Shown here: one piece after another, positions 1 through 36,700 of the stretch
How the letters are laid out: the number at the start of each line of letters is the position of its first letter
How positions within the stretch are numbered: the first letter of the stretch is position 1
Virus record (IMG/VR): IMGVR_UViG_3300034631_000061
Span: 1 to 36,700 of that record
Length of the DNA stretch: 36,700 nucleotides
Reading direction: 5' to 3' (one strand)
Source: a virus
The notes under the pieces: generated by a model
The model's input: only the letters and a program-made list of their open reading frames with translations
Databases searched by the model: none
What the model was told of the DNA's origin: nothing
Position numbers and translations under genes: made by a program

Positions 1-1110
1 TTATTCACCTTTTTCTCCCTTGGTGAGTGTTTCGGAAGGCGCGTTCCGCAGTCCGTTCCGCAAATTGAGATTGCTTGCCTCCAGCTTTGCGACGGCAGAG
101 TCGCTCAGCGAGGCGGTCATCGCTTGGTAAAGGTCGAGCATTCCGGCGACCGTGGAGACGGTCCAACCGAGCATCGCCGCGATTTCCGAGGGCGTGGCGC
201 CGGCCTGCGCCAGTACGGTGCAGGCGGTGCCGCGCAGGTCGTGGAAGTGCAGACCGTCGCGGCCGGCCTTCAGCACCGCCGCGCGCCAATGGGTGTTGAA
301 GTTGGACATGCCCCATGGCTGGCCATCGGCGCGGGTGAGGATCGTCTTGGCCGTACGGGGCTGGGCGTCGAGCAGCTCTTTCAGCGACCGCGTCACCGGC
401 ATGTCGATGAGGCGCTTCCGCTTCGACTGGCGCAGGCGAATGCGCTCGCCGTCATAGGCCGACCACGGCATCGCCAGCACATCGCCCTTGCGCTGGCCAG
501 TGCCCAGCGCCAGTTCAAAGGCGAGCCGGATTTCCGGTGCGGCTACCTCTCGCAGAGCAGCGATATCGGCGGGTAGCCATAGCTTGTCGGCGCGATCAGA
601 CTTGTACACCTTCTTCGGGCGCGTCGCGTGATTGTGCATCAGCAGGCCGCGATCCCGGCCCCATTCGAGAATAATGCGCAGCACGCCGGCCATGGCATCG
701 GCCTGTCGCGGTGAGGACTTCGCGCGCTCATCGCGCCACTGCAGGAAGCGGACGCGGATCTTCGGGTCTTCGATCACCGCCAGCGGGTAATTGCCGAAGC
801 GCTCGGAAATTCGCAGCAGGTGCCCGTCGTAATCCAGCTTCGTACGAGGGGCGAGGCGGAGATACTGGGGCGATTTCTGGAAGCCGTCGATTATCGCCTG
901 CAGGGTGCCATGCGTGCGGGCGCTGCGAGGCGCTTCGATCGCGGCGTGGTAGGCGCGCATGAACGCCGGCGTGCCGGGGGCGAAAGGCTCGGCCTTGTCC
1001 CCGTCTTGTGGCTTCAGTGCCCCAAATTCCCGCAGGAACCAGTAGGTTTTGCGGGTGCCGTCAGCGAGCTTCTTCTTGCTCTGATAGACACCCTTAAGCG
1101 GCACGCGCAT
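1..1110 (-). CDS. int: tyrosine recombinase, phage integrase
   Basis: Site-specific recombinase that would integrate and excise the prophage. The 369-residue protein has an N-terminal arm-binding region, a core-binding region (about 70-165) and a catalytic domain (175-335). Visible catalytic residues are Arg207 (GTGQRKGD), His290 and Arg293 (HDLR), Trp316 (GW) and nucleophile Tyr328 (LDLYQ). I chose the ATG at 1110 (MRVPLKGVYQ) because the longer reading frame adds 51 residues of shadow-like sequence. It overlaps the excisionase-like gene by 17 bases and is the last gene of the early operon. The stop codon is at the very edge of the window, so attL should lie just to the left. Two copies of CGTTCCGCA lie in its 3' end. 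Confidence 0.95.
   Translation of the reverse strand: MRVPLKGVYQSKKKLADGTRKTYWFLREFGALKPQDGDKAEPFAPGTPAFMRAYHAAIEAPRSARTHGTLQAIIDGFQKSPQYLRLAPRTKLDYDGHLLRISERFGNYPLAVIEDPKIRVRFLQWRDERAKSSPRQADAMAGVLRIILEWGRDRGLLMHNHATRPKKVYKSDRADKLWLPADIAALREVAAPEIRLAFELALGTGQRKGDVLAMPWSAYDGERIRLRQSKRKRLIDMPVTRSLKELLDAQPRTAKTILTRADGQPWGMSNFNTHWRAAVLKAGRDGLHFHDLRGTACTVLAQAGATPSEIAAMLGWTVSTVAGMLDLYQAMTASLSDSAVAKLEASNLNLRNGLRNAPSETLTKGEKGE
42..62 (+). other. candidate integrase arm-type sites, left end
   Basis: Two direct copies of CGTTCCGCA (42-50 and 54-62, 12-base period) lie inside the 3' end of int. The same 9-mer occurs twice beside the right attachment site (35451-35459, 35503-35511), on the same strand. 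Position at both prophage ends fits arm-type binding sites of a tyrosine integrase. Function is inferred; one further copy lies inside the portal gene (32190-32198). Confidence 0.4.
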
Positions 1111-1348
1111 TGTCAGCCTCCCACTGTTCGAGGGGGGACAGCGCGGCCTTTGCCGATCCGACGCCGGCGAGCTTGTCGAGCAGCGCGTCGTGGGCGCGGA
1201 CGTCGTAGCGGTTCGTGCCGCGCACCGGACCGGGCACCAGTCCCTTTTGCGCCCACATGTCATAGGTCGCGGTGCTGATATGGCCGAGATAAGCGCAGAT
1301 GCCGGCCTTGCTCTGCAAGCGGCTATTGGGATCGAAGTCAGCGGTCAT
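1094..1348 (-). CDS. excisionase-like / MerR-AlpA-type HTH protein
   Basis: Small 84-residue protein with a likely winged-helix DNA-binding fold. Residues 12-50 (QSKAGICAYLGHIS, then TYDMWAQKGLVPGP and RYDV) have the AlpA/excisionase pattern: a short helix-turn-helix, a wing with GLVPGP and a basic/aromatic turn. Placed directly ahead of int with a 17-base overlap, and its ATG overlaps the stop of the PAPS-reductase-like gene (ATGA). This context suggests a recombination directionality factor. It could instead be an AlpA-type transcription regulator of int. Confidence 0.7.
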   Translation of the reverse strand: MTADFDPNSRLQSKAGICAYLGHISTATYDMWAQKGLVPGPVRGTNRYDVRAHDALLDKLAGVGSAKAALSPLEQWEADNARAA

Positions 1349-2472
1349 GCGGCCTCCTTGACTCGGACGGCGTGGTGCAGCTCGGCGATGCGGTCGCGGA
1401 TTTGCGGGGGTGTGCGGTACGGGGTGTCGAGGGCGTGCATGGCGAGAATGCGGGCGCGGACCTCGCCGATCGATGCAGCTTCCTCGATCGTGGGCACGCG
1501 CTGCGGCCAGCCCTTCACGTATTTCAGGCCGGCGGGGAGCATGGCTTCGAGCTGGCGGCGCTCGGCGGCTTGGGCCTTGCCACGGGCAAGGTCCATCGCG
1601 AGGGTGGCGGGGATCAGGTCGGGTGCGACGTCGCCCAGCCAGCGGTCCTGCTGGAAGGAAAACGTCGAGGTGGCTTCCATGTCGACCAAGTGCAGCAGAG
1701 TGCCAAGATTGGTCGGCACGCGAGCGGAGATGGCAATGTCGCCACTGCTGGCGAGGACGCAAAAGGCGCAGCCATAGCGGCTGCTGCCAAGCGGATAGGC
1801 TTCGGCGAGGGGCAGGCGTTCGCGATCGATATAGGCGAAAACCTCCGGCTCGCGCAGGTCGACGCCGGGATGCCAAGTGCGGACGGAGCCGCCATCGGCG
1901 CGGACCCACGGCTTGCCTTCCAGCTTGGATATCGGGGCGAGGCGGCGGCGAGGACTTTCCTCCCGCCGGATGCCGACGATCGACAGGACAGGTGTGCCGC
2001 CCCACTGGCGCAGCAGTTGGGGCAGGATAACCTGTGTCTTCAGCTCGGCCGTGCAGAAGCGGTTCGACGCCGACGACCATGGGCCGGTGAGGTGGTACGT
2101 CTCCAGCGCCGCATATCGCTGCTGCCCCAGCTCGAACCGGCGCTCCCACCGGGAGATAAGGTCGCCCGCCTTGCGACGGACAACGACCAGCGGGACGCCG
2201 ATCGCGGCGGCTGCAGCCTCGACGGTGACCGGTGTCGACTGCCATTCGATCCGGCCGAGATCGGCATGGATAGCAATGCGGCGGTCGCGGGGGTGGCCGA
2301 GCCGGTCGAGGAGGCGGTCGGTGGCGTGGGCGATGGATACACTGTCCTTGCCGCCGGACAGGCTGTAGGCGACCGGCGCGCCGCCGGCGATTAGCGCGCG
2401 CACGGCGTCATCGATCGCGAGCGCCGCGAAACCGGGTGCGAACATGTCGAGCTGCGAGCGGTCGACGCGCAT
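1345..2472 (-). CDS. PAPS reductase / PP-loop superfamily protein
   Basis: A 375-residue member of the adenine-nucleotide alpha-hydrolase family. The PP-loop SGGKDS is at residues 39-44. Further family signatures are NRFCTAELK (Cys140), GIRREES (167-173) and a CAFC pair (Cys235, Cys238). The three cysteines could coordinate an iron-sulphur cluster, as in DndC-type members, but the fourth expected cysteine is not evident. Such proteins occur in many phages; possible roles are sulphur transfer to DNA or tRNA, or sulphate metabolism. No dndB/D/E or other partner is next to it. It lies in the early operon, overlapping both neighbours by a few bases (TGATG upstream, ATGA downstream). Confidence 0.85.
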   Translation of the reverse strand: MRVDRSQLDMFAPGFAALAIDDAVRALIAGGAPVAYSLSGGKDSVSIAHATDRLLDRLGHPRDRRIAIHADLGRIEWQSTPVTVEAAAAAIGVPLVVVRRKAGDLISRWERRFELGQQRYAALETYHLTGPWSSASNRFCTAELKTQVILPQLLRQWGGTPVLSIVGIRREESPRRRLAPISKLEGKPWVRADGGSVRTWHPGVDLREPEVFAYIDRERLPLAEAYPLGSSRYGCAFCVLASSGDIAISARVPTNLGTLLHLVDMEATSTFSFQQDRWLGDVAPDLIPATLAMDLARGKAQAAERRQLEAMLPAGLKYVKGWPQRVPTIEEAASIGEVRARILAMHALDTPYRTPPQIRDRIAELHHAVRVKEAA

Positions 2473-2726
2473 CAGTACGAACCATCGTCGAAGTCAGAGC
2501 GCTCAAGCGGTGCGCCACTGGGCGTCTCCATGCGGAAGGCGACGACGTCTGCCCAGTAGACCTCATCGATCACGACCCGGCGCGGCGACACGCCCCCGGC
2601 AGCGTCCATCAGGATGGCGTGGGGCATCCAGCTCTCGCCCATGACCTCGTCGAGCCAGTCCGGGATGGTGAAGGGCGGGTCGAGCGCGATCATGCGCTCT
2701 TCGGCGATGCGGCTTTCGAGCGTCAT
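2472..2726 (-). CDS. hypothetical early protein (84 aa)
   Basis: Unrecognised acidic 84-residue protein. It has no membrane segment or cysteine motif; the middle (PPFTIPDWLDEVM) looks like a short amphipathic protein-interaction segment. Its TGA overlaps the ATG of the PAPS-reductase-like gene (TGATG) and its ATG overlaps the upstream stop, so it is translationally coupled in the early operon. The tight packing and phage codon use support it being real. Confidence 0.7.
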   Translation of the reverse strand: MTLESRIAEERMIALDPPFTIPDWLDEVMGESWMPHAILMDAAGGVSPRRVVIDEVYWADVVAFRMETPSGAPLERSDFDDGSY

Positions 2727-3013
2727 GCTGCATCCTCACGTCCGCCAAGGGCGGCGCGGATGGTGGTGGCGTGGGTAAGCAGATCGGCGGCATACTTCTC
2801 TAGCGCGGTGGCGACGAAGCGCAGGTTGTCGTCGTGGACGCCGCGCGTGGCCTCCAGCTTGGCGCGCAGCGACCGCTGTTCGATGCCGAGGGCGGCGGCG
2901 GCGCGAGGCTGGCCAAGGAATTCGACGGCGGTGCGCAGCAGACCGATGCGGCGGGCAGCTTGGCCGATCGTCATCGCGGCGGCAGTGGCGAGCCTGTTTT
3001 GCGGCGCGCTCAT
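2723..3013 (-). CDS. hypothetical helical protein, possible DNA-binding
   Basis: 96 residues, predicted almost wholly helical. Residues 33-55 (LGQPRAAAALGIEQRSLRAK) have the spacing of a helix-turn-helix with the AAALGIEQRSL recognition pattern, so a small regulator is possible; I do not recognise a specific family. It overlaps both neighbouring genes by 4 bases in the early operon. Confidence 0.7.
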   Translation of the reverse strand: MSAPQNRLATAAAMTIGQAARRIGLLRTAVEFLGQPRAAAALGIEQRSLRAKLEATRGVHDDNLRFVATALEKYAADLLTHATTIRAALGGREDAA

Positions 3014-3408
3014 GCCAGCACCAGCGATTTCGGGTGGACGATGATGGCGTGGTCGTAGTCGTCAATTACGACGTGCGCGTGCGGGGTTCTGTCGCGGCCG
3101 GGGTGGACGACGGTGCCGGCCTTCCCCTCCAAATCGCGGCCCTCACCGGTGATACTGACGCGGGTGCCGTGCCTGATATCGCCGCCGTAATAGCGGCGGA
3201 TATAGTCGTAGGGGTCGATCGTCGGCCGTCCGCCGACGGCGACCTTCGCGATCCGCAGGAAGTCGCGGAAGGTGCAATCGTAGGCGTCGGTGAAGTCGAG
3301 GAAGCGACTGTACAGCGCCGCGCCGCGCGATCGGGCGGACAGGGTCGACGTGCCGAAGCCGTCAACCGTCACGTCGTACAGGCTCCATGGGGCGGCAGTA
3401 TCAGCCAT
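3010..3408 (-). CDS. hypothetical early protein (132 aa)
   Basis: Start set at MADTAAPW (3408): a longer frame exists but its extra 29 residues look like a shadow. The protein has an acidic, aromatic N-terminal half (RFLDFTDAYDCTFRDFL) and a C-terminal beta-rich half (about 80-132: HGTRVSITGEGRDLEGK, then GTVVHPG and HAHVVIDDYDHA) resembling a small KOW/SH3-like barrel. Function unknown. It overlaps the upstream zinc-finger-like gene by 8 bases. Confidence 0.7.
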   Translation of the reverse strand: MADTAAPWSLYDVTVDGFGTSTLSARSRGAALYSRFLDFTDAYDCTFRDFLRIAKVAVGGRPTIDPYDYIRRYYGGDIRHGTRVSITGEGRDLEGKAGTVVHPGRDRTPHAHVVIDDYDHAIIVHPKSLVLA

Positions 3409-3844
3409 GTGGCAGCTCCTTGAGGCGGGCGCGCATTCGGTCGATGAGCGCCTGGGCATGGACGCCCGCATTTGCGAGGACGTCGGCGAAGGCATCAGGA
3501 TCGAGCATCTTGGTTGGGGAGACGCGAAACTCCGCGACCGCGCTGGTGATCGCGTCGCGGATCGTGGCGTCGGCGTCCGCGACGATGATCCGGTAGTCTT
3601 CTAGCGTCAGACCGAGACGCTTTGGGGCTGGTGGCGCGAGCGGGGCGGCATCGGGATGGCGCAGCGCATCGGCCATGTGCATCGCGCACGACGGGCAGAG
3701 ATCGCCGGTAAGCTGAATGCCACGCTCGGCATTCGACAGCGCAAAGCCTTCCCAATCGCGGGGGCGGTGACCCTGCGCGTCGTCGTGCGTCACCTCGGCG
3801 CCGCAACGGTCGCAGGTGAGACGGATGGTGCGGGTCGTCGTCAT
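3401..3844 (-). CDS. hypothetical zinc-ribbon-like protein
   Basis: 147 residues. The N-terminal part has CDRCGAEV (Cys11, Cys14) and a second pair CPSC (about residues 50-53), an arrangement typical of a treble-clef or zinc ribbon. The C-terminal half is helical. The start at 3844 follows a perfect palindrome (3894-3914) whose centre is 60 bases upstream, at the same distance seen ahead of the late genes, so an internal promoter may begin here. Function unknown. Confidence 0.7.
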   Translation of the reverse strand: MTTTRTIRLTCDRCGAEVTHDDAQGHRPRDWEGFALSNAERGIQLTGDLCPSCAMHMADALRHPDAAPLAPPAPKRLGLTLEDYRIIVADADATIRDAITSAVAEFRVSPTKMLDPDAFADVLANAGVHAQALIDRMRARLKELPHG

Positions 3845-4467
3845 CGATCACCATCGGTGCTGTCGGGCGCGCTGACGGTGCAAGGCGGGGCGGGGGTAGA
3901 GACAGTCTCTACCCGAACCGCCTCGATCGCAGCGCCATTGCGGGTGCCGCCGAAGAGATTGCCGCGCACGAAGGTGTGGCCGGCGCGGTCGCACCAGCGG
4001 TCGAGCAGGACCTGCAGCTCGGCATCGGCGGCGGCGATGGCGGCGGCATCGCCGCGCCGGTCCGGCTCGGCATGGTCGAAGTCGAAATCGTCATTATTCT
4101 CGAAATACTGGTCTTCGAGCAGCTGCTCGGCCGAGAGGCGGATCGGCGCCGGCGGATGGGCCTCGGTCACATAGCCGGCATCGCCATCAAGGGCGGCAAC
4201 CGCTTCGTCGCGGGTGACGAAGGGGCCATGGGAGTACCATTCGTCACTGGGGCCGGACCACCATTGCCAGCCTTGGCCAGACGCGGCCGACGCCGCCGGC
4301 CCCTTGCCGCGCAGTTCGGCGCGCTGCTCGGCAGTCAGATCGGCGAGGTCCATCCCGGCTTTCGCCAGTGCGACGGGACTGGTGCCGCCATTGATGATCG
4401 CCTGCAGGACGATGCGGATCATCTCTAGGCGGGCGTCGGGGCTGTCGATATCGAGGCCTTCGGACAT
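3841..4467 (-). CDS. hypothetical early protein (208 aa)
   Basis: Start placed at MSEGLDID (4467) because the 69-residue upstream extension is Pro/Ser/Cys-rich shadow sequence. Residues 1-60 are helical, a central stretch has WQWWSGPSDEWYSHGPF (a pattern of small domains that accept a letter-like 'W..SG' entry), and an acidic patch (ENNDDFDFDHAEPD) follows. The 3' end contains the palindrome 3894-3914, read as VRVETVSTP. Function unknown. Confidence 0.65.
   Translation of the reverse strand: MSEGLDIDSPDARLEMIRIVLQAIINGGTSPVALAKAGMDLADLTAEQRAELRGKGPAASAASGQGWQWWSGPSDEWYSHGPFVTRDEAVAALDGDAGYVTEAHPPAPIRLSAEQLLEDQYFENNDDFDFDHAEPDRRGDAAAIAAADAELQVLLDRWCDRAGHTFVRGNLFGGTRNGAAIEAVRVETVSTPAPPCTVSAPDSTDGDR
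3894..3914. promoter_or_regulatory. palindrome, copy 4 (variant)
   Basis: GGGTAGAGA-CAG-TCTCTACCC: a perfect 9-base inverted repeat with a 3-base centre, lying within the 3' end of the upstream gene. The outer arms equal those of the three late-region palindromes; the centre differs. Its centre (3904) is 60 bases upstream of the start at 3844. Probably a binding site for the same regulator; no U-tract follows, so a terminator is less likely. Confidence 0.5.
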
Positions 4468-4471
4468 GAAA

Positions 4472-4672
4472 TCACCACATGGGCGGGGGGCGGCGGGGGA
4501 TGGGGTGGAGGTCGGCGGTGAGGCACAGCATTCCGCGTCCGTCTTCGAATCGGACATTGGTGCAGGGGCCGCGCACGCACAGGACGTCGCAGTGCTTTCC
4601 CCGTGGACCGAGGCCGAGGAAGACGGCGCGGTCGCCGTTGGCGACGCTGCCGGGGGGACGGGCGCGGGGCAC
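4472..4672 (-). CDS. hypothetical small protein (66 aa), GTG start
   Basis: Begins with GTG at 4672, immediately after the stop of the upstream membrane protein, and ends 4 bases before the next start. It fills the only gap in an otherwise closely packed operon. The sequence has four cysteines (HCDVLCVRGPC, then MLCL), which could hold a metal or disulphides. An overlapping frame (a 5' extension of the downstream gene) is the alternative, but has poorer composition. Confidence 0.5.
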   Translation of the reverse strand: MPRARPPGSVANGDRAVFLGLGPRGKHCDVLCVRGPCTNVRFEDGRGMLCLTADLHPIPRRPPPMW

Positions 4673-4673
4673 A

Positions 4674-4805
4674 TCAGCGCGCCCCCCGCGCGTCGGCGAT
4701 CATCTTTCCGACCAGGATCGGCGACAGGAGGACGATCGTGGCGGCGGCAAGGATGATGCCGGCGATGCGCAGCGCGCGCGCCTTGCGCGAGGTCGGCGCG
4801 CTCAC
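4674..4805 (-). CDS. small single-span membrane protein (43 aa)
   Basis: The GTG start at 4805 overlaps the upstream stop (GTGA). Residues 11-34 (RIAGIILAAATIVLLSPILV) form one clear transmembrane helix with a basic N-terminus (TSRKAR), so N-inside topology is expected. Function unknown; a second small membrane protein lies further up the same operon (6163-6312). Confidence 0.65.
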   Translation of the reverse strand: MSAPTSRKARALRIAGIILAAATIVLLSPILVGKMIADARGAR

Positions 4806-5260
4806 TGGCCGTCCCCGGTGGGGTCGCAGCGCTCGCAGCTGGTGCGCGTCGCCCAGCGCGGGGCGTCGTGGTCGTGCGCTGACGTGCCGCAGCCGCGACA
4901 TACGCGGGGGTGGCGGTCGGGCGGGCATTGGGCGAGCTGCCAATAGACGTCGACGTCGAAGAGGAGGACGGCGGCGAGGGCGGTAATGGTCTGCGGCCGG
5001 CGGGCGACGGCGCCGGGCAGCTCGATGGCGCGCAGCAGGTGCAGCATCGTCTTCGAGATCTTCAGCACCGTGTCGCCCGGCCGGCGGGTCGCGGTGCTGA
5101 CGTAGAGGCGCGCCATCCGCTGGGCGAGGTCATGTTCCGACAGCTTGGCGGCGAGACGGCGCAGGCGGATATACTCGCTGGGCGTCATCGGCTTTGCATC
5201 AGCGATGCGCGGCAGCGGCGGGCGGGGCTTGGCGGCGGTGAAGTCGTGCGCGAGGTACAT
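4802..5260 (-). CDS. hypothetical protein with HTH-like region and zinc-ribbon tail
   Basis: 152 residues. Residues 25-52 (MTPSEYIRLRRLAAKLSEHD) fit an Xre-like helix 1-2 and are followed by a helical middle. The C-terminus has CRGCG and CERC pairs, a probable zinc ribbon. This suggests a nucleic-acid-binding early regulator, but I do not recognise the family. Its TGA overlaps the next gene's GTG. Confidence 0.65.
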   Translation of the reverse strand: MYLAHDFTAAKPRPPLPRIADAKPMTPSEYIRLRRLAAKLSEHDLAQRMARLYVSTATRRPGDTVLKISKTMLHLLRAIELPGAVARRPQTITALAAVLLFDVDVYWQLAQCPPDRHPRVCRGCGTSAHDHDAPRWATRTSCERCDPTGDGQ

Positions 5261-5369
5261 CGGGCGTCTCCGTGTCAGGCAAGGCGGGGGCGGTCCCGGC
5301 GGCGGGGGTGGAGCCGCCGGGTGGATCAGTCGGGAAAGGGTCGGTGGGCGGCGGTCAGGCCGCGCGGGG

Positions 5370-5681
5370 TCAGCCGCTCATGTCGGTGGCCGCCGGGGTC
5401 AGCGGGCCGGGATCATTGGCCGGGGTGGGGGTGTCGTCGTGGGGCGCCCTCCCGCGGGCGGCGGCGAAGACGATCGCGGGATTGGGGCAGGCGCTGGGTA
5501 CCCGCGTCGAGATCAGCACCAGCTGACCATTGAGGACCGCGCGGCAGTCGTCGTTCGTGCAGGCGAGGCGCAGTTCGCGACTGGTCGCGGTCTGCACTTC
5601 GGAATTGCGGACGATCATGCGATGGCCGCAATGCGGGCAATCGATCGCCGGCTGTCGCGGCTTGGAAATTCTGGTCTTCAC
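5370..5681 (-). CDS. ogr: Ogr/Delta-type late transcription activator
   Basis: 103 residues starting at GTG 5681, which overlaps the upstream stop (GTGA). The N-terminal half matches the P2 Ogr / P4 Delta family: CPHC (Cys15, Cys18), then RNSEVQTATSRELRLACTND with Cys41 and Cys46, then the hydrophobic stretch LVLISTRVPS. This is the C4 zinc-finger that recruits RNA polymerase to late promoters. The Pro/Thr-rich C-terminal 35 residues extend beyond the usual 72-residue Ogr length. In P2, ogr lies just after D; here it is inside the early operon, about 4 kb from D. Likely target: the palindromes at 16723, 21604, 30080 and 3894. Confidence 0.85.
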   Translation of the reverse strand: MKTRISKPRQPAIDCPHCGHRMIVRNSEVQTATSRELRLACTNDDCRAVLNGQLVLISTRVPSACPNPAIVFAAARGRAPHDDTPTPANDPGPLTPAATDMSG

Positions 5682-6166
5682 TGGGCACCCCCCGACTTGC
5701 CCGGCCCCGCGCCGAGGACAAAGCTCTTGATGAGGCGGCGCAGCCCTTTGAAGCGCGTCTCTGCCTCGTCCAATTCGATATCGGCGATGCGGGCCTGATT
5801 GAGGCTAAAGCCGGGCACGGTCAGGCGCATGGCAGCGCCGAGTGCTTCACCGACTTCCTTTGTGGCCTCGGCCAGCTGCTCGGCGAGCGCGGCGTGGCAC
5901 GCCGTCATTTCCTTCAGCGACAGATCGAGCTGCTTGCCATATGCCTCGTACAGCGGCGCGCCTTCGCCACCGGCGGCGCGATAGGCGGCGTCGAGCGCGA
6001 TGGCCTGCGCCCAACTAGGGCAGGCGGCGCGCGCATCGGATGCCCAGTCGGAAACACAGCCGATGCTGCGGCCGACGACGGCCGCGACAGCCTCGAAGCT
6101 GCCAAGCTGGCCTTCGATGCGACGCATGGCGTGGCCGCAGCCATCGGGATCGCGAAGCGCCGTCAT
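5678..6166 (-). CDS. putative phage regulatory protein (CII-like position)
   Basis: 162 residues from ATG 6166 (MTALRDPDG); the longer frame is rejected because the coupled membrane gene ends exactly at this ATG (ATGA). Residues 14-55 (MRRIEGQLGSFEAVAAVVGR, then SIGCVSDWASD) look like a helix-turn-helix; the rest is helical with a long possible coiled coil (LAEQLAEATKEVGEAL). Position two genes after the cro-like gene is that of a CII-type or replication regulator. The specific role is not established. Confidence 0.6.
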   Translation of the reverse strand: MTALRDPDGCGHAMRRIEGQLGSFEAVAAVVGRSIGCVSDWASDARAACPSWAQAIALDAAYRAAGGEGAPLYEAYGKQLDLSLKEMTACHAALAEQLAEATKEVGEALGAAMRLTVPGFSLNQARIADIELDEAETRFKGLRRLIKSFVLGAGPGKSGGAQ

Positions 6167-6312
6167 GCTTCCCCCGTCAGGACGCCGGTGAGCATCGTGT
6201 AGGCGATCAGCGCGATCAGCAGGCCGGTCGCGACGACAATGCGGCACAGGGCGCGGGGAAGGTTGGTCGCGGCACGCTGAGCGGCAAGGAAGAAATGGGC
6301 GCGGCGCATCAT
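6163..6312 (-). CDS. small membrane protein (49 aa)
   Basis: Found by translating the gap between two regulators. It starts ATGATG at 6312 (MMRRAHFFLAAQRAATNL) and has one transmembrane helix at residues 25-45 (IVVATGLLIALIAYTMLTGV). It overlaps both neighbours by 4 bases (ATGA), a strong sign of a coupled operon gene. Positive-inside rule suggests a cytoplasmic basic N-terminus. Function unknown. Confidence 0.65.
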   Translation of the reverse strand: MMRRAHFFLAAQRAATNLPRALCRIVVATGLLIALIAYTMLTGVLTGEA

Positions 6313-6614
6313 GTGCGCTTCCGCTCGACCGAAAATTCGGTGCGATTCGGTGCGACGGCCGCCGCGCCAGGGGCTACGTCGCCGGGGAGGTCGGCACTCG
6401 ACGTAGGGTAGAGGTCAGGACGAAGGAGATGGCGACGAACACCTGTCTTGCTTTCCACTGGGAGTACATGCTGCGCCGGGAGCGAGCGGCCGAGCTGTAG
6501 CCATTTCGATACCGCAGGTTGGCCAACCCCGCAGATACGGGCGAACGCCATCTGTGACCCAGCCACGCTTACCGCGCGCTCAAGTGCTTCGACCGGGGAG
6601 ATTCTCTCATCCAT
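6309..6614 (-). CDS. Cro-like / YdaS-family HTH protein
   Basis: Likely lytic-side repressor. From MDERISP (6614) the 101-residue protein has an HTH at about 8-40 (ALERAVSVAGSQMAFARICG, GVGQPAVSKW) and the YdaS-family signature VESKTGVRRHLLRPDLYP at 53-70. It is divergent from the CI-like repressor across an operator region and heads the long early operon. ATG 6623 (three codons earlier) is possible, but the promoter reading below puts transcription start at about the 6614 ATG. Confidence 0.8.
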   Translation of the reverse strand: MDERISPVEALERAVSVAGSQMAFARICGVGQPAVSKWLQLGRSLPAQHVLPVESKTGVRRHLLRPDLYPTSSADLPGDVAPGAAAVAPNRTEFSVERKRT

Positions 6615-6620
6615 GCCTCG

Positions 6621-6690
6621 CATTATTCCAAATAGAATACGCAAGTCAATTGCCAATCGAAGCTATCGAATTATTCCTGTTGGAATAATG
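6621..6690. promoter_or_regulatory. divergent early/repressor switch: two operators and mirrored promoters
   Basis: Operator B (6670-6689) is ATTATTCC-TGTT-GGAATAAT, a perfect 8-base inverted repeat. Operator A (6622-6641) is ATTATTCC-AAAT-AGAATACG, matching in one full and one partial arm. The 11-mer TTGGAATAATG occurs as an inverted pair, reading minus at 6631-6621 and plus at 6680-6690, each just ahead of the start codon of the gene it faces. On the minus strand TTGACT (6649-6644) lies 16 bases from AATAAT (6627-6622), a good promoter overlapping operator A. The plus-side -10-like AATAAT (6684-6689) lacks a good -35. Short distances imply leaderless or nearly leaderless mRNAs on both sides. 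Confidence 0.75.
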
Positions 6691-6698
6691 TAGCGGGC

Positions 6699-7355
6699 AT
6701 GCGAACCGGGGAACGCATCGCGAAACTTCGCACCGATGCTGGCATGTCGCAAGCTGCGCTCGCCAAGGCGGCAGGCCTGTCCCAGCCTACGATTGGCAAG
6801 CTAGAGGCCGGGATCAGCTCAGGTTCTTCACATTTGCACCGGATCGCGCAGGTCCTGCGTACAACGCCGGGATACCTGGCATGCGAGACCGATGATCCCT
6901 CGGAAGGCGCAGTGCCGCTGCCTTCGGCGGATATGATCGCCGAACAGCTCGACTTGGTGCCGCTTGAGGAAGTCGATCTCGATTACGGTCTTGGATCCGC
7001 TTATGGCGACACTCCGGTATCGATCGTAGTCCACAAGATGCCGCGCCTCCTGATGGAGGCGATGAGCGAAAGCCCGTCGACCAGCCTTTTTGTGACGCGC
7101 GGCGTCGGCGATTCGATGCAGCCTGTCATCAATCACGGCGATCTGGTCATCATTGACCGATCGCAGCGAATCATAGGCCGCGACGACGGCATCTGGGCGC
7201 TGGCGATCAGTGGCATGCACACCATCAAACGCGTCCGTATCCGTGGCGAGCAGGTCCGTCTGCTGTCACCCAATCCCGACGTCAGCGACGACGTCGCGAC
7301 GACGGATGAGGTTCATGTCATTGGTAAGGTGGTATTTGTTGGCCGGCGAATGTAG
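6699..7355 (+). CDS. cI: CI-like repressor (HTH + S24 LexA-type peptidase domain)
   Basis: Maintains lysogeny by repressing the divergent operon. The 218-residue protein has an Xre-type HTH at 5-38 (SQAALAKAAGLSQPTIGKLE) and an S24 domain from about 105, with Ser139 in GDSM and Lys177 in TIKRV as catalytic dyad. The linker (55-105) shows no clear Ala-Gly or Cys-Gly cleavage bond, so either the site is degenerate or induction does not use RecA-stimulated self-cleavage. Palindromic operators lie directly upstream. It is probably cotranscribed with the downstream lipoprotein gene, 66 bases away. Confidence 0.9.
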   Translation: MRTGERIAKLRTDAGMSQAALAKAAGLSQPTIGKLEAGISSGSSHLHRIAQVLRTTPGYLACETDDPSEGAVPLPSADMIAEQLDLVPLEEVDLDYGLGSAYGDTPVSIVVHKMPRLLMEAMSESPSTSLFVTRGVGDSMQPVINHGDLVIIDRSQRIIGRDDGIWALAISGMHTIKRVRIRGEQVRLLSPNPDVSDDVATTDEVHVIGKVVFVGRRM

Positions 7356-7421
7356 CTAGGCCCGTGTCGATGCGTCGCCGCTGCAAAGATTACTACGCAG
7401 GCGCCGCGAAAAGGGGGATCA

Positions 7422-8783
7422 ATGACTATTTCAAGACGCGACGTTGTCGCGAACGGGATAATGCTGCTCGCGCTGGGTGGGTGCGGGGGCGGCTCCGGAG
7501 GTGCAGGTGGAGGAACGGTGGACGTTCAGCCGACCCCAACACCTACTCCGACGCCTACTCCCACGCCATCACCGACCCCGTCGCGGCCGCTGACTGATAC
7601 CCGTGCCCCAAAGGGACCGAGGGTGCGCGCTACGGCCGCGGCTTCGATCAATCACTTCCTGATGACCGGTCAGTCTCTGTCCGTCGCTGGAAATTCCGCC
7701 TACCCGTCGGCCGAGCCCTACGCGGGCGATCTGACATTTTCGTCCGGCATTATGGCTGGTGTCGGCACGACGAATACCTTCGCGCCGATGCCGAAGATCG
7801 GTCCCGCTCAGGTGCTTTGGGAGGCAATGAACCAGTACAAGTTCCTGCTGACCGGCGATGCTGCTTACAACGACGACTATTCGCTACTCGCGTCTGCGCA
7901 TGGGCGGAACGGTCAACCGTTGTCTGCAATTTCCAAGGGTAGCGAGGCGTTCGCGGACGGACAGTTCCAGATTACTGAAGGTGCGCGGCTCGCGAAGGCG
8001 GCTTCGCGTACGTCCTTGGTCCAGGCGCTATGCTTTCTGCAGGGCGAAGCGGATTTCGCGACGGACGTCTCGACCTACAAGGCGCAGCTGGTGCGGCTAC
8101 TTAACGATTATCGTGTCGGTATCACCGCATCGACCGGTCAGACGTCCCCGATTTCGCTTTTCAGCTACCAGTGCGCGTCCGAGCAGTATCAGTGGGAGCG
8201 GGGCGAGGAGTATGAGCCGCACACCGCCGCGGCGATCAACCAGCTGACCCGCGATACCGACGACATCCTGTGTTTCGCGCCGACGTATCACCTCGATTAT
8301 TCCGACGGTGTCCATCTGATCGGCGACAGCTATCAGCATCTGGGGCAGCATCTCGGCCGTGTGCTGTACTCAGTCGTCTATCGCGGGGAGCGCTGGACCG
8401 GGCTGCGGCCAAGAACCATTCGGTGGGATGGCGCGAGCACCGTGCGCGCGGTCTTCGATGTCCCGGTCGCACCGATCGTCTTCCGCACCGATCGCGTGAC
8501 TGATCCGGGTGATAATGGCTTTGTCGTTCGCGATGGGCGCGGTACGGTCGCGATCCGGTCAATGCAGATCGTCGGGTCGGATACGGTCGATATTGTGCTT
8601 GATCGTCCGCTGCAAGGTAGCGCGACGCTGGCCTATGCGTGGTATTCCGTGGGTGGGCAGCTCGCCGGTCGCACGACTGGGCCACGCGGGTGCCTGTTCG
8701 ATAGCGATCCCACGCGGCCCGCGCACCGCGATTCATCGCTTGCCAATCCATGCGTGCGCTTCAAGGAAGCGATTACGACGTGA
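7422..8783 (+). CDS. lipoprotein SGNH/sialate-esterase-like hydrolase, paralogue of the tail esterase
   Basis: 453 residues. The N-terminus has SRRD (twin-arginine-like) and a lipobox LGGC with Cys21, then a Gly-rich stretch and a Pro-Thr repeat linker (37-53), as in surface-tethered enzymes. The catalytic domain has GQS (Ser85), QGE (207-209) and DGVH (295-298): the sialate O-acetylesterase-type Ser/His layout. From about residue 75 to the end it aligns with the tail protein at 17480-19003: shared FAPMP, QLGQHLGR or HLGQHLGR, YRG..WTGLRPR, VFRTD.VTDPG, TTGPRGCLFDSD or KTGPRGCLFDSD, and LANPCVRFKEA. AAAAGGGGGATCA before the ATG is a good ribosome site. Expressed with cI it would be an envelope enzyme of the lysogen. 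Confidence 0.85.
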   Translation: MTISRRDVVANGIMLLALGGCGGGSGGAGGGTVDVQPTPTPTPTPTPTPSPTPSRPLTDTRAPKGPRVRATAAASINHFLMTGQSLSVAGNSAYPSAEPYAGDLTFSSGIMAGVGTTNTFAPMPKIGPAQVLWEAMNQYKFLLTGDAAYNDDYSLLASAHGRNGQPLSAISKGSEAFADGQFQITEGARLAKAASRTSLVQALCFLQGEADFATDVSTYKAQLVRLLNDYRVGITASTGQTSPISLFSYQCASEQYQWERGEEYEPHTAAAINQLTRDTDDILCFAPTYHLDYSDGVHLIGDSYQHLGQHLGRVLYSVVYRGERWTGLRPRTIRWDGASTVRAVFDVPVAPIVFRTDRVTDPGDNGFVVRDGRGTVAIRSMQIVGSDTVDIVLDRPLQGSATLAYAWYSVGGQLAGRTTGPRGCLFDSDPTRPAHRDSSLANPCVRFKEAITT

Positions 8784-8798
8784 GCTCACCAGGTGAGC
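8784..8798. repeat. short inverted repeat after the lipoprotein gene
   Basis: GCTCACC-A-GGTGAGC begins at the base after the stop codon. The centre is a single base, so an RNA hairpin would use 5 pairs with a 5-base loop. No U-tract follows. It may be an attenuator or a protein site; a true terminator is unlikely. Confidence 0.3.
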
Positions 8799-8847
8799 CG
8801 CAGTTTGAAAGCTGAAACTTGCAGAAACTGTATCCGCAGGAGCATGA

Positions 8848-9672
8848 ATGACTAAGCTGTGGCTCACTTACGCTTGGAAGGATAACGAGGAAGAGGATGT
8901 AGACCATATTGTCGCCTCCTTGAGGCAGGCCGGAATTGACGTCGGCTTCGATCGAGCTCAACTCTTGGCTGGACAGCGTCTCTGGACACAGATCGATACT
9001 GCCATACGCGACCCTGGTATCACTGGTTGGGCCATATACGTCACTGAGAACAGTTTGCGTAGTGAGCCATGTCAGGAGGAATTAGCATATGCCCTCGATC
9101 GAACTCTTCGTACCAAAGGCGCCGAGTTTCCGATAATCGGTTTGTTCCCAGGAAATTTGGACCGTGAAATCATTCCCTCTGCTATATCAACGCGCTTGTA
9201 CGTCAATCTACGTGCAAATGACTGGGTACAGCAAGTTTCTGATGCGTTGGCAGGAACGCGATCGGTAGTCGATCTTGCTCCTGAACCATATGGCCATACC
9301 CTTTACAAGATGCAGACATATTACTGCTTGGAAGTGTGGCCGAGAACTGGCACTTGGACGAAGCCCCACAGCATCGTACCCGAACGGGATGCCCAAAAAT
9401 TTACGCTCATGTGCGCAAATCCACGCGGTTTAATTTCAGGCGGCGGCGCCATGAAAATGGCGGGTCAATTTATGTCGAACGGACTGTTTCATAGGTATAT
9501 TGGCGACAGGGTCGATGCAGCCACTAGCTTGCATATGATGTTTGATGCCGTTCCCTCTTGGGTTGAATTTGGATCGTATAATGGATCTAGATACAGGATC
9601 GATTTCGCACCGACGTCGGATCTCGCCATTAGTTCAATTGGACAGCGCATTTGGAAGCCCGTTTCGCGTTAG
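8848..9672 (+). CDS. TIR-domain protein, probable lysogen-encoded defence effector
   Basis: 274 residues. Residues 3-85 are a TIR fold: LWLTYAW at the first strand, DNEEEDV, IDVGFDRAQLLAGQRLW, GWAIYVTENSL and SEPCQEELAYAL, where Glu77 or Glu78 is the likely NADase glutamate. Residues 85-135 complete the fold. The C-terminal domain (about 148-274, YGHTLYKMQTYYCLEVW onward) is unrecognised, with many aromatic residues and probably beta-rich. A good AGGAG lies 6 bases before the ATG. Base use differs from neighbours: 9121-9180 has 28/60 G+C versus 42/60 in 12001-12060. Its stop overlaps the stop of gene D by 3 bases (convergent). TIR proteins in phages are usually abortive-infection NADases; that role is inferred. 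Confidence 0.8.
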   Translation: MTKLWLTYAWKDNEEEDVDHIVASLRQAGIDVGFDRAQLLAGQRLWTQIDTAIRDPGITGWAIYVTENSLRSEPCQEELAYALDRTLRTKGAEFPIIGLFPGNLDREIIPSAISTRLYVNLRANDWVQQVSDALAGTRSVVDLAPEPYGHTLYKMQTYYCLEVWPRTGTWTKPHSIVPERDAQKFTLMCANPRGLISGGGAMKMAGQFMSNGLFHRYIGDRVDAATSLHMMFDAVPSWVEFGSYNGSRYRIDFAPTSDLAISSIGQRIWKPVSR

Positions 9673-10700
9673 GCGCTTTCGAGCTTTAGCCCGGTCGTAA
9701 ATCCACGGTCACCGAGCGTGTGGGTCACCTCGGCCAGCACCCAGCGCTGCGCGTCGATCGTGACCTGGAAGCCCGACACCATGACCGGCGTCTCAGGCTT
9801 CAGGTCAGGGCGGCCGAGCGCCAGCGATAACGACAGGGTGCGGGGCTGGCGGGCGGCGCGGCCGGCTTCGGCCTTGGCAGCGGCGCGTGCGTCGGCCTCG
9901 CTGGCATAAGTGCGCGACAGCTTGCGCGCGCCCTCAGCTTTGCCGGCGGTGACGGTCTTCTTTTTGGCCGTGGCGCGGTCGTGCCAGTCGGCCGACACGC
10001 CGGTCGCCTCCTCTTGCTTTTGCAACTGGTAATCGTGGCGGTCGCCGTCGCGGCGGCGGATGGTGACCGCCGGCAGCGCCTTGCCTGATACGGTGGCGCG
10101 GTCGGCGATCGGCTTGAGGATCAGATTGCCGTCCTTGATGGTCGCGGCGGCATCGTGCTCGCGGCCGAGCCGGCGCAGGAAGGCCAAGTCGCTTTCCCGG
10201 CTCTGCGCCTTGGCAGTGACCGTGATCGACGCCAGCGCGACGGCGCAACGGGGCTTCAGGCCATGCGCCTTGGCGATGTCGGCGACGATCGCGCCAAGCG
10301 TAGTGCCGTGCCAACTGCGCTCCCGCCGGACGCGCATTGCGCCGGTGAAGTCGGCGGAGCGGGCGCGGATGGTGATCTGATCGGGCGGGCCACTGTGGCC
10401 CACATCGTCGACGATGTAGGTGCCCATGTCGACCAGGCCGGGGGTGACGTCGGGTCCAGCGCGCCAGCCCAGCGACACGCGGATGATCGCGCCGGTCGGA
10501 GGCAGCTCGACACCGCCGTCGCTGTCGTCGATGACCAAATCGAGCTGATCGGCCTCGCTGCCCCGCTTGTCGGTCAGACCGAGCGAGATGAGCCGGGTGC
10601 GGGGGCGATCGGCGGTGCGCTGGCCGGGGCGGGCCTCGCGTAGCCGGGGCGTGATGTCGGTGCCATTCACCTCCACGCGATAGTCTGGGATATTGCTCAT
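9669..10700 (-). CDS. D: P2 gpD-like tail hub / late control protein
   Basis: 343 residues resembling P2 gpD, the baseplate hub joining tube to spike. N-terminal region DYRVEVNGTDITPRL with the beta-domain LTDKRGSEADQLDLVIDD is typical; the middle has FLRRLGREHDAAATIKDG; the C-terminal ends DRGFTTGLKLES, the family's usual ending. Last gene of the V-W-FI-FII-E-T-U-D block; its start overlaps U by 4 bases. Confidence 0.93.
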   Translation of the reverse strand: MSNIPDYRVEVNGTDITPRLREARPGQRTADRPRTRLISLGLTDKRGSEADQLDLVIDDSDGGVELPPTGAIIRVSLGWRAGPDVTPGLVDMGTYIVDDVGHSGPPDQITIRARSADFTGAMRVRRERSWHGTTLGAIVADIAKAHGLKPRCAVALASITVTAKAQSRESDLAFLRRLGREHDAAATIKDGNLILKPIADRATVSGKALPAVTIRRRDGDRHDYQLQKQEEATGVSADWHDRATAKKKTVTAGKAEGARKLSRTYASEADARAAAKAEAGRAARQPRTLSLSLALGRPDLKPETPVMVSGFQVTIDAQRWVLAEVTHTLGDRGFTTGLKLESA

Positions 10701-11074
10701 TCGTCGACCCGGAGCAGCTCAATGCTGAAATCGATCGCGCGGGGGGTGCCGTCCGGGAAGAGCGCCTTGTGCTTTTCGTCGAGCGTCTGGATCACGAAGG
10801 CCCCGAAGACGGTGCCGGCGCCGTCGACCAGCGGCCATGCCTGGCCGGTGCTGGCCATGTCGCGCAGCTGGTCGAGGCAGGCGCGGCCATCGGTCAGTTC
10901 GGCATGGGCGGTGCCGCCGATGCTGACCGTCTCCTCGCCCGGCCCGACATATTGGGTCGCGTCGCGCGCGCCGATCCGCGAAGCGGTGGCGTGGCGCCAC
11001 GCGGTGCGACGTGACAGATCGTCATGGGCGAGGGTGGGGAGCGAAAAGGGGAATAGCCCCAGCGACATCAGCAT
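10697..11074 (-). CDS. U: P2 gpU-like tail terminator
   Basis: 125 residues, near the usual length for gpU, which caps the tail and joins it to the head. Family signatures are LGLFPFSLPTLAHDDL near the N-terminus, GPGEETVSIGG-like central strand, and GDLDAL-type helix followed by DGAGTVFGAFVIQ. Start could be ATG 11074 or 11068. It overlaps gene D by 4 bases and lies 2 bases after T. Confidence 0.9.
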   Translation of the reverse strand: MLMSLGLFPFSLPTLAHDDLSRRTAWRHATASRIGARDATQYVGPGEETVSIGGTAHAELTDGRACLDQLRDMASTGQAWPLVDGAGTVFGAFVIQTLDEKHKALFPDGTPRAIDFSIELLRVDE

Positions 11075-11076
11075 GG

Positions 11077-13563
11077 TCAGACTTCCCAGTCGGGGCGGTC
11101 GGCGAATTCGGAATAGCTGGCGGCGCGGTCCTTGCGGTCGAGGTCCTTGATCGCCTTTTGCACCGCGTCGGCGATCTCCTGCGCATTCCCGCCGCCGGCG
11201 TTGATCGTGATATTATAGGTGCGGGCCGAGGGTGCGCCGCCAGCGGGCGCGGGGCCGGTGCCGGGCGGGGGCAGGCCGCCGGCCGCCAGCGACGGCGTGG
11301 CCGCGCCCAGCGCCATCGCGCCGCCCAGCTCGCGCGACAGGCGGGTGATGCGATCAAGCGGGCCGCCAGAGCCGCGATCGATGCCTTGCCCCAGCCCCTC
11401 CATCAGATACCCGCCGTAGCGAGCGAATACGCGCGATGGCGACTTGATCTGCACTGGCCCTCGGAACCAGCCCATCACCGAATGGGCAACGCCCATCACC
11501 GTCGACTTCAAGGCGGAAAATCGCGCCGTGATGCCATTGATGAGACCGGAAATCAGCATCCGGCCGAAATCGGAAAATCTGGCGGGCATCGACACACCGA
11601 GCCAATTCATCACCCCGGCAAAGGCGCGGTAGAAGAGACCGAGCGGCGTCCATTCGAGGATCGTGGCGCTGATATTGGCGATGCCGCTGCTGAAGAAAGC
11701 CTTGATCCGGCCCCACAGCGCACCGAACCAGGCGACGATTCCATCCCAATTCTGGTAGATTAGGTACGCGCCATAGGCGAGCAGGGCGAGCGCCGCGACG
11801 ACGGCCAGCACGGTGCCGATCAGCGGGAGCATCGCCATGCCGGTGGCGGTCGACAGCGCGCCGAAAAGCGCCATCGGTCCCATCATCGCGGCATAGCCCA
11901 GCGTCAGTAGCGCCGCCGCGCCGAGCAGCGCGGTGAGGCCGACCGCCAGCAGGACCACCGCCTTGGTCAGCGCCGGATGCCGCTGCGACCAGTCGCCGAG
12001 GCGCCCGGCCATCGCCGCTGCCTTGCCGAGCAGATCATTGACGGTCGGCAGCAGGACCGTGCCCAGCTGGATACCGAGCGTCTGGGCATTCACCGACAGC
12101 TGCTTGGTCCGCTCCGCGCTGTCCTTCATCCGCTCGGCGAAGTCACGATCGGTAGTGCCGCCGGCCTTGCCCGCCTCCTCACGGATGCGGCGGTATTCGT
12201 CCATATTCTGGATCAGCGGGCGTAGACCGGCCTGCACCTGGGCATCCTCGAAAAGATACCCCATGCGGGACAGGTCGCCCTTGAGGGTCGAATTCGTCAG
12301 CTCGGCGATAGCCTCGATCGGCGTCTTGCCCTCCGCATACATGTGCTTCAGCGCATTGGGCAGGTCGACGCCCATTTTCTCAAAGGCCTTGACCGTCGCC
12401 GGGCTGGTGACCTTCTGCAGCACATTCGCCAGATTGCCGGCGGCGGTGGCGCTGTCGCCGGCGCCCTTGCGCGTGATCTGCAGCGCGGCGGCGAGGTCAT
12501 TGCTGGCCGACACGCCCTTCTGTCCCAGCCCCTGATAGGCAGCGGTGAGCGAGGGCATGTGCTGCGCCATGTCCTTCACCTCGAAAGCGCCTGCCTTGCC
12601 CGCCGCCGCCATGCCGTCGATCACGCGCGACGTGTCGGCGATCGACACCTTGAGATTGTCGTGGACGGCGAACCCGGCGGCGGCAAGGTCGGCGATCTCT
12701 GCCTTGTAGGCGGTCGCGGCCTTGCCGATCGGCCGCATCATCGCCGTCGCCTGGCGCGGGTCGAGGCCGAAGCCGGCAAGCGTGTCGACGCCGCCCTGCA
12801 TTGCGTCCGGCATCTGATTGGCGGCGCGGGCGGCCTTCAGCAGGTCGGTGCCCATGCGCGCGGTCGCTGCGCGGGTGAGATCGGCCTTTTGACCGATGTC
12901 GGTCATCTTCGATTCGAATTCCTGCGCGGCCTTCACGCCCGCGACGATCGGCACGGCCATGGCGCCGGCGGTGACGAGCATCCCCATGCCGGCGCCAGCG
13001 ACATTCTGCGCGGTGCCCATCGTCCTATTGAAGCGGTCGCGCGCCGCGCCAAAGCGCTGCTGCCGGCCGGACAGGCGCTCCAGCTCGCGGCCCTGATCCT
13101 CCAGCGTGCGGGTCAGGTCACGGGACCGGTCGCGCAGGTCGCGGTCGTGCTGGGCCAGATTGCGGGTATCGATCCCCGCCTCGCGCAGGCGGGTGCGCAG
13201 GTCCTGCAGCTGCTGGGTCTGGCTGTGGTGCTGCGACTCGAGCTGGGCGGCTTCCCGCTTTGCCTTCTCGAATTCGCGGCTCATCGCCTTGGTCGGGGTC
13301 GTGACCTGGGCGATCTCACGGCCGAGCGCGGCGGCGCGGGCCTGTGCGGCCTGCATCGCTGCGGAAGATCCGCGCATCGAGTCCTTCAGCGTGCGGAAGG
13401 CGTCGATCTGGCCCTGCGCATCGCCGATCTTCTGCAGCTCCTGCCGGGTGCCGCGCATTGCATCGGCTGCGCGGCGTGCGCCGCTGGTGATGTCGCGCAG
13501 GGGGCGGCTGACACGATCTGCGGCGTCCAGCAGCATACGGATGCGCAGGTCACGATCAGCCAC
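11077..13563 (-). CDS. T: P2 gpT-like tail tape-measure protein
   Basis: 828 residues, the length-determining tape measure. Long helical N-terminus with coiled coils (RTRLREAGIDTRNLAQHDRD; LEDQGRELERLSGRQQR), then a PhageMin_Tail-type domain (about 200-440), hydrophobic helices at about 535-620 (two or three membrane-like stretches, AVVLLAVGLTALLGAAALLT and AVVAALALLAYGAYLIYQNW), and a C-terminal part with GLINGITARF. It starts at GTG 13563, overlapping the end of E' by 8 bases. Length predicts a P2-sized tail. Confidence 0.93.
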   Translation of the reverse strand: MADRDLRIRMLLDAADRVSRPLRDITSGARRAADAMRGTRQELQKIGDAQGQIDAFRTLKDSMRGSSAAMQAAQARAAALGREIAQVTTPTKAMSREFEKAKREAAQLESQHHSQTQQLQDLRTRLREAGIDTRNLAQHDRDLRDRSRDLTRTLEDQGRELERLSGRQQRFGAARDRFNRTMGTAQNVAGAGMGMLVTAGAMAVPIVAGVKAAQEFESKMTDIGQKADLTRAATARMGTDLLKAARAANQMPDAMQGGVDTLAGFGLDPRQATAMMRPIGKAATAYKAEIADLAAAGFAVHDNLKVSIADTSRVIDGMAAAGKAGAFEVKDMAQHMPSLTAAYQGLGQKGVSASNDLAAALQITRKGAGDSATAAGNLANVLQKVTSPATVKAFEKMGVDLPNALKHMYAEGKTPIEAIAELTNSTLKGDLSRMGYLFEDAQVQAGLRPLIQNMDEYRRIREEAGKAGGTTDRDFAERMKDSAERTKQLSVNAQTLGIQLGTVLLPTVNDLLGKAAAMAGRLGDWSQRHPALTKAVVLLAVGLTALLGAAALLTLGYAAMMGPMALFGALSTATGMAMLPLIGTVLAVVAALALLAYGAYLIYQNWDGIVAWFGALWGRIKAFFSSGIANISATILEWTPLGLFYRAFAGVMNWLGVSMPARFSDFGRMLISGLINGITARFSALKSTVMGVAHSVMGWFRGPVQIKSPSRVFARYGGYLMEGLGQGIDRGSGGPLDRITRLSRELGGAMALGAATPSLAAGGLPPPGTGPAPAGGAPSARTYNITINAGGGNAQEIADAVQKAIKDLDRKDRAASYSEFADRPDWEV

Positions 13564-13690
13564 GCCATTTTTCCTTCTTGGGCGCGCGCTCTACGGCGAG
13601 GCGATGCCAGTCCATAAGCTCGGCCAGCGACATAGCGGACATCGCCTGCAGGTCTGGCTGGCCGCGCAGCACCCACCAGATGTCCGCCAT
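13556..13690 (-). CDS. P2 GpE' part (tail assembly chaperone frameshift extension)
   Basis: 44-residue open frame MADIWWVLRGQPDLQAMSAM..., resembling the P2_Phage_GpE family (short, MADI start, MSLAELMDWH). It lies in the -1 frame relative to E and can be reached by slippage at 13741-13747; the frame is open from there (61 codons) with no intervening stop. It may also be translated on its own from ATG 13690. It overlaps T by 8 bases, as expected for E'. Confidence 0.75.
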   Translation of the reverse strand: MADIWWVLRGQPDLQAMSAMSLAELMDWHRLAVERAPKKEKWRG

Positions 13691-13698
13691 GATCGGCT

Positions 13699-14004
13699 CT
13701 ACTCGGTCGGGGAAACCGCCTGCTTCGCGGCCGATGGCAGCAAAAAATCCAGCACTTCCAGATGGAATTGCGTCAGATCGGCCGGGTCCATCTCGGCGAT
13801 GTGCTGCTTTTCGAGCCGGGGTTGGGTGATGCGCGGGGCGAGCGTCTCCAGCGCGGTATAATCACCCTGGATCAGTGGATTGGTCGACAGGCCGCGCAGC
13901 TCGCCCGCCTTGGGCTGGCGGATGGTGATGACGGTGCCGGCGTCGTGGGCGATGATGGCACCGGTGCTGATCGCCGATTGCAGCGTGAAGGTCGTGGTCT
14001 TCAT
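13699..14004 (-). CDS. E: P2 gpE-like tail assembly chaperone
   Basis: 101 residues (MKTTTFTLQSAISTGAI...), a Phage_TAC_7-type tail chaperone that coats the tape measure during assembly. The two-strand N-terminus with KAGELRGL and the acidic helical end (DLTQFHLEVLDFLLPS) are typical. A T-TTT-TTG heptamer at residues 87-88 (DFL) would let a fraction of ribosomes shift -1 and make a 149-residue E-E' fusion, as in P2. Confidence 0.85.
   Translation of the reverse strand: MKTTTFTLQSAISTGAIIAHDAGTVITIRQPKAGELRGLSTNPLIQGDYTALETLAPRITQPRLEKQHIAEMDPADLTQFHLEVLDFLLPSAAKQAVSPTE
13741..13747 (-). promoter_or_regulatory. -1 ribosomal frameshift heptamer T TTT TTG
   Basis: On the minus strand E reads GAT TTT TTG; this is the X-XXY-YYZ pattern, and P2's E/E' uses a T-TTT-TTG-type site. 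After a shift the reading continues AAIGREAGGFPDR into the E' frame with no stop. Codon phases confirm the E' frame is -1 relative to E. Confidence 0.8.
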
Positions 14005-14061
14005 GGGTCAGGCTTTCGAAATGGTGGCAACCGCCCCGGCACGCGGCCGGGGCGCGGGGGA

Positions 14062-14571
14062 TCAGGCGCGGCCGAGGGCGGCGCGGTGGGCTTCCATGAT
14101 GTCGCGACCGCCGTAGCGCTCGATCATCGCGAGGACGTCGATATAGACCAGCTCTTCGCCGTCGCGGTGGAGCGAGTAGAAGGCGACCGCCGTTTTGCAC
14201 TTCATCTCGGTATCCTCGCCGGGCTTGGATTCGCCGAGGTCGATTTCCTCATGCCGGCCGCCGATGATGGCTTCCCAGCTGTGGCACGCACCGGTCGAAT
14301 CGTCCTGGAAGGATGCGACGAAGCGCAGCAGCTGCCCTTCAACCGATACCGCGCCAAAGCCATTGATGACGTCCCGGACCCAGCCACCGGCGGTCCATTC
14401 GGCCTCCAATGCTTCGCCGCCCATATCGACCTTGATCGGGCGATTGAGGCCGCCGGGCCGGAATTCCTCGAATTTGCGACCGAGCTTGGGCAGGGTCACC
14501 GAGACCTGCTCGGCGCGCCAGGCGCCGTCGATATAGAGGTCGGACTGCTTGAATTTTTCGGCAAGGGCCAT
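14062..14571 (-). CDS. FII: P2 gpFII-like major tail tube protein
   Basis: 169 residues. Family signatures: FKQSDLYIDGAWRAEQVSVTLPK at the start, FRPGGLNRPIKVDMGGEALE, and the HSWEAIIGGRHEEIDLGE region. It forms the inner tail tube. CGGAG lies 8 bases before the ATG at 14571. Placed between sheath and E as in P2. Confidence 0.93.
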   Translation of the reverse strand: MALAEKFKQSDLYIDGAWRAEQVSVTLPKLGRKFEEFRPGGLNRPIKVDMGGEALEAEWTAGGWVRDVINGFGAVSVEGQLLRFVASFQDDSTGACHSWEAIIGGRHEEIDLGESKPGEDTEMKCKTAVAFYSLHRDGEELVYIDVLAMIERYGGRDIMEAHRAALGRA

Positions 14572-14608
14572 GGGAATGCTCCGGAAAAGGGTCAGGGCGC
14601 GGGGGCGA

Positions 14609-15793
14609 TCAGGCGCCGACCAGCGTGCTGAAATCGGCGAGGAATTCGTCGGTGACCTCCTGCGACAGGTGGAGGTGCTCCAGCGGCGGGACCGGCGTGT
14701 ATTTGTAGCGGATCGCCAGCTTTCCAGTCTTCAGATCGGCGACGGGATTGCGGGTCGGATCGTACCAGGCGGTGGCGCCGAGCAGCTCGCCGGCTTGCAC
14801 CATCGCGCGGAATTTCGCGTTGGCGCGCGCCACGATGTCCTTCGCCAGCGACGGGGTCAGCGGTTTGTCGATTGCCCAGATCAGGCCGGCGGCGATGGTG
14901 TCGGCGACGATGTGCGCGGTGCGGGTCGCGCTTTCGAAATAGAAATCTTCATCGGTCGCGCAGGTGCGCGAACCCCAGAAGCGCAGCTCCCCGCCCAGAC
15001 GGACGATGGTGGTGATCTCATCGGCATTGAGGCGATTGGCGTCGGCGTCGGGGTCCTGCAGGTCGAAGGGGACGTCGGCGGTGGTGCCGACGACGCCGGG
15101 GATCGGGACATTCGAGAGCGTCTTGTGCCAGCCCTGCGTCTGGTCGATCAGCGCGCGCATGGCGACGGCGTGGGCGGCGGCGAAGCTGGGCACGACCGCG
15201 CCGGCGGCGTCGGTGACCTTCAGGTCGGGATAGAGCAGCATCAGCTCGCGGCTGTCGAAGCCGCCGCGATAGGCGACCAGCGTGGCGAGGTCCGTACCGA
15301 GCGCGCGGGCATAGGTCATCGACCGGAGCTTGCCGCCGATTACCGCCAGCGCGGCGGTGACGGTCGCGCTTTCAAGGCCGGGGGTGGCGAGGATGCGCGG
15401 GCGGATGCCGGTCTGCGCCTCGGCCGCCAGCAGCGCCTGCATTCCCGTGCGGACACCGGCATTGGTCGCGCCGATCACGGCGGTGGCGGTCGCGGCGGCA
15501 TCGGCGCCGGGCGCGACGCGCACGACGATCACGGGCGTGCGGACCTTCGACGCGATCGCCTCCAGCACGGTGCGGCCGGTGCCGGTCGCGCCGATTTTCG
15601 CCAGCGCGGTAGTCATGTCGATGTGGCCGGGCGTCTCATCGATCAGCACCGGGCGGTCGAGCGGGAAGGCGGCGGCATCAGCGGCGGGCGCAGTGACGAC
15701 CAGGCCGATGCAGGCGGTGGCGATCGTCGCGATCAGGCGCGACGTGGTCTTCGATTCGGTGACGGTGATACCGTGGTGGAAGGCGGTGGCCAT
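14609..15793 (-). CDS. FI: P2 gpFI-like contractile tail sheath protein
   Basis: 394 residues, the usual size of gpFI. MATAFHHGITVTE at the start and ATACIGLVVTAPAADAAAFP match the N-terminal sheath linker domain; the strand-rich middle contains PGHIDMTTALAKIGATG and DAAATATAVIGA, and the end includes LRFWGSRTC and PVPPLEHLHL, the interlocking C-terminal domain. AAAGGA lies 5 bases before ATG 15793. Sheath contraction drives DNA injection; together with FII, T and the baseplate this makes a myovirus. Confidence 0.93.
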   Translation of the reverse strand: MATAFHHGITVTESKTTSRLIATIATACIGLVVTAPAADAAAFPLDRPVLIDETPGHIDMTTALAKIGATGTGRTVLEAIASKVRTPVIVVRVAPGADAAATATAVIGATNAGVRTGMQALLAAEAQTGIRPRILATPGLESATVTAALAVIGGKLRSMTYARALGTDLATLVAYRGGFDSRELMLLYPDLKVTDAAGAVVPSFAAAHAVAMRALIDQTQGWHKTLSNVPIPGVVGTTADVPFDLQDPDADANRLNADEITTIVRLGGELRFWGSRTCATDEDFYFESATRTAHIVADTIAAGLIWAIDKPLTPSLAKDIVARANAKFRAMVQAGELLGATAWYDPTRNPVADLKTGKLAIRYKYTPVPPLEHLHLSQEVTDEFLADFSTLVGA

Positions 15794-15803
15794 GGAAGTC
15801 CTT

Positions 15804-16157
15804 TCAGGCGCGGGCAGGGCGGAGGGCGGTTATGAGGTCGATCGGGGCGGGGCGGGGGCCGTCGAGGCGGGTGCCGATGATGCGCAGCGTCGCCGCGCCG
15901 GTGCCCGTCACCTCGAAAAGGACTCGCTGCGCGCGGATACGCGGCTCCTGTCGCAGCAGGGCGAGCGCGCCGGCGGCGATGACGGCAAGCCGGGTGGCGG
16001 GATTGAGGGGCTGGTCGATCAGCTCGGGAATATGCGAGCCGAAGTCGCGACGGCCGACGCGCGTGCCGATCGGGGTGCGGATGATCGTGCCGACCGACTG
16101 GCGCAGATGATCGGCGCCGGCGCAGGCGCGACCGGTGTGGCGGTCCATGCCGATCAT
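15804..16157 (-). CDS. W: P2 gpW-like baseplate wedge protein (gp25 family)
   Basis: 117 residues with the gp25-like lysozyme-fold pattern: LRQSVGTIIRTPIGTRVGRR, DFGSHIPELIDQPLN, and a final RIIGTRLDGPRPAP strand. It initiates sheath assembly in the baseplate. It overlaps V by 4 bases (ATGA). In P2, W is followed by J; here by the sheath genes. Confidence 0.92.
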   Translation of the reverse strand: MIGMDRHTGRACAGADHLRQSVGTIIRTPIGTRVGRRDFGSHIPELIDQPLNPATRLAVIAAGALALLRQEPRIRAQRVLFEVTGTGAATLRIIGTRLDGPRPAPIDLITALRPARA

Positions 16158-16678
16158 TGCGGCGCGCCCGATACGCCTTGGCCGGGCTGGACCAGGGTGT
16201 GCTTGTGGGATTTCAGGCTTTTGCCGGCGGCGATCACATCGACGTCGGCAAAGACCGTGCCGGTGACTTCGAGATCCGCGTCGATGCGGACCTTGCCGGG
16301 CGCGACTGCGAAGCGGGTGCCGTCGCCCAGCACGACCATCGCCGTGCCCTTGGCCGGATCGTAGCCGATCCAGCAGCCGTCATCGAAGGCGACATGGAAG
16401 CTTTCGTCGTCGGCCGGCGCGGGGTGGGCGTCGGAGAAGAGGCCGGGCAGCACGATCGCGCGGGCGAGGTCGCCTTCGCCGCACAGCACCGCGACCTGCT
16501 CGCCGATCGAGGGTGGCGACCAAATCGTCGCCTTGCCGGCGCGGCCGGCGAGCCACGGAATGTCGCCGCTCTCGATGTCGCCGATGCGGACGCGGCACAG
16601 CGCGCCGGCGCGCGCGATCACCACGCCTTCGCGGATCAGGTCGCCGATGAGGCGGGGGAGGTCGACAGGCTGGGCCAT
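16154..16678 (-). CDS. V: P2 gpV-like baseplate spike
   Basis: 174 residues, the trimeric membrane-piercing spike. The N-terminal OB-like domain (1-80; VVIARAGALCRVRIGDIES) is followed by a beta-helix made of DLEVTGTVFADVDVIAAG, and a C-terminal HKH motif (SHKHTLVQPG) where P2 gpV binds a metal at the apex. First gene of the V-W-FI-FII-E-T-U-D block; a palindrome is centred 55 bases upstream. Confidence 0.93.
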   Translation of the reverse strand: MAQPVDLPRLIGDLIREGVVIARAGALCRVRIGDIESGDIPWLAGRAGKATIWSPPSIGEQVAVLCGEGDLARAIVLPGLFSDAHPAPADDESFHVAFDDGCWIGYDPAKGTAMVVLGDGTRFAVAPGKVRIDADLEVTGTVFADVDVIAAGKSLKSHKHTLVQPGQGVSGAPQ

Positions 16679-16722
16679 CCGGGCACAGTGCAGGCAAGCG
16701 CGCCGGGTGCGAGGGCGCGACC

Positions 16723-16743
16723 GGGTAGAGACGCACTCTACCC
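16723..16743. promoter_or_regulatory. late-region palindrome, copy 1 (V block)
   Basis: GGGTAGAG-ACGCA-CTCTACCC, centre 16733, exactly 55 bases from the V start. In the minus (V) orientation the centre reads TGCGT. Proposed Ogr-like activator site for the tail operon; alternative is a terminator for the fibre block, but no U-tract follows. Confidence 0.6.
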
Positions 16744-16751
16744 GGCAGCGA

Positions 16752-17483
16752 TTACAGCATTCCGCCCTTTGCGATCAGCTGACGGCGCAAGGCGCGCATC
16801 GTGCTGGCGAGCTGGTCGGCGGACAGCAGCCGGTCCCAATAGGCGAGCGCGGCATATTGGCCGGCGCTGCGCACATAGAGATCGCCAGACGTCAGGGTCG
16901 AGGTGGCGAGCAGCGGATAGACGCCGGCGGCATCGATCGCGGTGCCGGCATTCCACGGCAGTCCATCGAGCGAGAGATAGATCCGCGACCCGTCGCATCC
17001 GATCGCGTACATGATCCAGCAGTCGAAGGACTTGCCCGGCACATCGCCGATCTCGCCCGTCTTGATATTGCCGCCGCCGGTGCCGGCCGAATAGACGAAG
17101 CCGCAATGCGCGCCGGCGCGGGTCAGGGAAATGCCGCGTCCCTCGCGGTCAGAGAGCAGGTAGGACTGCGCCGCACTTTCCGCGCGGTAGACGACGACGG
17201 CGGTGAAGCGATTGCCGGCGGCACCCGCCCCCCGGCGCAGATCGGTGGTCAGAATCGCCGCATTGCTGCCATTGGCGAGCAAGCCTTTCGACCAGCGGAC
17301 GTCGGCGGCCTGCGGATCGACTGCCATCGTCCGCCCCATGCCCGACTTGTCGAGCAGGTAGGTCTGTGGACCGAGAAAATCCCAATAGCCGAGCAGGCCC
17401 TCGGTCGGCAGGCGTCCGATGCCGGAGAGCGTGAGGGCGGCGGGCGCGACCAGGCCGCGCATGGCATAGGCAATCCCGCTCAC
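16752..17483 (-). CDS. tail-associated lectin-like protein
   Basis: 243 residues, start at GTG 17483 overlapping the esterase stop (GTGA). It carries GYWDFLGPQTYLLDKSGMGR and ends with LAYWDRLLSADQLASTM: features of concanavalin A/LamG-type jelly-roll domains seen in phage fibre and receptor-binding proteins. Strands such as RIYLSLDGLPWNAG fit the fold. It sits after the tail esterase at the end of the J-I-H block, suggesting a fibre tip or accessory adhesin. Family assignment is from pattern only. Confidence 0.65.
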   Translation of the reverse strand: MSGIAYAMRGLVAPAALTLSGIGRLPTEGLLGYWDFLGPQTYLLDKSGMGRTMAVDPQAADVRWSKGLLANGSNAAILTTDLRRGAGAAGNRFTAVVVYRAESAAQSYLLSDREGRGISLTRAGAHCGFVYSAGTGGGNIKTGEIGDVPGKSFDCWIMYAIGCDGSRIYLSLDGLPWNAGTAIDAAGVYPLLATSTLTSGDLYVRSAGQYAALAYWDRLLSADQLASTMRALRRQLIAKGGML

Positions 17484-19003
17484 GATACGGCTTCCTTGAA
17501 GCGGACGCAGGGATTGGCGAGATCCCATGGAGCATCCGTATTGATGAAATACCCCTGCGTCGTATCGCTATCGAAGAGACACCCGCGCGGGCCGGTCTTC
17601 GGGCCACTGGCGGTGCCGCCGGTCGTGTCCCAGGCATAGCGGACCTCCGGATTTCCGGCCATGTCGCGGCCGAGGGTCAGCAGCACCTCTTCCGGCCCGA
17701 CAATCTGCCGATTGACGATGGCGGTGCCGCCTTGGTCATCGACGAAGCGGAAGCCACCCTGACCGGGGTCGGTGACGATATCGGTGCGGAAGACGAGCGG
17801 GGCGACCGGCACGTGGAATCGTAGCAGCACCTTATTCGATCGATAGCGGATCACTTCGCGTGGGCGCAGGCCGGTCCATGCCGATCCGCGATAGACCGCC
17901 TCGTAGAGCGCGCGACCGAGGTGCTGGCCCAGCTGGGCATAGCCATTGCCGGTCATGTGGCGATCGTCGGAATATTCGACGTGATAGGCCGGGCACGCGA
18001 TCAGCAGCTCGCCCGCCTTGACCAGGTCGTAGAGCGCAGCGGCGGCGGTCGGCTGATAGGGCTGACCGGCCGCATAGTCGGTCTGTTGATCGGCATCCTG
18101 GATAAAGAGGAAGGGCAGCGACAGCTGGCCGGTGCGGGACCGGACGTCCGCCTTCACGTCGGTCATGAGCTGGCGCAGGGCGGCGCGATAGGTCGCGGTC
18201 GGCGTATTGACGTCGGCATTGCCCTGAAAGCCGCAGAATGCCCCGACCCGGTGGATATAGCCCGCTGTGTCGGACAGGCGGGCGGCATTCGCCACCTGCG
18301 CCATCAGGCGGGTGTAGGTATCGGAGCCCTTGGAAAGCTGCGCGAGCGGCGTGCCATTTTGGAAGCTGGTCGAGGCGAAGAGGCGATAGTCGTCGGCATA
18401 GCCATGGTCGGCGGCAATCAAAAATTTGAGCTGGGCCATCGCCGCCCACAGGATCTGTGCATTGCCGATCACCGGCATCGGCGCGAAGGTATCGCTTGGC
18501 CCGACGCTGGTGATGCCGCCGGAAAAGGTGAAGTCGCGGGGATCAACGCGCGGGCTGGAGTAGATCGCATTGCCGGCACCCATTTGCGACTGGCCCCAGC
18601 CCAGAAAATGGATCAGCGCCAGTGCGTGATGCGAGATGTCGCGGCGCGCCGGTCCGATCAGCCGGGCGCGCGGATTGAAGAATTGCCCGGTATCGAAGTG
18701 CGGGGTCAGGAATCGGCCGCTCGCAAAGCTCGCGCGGATGACGCTTCCGGCTTCATCGGTCAGCGCCTCGACCGGTCCTTCGACCACGCGATCGATCCGC
18801 GCGTCGGTCGCCAGCACACCCAAAGTGGCGACATGCCCTTCAGCCTGGGCGATGGCGGCATCGGCGCGGGCGAGGGCGGGGGCCATTGCGGCTTCGGCAA
18901 GTGGGCGCAGCGGCGTGCGGCGGGTGACGTCGCCGTCGAGGACCGGGACCGTTTCGATACCGGTCGGCGCAGCCAGCAGGGGGAGGGCGGAAATCTTGGC
19001 CAT
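17480..19003 (-). CDS. tail-fibre SGNH/sialate-esterase-like protein
   Basis: 507 residues. An N-terminal 125-residue part (helical; ARADAAIAQAEGHVATLGV) suits virion attachment. The catalytic domain has GQS (Ser139), QGN at 260-262 (Glu replaced by Asn) and DDRH (346-349). From about residue 130 it aligns through to its end with the lipoprotein at 7422-8783 (shared QLGQHLGR, YRGSAWTGLRPR, FRTDIVTDPG, KTGPRGCLFDSD, LANPCVRFKEA). It lies after H, the position of receptor-binding or depolymerase proteins. Most likely it deacylates a surface polysaccharide on adsorption; substrate unknown. Confidence 0.85.
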   Translation of the reverse strand: MAKISALPLLAAPTGIETVPVLDGDVTRRTPLRPLAEAAMAPALARADAAIAQAEGHVATLGVLATDARIDRVVEGPVEALTDEAGSVIRASFASGRFLTPHFDTGQFFNPRARLIGPARRDISHHALALIHFLGWGQSQMGAGNAIYSSPRVDPRDFTFSGGITSVGPSDTFAPMPVIGNAQILWAAMAQLKFLIAADHGYADDYRLFASTSFQNGTPLAQLSKGSDTYTRLMAQVANAARLSDTAGYIHRVGAFCGFQGNADVNTPTATYRAALRQLMTDVKADVRSRTGQLSLPFLFIQDADQQTDYAAGQPYQPTAAAALYDLVKAGELLIACPAYHVEYSDDRHMTGNGYAQLGQHLGRALYEAVYRGSAWTGLRPREVIRYRSNKVLLRFHVPVAPLVFRTDIVTDPGQGGFRFVDDQGGTAIVNRQIVGPEEVLLTLGRDMAGNPEVRYAWDTTGGTASGPKTGPRGCLFDSDTTQGYFINTDAPWDLANPCVRFKEAVS

Positions 19004-19006
19004 GTA

Positions 19007-20038
19007 TCAGTTTCCGATCGCGAGCCAGTCGAATCCGTCTAGGCCGCCATTGGCGTCGTCGGACTGGTACTGGACGGTGAAGCCGGCGGCGTCGGGATCG
19101 CCAACGAGCTGGCAGAAATAATCGTCGCTGGCGTTGGCGCTGGCGATGCGCGGGGTCAGCAGCACGCGGAAGCAAGCGGTCGGAAAGGGGACGTCGAAAG
19201 GCACGCGCAGCGAGATCTCGCTATTCGAGCGGCCCCGATACCCGCCCCATTTGTCGATGCGGCCGCCGGGCAGGGTGTAGGAGCCGGTGGCGGCGATGGT
19301 GGCAAGGTCGCCGAAATTCTTTGGGGTGAGCGCCGCATTGCCGGCGGTGCCGGCGCGCATCTGGGCAGCGGTGGCAGACGGGACTGAGATCGTCACGTCG
19401 CTCGCCAGCGTCTGCGCGCCGAAGGCGAGACCCGCCGTCTTGATCTGACGTGTCATCGGTACGCGCTCGGCGATCAGCGCGGTGATGGTCAGCAGGAAGG
19501 CGGTCAGCCGATCGGTCAGGCCGCGCGGGGTGACGGCGCGGGTCGCATCGGTGCCGGTGCCGACCTCAGCAGAGGTCGCCAGCTCGACCACGCCGGCGAC
19601 GGTTTCGGTCGCGGCGGGATTGAGAAAATTGGTGTCGCCGAAGGTGAGCGAGGTCGCGGTCCCGGTCGGGAAGACGAGGTCGATCGCGATATGCATCATC
19701 GAGCGCGCCGATTTCTCGAAGATCGGATCGCCCTGGGCGTAGACCGCGAAGAGCGTGCCGTCGGAGAGGAAAAGGCCGAAGCCACGAACCTCGTACTGGA
19801 TTTCCGCCGCGTCGCGCACGACCAGGTGGACGGTGTCGGCGCCGGTCGCGGCCCCTGAGATCGTCGCGACGCGGCGAAATTCGCCTGGCAGCGCGGTCAG
19901 CGTCGGTGCGGCGACGAAGGCGGCATTTGACAGGCCGACCGCCGATACGGTGAGGTCGATATCCTCGCCGAGCTGCGCGGCGGTAAAGCGCTGCAGCCCG
20001 GCCGAGGTGATGACGAGCGAAAGCGAGGGTACGGTCAT
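19007..20038 (-). CDS. H: P2 gpH-like tail fibre protein
   Basis: 343 residues. The N-terminal half (SLVITSAGLQRFTAAQLGED ... FLSDGTLFAVYAQGDPI) is the phage tail-collar/fibre N-terminus joined to the baseplate; residues about 150-175 (GVVELATSAEVGTGTDATRA) form a fibre repeat typical of the gpH/gp37 type. The rest is low-complexity beta-sheet; the last part likely carries the tip. It overlaps I by 4 bases. Shorter than P2 gpH; the receptor binding may have been passed to the two downstream proteins. Confidence 0.88.
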   Translation of the reverse strand: MTVPSLSLVITSAGLQRFTAAQLGEDIDLTVSAVGLSNAAFVAAPTLTALPGEFRRVATISGAATGADTVHLVVRDAAEIQYEVRGFGLFLSDGTLFAVYAQGDPIFEKSARSMMHIAIDLVFPTGTATSLTFGDTNFLNPAATETVAGVVELATSAEVGTGTDATRAVTPRGLTDRLTAFLLTITALIAERVPMTRQIKTAGLAFGAQTLASDVTISVPSATAAQMRAGTAGNAALTPKNFGDLATIAATGSYTLPGGRIDKWGGYRGRSNSEISLRVPFDVPFPTACFRVLLTPRIASANASDDYFCQLVGDPDAAGFTVQYQSDDANGGLDGFDWLAIGN

Positions 20039-20679
20039 GGGCGGGTGTCCAGATAGGTGCCATCGGCGGATTGGATCGGCTCGCCATTCTCGGTCTGCAG
20101 CAGGGCGTCCCAGGGCTGCGACCGGTCGTCGGTGTAGGTCATGCCGAGGCGGGTCTCACCCAGCACGCGGGCGACCGACTGGATTCCGGCACGTCCGGCG
20201 ACGGGAATCAGCTGCACCAGCGTGCCCTGGCTTCGCGCCGGCTTCACCCGCGCGACATCGCGGATGATCGCGTCGGCAAAGGCGGCGCGCGATCGGGGAC
20301 CGCCGTCGGCACCGAGCGGCAGGCGGATTTCGAAGGTGTGCGGGCGACCGCGCGGTGTCGTCTCGTGCCACTCGACCAGCTGCAGCAGATCGTCGAAGTC
20401 TGCGAGGACCCTATCGACGGAGGCGGGCGTGCCCTTGCGGCGCTGCTCGGCTATGGCATCGGCGACGGCGGCACGCTTGGCGGCATCCGTCCAGTCCGTC
20501 TCCCACCGGTCGACCGACAAATGCCAGGCGAGGAAGGGCAGCACCGCGGCGTCGATCGTCGCGGGATCCATCAGCGTCGAGACGGGCGTATCGATCGCGG
20601 TGACGCGCGACAGCGCGCGCTCTACGGCGCGCTCGAAGGCGGTAGCATTGGGCGGCAGGAGACTAGGCGTATCCAGCAT
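20035..20679 (-). CDS. I: P2 gpI-like tail/baseplate protein
   Basis: 214 residues with the family pattern: LLPPNATAFERAVERALSR, LPFLAWHLSVDRWETDW, KRAAVADAIAEQRRKGTPAS and VEWHE. It attaches the fibres to the baseplate. It overlaps J by 17 bases. Confidence 0.93.
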   Translation of the reverse strand: MLDTPSLLPPNATAFERAVERALSRVTAIDTPVSTLMDPATIDAAVLPFLAWHLSVDRWETDWTDAAKRAAVADAIAEQRRKGTPASVDRVLADFDDLLQLVEWHETTPRGRPHTFEIRLPLGADGGPRSRAAFADAIIRDVARVKPARSQGTLVQLIPVAGRAGIQSVARVLGETRLGMTYTDDRSQPWDALLQTENGEPIQSADGTYLDTRP

Positions 20680-21580
20680 GGGTCACCTGGATGCCGGTGC
20701 AGTGCGCCGCCTTCGTGCTATCGGGTACGATATCGATCCAACCCGGCAGCTCGACGCGCTCGACGCCGGCGACCTGCAGCGCGCCCTCGATACCGCTGCG
20801 CCGGATGGCACGGCCGAGCTTGCGGCTTTCGACGATATAGCGATCGAGCGCGGTGCGGCCGGCGGACAGGATCAGCGCCGCGTCTGGGCCGGAGAAGGTC
20901 CACACGCGGGCGTCGACGGCGAAAGGCAGGATGGTCGCCGATTGGACGGTGACCGCATCGGTCAACGGGCGCACCGCGCGATCGTCGACCTGCGCGCGCA
21001 CTTTTGCGAGCAGCGCGGCCGGGGCGGTGCCGTCGCCCTGCGCGGACAGCACCGTGACCACGACCTCGCCGGGGGCAGGATTGGTGACGCTCGCGTCGGC
21101 TACGTCGCCATCGGCGCGGCGGGCGAAGGCGACATAGGCGAGATCGGGGCCGGCGACCGAGAAGCTTTCGGGGGCGAGGACGATGCGCTGGCGAAAGGCT
21201 TCGTCGCTTTCCATCACGGCGTTGGTGCCGGTGACGGGATCGGCAGGCGTCAGGACAAGGCGGGGCAGGCCGACCAGGGCGCCGAGATGATCGAGATGCG
21301 CGCCGGTCGCGAAGGCCAGCAGCAGCTGGCGCGCGCTGTCATTGAAGTCAGCGCGGATCAGCATGATCTGGTAGGCGGCGGCCTGCAGCAGCATCATGAT
21401 CGGCTCGCTATCGAGCGTCGCGTCGAAGTCGGGATATTGCTCCTGCATCGCCGCGACCAGCGTGGCGACAATCGTGTCGAAGCCGGGCTGGGCGATCAGA
21501 ACCGGCGCGGGCAGGCGCGACAGGTCGACAGGGCTGGAGGCGGCGGCAAGGTCCATCGCCGGCCATGTCGTAGCGAGCAA
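20663..21580 (-). CDS. J: P2 gpJ-like baseplate wedge protein
   Basis: 305 residues. Signatures: LPAPVLIAQPGFDTIVATLV near the start, LLLAFATGAHLDHLGALVGL, ESDEAFRQRIVLAPESFSVA, and DVADASVTNPAPGEVVVTVL. The ATG 21580 gives the longest protein, but the palindrome-to-start spacing used by the other copies (55-60) would favour ATG 21556 (MDLAAASSPV). First gene of the J-I-H block. Confidence 0.92.
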   Translation of the reverse strand: MLATTWPAMDLAAASSPVDLSRLPAPVLIAQPGFDTIVATLVAAMQEQYPDFDATLDSEPIMMLLQAAAYQIMLIRADFNDSARQLLLAFATGAHLDHLGALVGLPRLVLTPADPVTGTNAVMESDEAFRQRIVLAPESFSVAGPDLAYVAFARRADGDVADASVTNPAPGEVVVTVLSAQGDGTAPAALLAKVRAQVDDRAVRPLTDAVTVQSATILPFAVDARVWTFSGPDAALILSAGRTALDRYIVESRKLGRAIRRSGIEGALQVAGVERVELPGWIDIVPDSTKAAHCTGIQVTHAGYA

Positions 21581-21603
21581 TGGTCACACGCCAGCGCGGC
21601 GGG

Positions 21604-21624
21604 GGGTAGAGTGCGTCTCTACCC
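21604..21624. promoter_or_regulatory. late-region palindrome, copy 2 (J block)
   Basis: GGGTAGAG-TGCGT-CTCTACCC, centre 21614. It overlaps the last codons of S. It is 34 bases from the longest J start or 58 from the ATG at 21556. The flank facing J is CTCTACCCCCC. Confidence 0.55.
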
Positions 21625-22296
21625 GGTGCCGTCGACCAGCGACGCCATGAAGGCTTCGGCGACCATCGCCCGGTCGGCATCGGTCAGGCCCAGCAGGCGG
21701 CGGCGGGCATAGCGCACCGGCTTTGCTTTCAGCGCCGGCTTGTCGACCAGGCCGTCCTGGTGGATGCGGCCGACGCGTGCGGCCTGTCCGGTGAAGCCGA
21801 TCCATGCCTCTGTGTCGGTCGCGCCTTCCTTCAGGTGGCGGGGCGACAGCAGCTTGCGGAACATCGCCTTCCGCCGGATGTGCCCCTTCCGGCGCAGGCG
21901 GCCGGCGCCTGCGTTGTCCTGCCCTTCGTCTAGCGGGAGCCACTTCTCCACGCGGTCGCGGTGGAAGGAGCGGATGGCGCCAGCCTTGATGTCGAAGCCA
22001 GTCATCAGCGGGCCGTCGAGCGTCCAGCTCTTCATGTAGACTTCGCGCGGGGCGGGATCGCCCTTGGGGTACAGGAAATGGACCGCCCGATTGCCGCGCA
22101 CCGGCTCCGGGCGCTTGCGGCGGGGCGCGAAGCCGCTGCCGTCCGGATTCTGCTGACGCTCGATCCGCGCGCGCTGGCCGGCGCGGACCTTTTTCGCGAC
22201 GCTGCGCAGGAGCTGGCGGCGGGCGGGCGCGTCGAGTTTGCGCAGCAGCGCCGCCGCCAGCGATTCGATCTGCAGCAGATCGTCGCCCTCGGTCAT
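21619..22296 (-). CDS. S: P2 gpS-like virion morphogenesis / tail completion protein
   Basis: 225 residues. Signatures: ALLRKLDAPARRQLLRSVAKKVRAG, NPDGSGFAPRRKR, and the basic C-terminus LGLTDADRAMVAEAF. It is longer than P2 gpS (about 150), with an added central stretch of about 60 residues (MKSWTLDGPLMTGFDIKAG). It overlaps R by 4 bases, and its 3' end carries palindrome copy 2. Confidence 0.88.
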   Translation of the reverse strand: MTEGDDLLQIESLAAALLRKLDAPARRQLLRSVAKKVRAGQRARIERQQNPDGSGFAPRRKRPEPVRGNRAVHFLYPKGDPAPREVYMKSWTLDGPLMTGFDIKAGAIRSFHRDRVEKWLPLDEGQDNAGAGRLRRKGHIRRKAMFRKLLSPRHLKEGATDTEAWIGFTGQAARVGRIHQDGLVDKPALKAKPVRYARRRLLGLTDADRAMVAEAFMASLVDGTG

Positions 22297-22763
22297 GCGG
22301 GTACGATGGTCATGCCGTCATCGAGCAAACCCTGCAGCAGCGACACGCCACAGACGCCGGGGAAGGCGTCGACCAGGACCGGCTCCGGCACATGGGTCGC
22401 GACGAATGCGGCCTTGGCCGTGCGCTCGACCAGTACCAGCTCGGACAGCTCCAGCTCGATCGACACGTCGGCGGTATCCGCGTCGAGCAGCTCGCTTTCG
22501 AAGGTGAAGGGCTCATGCGGCGCGCGGTCGAGCAGGTCGGGCTGCTGCTCGGCCACCCAGGCGAGGATCGGGATCATCAGCGCGTCGGGCGAGCCGGTAT
22601 AACCTTGGACCACCAGCGACAGCGTGTAGTGGTAGCGGAAGCTGAGATTGGCCCCGCGCCGGCATTCGATCCGCCCGCGATCGATGAAGGTCGCGAGCTT
22701 TTCGGTCTGGCCTACCAGGGCGGTGGCGTAGAGGAGCTGGCGCAGGGTCTCGGGCTTTCGCAT
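22293..22763 (-). CDS. R: P2 gpR-like tail completion protein
   Basis: 156 residues from ATG 22763 (MRKPETLRQLL); a GTG at 22766 would add one residue. The pattern MRKPETLRQLLYATALVG, RGRIECRRGANLSF, and LVVQGYTGSPD is the gpR family's. R and S finish the tail end before joining to the head. Confidence 0.9.
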   Translation of the reverse strand: MRKPETLRQLLYATALVGQTEKLATFIDRGRIECRRGANLSFRYHYTLSLVVQGYTGSPDALMIPILAWVAEQQPDLLDRAPHEPFTFESELLDADTADVSIELELSELVLVERTAKAAFVATHVPEPVLVDAFPGVCGVSLLQGLLDDGMTIVPA

Positions 22764-22767
22764 CACG

Positions 22768-22959
22768 TCACTCCGGCGGGAGCAGGATGAAAGCGGTGAT
22801 CATCGTCAGGATCGCCGCGCCGCCGAGTGCATCGGCGAGGTGCGGTGATTTGCCTGATCGGCGGGCGTGCCACCGCAGTCCGGCCGACACGAAGGCCAGC
22901 AGGAAGCCGGCCGCGCCCAGCGCCACACCCAAATTCTCTTTCATGTATTCTTCGCTCAT
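22768..22959 (-). CDS. small two-span membrane protein (63 aa)
   Basis: Starts at MSEEYMKENLG (22959); the ATG overlaps the stop of the SGNH gene (ATGA). Helix 1 is about 10-31 (GVALGAAGFLLAFVSAGLRW) and helix 2 about 42-62 (LADALGGAAILTMITAFILL). Could be a second holin/antiholin or a conserved structural-operon membrane protein. The true holin candidate is at 25689. Confidence 0.65.
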   Translation of the reverse strand: MSEEYMKENLGVALGAAGFLLAFVSAGLRWHARRSGKSPHLADALGGAAILTMITAFILLPPE

Positions 22960-24137
22960 GCGACCCGCTGCAGCCGGTACGGATCGACCGCCCGGGCGCA
23001 CAGCGGCACCCCGACCTCATTCAAATGGACCCCATCGCTGGTGATGCCAACGCCCGCCTCTCCAGCGCCGCCGGGGAGGATCAGGAATTTCCCACTGCGT
23101 CGCGAGGATTCGACTGCGGCATTGATGTCGAAGACGCCTTCGAAGCCGGCTGTCCCACCCAAAATCGTGTCATTTCCGGCAAGCCGGTGGGGCTCGCTTG
23201 CGACGGGCGATTGCCCCGCCAAGGTATTGTATGCGCCACCGGACGCCAGCGACACGCGTGGGTAGAGCGTCGTCTCCCACCACGATTTGTCCGGCTGCAG
23301 CGCACGCACCGCCTGGCGACGGGCGAGCATTTCCGCTGCCGTCGCGCCCGCCGCGAGATCATTCGTGCCCATGCCCAGCACCGCGTGCGACACGTAGGGC
23401 AGGAATTGGCGGCGCATCTCGCTCGACGCGAGGAAATTGGCGAGCGTCTGGCTGGCGCGGCTGAGGTGGAGGGTGCCCATCACCTGCGGGATGCGCGCCA
23501 GCTCGCCGGCCCACCAAAAGCGGCGCTGCTCGGCGTTCGGATCGCCCTTGCTGTCGCAGATGAGACCCGCCGTCGCTTTTCGCGTCCATCCGAAGATACC
23601 GGTGTGCCGGTAGATCTGCTGCTGACTGGCATCACCGGTCCAGGCTTGCCCGGTCAGGTCAGCCTGCGACGCCGAGAAGGACGTCATTTCGCCACCCGCC
23701 GGATAAAAATGATTGCACATCGGCGATCGGAAGGAGCCATTATTGCCATTATTCAGGAAGGCATCCATCCAGACGGGACCGCCCCCCCTCCACATATTGG
23801 GGATCGGATAGGAAAATTTCATGGCAGTACCGGGCTGGATCACCACGAAGTCGGCGCCGCCCCACGTGACGCGGTACCACCCGGTCGATGTGAGCAGCGC
23901 ACGACGAAGGGTGAATGGGCCGAGGTCAGCCCAAGATTCCGCTGTCTGTGTCAGGTAGAAATTGGAATCGCAGATCTGGAAATAGTCGGGATCGTCGCGA
24001 AGGAATTCGACGCAGCGGCTCATTGCCCGCCGATACGGATTGAGCGTCGTGTCGGCCGGCACACCGCGCGACCCGATCGGCCCGAAATAGGGGCGCGGCT
24101 GACGCAGCCCGCCGATGGCGCCGGAGCTGCGCATCAT
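22956..24137 (-). CDS. SGNH hydrolase, probable head-spike fibre
   Basis: 393 residues with the SGNH residues in order: CDSKGD (Ser196), GMGTND (Asn259) and SDGVH (Asp368, His371). The N-terminal 190 residues are strand-rich and include SNFYLTQTAESW, typical of phage surface enzymes. ATG 24137 overlaps the stop of the spike-base-like gene (ATGA). It lies in the head/lysis operon, not among tail genes. In RcGTA the pair spike base + spike fibre makes capsid spikes that bind host polysaccharide; this pairing suggests the same here. It shares no evident similarity with the other two esterases. Confidence 0.75.
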   Translation of the reverse strand: MMRSSGAIGGLRQPRPYFGPIGSRGVPADTTLNPYRRAMSRCVEFLRDDPDYFQICDSNFYLTQTAESWADLGPFTLRRALLTSTGWYRVTWGGADFVVIQPGTAMKFSYPIPNMWRGGGPVWMDAFLNNGNNGSFRSPMCNHFYPAGGEMTSFSASQADLTGQAWTGDASQQQIYRHTGIFGWTRKATAGLICDSKGDPNAEQRRFWWAGELARIPQVMGTLHLSRASQTLANFLASSEMRRQFLPYVSHAVLGMGTNDLAAGATAAEMLARRQAVRALQPDKSWWETTLYPRVSLASGGAYNTLAGQSPVASEPHRLAGNDTILGGTAGFEGVFDINAAVESSRRSGKFLILPGGAGEAGVGITSDGVHLNEVGVPLCARAVDPYRLQRVA

Positions 24138-24487
24138 GCTTCCGCGACCATATTGAGGGCGGTGGTGCCGGTGGCGCGGATGTGCGAGACGCGCACCGCG
24201 ATGTACGACGCATCCGGCAGGTTGCGGTAGGTGACGTCGGCCGACGATCCGACCGGGCGCAGGACGACGGTGCCGCCCGTCCCGACATAAATGCCGCGCG
24301 GGAGCGGATTGAGCGCCACCGTGTCGCTGGGCACCACCGCATAGGCGATCCGGGCGGGCAGGATGGCTTCGAGCAGCGCTTTGAGCCGGCCCAGCAAGGT
24401 CAGCGGATTGGGATTATCGACCACCTGGCCGAAGGGCTGGCTGGCCTGCTCGGCGGCGGCGGCGCGGTCCTCGATCGTCGTCTTCAC
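24134..24487 (-). CDS. spike base protein, RCAP_Rcc01079-like
   Basis: 117 residues from GTG 24487 (overlapping the previous stop, GTGA). The C-terminal half has VGTGGTVVLRPVG, TYRNLPDASYIAVRVSHIRA and TGTTALNMVA: the signature of the spike-base family first seen in RcGTA (GhsA). The N-terminal 45 residues (DNPNPLTLLGRLKALLEAIL) would be the capsid- or trimer-contacting part. Directly followed by an SGNH hydrolase, its likely fibre partner. Confidence 0.75.
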   Translation of the reverse strand: MKTTIEDRAAAAEQASQPFGQVVDNPNPLTLLGRLKALLEAILPARIAYAVVPSDTVALNPLPRGIYVGTGGTVVLRPVGSSADVTYRNLPDASYIAVRVSHIRATGTTALNMVAEA

Positions 24488-24801
24488 TGTGCAGGGTCCT
24501 TGCAGGCGGTGGCGTCGTGCCACCCGATCAGGCGGAGGAGCTGGTCGCGGGTGTCGCGCAGGGCGGTGGCCATGCGGATCGTGGCGGCGCGGACGCCGGC
24601 GGGCATCGTCGCCTCCGCATCCACCGGATAGCCGGCGGGCGCGGGCGGGCAGCGCAGCAGATCGGCCGGGGGCGTGTCGCGGATCTCCACGGCGACCGGC
24701 ACCGATTTAGCGACCGGCGGGCGGAGCGCGCAGCCCGGCAAGGTCATTGAGAGCAGCAAACCAATCGCCGTCGACGCGATCGGTGGGGGCAGCTTTGGCA
24801 T
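24484..24801 (-). CDS. Rz1-like outer-membrane spanin
   Basis: 105 residues from ATG 24801 (MPKLPPPIASTAIG), beginning inside the Rz gene in another frame (95-base overlap), the classic Rz/Rz1 arrangement. Signal peptide with lipobox LPGC, then a Pro-rich segment (PPVAKSVPVAVEIRDTPPA) and a helical end. The lipoprotein partner of Rz bridges the periplasm and fuses membranes at lysis. Confidence 0.8.
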   Translation of the reverse strand: MPKLPPPIASTAIGLLLSMTLPGCALRPPVAKSVPVAVEIRDTPPADLLRCPPAPAGYPVDAEATMPAGVRAATIRMATALRDTRDQLLRLIGWHDATACKDPAQ

Positions 24802-25204
24802 CGGCGGCTTCCATTCTCTGGGTGGCGGCGCGCGCCGCCTCGGCGGCGGCGCGGGCATGGGCGGCATCGGTCTGAGTACGGGCGTCGCGCTCGCGCATTG
24901 CCGCCGCCAGCGTCGCGGCGGTCGTGCTATCGCTGTCGGTGCGGAAGGCGGCGAGGTCGACGATGGTGGCCTTGCAGCGCTGGCCGGCGGCATATTTCAC
25001 GCGCTTGCCGTCGACCGTCTGGACCGAGGCGGCATAGGTGGTGCCGGCGGCGGCGCAGATGACCTCAGCCCATTGCAGCGCGCGGTCGCGCTCACCGGTC
25101 ACCCGCGACCACTGGACGTAGAGGAAGGCGGCGGCGGCACCGACGGCGATCAGCGTCAGCCACTGGCGATCGATGCCGATCGCGGCGAGCAGGCGGCGGA
25201 TCAT
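24707..25204 (-). CDS. Rz-like inner-membrane spanin
   Basis: 165 residues from MIRRLLAAIGIDRQW (25204), overlapping the endolysin stop by 4 bases. One N-terminal transmembrane helix (about 13-33, LIAVGAAAAFLYVQW) then long helical periplasmic coils rich in Ala and Arg. It nests Rz1. The C-terminus is where spanin-spanin contact should occur. Confidence 0.8.
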   Translation of the reverse strand: MIRRLLAAIGIDRQWLTLIAVGAAAAFLYVQWSRVTGERDRALQWAEVICAAAGTTYAASVQTVDGKRVKYAAGQRCKATIVDLAAFRTDSDSTTAATLAAAMRERDARTQTDAAHARAAAEAARAATQRMEAADAKAAPTDRVDGDWFAALNDLAGLRAPPAGR

Positions 25205-25692
25205 AGCGACGCATACTCCCGCGCGGCGTCGAAGGACGGGCACGCCTTGATCCATTCGAAGCTGTCGATCCGGCCATTGCCATTGCGATCGGGCGAATAA
25301 TCGCGGTGCCCCTTGATCGTGGCGCGCGGGAAGCGGGCGCGCAGCGTCGTCAGCAGGGCGATCAGCGCCTTGCGCTGCTCCGGCGTGCGGGTGTCCTTCG
25401 GCTTGCCGGCCGCATCGGTGCCGCCGACATAGCAGACGCCGATGGTGTGGGCATTGTACCCCTTCACGTGCGCGCCGATCTGCGCCAGCGGGCGGCCGGT
25501 CTGGATGCTGCCATCAAGGGCGATCACGAAATGATAGCCGATGTCGGCATATCCCTCGGCGCGATGCCAGCTCCGGATGGTGGCGACGCTTACGTCGCGA
25601 CCTTCCGGCGTGGCCGAGCAATGCACGACGATGCCGTCGATGCGTCGCGACAGTGCGGCCTGCGCCGCAAATTGCCAGCTCGTCAGGGTCAT
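25201..25692 (-). CDS. endolysin, T7-lysozyme-type N-acetylmuramoyl-L-alanine amidase with an EF-hand-like loop
   Basis: 163 residues. Zinc ligands His24 (IVVHCSAT), His129 (KGHRDY) and Cys151 (ACPSFD); GYHFVI around Tyr53 matches the T7 lysozyme tyrosine. Between His129 and Cys151 sits DRNGNGRIDSFE (135-146), a textbook 12-residue calcium-binding loop (D-x-N-x-N-G-x-I-x-x-x-E). It cleaves the amide between MurNAc and L-Ala. No signal peptide, so the holin must export it. It overlaps the holin gene by 4 bases. Confidence 0.93.
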   Translation of the reverse strand: MTLTSWQFAAQAALSRRIDGIVVHCSATPEGRDVSVATIRSWHRAEGYADIGYHFVIALDGSIQTGRPLAQIGAHVKGYNAHTIGVCYVGGTDAAGKPKDTRTPEQRKALIALLTTLRARFPRATIKGHRDYSPDRNGNGRIDSFEWIKACPSFDAAREYASL

Positions 25693-26024
25693 TTGGTGCC
25701 TCCGAAGATGCGGTCGCGGATCGCGGCGGGGATCGACACCAGCGCGTCGATCACCGCGCTGGCGAAGCGGGGCGTGGCACGGAAGGCGATCATGCCGGCG
25801 GTGAAGACGATCCCGTCGACCACGAAGGTGTGCAGGTCGAAAAGCCCGACGATCGCGCCGCGCGCGAAATACGACACGACGGTGCCGACCGCGAATTGGG
25901 TGAATTTCTCGGTCCAGCTCAGCCCCTTTTCATAGGCAAGGCTGACCGCCGCGCCCATCGCGCCGGGGACCAGCCCCGCCAGCAGGGCGAGCAGGGTGTC
26001 GAGGATGGTGAGCAGCTTGCCCAT
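25689..26024 (-). CDS. putative holin
   Basis: 111 residues from MGKLLTILDTLLALLAG. Predicted transmembrane helices are about 7-28, a possible 46-65 (FAVGTVVSYFARGAIVGLF) and 70-90, with an amphipathic end. Directly upstream of the endolysin and spanins, the usual holin position. Specific family not determined. Confidence 0.75.
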   Translation of the reverse strand: MGKLLTILDTLLALLAGLVPGAMGAAVSLAYEKGLSWTEKFTQFAVGTVVSYFARGAIVGLFDLHTFVVDGIVFTAGMIAFRATPRFASAVIDALVSIPAAIRDRIFGGTK

Positions 26025-26025
26025 G

Positions 26026-26241
26026 TCAGTCCCAAAGCTGGAGGAGGGGGCGGGTGGCCGGCGCGGATGCGGCGGCGGTGGGGATGATGATCGCGGTGCC
26101 GGCGGGCAGGACCGGACCCAGCGCGGCGAGGCCGGGATTGGCGGACAGGACGGGGCCGATCGCCTCCGGCCCCAGGCCCCGGTCGCGGTGCAGGATCAGG
26201 TCGAGCGTGTCGCCCTGGCGCGCGGTGACGGTGTCGGCCAT
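26026..26241 (-). CDS. X: P2 gpX-like tail protein
   Basis: 71 residues: MADTVTARQGDTLDLILHRD, PGLAALGPVLPAGTAIIIPT. A LysM-like ARQGDTLD...NPGLA pattern typical of gpX. The gene starts inside the stop of L (TGATG overlap). In P2 X lies between L and the holin, as here. Confidence 0.88.
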   Translation of the reverse strand: MADTVTARQGDTLDLILHRDRGLGPEAIGPVLSANPGLAALGPVLPAGTAIIIPTAAASAPATRPLLQLWD

Positions 26242-26741
26242 CACAGCAGCTCGGCCGGGGCGCGCGGCTCGCCCCGGATGTCGCGGATGGCATGGGCGGC
26301 GTCGCGGCGCAGCTCGGCGATCGACGGATCGAGCGCGCCGGCGTCGCGGTCGCCGCCGGCGGTGGTGTCGATGTCGCGGTGCCGCTCGATCAGCTCGGCC
26401 TTGGTCAGCGCCGCGATCGCGCGGTGGAAGGCGATGACCAGGCGGCTTGTGCCGGCGAGCCGCTTTCCCGGCACATCGGCGAGGGTGGCATGGCCGGCGA
26501 GCTGCCATGCCGCCGCCTGTGCGCCGACCTGATTGTCGATCGACAGCAACGCTTCCTGCACGGCGGCGCGCAGGCGGGCCGGGGTCACGACCTGGACGGT
26601 GCCGATGCGGTGGTCGCGGCGCAGCTGGTCGAGGTCGATCGCGGGATACCAGTCGTCGGCGATCGTGCCCTCGACCGTCGTCGCGGCTTCGGGGATGACC
26701 GAGCCGAGGCAGGTGCCGCCGATGGTGCCAAAGCCGCTCAT
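26241..26741 (-). CDS. L: P2 gpL-like head completion protein
   Basis: 166 residues from ATG 26741 (MSGFGTIGGTCLGSVIPEA). Family features: a strand-rich start with DDWYPAIDLDQLRRDHRIG and the helical core AAWQLAGHATLADVPGK ... RDAAHAIRDIRG. It seals the head after packaging. It overlaps X by 1 base and the upstream membrane gene by 4. Confidence 0.9.
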   Translation of the reverse strand: MSGFGTIGGTCLGSVIPEAATTVEGTIADDWYPAIDLDQLRRDHRIGTVQVVTPARLRAAVQEALLSIDNQVGAQAAAWQLAGHATLADVPGKRLAGTSRLVIAFHRAIAALTKAELIERHRDIDTTAGGDRDAGALDPSIAELRRDAAHAIRDIRGEPRAPAELL

Positions 26742-26962
26742 GCGCCGGCGATCGTGCGCAGGATCGCGCAGGCGGCGGCGATGAAGGTCACGACACCCGT
26801 GACGCTGATGCTGACCGAAATCGTCAGCGCCTCCACGGCGCCCATGCCCAGATCGGCCGACCAGCGACGGCTGTCGGCCATTCCGACGGCTCCGATGAAG
26901 GCCAGCAGCGCACCCATCAGGAGCGCGGCGGAAAGGGCGAATAGGAGGGCGGCGTGGGTCAC
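26738..26962 (-). CDS. small two-span membrane protein (74 aa)
   Basis: GTG start at 26962 (VTHAALLFALSAALLMG); a longer GTG at 27013 is also possible. Two transmembrane helices: about 4-26 and about 45-70 (ISVSISVTGVVTFIAAACAI). It overlaps L by 4 bases. Function unknown. Confidence 0.55.
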   Translation of the reverse strand: MTHAALLFALSAALLMGALLAFIGAVGMADSRRWSADLGMGAVEALTISVSISVTGVVTFIAAACAILRTIAGA

Positions 26963-27074
26963 GAGGCGAGCTTTCGAAAATTCGGGGGTGGAGGCCGGAG
27001 GAGCGTGGCCCACAGCCCGAAGGCCCTCCCACGTCGTGCGACCTGCCCCCGAGACGCCGGGGGGCGAGCTGGTG

Positions 27075-27152
27075 TCAGCGTCGGCCGGAGATCAGGCCGA
27101 GCAGCAGGCATCCGAGGAGGATGCAGGCGTAGAGAAAATCGGGATCGCTCAT
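27075..27152 (-). CDS. micro membrane protein B (25 aa)
   Basis: A very short open frame MSDPDFLYACILLGCLLLGL... with one transmembrane helix and a basic C-terminus (SGRR). It begins 2 bases after the stop of a similar micro protein (27154-27225). Shared start pattern with that protein (x-x-P-x-D-F-L-x-x-C-I). Probably translated by coupling. The region between it and 26962 shows nothing else coding. Confidence 0.45.
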   Translation of the reverse strand: MSDPDFLYACILLGCLLLGLISGRR

Positions 27153-27153
27153 G

Positions 27154-27225
27154 TCAGCGCGTATTTGCGATGCAGATCATGAAAAGGCAGGCGATGCAGA
27201 GGAAAAGGAAATCGGCGGGCATCAT
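27154..27225 (-). CDS. micro membrane protein A (23 aa)
   Basis: MMPADFLFLCIACLFMICIA..., one hydrophobic helix over most of its length. ATG 27225 overlaps the gpM stop (ATGA) and has a strong GGAG 5 bases upstream. Likely paralogue of the next micro protein. Function unknown. Confidence 0.5.
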   Translation of the reverse strand: MMPADFLFLCIACLFMICIANTR

Positions 27226-27980
27226 TCAGTCTCCGGCTTGGCAGCGGCGAGGCGCTTCTCGACGGCCTTGATGGTGGTCTTCACGCCGACGCGATCGTGC
27301 AGGGCCTGCGCGGCCTTCATCGCGGTCAGCGAGCGGATGAGGAGAGGCGCGGCGTCGGTGCCGGCCATGGCCTGGGCGGCGCGGTCCAGCTCGACGCCGA
27401 TCGCCTTCAGCAGCTTGGCGCGCACTTCGTCGTGCATGTCGTCGTCGGCGGTCAGCGCCTCGACCTGCTCCAAGATGGCGAGGTCGAAGGGCTGGCCGGC
27501 GGACTGCGCCTTGATCGCGGCATCGGCGATCTCCTCGACGATCAGGGTCGCGGCGTCGCGGGCATAGCGCGTCGGCATCGCGACCTTGTGGGCGAGGACA
27601 TGCTCGATCAGCGGCATCGCGCCGACGAAATCGCCCACGTCGATCCGCCAGACCATGACGGTCGGCAGCACGTCGCCCGACACGCCGGCACCGGCGGCCT
27701 GCGCGCCCGACAGCAGCCCGGCGACCCAGGCGGCATATTCGGGCAGCATCTCACGTTTTGCCGCGATCTTGTGCGCGATCGACTTGATTTCCTTCAGGCG
27801 GCGCAGATCGTGGGTGAGGCGCGCGCCGACCTGGGCGGCGGCGATCGTCGCGGTGCGGTCCTGCGCCGATGCGTAGAAGGGGACCTCCACCGCCGGAGCG
27901 GTGGAGGTGACGTCGCCCGAGGATGCGAGCGCGGTCATTTCGGCCAGGACGCGGTCCCGGTGCTTGCGAGCGAGGCTCAT
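27222..27980 (-). CDS. M: P2 gpM-like terminase small (endonuclease) subunit
   Basis: 252 residues. Start MSLARKHRDRVLAEMTAL; the pattern LMLRLTHDLRRLKEIKSIA..., VGDFVGAMPLIEHVLAHK and LDRAAQAMAGTDAAP is typical. It would recognise and cut cos; the candidate cos is at 34324-34345. Placed after N, as in P2. Confidence 0.9.
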   Translation of the reverse strand: MSLARKHRDRVLAEMTALASSGDVTSTAPAVEVPFYASAQDRTATIAAAQVGARLTHDLRRLKEIKSIAHKIAAKREMLPEYAAWVAGLLSGAQAAGAGVSGDVLPTVMVWRIDVGDFVGAMPLIEHVLAHKVAMPTRYARDAATLIVEEIADAAIKAQSAGQPFDLAILEQVEALTADDDMHDEVRAKLLKAIGVELDRAAQAMAGTDAAPLLIRSLTAMKAAQALHDRVGVKTTIKAVEKRLAAAKPETE

Positions 27981-28025
27981 TGCGCTGATCCTTTCGAGCG
28001 GCGTGTCAGGGGAAGGTCAGCCCGG

Positions 28026-29081
28026 TCAGGGCTTCTTCTTCATCTGGATGTTCTCGACGAGGGCGCAGCGGCCGTAATCTTCGACGACGTAGGCCTCATT
28101 GACCGACTGGAAGTCCTGGATTTCGTCGAATTCCGGCGCGTCCTTGATCTGGCGGCGGCGGCTTTCGGCCTGGACATAGATCGCCAGATTATCGAGGCTG
28201 GTGATGAGCAGCGACGTCGGCGGGAAGAAGGGCACGACCACCGCGACCTTGCCGCCGATCTGCTTCGGCAGGGTCAGGATGCGATTGCGCGCCTCCATCT
28301 CCGTCGCCTTGTCGCCGGCGGCATTGATGATATTCGCGTATTTGTCCTGCAGCAGGTCGCGGCCGACGATCACGACCAGATCGGTGTCGTCGCGGTGCCA
28401 TTCGTCGAGCAGCTCGGTCGCGTCGAAGACCAGCGCGTCGAGATTGACGTAATCGACGTCGCCACCCGGCGTGCCGGCCGCGACGTAGATCGCCTTGGTT
28501 GCGTCGGGGGTAATCCCGCCGTCCGACATCACACGGTCGGGCGCGAAGGTGCGGATCTTGTAGAGCCAGCCCAGATTGACGTCCTGCAGCATCGGGTTGG
28601 CGGTGATGTCGGTGGTGTCGGCGCGCGACGTGCCATTCCACCCGATCATGATCCGATCGCGGCCCTGCTGCTTGACGATCGTGTCGCGGATCAGCGTCTG
28701 GAATTCGGGGCGGTGCGCCCACATGTCGAGCTTCGCATACTTGATGCCGACGTCGGAATTCGTCTGGGCGCAGAAATAGCGACCCTTATCGGCGGTGTCG
28801 GTCGGGTCGACCGGCTTGCGCCGGACGCCGGTCGCGCTGTTGGTCAGGGTCCGCGATGCGATCGGGCGGGTGACGCCCAGGCCGACCTTTGCGCCCTCCT
28901 GCTGCTTGACGGTGACGATCGAGATTTTCGACAGGAAATCGGACGATTTCTGGATGATCTCTTCGAGCTTCTGCTCGACCACCGGGGCGACCGAGAAGGT
29001 GACGGTGGCGTCGCCCACGCCGTTCAGCGTGGCGATCTGGCCGAGATAGGCATTGTAGGCGAGGCGGGTGTCATTGCGCAT
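28026..29081 (-). CDS. N: P2 gpN-like major capsid protein
   Basis: 351 residues, close to P2 gpN (357). MRNDTRLAYNAYLGQIATLN at the start and FSVAPVVEQKLEEIIQKSSD, then the middle VGLGVTRPIASRT. HK97-like fold expected. AGGACACCCCC precedes the ATG. P2 gpN is trimmed at its N-terminus by gpO; the equivalent site here is not identified. Confidence 0.95.
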   Translation of the reverse strand: MRNDTRLAYNAYLGQIATLNGVGDATVTFSVAPVVEQKLEEIIQKSSDFLSKISIVTVKQQEGAKVGLGVTRPIASRTLTNSATGVRRKPVDPTDTADKGRYFCAQTNSDVGIKYAKLDMWAHRPEFQTLIRDTIVKQQGRDRIMIGWNGTSRADTTDITANPMLQDVNLGWLYKIRTFAPDRVMSDGGITPDATKAIYVAAGTPGGDVDYVNLDALVFDATELLDEWHRDDTDLVVIVGRDLLQDKYANIINAAGDKATEMEARNRILTLPKQIGGKVAVVVPFFPPTSLLITSLDNLAIYVQAESRRRQIKDAPEFDEIQDFQSVNEAYVVEDYGRCALVENIQMKKKP

Positions 29082-29126
29082 GGGGGTGTCCTGTGCGGCG
29101 GGGGCTGGGGCGGGGCGGGCGGGGGA

Positions 29127-29993
29127 TCAGCAGTCGGTGACCATCGTGGCGCCGCCGCCGGTCGCGGGCTTGCGACTGAAATTGTCGGGAGCGGGGGTCG
29201 TATCGAGCTTGGCCTCGATCGCCTTGAAGCGCGCCTCGGCGGCGACCTGGCCATCGGCGATCGGCTTGATCGCGTCGGCGATGGTCGTGCCCAGCGCGGT
29301 GATCGCCTGGGCAAAATTGTCATTGGCCGGGGCCTGCGCGCCGGTGCCGCCGGTCGTGGCAGGCGGCGATGGCGGGGGCGTCGGCTCGGCCGGCTTCGAC
29401 GAGAATTGCGCGGCGACGGTGGCAAAGCCGGAGACGATCGCGGCGACGATGCCCTTGCTCTCGGTCGTCGGATCGTCGAGCGCGATGTCAGCCTCGATCG
29501 CGGCGGTGAAGAGATTCGCCTTGTCCTGCTTGCGCGCGGTGAAGGGATTGGCGTCGCCCTTACCCGCCGCGAATTCGAGCATTTCGGTGCCGAGCGAGGC
29601 GGGATTGTCGGTGACGGCCAAACCGACCAGGCCGGCTTTGCCGGAGCCGCCCATGTTCGGCGTGATCTCGCACGAGGTGAAGAGCTTCTGCTTGCCGCGA
29701 TTGATCGCGAGCAGCTGGTCATTCGGCTCCAGCGAGGCGAGCAGCGCCAGTCGCTTTTCCTTCTTGCCAGCGACGTCGATCTCGATCTCTTCGGCCTTCA
29801 GCGCGTCGACCACACCGTACGAATTGAAGGGCGGCTCGGGGCTGTAGCCCCGGATATGCTCGCAATTGATCGATGCGGTGTAGGTGGCGCGATTATAGCC
29901 TGCCGCCATCTGCTCGATCCATGCGCGCTCGATCACGCGCCCGTCGGTGGTGCCGCCCTCGACGGCGATGCGGAAAAAGCGGGTCTTGGCCAT
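29127..29993 (-). CDS. O: P2 gpO-like scaffold / protease
   Basis: 288 residues with an N-terminal protease region (MAKTRFFRIAVEGGTTDGR, ASINCEHIRGYSPEPPFNS; His48 is a plausible catalytic residue) and a Pro/Thr/Ala-rich helical scaffolding C-terminus (ANDNFAQAITALGTTIADA). First gene of the capsid operon; palindrome copy 3 is 97 bases upstream. Confidence 0.92.
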   Translation of the reverse strand: MAKTRFFRIAVEGGTTDGRVIERAWIEQMAAGYNRATYTASINCEHIRGYSPEPPFNSYGVVDALKAEEIEIDVAGKKEKRLALLASLEPNDQLLAINRGKQKLFTSCEITPNMGGSGKAGLVGLAVTDNPASLGTEMLEFAAGKGDANPFTARKQDKANLFTAAIEADIALDDPTTESKGIVAAIVSGFATVAAQFSSKPAEPTPPPSPPATTGGTGAQAPANDNFAQAITALGTTIADAIKPIADGQVAAEARFKAIEAKLDTTPAPDNFSRKPATGGGATMVTDC

Positions 29994-30079
29994 GGGGTGC
30001 GGTCCTCGGGGGTCAAATGCCGGGCAGGGCGATGACCGCCACAGGGGCGGAAGGCGGGCCGCTTCTCAAGCGTGGTGGG

Positions 30080-30100
30080 GGGTAGAGTGCGTCTCTACCC
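30080..30100. promoter_or_regulatory. late-region palindrome, copy 3 (between O and P)
   Basis: GGGTAGAG-TGCGT-CTCTACCC, centre 30090, in the divergent gap between the capsid operon and the terminase/portal operon (57 bases from the P start, 97 from O). P2 has its P_O and P_P late promoters, each with an Ogr site, in exactly this gap. One palindrome here could serve both directions. Confidence 0.65.
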
Positions 30101-30146
30101 GGTGCGGCGCTCCGGGGCGGGGCAGAGGCGTGGCTAGGGTCGCGGC

Positions 30147-31976
30147 ATGTCGATCCTTGCCAATCCGCTCGCCCTTCATGCCGATCCCCTATCGCTGCCG
30201 GTCGAGGACCGCCGGCGGGCTGCGCGCAGCCTGTACTGGCGCGGGTGGGAGGTCAGCCAGATCGCGGAAGAGCTGGAAGTGGCGCGGTCCACCGTCCAGT
30301 CGTGGAAGGATCGCGGCAAATGGGACGATGTGCCCAGCATCCGGCGCCTGGAGGACTGCCTCGAAGCGCGGTGGATGATGCTCATCGCCAAGGACAAGAA
30401 GACGCCGGGCGATTTCAAGGAAATCGACCTGCTGGGTCGGCAGGTCGCCGCGCTGGCGAAGGTCCGCCGGTATGAGGAGCCGGGCGGGCACGAAGGCGAC
30501 CTGAATGAGAAGGTGGCGCGCCGGAATTCCGGCCCGCGCAAGGAAAAGACGCCTTCGAATTATTTCACGGTCGAGCAGGCCGAGCGGCTGAAGGAAATCT
30601 TCCTCGACCAGCTGTTCGGATACCAGGAGACGTGGTGGGCGAATCTGTCGCGCCGCACGCGGATGATCCTGAAGTCGCGCCAGATCGGTGCGACCTATTA
30701 TTTCGCATTCGAGGCGCTGATCGACGCGATCGAGAGCGGGCGCAATCAGATTTTCTTGTCGGCGTCTAAGGCACAGGCGCATCAATTCCGCAATTATATC
30801 GTCGGATTTGCAAAATTGGTGGGGGTCGACCTGAAGGGCGACCCGATGCTCATCACCAGCGCGCTACGCCCGGAGGGCGGGGCGGCGGCAGAGCTGCATT
30901 TCCTCGGCACCAATTTCCGCACCGCTCAGGGGCGGTCGGGGAATTTCTATTTCGACGAATTCTTTTGGGTCCACGGTTTCGAGGAGCTGAATAAGGTCGC
31001 CTCGGGGATGGCGACCCATAAGCACTGGCGGAAGACGTATTTCTCGACGCCATCGACGATCGCGCATCTCGCCTATCCATACTGGACCGGGGAGCGGCGC
31101 AATCGGCGCAAGGGCAAGGCCGACCGGATCGAGATCGATGTCAGCCATGCTGCGCTGAAGGACGGGCGGCTGTGCGAGGATTCGGTGTGGCGCCAGATCG
31201 TCACCGTGCAGGACGCGATCGAGAAGGGCTTCGATCTGGTCGACCTGGACGAGCTGCAGGATGAATATGCCGAGGACGAATTCGCCAATCTCTTTGGCTG
31301 CGTCTTTGTCGACGACAGCCTGAGCGCCTTCAAATTCAATGATCTGGTCAAGCTGGGCTGCGACAGCCTGGTCGAATGGACCGATTATAATCCGGAGGCG
31401 GCGCGGCCATATGGCGATCGACCGGTCTGGGCGGGGTATGATCCGCAGAATTCGGAAGAGGGCGATAATGCGGCGCTGGTCATCATCGCGCCGCCGACCG
31501 AGCAGGGCGGCACCTTCCGGATATTGGAGCGCCACCAGCTGCGCGGGCTGGATTTCGAGCAGCAGGCCGAATTCATCAAGGGCGTGCTGTCGCGCTACAC
31601 CGTCACCTATCTGGGGATCGACGCGACGGGCGTCGGCGCCGGCGTCTATCAGCTGCTCGCCAAGCCCGAGGTCGGCATCGGCGGCGTGACGAAGATCGAA
31701 TATTCGCTGGAGGTGAAGGCCGCCATGGTCATGAAGGCGCAGAATGTCGTGCGCCGCGGTCGCCTCGCCTTCGACAGTATGTGCATGGATGTCGTCAGCA
31801 GCTTCGTGTCGATCAAGAAGACGATCACCGACAGCGGCAAGGCGATGACCTTCAAGGCAGGGCGCGGCGGGCAGGACGGCCATGCCGACATCGCCTGGGC
31901 CACCATGCACGTGCTGAGCAATGAGCCGCTGGACGGCAAGGAAAAGCCCAAGGCTTCACTGGAGATGATCGAATGA
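30147..31976 (+). CDS. P: P2 gpP-like terminase large (ATPase) subunit
   Basis: 609 residues. N-terminal HTH at about 32-55 (GWEVSQIAEELEVARSTVQS), Walker-A-like KSRQIGAT (176-183), Walker B FYFDE (267-271), then the nuclease-like C-terminal domain with AGYDPQNSEEGDNAALVII. Packages DNA into the head. Its stop overlaps the portal start (ATGA). Confidence 0.95.
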   Translation: MSILANPLALHADPLSLPVEDRRRAARSLYWRGWEVSQIAEELEVARSTVQSWKDRGKWDDVPSIRRLEDCLEARWMMLIAKDKKTPGDFKEIDLLGRQVAALAKVRRYEEPGGHEGDLNEKVARRNSGPRKEKTPSNYFTVEQAERLKEIFLDQLFGYQETWWANLSRRTRMILKSRQIGATYYFAFEALIDAIESGRNQIFLSASKAQAHQFRNYIVGFAKLVGVDLKGDPMLITSALRPEGGAAAELHFLGTNFRTAQGRSGNFYFDEFFWVHGFEELNKVASGMATHKHWRKTYFSTPSTIAHLAYPYWTGERRNRRKGKADRIEIDVSHAALKDGRLCEDSVWRQIVTVQDAIEKGFDLVDLDELQDEYAEDEFANLFGCVFVDDSLSAFKFNDLVKLGCDSLVEWTDYNPEAARPYGDRPVWAGYDPQNSEEGDNAALVIIAPPTEQGGTFRILERHQLRGLDFEQQAEFIKGVLSRYTVTYLGIDATGVGAGVYQLLAKPEVGIGGVTKIEYSLEVKAAMVMKAQNVVRRGRLAFDSMCMDVVSSFVSIKKTITDSGKAMTFKAGRGGQDGHADIAWATMHVLSNEPLDGKEKPKASLEMIE

Positions 31977-33016
31977 GCAAGGGTATCCGGCGGATGAGTG
32001 CGCGTCAGGCGCGGGCGGCGTCGGCCGGCGCGATCGTGCCGGCCAATGACCGGGGATCGGCGATCGAGGCGTTCAGCTTCGGCGATCCGGAGCCGGCGCT
32101 GGACCGGTCGCTGCTGCTCGACATGCTGCAATCGCCGCACAATGGGCGGTGGTATGAGCCGCCGGTATCGCGGGAGGGGCTGGCGCGGGCGTTCCGCACG
32201 TCACCGCATCATTCGAGCGCTATCATCTTCAAGCGGCAGCAGGTGCTGGCCGCCTTCCGGCCGACCCAGTGGCTGTCGCGCGCCGCCTTTGCCAAGATGG
32301 TGCAGGACTATCTGGTCTTTGGCGACTGCTACGCGGTGAAGGTGCGGTCGATGGGCGGCGCGACGCTGCGGCTCGACTACACGCCTGCGAAATATACGCG
32401 GCGCGGCGTGGAGGACGGCCGCTGGTTTTTCGTGCCCGGCTCGCAGCCGGAGCAGGAATTCGATCGCGGGTCGGTGATCCAACTCATGCAGCCGGACGTC
32501 AATCAGGAGATTTACGGCGTCCCCGAATATATGTCGGCGCTGCAGGCCGCGCTGCTGAATGAGAGCGCGACGCTCTTTCGGCGCAAATATTACCTGAATG
32601 GCGCGCACGCCGGGTACATCCTGTATGCCAGCGGCGAGATCGACGCGGCCAGCACCGACGCGCTGAAGGAGCAGATGCGCCTGGCGAAAGGGCCGGGCAA
32701 TTTCAGGTCGCTTTTCTTCCACTCGCCCAGCGGAAAGGAGAGCAGCATCAAGATCATCCCGATCGCCGAGGCCGGCGCCAAGGACGAATTCCTCGGCATC
32801 AAAAGCGCGTCGGCGGCGGACATCATGGCCGCGCACCGCGTGCCGCCCCAGCTGCTCGGCATCGTGCCGGCGCAGGGGTCGGCGTTTGGCAATCCCGTCG
32901 ACGCGGTGCGGATGTTCGAGCGCAATGAGGTCCGGCCGCTGCGCGATGTCTTTCTCGACATCAATGACCGTCTGGGCGTGCCGGCGGTCGTATTTGAAGA
33001 GGAAGCCGATCTGTAG
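31973..33016 (+). CDS. Q: P2 gpQ-like portal protein
   Basis: 347 residues, the usual gpQ length. Signatures: GSAIEAFSFGDPEPALDRS, KYYLNGAHAGYILYASGEI, KSASAADIMAAHRVPPQLL and RLGVPAVVFE at the end. Forms the head-tail vertex. Second gene of the P-Q operon, directed toward the candidate cos, as in P2. Confidence 0.95.
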   Translation: MSKGIRRMSARQARAASAGAIVPANDRGSAIEAFSFGDPEPALDRSLLLDMLQSPHNGRWYEPPVSREGLARAFRTSPHHSSAIIFKRQQVLAAFRPTQWLSRAAFAKMVQDYLVFGDCYAVKVRSMGGATLRLDYTPAKYTRRGVEDGRWFFVPGSQPEQEFDRGSVIQLMQPDVNQEIYGVPEYMSALQAALLNESATLFRRKYYLNGAHAGYILYASGEIDAASTDALKEQMRLAKGPGNFRSLFFHSPSGKESSIKIIPIAEAGAKDEFLGIKSASAADIMAAHRVPPQLLGIVPAQGSAFGNPVDAVRMFERNEVRPLRDVFLDINDRLGVPAVVFEEEADL

Positions 33017-33022
33017 ATCGGC

Positions 33023-33355
33023 CTAAGCGTAGTAGGCGGCGCACTGGATGCGAAACAAAGACGTCTGTCCGATACTGTCCAGCTTCTTCACCGCAGTGAA
33101 CACCGTGACCTTCCGACCATCTTGCAGGGTGACGTTTGCAGCGTCCGCGTGCTCTGCACCCGTCTCGCAACCGCTGACGCCAATTTGGATTACCCCTTCG
33201 GGTGTTACGCCGCGGACATGCAGCTGTGGTGCCGGACCCAAGGGCAGAAAAATGTAGCTTACCGTGACGTCTCCGTCGAACTCTGTCGTCATGCCTTCGC
33301 GCACGAGAGCTACGTCCGAGATAATCGCCCGTTTTCCGTCTGCCCTGATCGTCAT
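33023..33355 (-). CDS. hypothetical antisense accessory gene (110 aa)
   Basis: Convergent with the portal gene. MTIRADGKRAIISDVALV (33355) has AAGGA 9 bases upstream; ATG 33379 would add 8 residues without a good ribosome site. The protein is strand-rich, with LPLGPAPQLHVRGVTPEG and GCETGAEHADAANVTLQDG, perhaps a secreted or capsid-surface beta-sandwich, but no signal peptide is seen. 33301-33360 has 34/60 G+C, lower than neighbours. Likely a late-acquired moron; function unknown. Confidence 0.6.
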   Translation of the reverse strand: MTIRADGKRAIISDVALVREGMTTEFDGDVTVSYIFLPLGPAPQLHVRGVTPEGVIQIGVSGCETGAEHADAANVTLQDGRKVTVFTAVKKLDSIGQTSLFRIQCAAYYA

Positions 33356-33438
33356 GATCGCTATGTCCTTCCGTCGCATTCGTCTGTCGAAGTAGGAACC
33401 GGACGCGAGAAGGCAATACCATCCTGATCGTGCGGCAG

Positions 33439-33467
33439 TTGCGGAACAATAAGGGAACAAATATATG
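33439..33467 (+). promoter_or_regulatory. candidate sigma-70-like promoter for the accessory operon
   Basis: TTGCGG (33439-33444), 17-base spacer, TATATG (33462-33467), in an AT-rich gap upstream of the gene at 33499. Its independence from the palindromes suggests expression in the lysogen or early. By sequence only. Confidence 0.45.
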
Positions 33468-33498
33468 TGAGCTACCGACTCGTAATGGAGCCAGTGGC

Positions 33499-33729
33499 AT
33501 GGAGATTGATCGATATGGCGAGCGCCGCCCGGACTTTGCCGGGTGGCTTTTGATGCAGCGGGATCGCGGCGACTGGGTCGACGCGATCGCCGACCAGGCG
33601 CGGCGCGACCGTGCCTTTCCCCGGTGCGGTACCGCTGACGACGTCCGCGCCCATTTCGAGAGGGCTCAGGCCGATGGCGAGGCGCTGGCCGCGCTCGATC
33701 ATGCCGAGATCGATTATTATGCGTACTGA
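33499..33729 (+). CDS. YozE-SAM-like small protein
   Basis: 76 residues from ATG 33499 (MEIDRYGERRPDFAGWLLMQ). The pattern F-x-x-W-L-x-x-Q-R-x-R-x-D-x-V ... D-x-x-F-P resembles the YozE_SAM_like fold, found in small plasmid and phage proteins. It overlaps the next gene by 11 bases. Family call from pattern only; function unknown. Confidence 0.6.
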   Translation: MEIDRYGERRPDFAGWLLMQRDRGDWVDAIADQARRDRAFPRCGTADDVRAHFERAQADGEALAALDHAEIDYYAY

Positions 33730-33961
33730 CGCACCGGCGTCGATCGACCGCGTGGTCGCGCGCGGCGGTGATGCACGCGGCGTCCTGCGCGTCGCGGCCG
33801 AGATCCGCGGCACGACCATGGCTGAGCTTTCGCGGGTGATCCAGCGCAGCGCCGGCTATGTCGGGCGCTTCGTCGACCACGGCGTGCCGGCCGTGCTGGA
33901 CGCCGCCGATCGCGATGTGCTGGCGCGATACCTTGGGATCGACGCCGCGCTACTGGTCTGA
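33719..33961 (+). CDS. small HTH-like protein (80 aa)
   Basis: MRTDAPASIDRVVARGGDAR then LRVAAEIRGTTMAELSRVIQ and RSAGYVGRFVDHGVPAVL: a compact helix-turn-helix-like fold. Perhaps a regulator of the operon. It overlaps the upstream gene by 11 bases and its TGA shares one base with the next ATG. Confidence 0.6.
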   Translation: MRTDAPASIDRVVARGGDARGVLRVAAEIRGTTMAELSRVIQRSAGYVGRFVDHGVPAVLDAADRDVLARYLGIDAALLV

Positions 33962-34272
33962 TGCCCCATCATCTGTCGCTGTACCAGACAGCTGCCGACT
34001 TCCCCGTCGAGGTGCAGACGGTCGGCGCGGCTCTGGCTGCCGGGATCACTATCGAGGCGACCTGCCCTAGATGCTGGGGTGCCCGAGCGGTCGACCTTGC
34101 CCGCATCATCTCTTTCCATGGGCCGGGCTACAGCCTGATCGACAGGCAGACCTTCTGCACCTTCCGCCCCGGCTGCGACGGCCGGGTGCGCTTCCGCTAC
34201 ATCGGCGAGTACGGGATGAAGACGATGGAGAGCGAGCAGGGGCGGGCGTGGAGGGCCAGTCGCGATCGGTGA
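33961..34272 (+). CDS. hypothetical zinc-ribbon-like protein (103 aa)
   Basis: Last gene of the small accessory operon. CPRCW (Cys35, Cys38) and FCTFRPGC (Cys66, Cys72) suggest a four-cysteine zinc site. Ends with a basic, helical segment (SEQGRAWRASRDR). Function unknown. It precedes the non-coding cos region. Confidence 0.65.
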   Translation: MPHHLSLYQTAADFPVEVQTVGAALAAGITIEATCPRCWGARAVDLARIISFHGPGYSLIDRQTFCTFRPGCDGRVRFRYIGEYGMKTMESEQGRAWRASRDR

Positions 34273-34679
34273 CCTGGGTCGACCCGACCGAGCCGCGCGC
34301 CTCGCGTTGCGACCCCGATTTACGCGCTTTTCCCCCCGCCTCGCCCGCGCTCTTTTCGTGGCGCTTTTGACGCATGCACCGCGCCGTCTGTCCCTTAGGG
34401 TAAAACAGCGGCTGAACGCCGCGATTTAGGCGCGTCCGTGCGACGCAGATCGACGCAGCCAGCGTGCCCGCGCGCGCGACGGCTAAAATTCGAATGGCAC
34501 GCGTCGTGCTCGTCCCCGTCGCTAAGCCATCGGGGCGGCGCAAGCCGCTCCGGCCGACGGTCGCCGAGGGCGTGTCGGATGGGGCGGGTGTGCCGTGTGA
34601 AGGGGAGGGGACAATCAAATTAGCGTATCGCGTAGCGATTCCTCTTCGATCTTCATTCTACCAGCGGGTAGTCGGCAAA
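34273..34679. other. 407-base non-coding region containing cos
   Basis: No convincing gene. A 34494 ATG frame exists, but has no ribosome site. It holds the P2-like cohesive-end sequence (34324-34345), GCGCTTTT-type motifs at 34324-34331, 34347-34356 (GCGCTCTTTT) and 34361-34368, and a GCGGC-TGAAC-GCCGC hairpin near 34410. These could be terminase-binding elements. Confidence 0.6.
34324..34345 (-). other. candidate cos (packaging/cohesive end) site, P2-like
   Basis: The minus strand reads GGCGAGGCGGGG, then GGAAAAGCGC. P2's 19-base cohesive end is GGCGAGGCGGGGAAAGCAC, so the first 12 bases are the same and the A-rich tail is similar. Orientation relative to the portal gene (strand reading toward Q's 3' end) also matches P2. 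Exact nick positions not determinable here. Confidence 0.8.
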
Positions 34680-35426
34680 CTATGAACTCGCACTAGGCGC
34701 TAAGCCGTCGCGTCGGTCGATCGAAGCACTCATCCGCGAAAGGACGGCCGCCAGCTCCGGATCCGACGGCACCGTCGACCGGACATGCTTCGTGTCACCG
34801 CGAAGCTTCTTCATGGCAATCGTCAGCAGGTTCTGGAACGTCGACTTCGCCTCCGTCACCAGCTGCGCCGCCCAGTCGAAGTAATAGGCGTTGGACGTCT
34901 GCTCCAGCTGTGGGCCTGCGGTGCCCTCAGCGCCCTCTTTGGTCTTCGTCCGCCGGACCCAGCTGACGAACCCGAACCGCTTCAGACGGGCGAGCGACGC
35001 TTTCACGAAGCCCAGGCTCTTGCCTGTCTCGGTCGCGATCGTGGCGTAGCTTGGGAAGAGCTGGCCCGTCAGATAGTTGTACCGATCGAGCAGATACCAA
35101 AGGATCGCACGATCATCGCCGTGCAGGCGCTCGCCAGTCGGCGTGACGTCCTCGCGCGTGCCGGCGCGGCGGTCGGCGCGTGCTTGGCGCAAGTCGATGC
35201 TGTGCGTCCGGTACAGCCGGTCGAATGCGCCAAGCGCTGCGCCCTTGATAGCAGCCCAGTGCTTGCGGCTACCGCTACCATGGCGATGCAGACGCCACGG
35301 TTGCGCCTTTGGTGATGCCTCGTGATAGCTCTCGCGGCGGACCGGATCAGTGGCGCCGCCCTCTTTACGATGGCCCGGCGTGCGGCTGAGGACGCCGGCC
35401 GCTATGCTTGCGAACGCCGTCGTCAT
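34680..35426 (-). CDS. winged-HTH protein, possible replication initiator
   Basis: 248 residues. Core (about 105-165): DRAILWYLLDRYNYLTGQLF, PSYATIATETGKSLGFVKAS, then LARLKRFGFVSWVRR: a replication-initiator-like HTH (HTH_36-type) as in plasmid and phage Rep proteins. N-terminus is basic and disordered. It is the only gene between cos and the attachment site, and the phage has no gpA, so it may start replication. Strongly inferential; it could also be a regulator. Confidence 0.6.
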   Translation of the reverse strand: MTTAFASIAAGVLSRTPGHRKEGGATDPVRRESYHEASPKAQPWRLHRHGSGSRKHWAAIKGAALGAFDRLYRTHSIDLRQARADRRAGTREDVTPTGERLHGDDRAILWYLLDRYNYLTGQLFPSYATIATETGKSLGFVKASLARLKRFGFVSWVRRTKTKEGAEGTAGPQLEQTSNAYYFDWAAQLVTEAKSTFQNLLTIAMKKLRGDTKHVRSTVPSDPELAAVLSRMSASIDRRDGLAPSASS

Positions 35427-35450
35427 CGTGCTGCCGTCGCGATAAAGACA

Positions 35451-35511
35451 CGTTCCGCAGAACGCTTGTAAGTCTTTGATTTTTCGTTCGGGGATTTTTC
35501 AGCGTTCCGCA
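35451..35511. other. candidate integrase arm-type sites, right end
   Basis: CGTTCCGCA at 35451-35459 and 35503-35511, 52 bases apart, in a low-GC, otherwise non-coding stretch. The first is part of CGTTC-CGCA-GAACG, a small palindrome. The same 9-mer is duplicated near the left end in int. Confidence 0.4.
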
Positions 35512-35546
35512 GCGAAATGCCTAGTTTACCGCCGGTTTGATACGGC

Positions 35547-35591
35547 TTTTGGTACCGGCATTCGTAGGTTCGAATCCTGCCGCCCCAGCCA
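35547..35591 (+). other. right attachment site: 3' half of a tRNA-Gln(TTG) gene
   Basis: Starts in the anticodon loop (TTTTGGT, anticodon TTG), goes through ACCGGCATTCGTAGG, the T-arm GTAGG-TTCGAAT-CCTGC, acceptor CGCCCCA, and ends GCCA. This matches the 3' part of bacterial tRNA-Gln. The 5' flank (ACGGC) does not pair perfectly with ACCGG, so no full tRNA is present. The intact gene is presumably just left of the window beyond int. Confidence 0.85.
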
Positions 35592-35683
35592 ATTTGCCAT
35601 CTAAGTTATTGTTTTAGCGGCAGAAAATTGGTCTCAGCCACTGGATTGGGCCGGTGGGTGTGACGGCTCCATGTGGAGATGCC

Positions 35684-36622
35684 GTGCCTGCAATTCAAAA
35701 TGTCGAGCGCAGAGGCGCCGTCTATTACTGGCGCCGTACCGTCCGTTTTCAGGTTGGTAAGCCTTTCACCCTACGCCTCAGCCTCCGAACTACCGCCCAG
35801 GCGGTGGCGCGCAGCATGGGGTGCGCGATGACCGCGAAGAGCGAGACTTTGAAAATGACCTTGGGCCAGGACGGCGGAGCCGCAAGCCTGACAACGACCC
35901 AAAAGGCCGGGATCTTCCGTAGGGCGATGGAGGAGATGCGCGACCATCTCGAGTTGGTCCACGTCGGATTCCAGCGTACTGATCCGAACGCCACCTTTTT
36001 GATCGAGGGCCTCGTCGGCATCTACGAAGCAATGCTCCGGGATTTCGTCGTGAATGGCGTCCCAACGAACGTCGGTAGTCGCGAGCATGTCGAGGCGCGA
36101 TTTCCAAGCCTGACGGACGACCAGAAGGAGACACTGATCGACTTCTTTGCCGATCGACCAGACTGGCGTGACCGGTCCCTCGACAAGGCCGCGTGTGACC
36201 TTCGCGCGTCAGGCGTATGCGAAACCGCCGACAATCTCGACATTGCCCGGAAGGTCAATCTCGAAGGACGGCTCGCCGCCGCTCTTGAATATCGGCGGCG
36301 ACTGGTCGATCCCGCAACGATGTGGACTGGCATGATCGACGATCGCGCCGCGTCTGGGCCGATGCCCTTCGCTGCGGTTGCCGCTGTACCCGCGGCCGTT
36401 GCTACCACGGCGCCGCCGCCGGAGTCCCAGGTCGCCGAGCCATGGGCATCGATGACGCCGACCCAAGCGGCGGAACGCTTCATCGCCGACAATCCCAAGA
36501 TCGTTGGTGACGCGAGGCGGAAGGCGCGCTGGACCGCGAAGACCCGGACGCAATTCCTGTCAGCGGCGCGCCTGCTTGAAAAGAGCTATGGTGCCCGCCC
36601 GATACGGCTCGTCGTGCGGAAG
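35684..36622 (+). pseudogene. second integrase, C-terminally truncated by an IS
   Basis: GTG 35684 has GGAG 5 bases upstream. Start VPAIQNVERRGAVYYWRRTV is typical of a family of tRNA-island integrases; the frame continues with arm/core-binding-type helices (RRAMEEMRDHLELVHVGFQR; MTPTQAAERFIADNPKIVGD) to about residue 310 and then switches to unrelated residues at the IS boundary. The catalytic domain with R-H-R-Y is missing. It lies 92 bases after the attachment site, in the position of the next stacked element's integrase, and is probably non-functional unless repaired. Confidence 0.75.
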
Positions 36623-36700
36623 TGTGGATCGGCGTGGAAAAGGGACCCCGGTAGCGGGGTGATCGGCGTCGAAAAGGGACCCCTCATCCCGTTGGTCTAG
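36623..36700. mobile_element. left end of an IS21-like insertion sequence
   Basis: Two direct 23-base copies differing at one base: GATCGGCGTGGAAAAGGGAC-CCC at 36627-36649 and the C variant at 36661-36683. IS21-family ends carry such multiple terminal repeats, and TGTGG at the start (36623) fits a TG end. The element interrupts the second integrase and continues outside the window, so its transposase genes are not visible. Confidence 0.6.

Follow-up and report, generated by a model that had tools for sequence, protein, structure and literature searches.

How does a temperate phage come to carry, directly behind its repressor gene, a putative lipoprotein related to its own tail esterase, and what would such a protein do in the lysogen? 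The window, i.e., the whole stretch analyzed, is a complete IMG/VR record of 36.7 kb from a P2-like temperate phage or Sphingomonas prophage, and its related prophages are located in Sphingomonas genomes. The first-pass annotation had proposed that the phage duplicates its tail esterase as an envelope lipoprotein, which alters the receptor and thereby excludes superinfecting phages.

The lipoprotein gene and the repressor unit

The left part of the window contains the following features:

1-1263: tyrosine integrase
1345-2472: PAPS-reductase-like protein, encoded beside the integrase and matched to BrxP by PADLOC (E 1e-12)
6622..6641: degenerate copy of the probable operator, three mismatches (pattern search)
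6670..6689: perfect 20-bp palindrome ATTATTCCTGTTGGAATAAT, located between cro and cI and probably the repressor operator (pattern search)
6699..7355, plus strand: cI-type repressor, 218 aa, HTH_3 and peptidase S24 (Pfam and PHROG matches)
7422..8783, plus strand: predicted lipoprotein esterase, 453 aa, ATG start, SASA/SGNH domain (residues 72-320) and C-terminal beta domain (321-453)
7422..7484, plus strand: its predicted Tat-like lipoprotein signal, residues 1-21, ending in the lipobox LGGC (sequence; similar host lipoprotein N-termini)
7485..7634, plus strand: its Gly-rich/Pro-Thr-rich flexible linker, residues 22-71 (sequence; disordered in the model)
8848..9672, plus strand: TIR-domain protein, 274 aa (Pfam TIR_2, E 3e-13; GC 0.50)

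The cI gene has a 77% identical counterpart in a Sphingomonas panni prophage and faces a cro-like gene on the opposite strand. The operator pattern was matched twice in the window versus 0.01 matches expected, with no third copy of the palindrome anywhere in it, and the pair between cro and cI is likely the repressor operator. The lipoprotein gene begins 66 nt past cI on the same strand, with the ribosome site AGGGGG, and the TIR gene follows 64 nt further on, again on the same strand and with its own site (AGGAG). Neither gap contains a predicted terminator, and a scan for sigma-70-like promoters, which does not span all promoter types, gave none in them. The earlier placement of the lipoprotein in the immunity transcription unit is thus upheld by the tandem arrangement, the short gap, the good ribosome site, and the lack of a predicted terminator.

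The signal peptide, lipobox, and PT linker that had been described for the product likewise hold. Its N-terminus (MTISRRDVVANGIMLLALGGCGGG...QPTPTPTPTPTPTPSPTPSRP) agrees with a Tat-like lipoprotein signal followed by a PT linker: by inspection, rather than with a dedicated signal-peptide predictor, SRR is found at residues 4-6 and LGGC at 18-21, ahead of a PT-rich stretch, and residues 1-70 have a pLDDT below 50 in the AlphaFold model. This N-terminus is host-like, as the signal/linker region matches many ORFs in four Sphingomonas genomes, and one of these ORFs (in L037) likewise has RR first, then a lipobox, then PTPTPT. The gene has a GC content of 0.62, and PADLOC returned no match for its product.

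Homology and fold of the two esterases

The second protein is encoded among the tail genes:

17480..19003, minus strand: tail-fibre esterase, 507 aa, ATG start, virion adaptor (MAKISALP...PTG), SASA/SGNH domain, C-terminal beta domain
19007..20038, minus strand: tail fibre protein with a Gp53-like C-terminus, upstream of the tail esterase (Pfam, PHROG)
minus strand: tail genes D, U, T, tube, sheath, V, I, and J, together with the fibres

Both ORFs are present as annotated, and the homology claimed for their products is far beyond chance, with 179/384 identical residues (47%), 321 bits, and an E value of 2e-109 in BLASTP. The alignment covers the C-terminal 380 residues of the lipoprotein, and identity amounts to 52% in the C-terminal domain as against 45% in the catalytic one. 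The common catalytic order GQS ... QG[E/N] ... DxxH was located in the lipoprotein as G83-Q-S85, Q207-G-E209, and D295-G-V-H298 (catalytic residues S85, D295, and H298) and in the tail esterase as G137-Q-S139, Q260-G-N262, and D346-D-R-H349, so that block III differs, being QGE in the former and QGN in the latter. The long identical segments that had been reported were found in both proteins (WTGLRPR, TGPRGCLFDSD, and LANPCVRFKEA); the last of these is indeed shared, although it is not the very C-terminal end for which it had been taken, lying three residues (lipoprotein) and two residues (tail esterase) short of the terminus.

Structural similarity between the two, which the first-pass annotation had made a test of its reading, was found by prediction. 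The AlphaFold models (mean pLDDT 75.9 for the lipoprotein and 70.5 for the tail esterase, and above 85 over long parts of the shared domains) agree in the order of their elements, with a beta domain behind an SGNH alpha/beta domain in both. In Foldseek, the best PDB match of both is the SGNH domain of the phage Pan3 tailspike (PDB 9vyh; E 7e-21 for the lipoprotein and 2e-21 for the tail esterase), followed by the carbohydrate/sialate acetylesterases XAC1771, SIAE, CE20, and NanS. A sequence profile of the family also retrieved the Pan3 tailspike (E 6e-19) as well as the esterase 2apj. With regard to Pfam SASA (PF03629), the tail esterase scores 31.5 bits, above the curated cut-off of 24.8 bits, whereas the lipoprotein, 47% identical to it, falls below with 19.0 bits (E 0.0012). 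Both match PHROG 4201 (tail fiber protein), with E values of 1.1e-82 for the lipoprotein and 2.8e-75 for the tail esterase. The lipoprotein is nevertheless not filed as a tail fibre, since its match begins at residue 71, its N-terminus is a signal and linker, and its gene lies behind cI. Taken from sequence and models, it is predicted with moderate confidence to be a lipid-anchored carbohydrate O-acyl esterase, in which a tail-fibre catalytic module stands behind a Sphingomonas-type signal and linker.

At the DNA level the picture is different from that of a copied gene. The two genes are 56% identical in nucleotides, their longest exact common word is 20 nt, and their synonymous codon agreement (51%) is only slightly higher than random (43% +/- 3.5%). 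A duplication within this phage, as had been suggested, is therefore not borne out, and a recent intragenomic duplication or gene conversion was rejected, given the 56% identity and the lack of any high-identity tract. This leaves an old duplication or the acquisition of the lipoprotein from a different phage. From their sequences, the two can safely be called paralogues, as long as the term means no more than that one genome contains two homologues.

Relatives of the module and the slots of the two genes

In a tree of 27 sequences, the lipoprotein and the tail esterase are sisters (support 100/99), and the nearest relative of the lipoprotein anywhere searched is its own phage's tail module. 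All further relatives found are at most 33-37% identical over the aligned stretch. The relatives fetched from IMG/VR (15/15) and, with few exceptions, those in Sphingomonadaceae genomes are C-terminal modules of long tail-fibre proteins, typically of 560-950 aa with tail-fibre-like N-termini. Among phage and plasmid records, most of the annotated relatives are tail proteins as well. Within the Sphingomonadaceae, relatives are few, weak (at most 37% identity), and mostly phage tail modules. Besides the window, no lipoprotein form of the module was found in 694 Sphingomonadaceae genome searches, in IMG/VR, or among phage and plasmid sequences. When IMG/VR and GTDB were scanned for patterns from the lipoprotein, from the tail esterase, or from the two together, no close relative came up, although relatives without the chosen short peptides can escape such scans. 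A host origin of the catalytic domain was rejected, as no host enzyme found in these searches is closer than the phage's own tail. Since the relatives are distal tail-fibre modules, it is most likely that a virion module moved into an envelope protein, and the simplest history would be that a tail-fibre module was put behind a host-type lipoprotein signal. The sequences are compatible both with an old duplication inside the phage and with a transfer in a related phage that later passed the gene on.

The tail-esterase slot is itself variable in related phages. A short N-terminal adaptor, MAKIS(E/A)LP...PTG, of about 30-70 residues is kept (L005, L006, L008-L010, L013-L015, L017, and L026) and the C-terminal modules behind it are swapped. 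The L017 protein matches Lipase_GDSL_2 (GDSL/SGNH enzyme) and, by inspection, those of L005, L010, and L014 have GDS/GSS motifs, while the modules of L006, L008, and L026 are longer, without a family match, and, likewise by inspection, of beta-helix-like appearance. From these sequences, the slot looks like one for receptor-acting enzymes.

The region between gpD and cI is hypervariable among relatives as well. Directly behind the closest cI relative, that of S. panni (L110 7221-12450), comes a HATPase protein; with the two unknown genes and the C5 DNA methyltransferase that come next, it possibly makes up a defence cassette of restriction-modification-like type. In other Sphingomonas prophages, the gene directly behind cI is a PDC-M41A gene, a SIR2-like gene, a HIRAN gene, or a small lipoprotein. 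Given this variety, the position can be regarded as a slot for prophage-expressed cargo, much of it defence-like. The small lipoproteins directly behind a cI homologue (L011 7577-8122 and L102 ~2108-2623) are unrelated to that of the window; lipoproteins thus recur in the slot, though not this one.

The neighbouring TIR gene agrees with such a slot. A full-length homologue of it with 63% identity stands alone on a Sphingomonas chromosome (L052 8738-9499), with no lipoprotein neighbour. Together with the difference in GC content (0.50 versus 0.62), this makes the two genes better seen as separate cargo, the TIR gene being likely of separate origin, and the solitary homologue speaks against lipoprotein and TIR protein forming one conserved system. 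In the TIR protein, whose C-terminal half has no family assignment, the string SEPCQEEL near residue 72 resembles the catalytic-Glu region of TIR domains.

Recurrence of the duplication in related prophages, which the first-pass annotation had pointed to as informative, was not observed. None of the 17 related prophages repeats the lipoprotein, and a comparison of moron-region with tail ORFs on the same contig in 13 related IMG/VR loci gave no other lipoprotein/tail pair, the one moron-region/tail pair that it did yield (L007) being unrelated. For two other SGNH tail modules (those of L017 and L010), no lipoprotein form is evident among the strong matches in 295 genomes; weak GDSL matches to them are short host-type proteins. 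The pair in the window is, among the sequences compared, a single case.

Putative function of the lipoprotein

The best-supported function is receptor modification leading to superinfection exclusion, a putative assignment of middling confidence. The lipoprotein would be made together with the repressor in the lysogen, exported, and then lipid-tethered to the envelope by its flexible linker. Export is possibly via Tat, as the SRR motif suggests, and this route would be apt for a domain with an evolutionary history of cytoplasmic folding. The tethered enzyme would then remove the acyl groups recognized by the tail esterase on exported or surface polysaccharide, acting on chains that pass through the periplasm or else, if the enzyme is displayed there, at the cell surface. 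Lipoproteins of Proteobacteria face the periplasm by default; surface display would need a further step, and surface access is an assumption that counts against this reading. A lysogen so changed would bind this phage and others with the same receptor poorly, and lysogens or debris would not use up new virions. Such a change of receptor would imply exclusion of heteroimmune phages that use it and less loss of progeny. More tentatively, the temperate phage may have refitted its own receptor-destroying tail enzyme as a lipid-anchored lysogeny protein, with which the lysogen strips the receptor needed by its own virions and by competitors.

The receptor-modification reading is strengthened by the nearest relative being the phage's own tail module and by the defence-like cargo that relatives carry downstream of cI. 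Counting against it, the 56% nucleotide identity leaves room for a different substrate, block III differs between the two proteins (QGE and QGN), and neither the related prophages (0/17) nor the 694 Sphingomonadaceae genome searches gave a second lipoprotein of this kind.

The same observations bear on other explanations. In a lysogenic conversion, the lipoprotein would benefit the host by remodelling its exopolysaccharide or by deacylating environmental (e.g., plant) glycans, phage exclusion being incidental or absent. The carbohydrate acetylesterases among the fold neighbours, the host-type signal, and the frequency with which prophage accessory genes help the host speak for this; we nonetheless consider it unlikely, as the closest relative is the phage's receptor-acting tail module rather than any host enzyme, and both the neighbours and the slot are defence-like. 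It is more doubtful that the lipoprotein is made mainly in the lytic cycle, where it would strip acyl groups from the receptor of the producing cell and keep progeny from being caught on pieces of envelope, in the manner of viral neuraminidase or phage T5 Llp. It does have the domain of the tail enzyme, and its substrate would be the phage's own receptor, but its gene lies behind cI, away from the lytic operons and on the strand opposite to the tail genes, and has no operator copy of its own.

The tethered domain could be a binding decoy without catalysis in vivo, which occupies the receptor polysaccharide and sterically blocks incoming tails; the better conservation of the C-terminal domain than of the catalytic one would agree with this, yet the catalytic Ser, Asp, and His are all kept, and we regard a decoy as quite improbable. 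Hardly credible is a two-gene defence system, in which the envelope enzyme would detect phage, with the TIR domain killing the cell or arresting it. What favours it is the adjacency of the two genes on one strand, with the 64-nt gap, and the TIR domain itself; set against these are the solitary TIR homologue, the unlike GC contents, and the lack of an evident link between an envelope protein and a cytosolic TIR.

Several known systems come close to receptor modification by the lipoprotein. SGNH tail fibres of Klebsiella prophages are proven acetyl esterases, and gp63.1 of the E. coli phage G7C deacetylates LPS (PMC13123978). These receptor-binding proteins and the Pan3 tailspike have the fold and catalytic motifs of the pair in the window, whose tail esterase itself belongs to the SGNH/SASA esterase tail fibres. 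The known members are virion proteins, whereas in the lipoprotein the virion adaptor appears to have given way to a lipoprotein signal and linker. Ltp of the Streptococcus thermophilus phage TP-J34 is likewise a prophage-expressed lipoprotein of the lysogeny module that excludes superinfecting phages, but it blocks DNA injection via the tape measure protein, is no enzyme, and does not derive from a tail receptor-binding module (PMC3952083). Acyl change of the receptor excludes phages in the case of Oac, the O-acetylase of Pseudomonas phage D3 (PMC11436027). Like it, P22 gtrABC and the O-acetylases of Shigella phages are prophage-encoded enzymes that alter the acyl or glycosyl decoration of a receptor polysaccharide, all of them membrane transferases that add groups (PMC11436027, PMC13123978). 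The lipoprotein of the window, in contrast, is a putative hydrolase that would remove groups and is homologous to the tail enzyme, i.e., the same logic with opposite chemistry. Llp of phage T5 and similar phage lipoproteins mask receptors and protect against superinfection. Llp is, as the lipoprotein is predicted to be, a phage-encoded envelope lipoprotein, but it binds an outer-membrane protein receptor and is without a catalytic domain, which the lipoprotein is predicted to have. No tail-derived, lipid-anchored exclusion enzyme in an immunity unit was found in the literature searched, a scope outside which many subscription papers fall.

Exclusion by adding groups, through O-acetylases and glucosyltransferases, and exclusion by lysogeny lipoproteins are thus already known. 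What would be new, if the receptor-modification reading is true, is that the excluding protein is a tail enzyme refitted as a lipoprotein, and the weight of this is limited by its being a single case. The tail module of such a phage would then predict what the lysogen removes from its own surface, and prophages would be a route for acylation changes on the surface polysaccharides of Sphingomonas.

What the first reader, a model, noticed from the sequence alone, without database searches (positions are those of the whole stretch)
22956..24487. RcGTA-style head-spike pair (spike base + SGNH hydrolase) in a P2-like head operon
A small spike-base-family protein is translationally coupled to an SGNH hydrolase, in the head/lysis operon far from the tail-fibre block. 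In RcGTA such a pair forms capsid spikes for polysaccharide binding. A P2-like virion with head spikes that also carry a hydrolase would be a second receptor-engaging device in addition to the tail esterase.
Basis: partly seen in the sequence, partly recalled or inferred. Interest (0 to 1): 0.7.

Follow-up and report, generated by a model that had tools for sequence, protein, structure and literature searches.

The report
Phage head spike carrying an esterase
This P2-like phage of sphingomonad bacteria carries a two-gene cassette that most likely builds spikes on the virus head, each ending in an enzyme for the host's slimy polysaccharide coat, and the same swappable cassette turns up in bacterial slime-synthesis gene clusters and in gene transfer agents.

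Summary
Window 24134-24487(-) encodes a 117-aa spike-base protein (NF048002 'spike base, RCAP_Rcc01079', 79 bits, cut-off 28). Its predicted jelly roll matches only two solved proteins clearly, both from virion capsids: the RcGTA head-spike base and a Carin-1 capsid chain. The next gene, 22956-24137(-), overlaps it by ATGA and encodes a 393-aa SGNH-type esterase with an invariant S/N/D/H set.

I surveyed about 100 related loci. The base is usually followed by a fibre gene whose body varies freely but whose first ~12 residues do not. These are LGLGL-like, as in RcGTA, or (here) SGAIGG-like, matching two classes of base C-terminus. Upstream of the base, 39 of 58 loci have the major capsid gene.

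The cassette is an optional insert between lysis genes and gpR in P2-like prophages. The slot is empty in many relatives and holds different esterase fibres in close ones. The same pairs sit in Sphingomonas exopolysaccharide loci of genomes with a spike-less GTA cluster. In one genome the prophage fibre is 72% identical to the exopolysaccharide-locus fibre.

Best reading: RcGTA-type head spikes carrying a polysaccharide esterase. Virion location and enzyme activity are inferred, not shown.

The parts
24134..24487 (-). Spike-base protein, 117 aa (GTG start). Long N-terminal arm (residues 1-43) and jelly-roll core (44-117); C-terminus ...NMVAEA ('AEx' class).
   Evidence: NF048002 79 bits, cut-off 28; PDB 6tb9 E 2.9e-6; AlphaFold core pLDDT ~95, Foldseek and VIA-align to 6tb9 and 8cjz.
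22956..24137 (-). Spike-fibre protein, 393 aa: N-terminal docking-like peptide, beta-rich domain, C-terminal SGNH-type esterase domain.
   Evidence: ATGA overlap with the base gene; PHROG_8480 E 1e-23; full-length homologues L008 and phages Lo5R7ANS and QDWS.
24105..24137 (-). Docking-like N-terminal peptide MMRSSGAIGGL.
   Evidence: SGx(1-4)G within the first 16 residues in 18 of 20 fibres that follow an AEx-class base, against 2.1% of 2004 control N-termini.
23019..24089 (-). Exchangeable beta + SGNH module (about residues 17-373), found elsewhere on an LGLG-type docking peptide (L076, L067), on no docking peptide (L008, Lo5R7ANS) and at the end of a 759-aa fibre (L120).
   Evidence: Alignments A5 and A6, L120.
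23025..23036 (-). Catalytic D368-G-V-H371 (SGNH block V); nucleophile S196 at 23550-23552.
   Evidence: S196, N259, D368 and H371 invariant in A5 and in A6.

Best explanation
The two genes encode an RcGTA-type capsid spike. The base protein assembles as a pentamer on the five-fold capsid vertices made of the P2-type capsid protein gpN (inferred). It holds the fibre by a short N-terminal peptide (SGAIGG) in its central pockets (inferred by analogy with the RcGTA IALGLGLGL peptide). The fibre carries a beta domain and an SGNH esterase that binds and deacylates the host's acylated exopolysaccharide or capsule (inferred). This retains or moves the virion in the slime layer before the tail engages. 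The fibre body is exchanged between phages, GTA-type clusters and host exopolysaccharide loci while the docking peptide and base are kept.
For: Shown: family and fold of the base. Its two strong structural matches (Z 12.0 and 11.9, the next 5.2) are both chains of capsid entries, RcGTA and phage Carin-1. Across 58 non-redundant loci the gene upstream of the base is a Phage_capsid MCP in 39, with other capsid, portal or terminase genes in several more; 13 of 53 downstream genes are gp6-like head-tail connectors. Fibre N-termini are conserved by class although bodies are unrelated. The window's enzyme module occurs on the other docking type in L076 and L067. Fibre bodies are GDSL/SGNH, SASA, polysaccharide deacetylase or LamG. 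A natural swap: L002 has gpN 93%, gpR 99%, base 81% but a different SGNH fibre. Chromosomal pairs lie among glycosyltransferase genes, the GTA MCP is present in 6 of 7 of those genomes with no spike base beside it, and a prophage fibre is 72% identical to the exopolysaccharide-locus fibre of the same genome. Literature: RcGTA base pentamers sit on capsid pentamers and hold the fibre by residues 2-10 (PMC7296036).
Against: No virion data. In the P2-like genomes the cassette is not next to the capsid gene, except in L017/L033 where it lies between terminase and scaffold. The base's long N-terminal arm differs from the short RcGTA arm that contacts the capsid, and binding to gpN was not modelled. 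PHROG_12296 labels the base family 'tail fiber', and in phage P8625 the base follows a tail-fibre gene. The model of the fibre is poor (pLDDT 52). Block I reads CDS instead of GDS.
Confidence: 0.72

Rival explanations
1. The pair is a tail-associated receptor-binding unit: the base is an adaptor on the tail or baseplate and the esterase a side fibre.
For: PHROG_12296 label 'tail fiber'; in L008 the cassette lies between tail-fibre and tail genes; the base of Verrucomicrobia phage P8625 follows a tail-fibre gene; the gpR/gpS neighbours are tail-completion genes.
Against: Both close structural relatives are chains of capsid entries; MCP is the upstream neighbour in 39 of 58 loci; a pentameric base, as in RcGTA, suits a five-fold vertex rather than a three- or six-fold tail.
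Confidence: 0.14
2. The SGNH protein is a lysis accessory: an esterase that helps release progeny from the polysaccharide-coated cell, and the base is incidental.
For: The cassette directly follows holin, endolysin, Rz and Rz1, and the Rz1 stop overlaps the base start.
Against: The base-fibre pair is kept in loci without lysis genes (exopolysaccharide loci; next to MCP; between terminase and scaffold in L017); fibre N-termini follow the class of the base; bodies include non-enzymes such as LamG.
Confidence: 0.08
3. The pair is a decaying or domesticated insert with no role in the virion.
For: The slot is empty in many P2-like relatives (L164-L171, L174-L179); L003 and L008 have the docking peptide on short ORFs.
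Against: Both frames are intact and overlapping; catalytic residues are kept; the base stays 71-82% identical among the closest P2-like relatives with different fibres beside it.
Confidence: 0.06

Closest known systems
RcGTA head spike (Rcc01079 base + Rcc01080 fibre), Rhodobacter capsulatus
   Same: Base family and fold; small base gene directly followed by a fibre gene; short N-terminal peptide on the fibre; link to polysaccharide (RcGTA spike genes lie beside capsule genes, PMC10218006).
   Different: The window fibre is an SGNH-type esterase with an SGAIGG rather than LGLGL peptide; the base has a long N-terminal arm and an AEA C-terminus; the host element is a P2-like contractile phage.
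Cobetia phage Carin-1 capsid spike (PDB 8cjz chain h)
   Same: Base fold Z 12.0 over 72 residues; a true phage.
   Different: T7-like podophage. The source paper (d'Acapito 2023) was not held; that it describes RcGTA-like short capsid spikes is from memory.
Agrobacterium phage 7-7-1 capsid fibres
   Same: Contractile phage of an alphaproteobacterium with one fibre on each of 11 capsid vertices (PMC12796354).
   Different: Flagellum-binding; the proposed anchor is an Ig domain of a linker protein; no enzyme; no spike_base protein mentioned in the passages read.
P2-like sphingomonad prophages (L002, L003, L010, L159)
   Same: Same backbone and slot; base 67-82% identical with L010 lowest; SG-type docking peptide.
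   Different: Different fibre bodies: another SGNH, LamG-like with a 48-aa docking ORF, polysaccharide deacetylase, and an exopolysaccharide-locus-type SGNH.

Membership tests
RcGTA-type head-spike base (spike_base, Rcc01079 family) | Sequence match above the curated cut-off | tested here: met
   79.2 bits, cut-off 28.
RcGTA-type head-spike base (spike_base, Rcc01079 family) | Jelly-roll fold of 6tb9 | tested here: met
   Foldseek E 1e-5; Z 11.9 over 84 residues.
RcGTA-type head spike (two-gene device) | Fibre gene directly downstream | tested here: met
   ATGA overlap.
RcGTA-type head spike (two-gene device) | Fibre N-terminus with alternating (iso)leucine/glycine docking peptide | tested here: inconclusive
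   Window has SSGAIGGL, a class-specific SGxxGG motif paired with AEx bases; that it binds the base is not shown.
RcGTA-type head spike (two-gene device) | Pentameric base on capsid vertices | not testable with these tools
   Needs virions or complex modelling; no multimer prediction on hand.
RcGTA-type head spike (two-gene device) | Fibre body related to Rcc01080 | tested here: inconclusive
   No PDB relative found for the fibre; Rcc01080 itself was not aligned. Fibre bodies vary freely across the family.
SGNH/GDSL hydrolase | Catalytic Ser, Asn, Asp and His in blocks I, III, V | tested here: met
   S196, N259, D368, H371 invariant in A5; block I Gly is Cys in the window protein.
SGNH/GDSL hydrolase | Profile match | tested here: inconclusive
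   PHROG_8480 E 1e-23 but no Pfam GDSL hit.
SGNH/GDSL hydrolase | SGNH fold | tested here: inconclusive
   Low-confidence model (pLDDT 52); top Foldseek matches are PVA esterase, peptidoglycan O-acetylesterase, CE2 esterases and GDSL lipases.
SGNH/GDSL hydrolase | Esterase activity | not testable with these tools
   Needs purified protein.

The most novel reading that the evidence does not exclude
Sphingomonad temperate phages and the hosts' own gene transfer agents share one exchangeable capsid-spike system. An adaptor pentamer accepts any enzyme or lectin bearing the right 10-residue peptide. Spare pairs are stored in the exopolysaccharide operon whose product they act on, and capsid-borne esterases prime entry through that polysaccharide.
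Probability: 0.4. Interest if true: 0.8.

Novelty: new variant of a known kind. Interest (0 to 1): 0.62.

Why it matters
Phage receptor enzymes are usually placed on tails. A head-mounted, plug-in esterase spike would give P2-like phages a second, orientation-free way to grip or loosen slime. It would link phage host range to the gene transfer agent and exopolysaccharide biology of the same bacteria, and the short docking peptide would be a simple, testable handle for displaying proteins on capsids.

Tried and rejected
Pfam and NCBIfam for the fibre: no hit. PDB sequence search for the fibre: no relative. Close-relative scan of viral contigs with the fibre: none; an alignment-based scan gave only four loci. 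The structure model of the fibre from six sequences is too weak to prove the fold. Window proteins other than the base did not identify the many non-P2 loci, so neighbours were annotated by profile. Gene position as an argument for the head was dropped, because the cassette sits in at least three different places in P2-like genomes. The docking-motif regular expressions were written after seeing the first set; on a fresh set of 30 Sphingomonadales loci the fixed LGLG expression matched 17 of 30, against 6% of controls, missing several Tyr variants. One of the two SG matches there, L142, is the same locus as L034, so the SG class has no independent validation. No promoter-like site was found in 20000-30100. 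Papers on Sphingomonadales GTA head spikes or P2-like head spikes: none found in the held library.

Full report
Observation. The window is a 36.7-kb virus record with a P2-like gene set: capsid gpN (TIGR01551), gpL, gpR and gpS. On the - strand the order is holin, endolysin, Rz, Rz1, base (24134-24487), fibre (22956-24137), a 62-aa putative membrane protein (22768-22956), gpR, gpS. Each of the two starts overlaps the stop before it, so translational coupling is likely.

The base. It exceeds the curated cut-off of NCBIfam NF048002 'spike base protein, RCAP_Rcc01079 family' nearly three-fold and matches the solved RcGTA head-spike base by sequence. AlphaFold with 22 natural homologues gives a confident core. 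Against the PDB only two chains stand out: Carin-1 mature capsid chain h (Z 12.0) and the RcGTA capsid entry 6tb9 (Z 11.9); the next is 5.2. In RcGTA, pentamers of this protein sit on capsid pentamers and hold the fibre by its residues 2-10, IALGLGLGL (PMC7296036). That Carin-1 carries RcGTA-like spikes is my recollection of a paper that was not held.

The fibre. PHROG_8480 (lysophospholipase L1-like esterase) matches at 1e-23. Full-length relatives occur in L008, Mesorhizobium phage Lo5R7ANS and Shewanella phage QDWS; Ser196, Asn259, Asp368 and His371 are invariant. A low-confidence model finds SGNH carbohydrate and polymer esterases in the PDB, which agrees but does not prove it.

Docking peptide. 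In about 100 loci with a spike base the next gene usually starts within a few bases of the base stop. Its body is unrelated from locus to locus but its first dozen residues fall into two classes. Where the base ends in ALY, GLA or similar, the fibre starts like MxGLGFGxG, as in RcGTA. Where it ends in AEA or similar, as here, the fibre starts like MxRxSGAxGG. SGx(1-4)G appears in 18 of 20 AEx loci and in 2.1% of 2004 control N-termini; the LGLG pattern in 41 of 76 others and 6.0% of controls. These loci are related and the expressions were made after the fact, so the numbers describe rather than test. On 30 loci fetched later the fixed LGLG expression held in 17. Two cases are telling. L003 and L008 put the SG peptide on short separate ORFs before other receptor-like proteins. 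The window's enzyme module appears behind an LGLG peptide in L076 and L067.

Head or tail. In 58 non-redundant loci the nearest upstream gene of 200 aa or more is a major capsid protein in 39, and other capsid, portal or terminase genes in several more. Downstream genes include 13 gp6-like connectors. Together with the two capsid structures this argues for the head. In P2-like genomes the cassette moves: between Rz1 and gpR (window, L002, L003, L010, L159), between terminase and scaffold (L017, L033), or among tail genes (L008).

An optional, exchangeable insert. In fourteen more distant P2-like relatives (L164-L171, L174-L179) no base or known fibre is found and Rz/Rz1 runs straight into gpR. 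L002, whose gpR is 99% and gpN 93% identical to the window's, has a different SGNH fibre with no significant similarity to the window's. L010 carries a polysaccharide deacetylase. L163 has in the same slot an unrelated small beta protein followed by an esterase-like fibre with a GQSN motif; that small protein resembles Lo5R7ANS gp61, which precedes a relative of the window's enzyme.

Link to exopolysaccharide and GTAs. In Sphingomonas and Novosphingobium chromosomes the same base class and fibre peptide lie among glycosyltransferase and pyruvyl-transferase genes (checked in L030 and L032). This is the arrangement reported for RcGTA spike genes beside capsule genes (PMC10218006). Six of seven such genomes hold a GTA-type capsid gene 65-71% identical to the one in L057. 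In all seven a spike base lies at the chromosomal pair's locus; only one genome has a second, in a prophage. The GTA cluster of Sphingomonas sp. Leaf32 (terminase, portal, capsid, GTA-gp10, hub) has no spike base. In the MAG G306 a window-like P2 prophage (terminase 91%, gpR 87%, base 77%) has a fibre 72% identical over 376 aa to the exopolysaccharide-locus fibre of the same genome. In a tree of bases, P2-like members fall in several places among chromosomal and other prophage members; L010 groups with the chromosomal bases L028/L029 at 95/85.

Mechanism. Shown: genes, families, base fold, conserved fibre N-termini, exchange of bodies, linkage. Inferred: pentamer on gpN vertices, docking of SGAIGG in the base pockets, esterase action on acylated host polysaccharide, role before tail attachment. 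I put the head-spike reading at about 0.72; tail placement is the main rival.

Novelty. RcGTA spikes, and probably Carin-1 spikes, are known. A P2-like contractile phage with this device, an esterase as the spike body, and the shared exopolysaccharide-locus/GTA pool were not found in the held library. I file it as a new variant of a known kind.

Noticed in passing
L163:3449-5673: In the slot used by the spike cassette, another P2-like prophage has an unrelated 105-aa beta protein followed by a fibre with a SASA-like GQSN esterase motif; the small protein resembles Mesorhizobium phage Lo5R7ANS gp61 (BLASTP E 6e-6), which precedes a relative of the window's SGNH fibre. Possibly a second, non-homologous base type.
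   Followed up: partly
L028-L036: Spike base + SG-type fibre pairs inside Sphingomonas/Novosphingobium exopolysaccharide loci, in genomes whose GTA cluster lacks a spike base.
   Followed up: partly
L120:2651-4930: The window's beta + SGNH module forms the C-terminus of a 759-aa fibre in another phage.
   Followed up: no
L017:7680-8252 and L033: Spike-base ORF with an extra N-terminal domain (190 aa in all), in a P2-like prophage with the cassette between terminase and scaffold.
   Followed up: no
L043:4086-4604: Two tandem spike_base genes without a docking-peptide fibre.
   Followed up: no
L019-L023, L072-L075, L080, L093, L095, L100, L102-L106: Spike_base genes without a recognisable docking-peptide fibre, next to genes that read as terminase, capsid, portal or connector genes: perhaps bare vertex caps.
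   Followed up: partly
window 17480-19003: Tail-region protein with a SASA carbohydrate-esterase domain (Pfam E 1.7e-7), so this phage may carry polysaccharide esterases at both ends.
   Followed up: no
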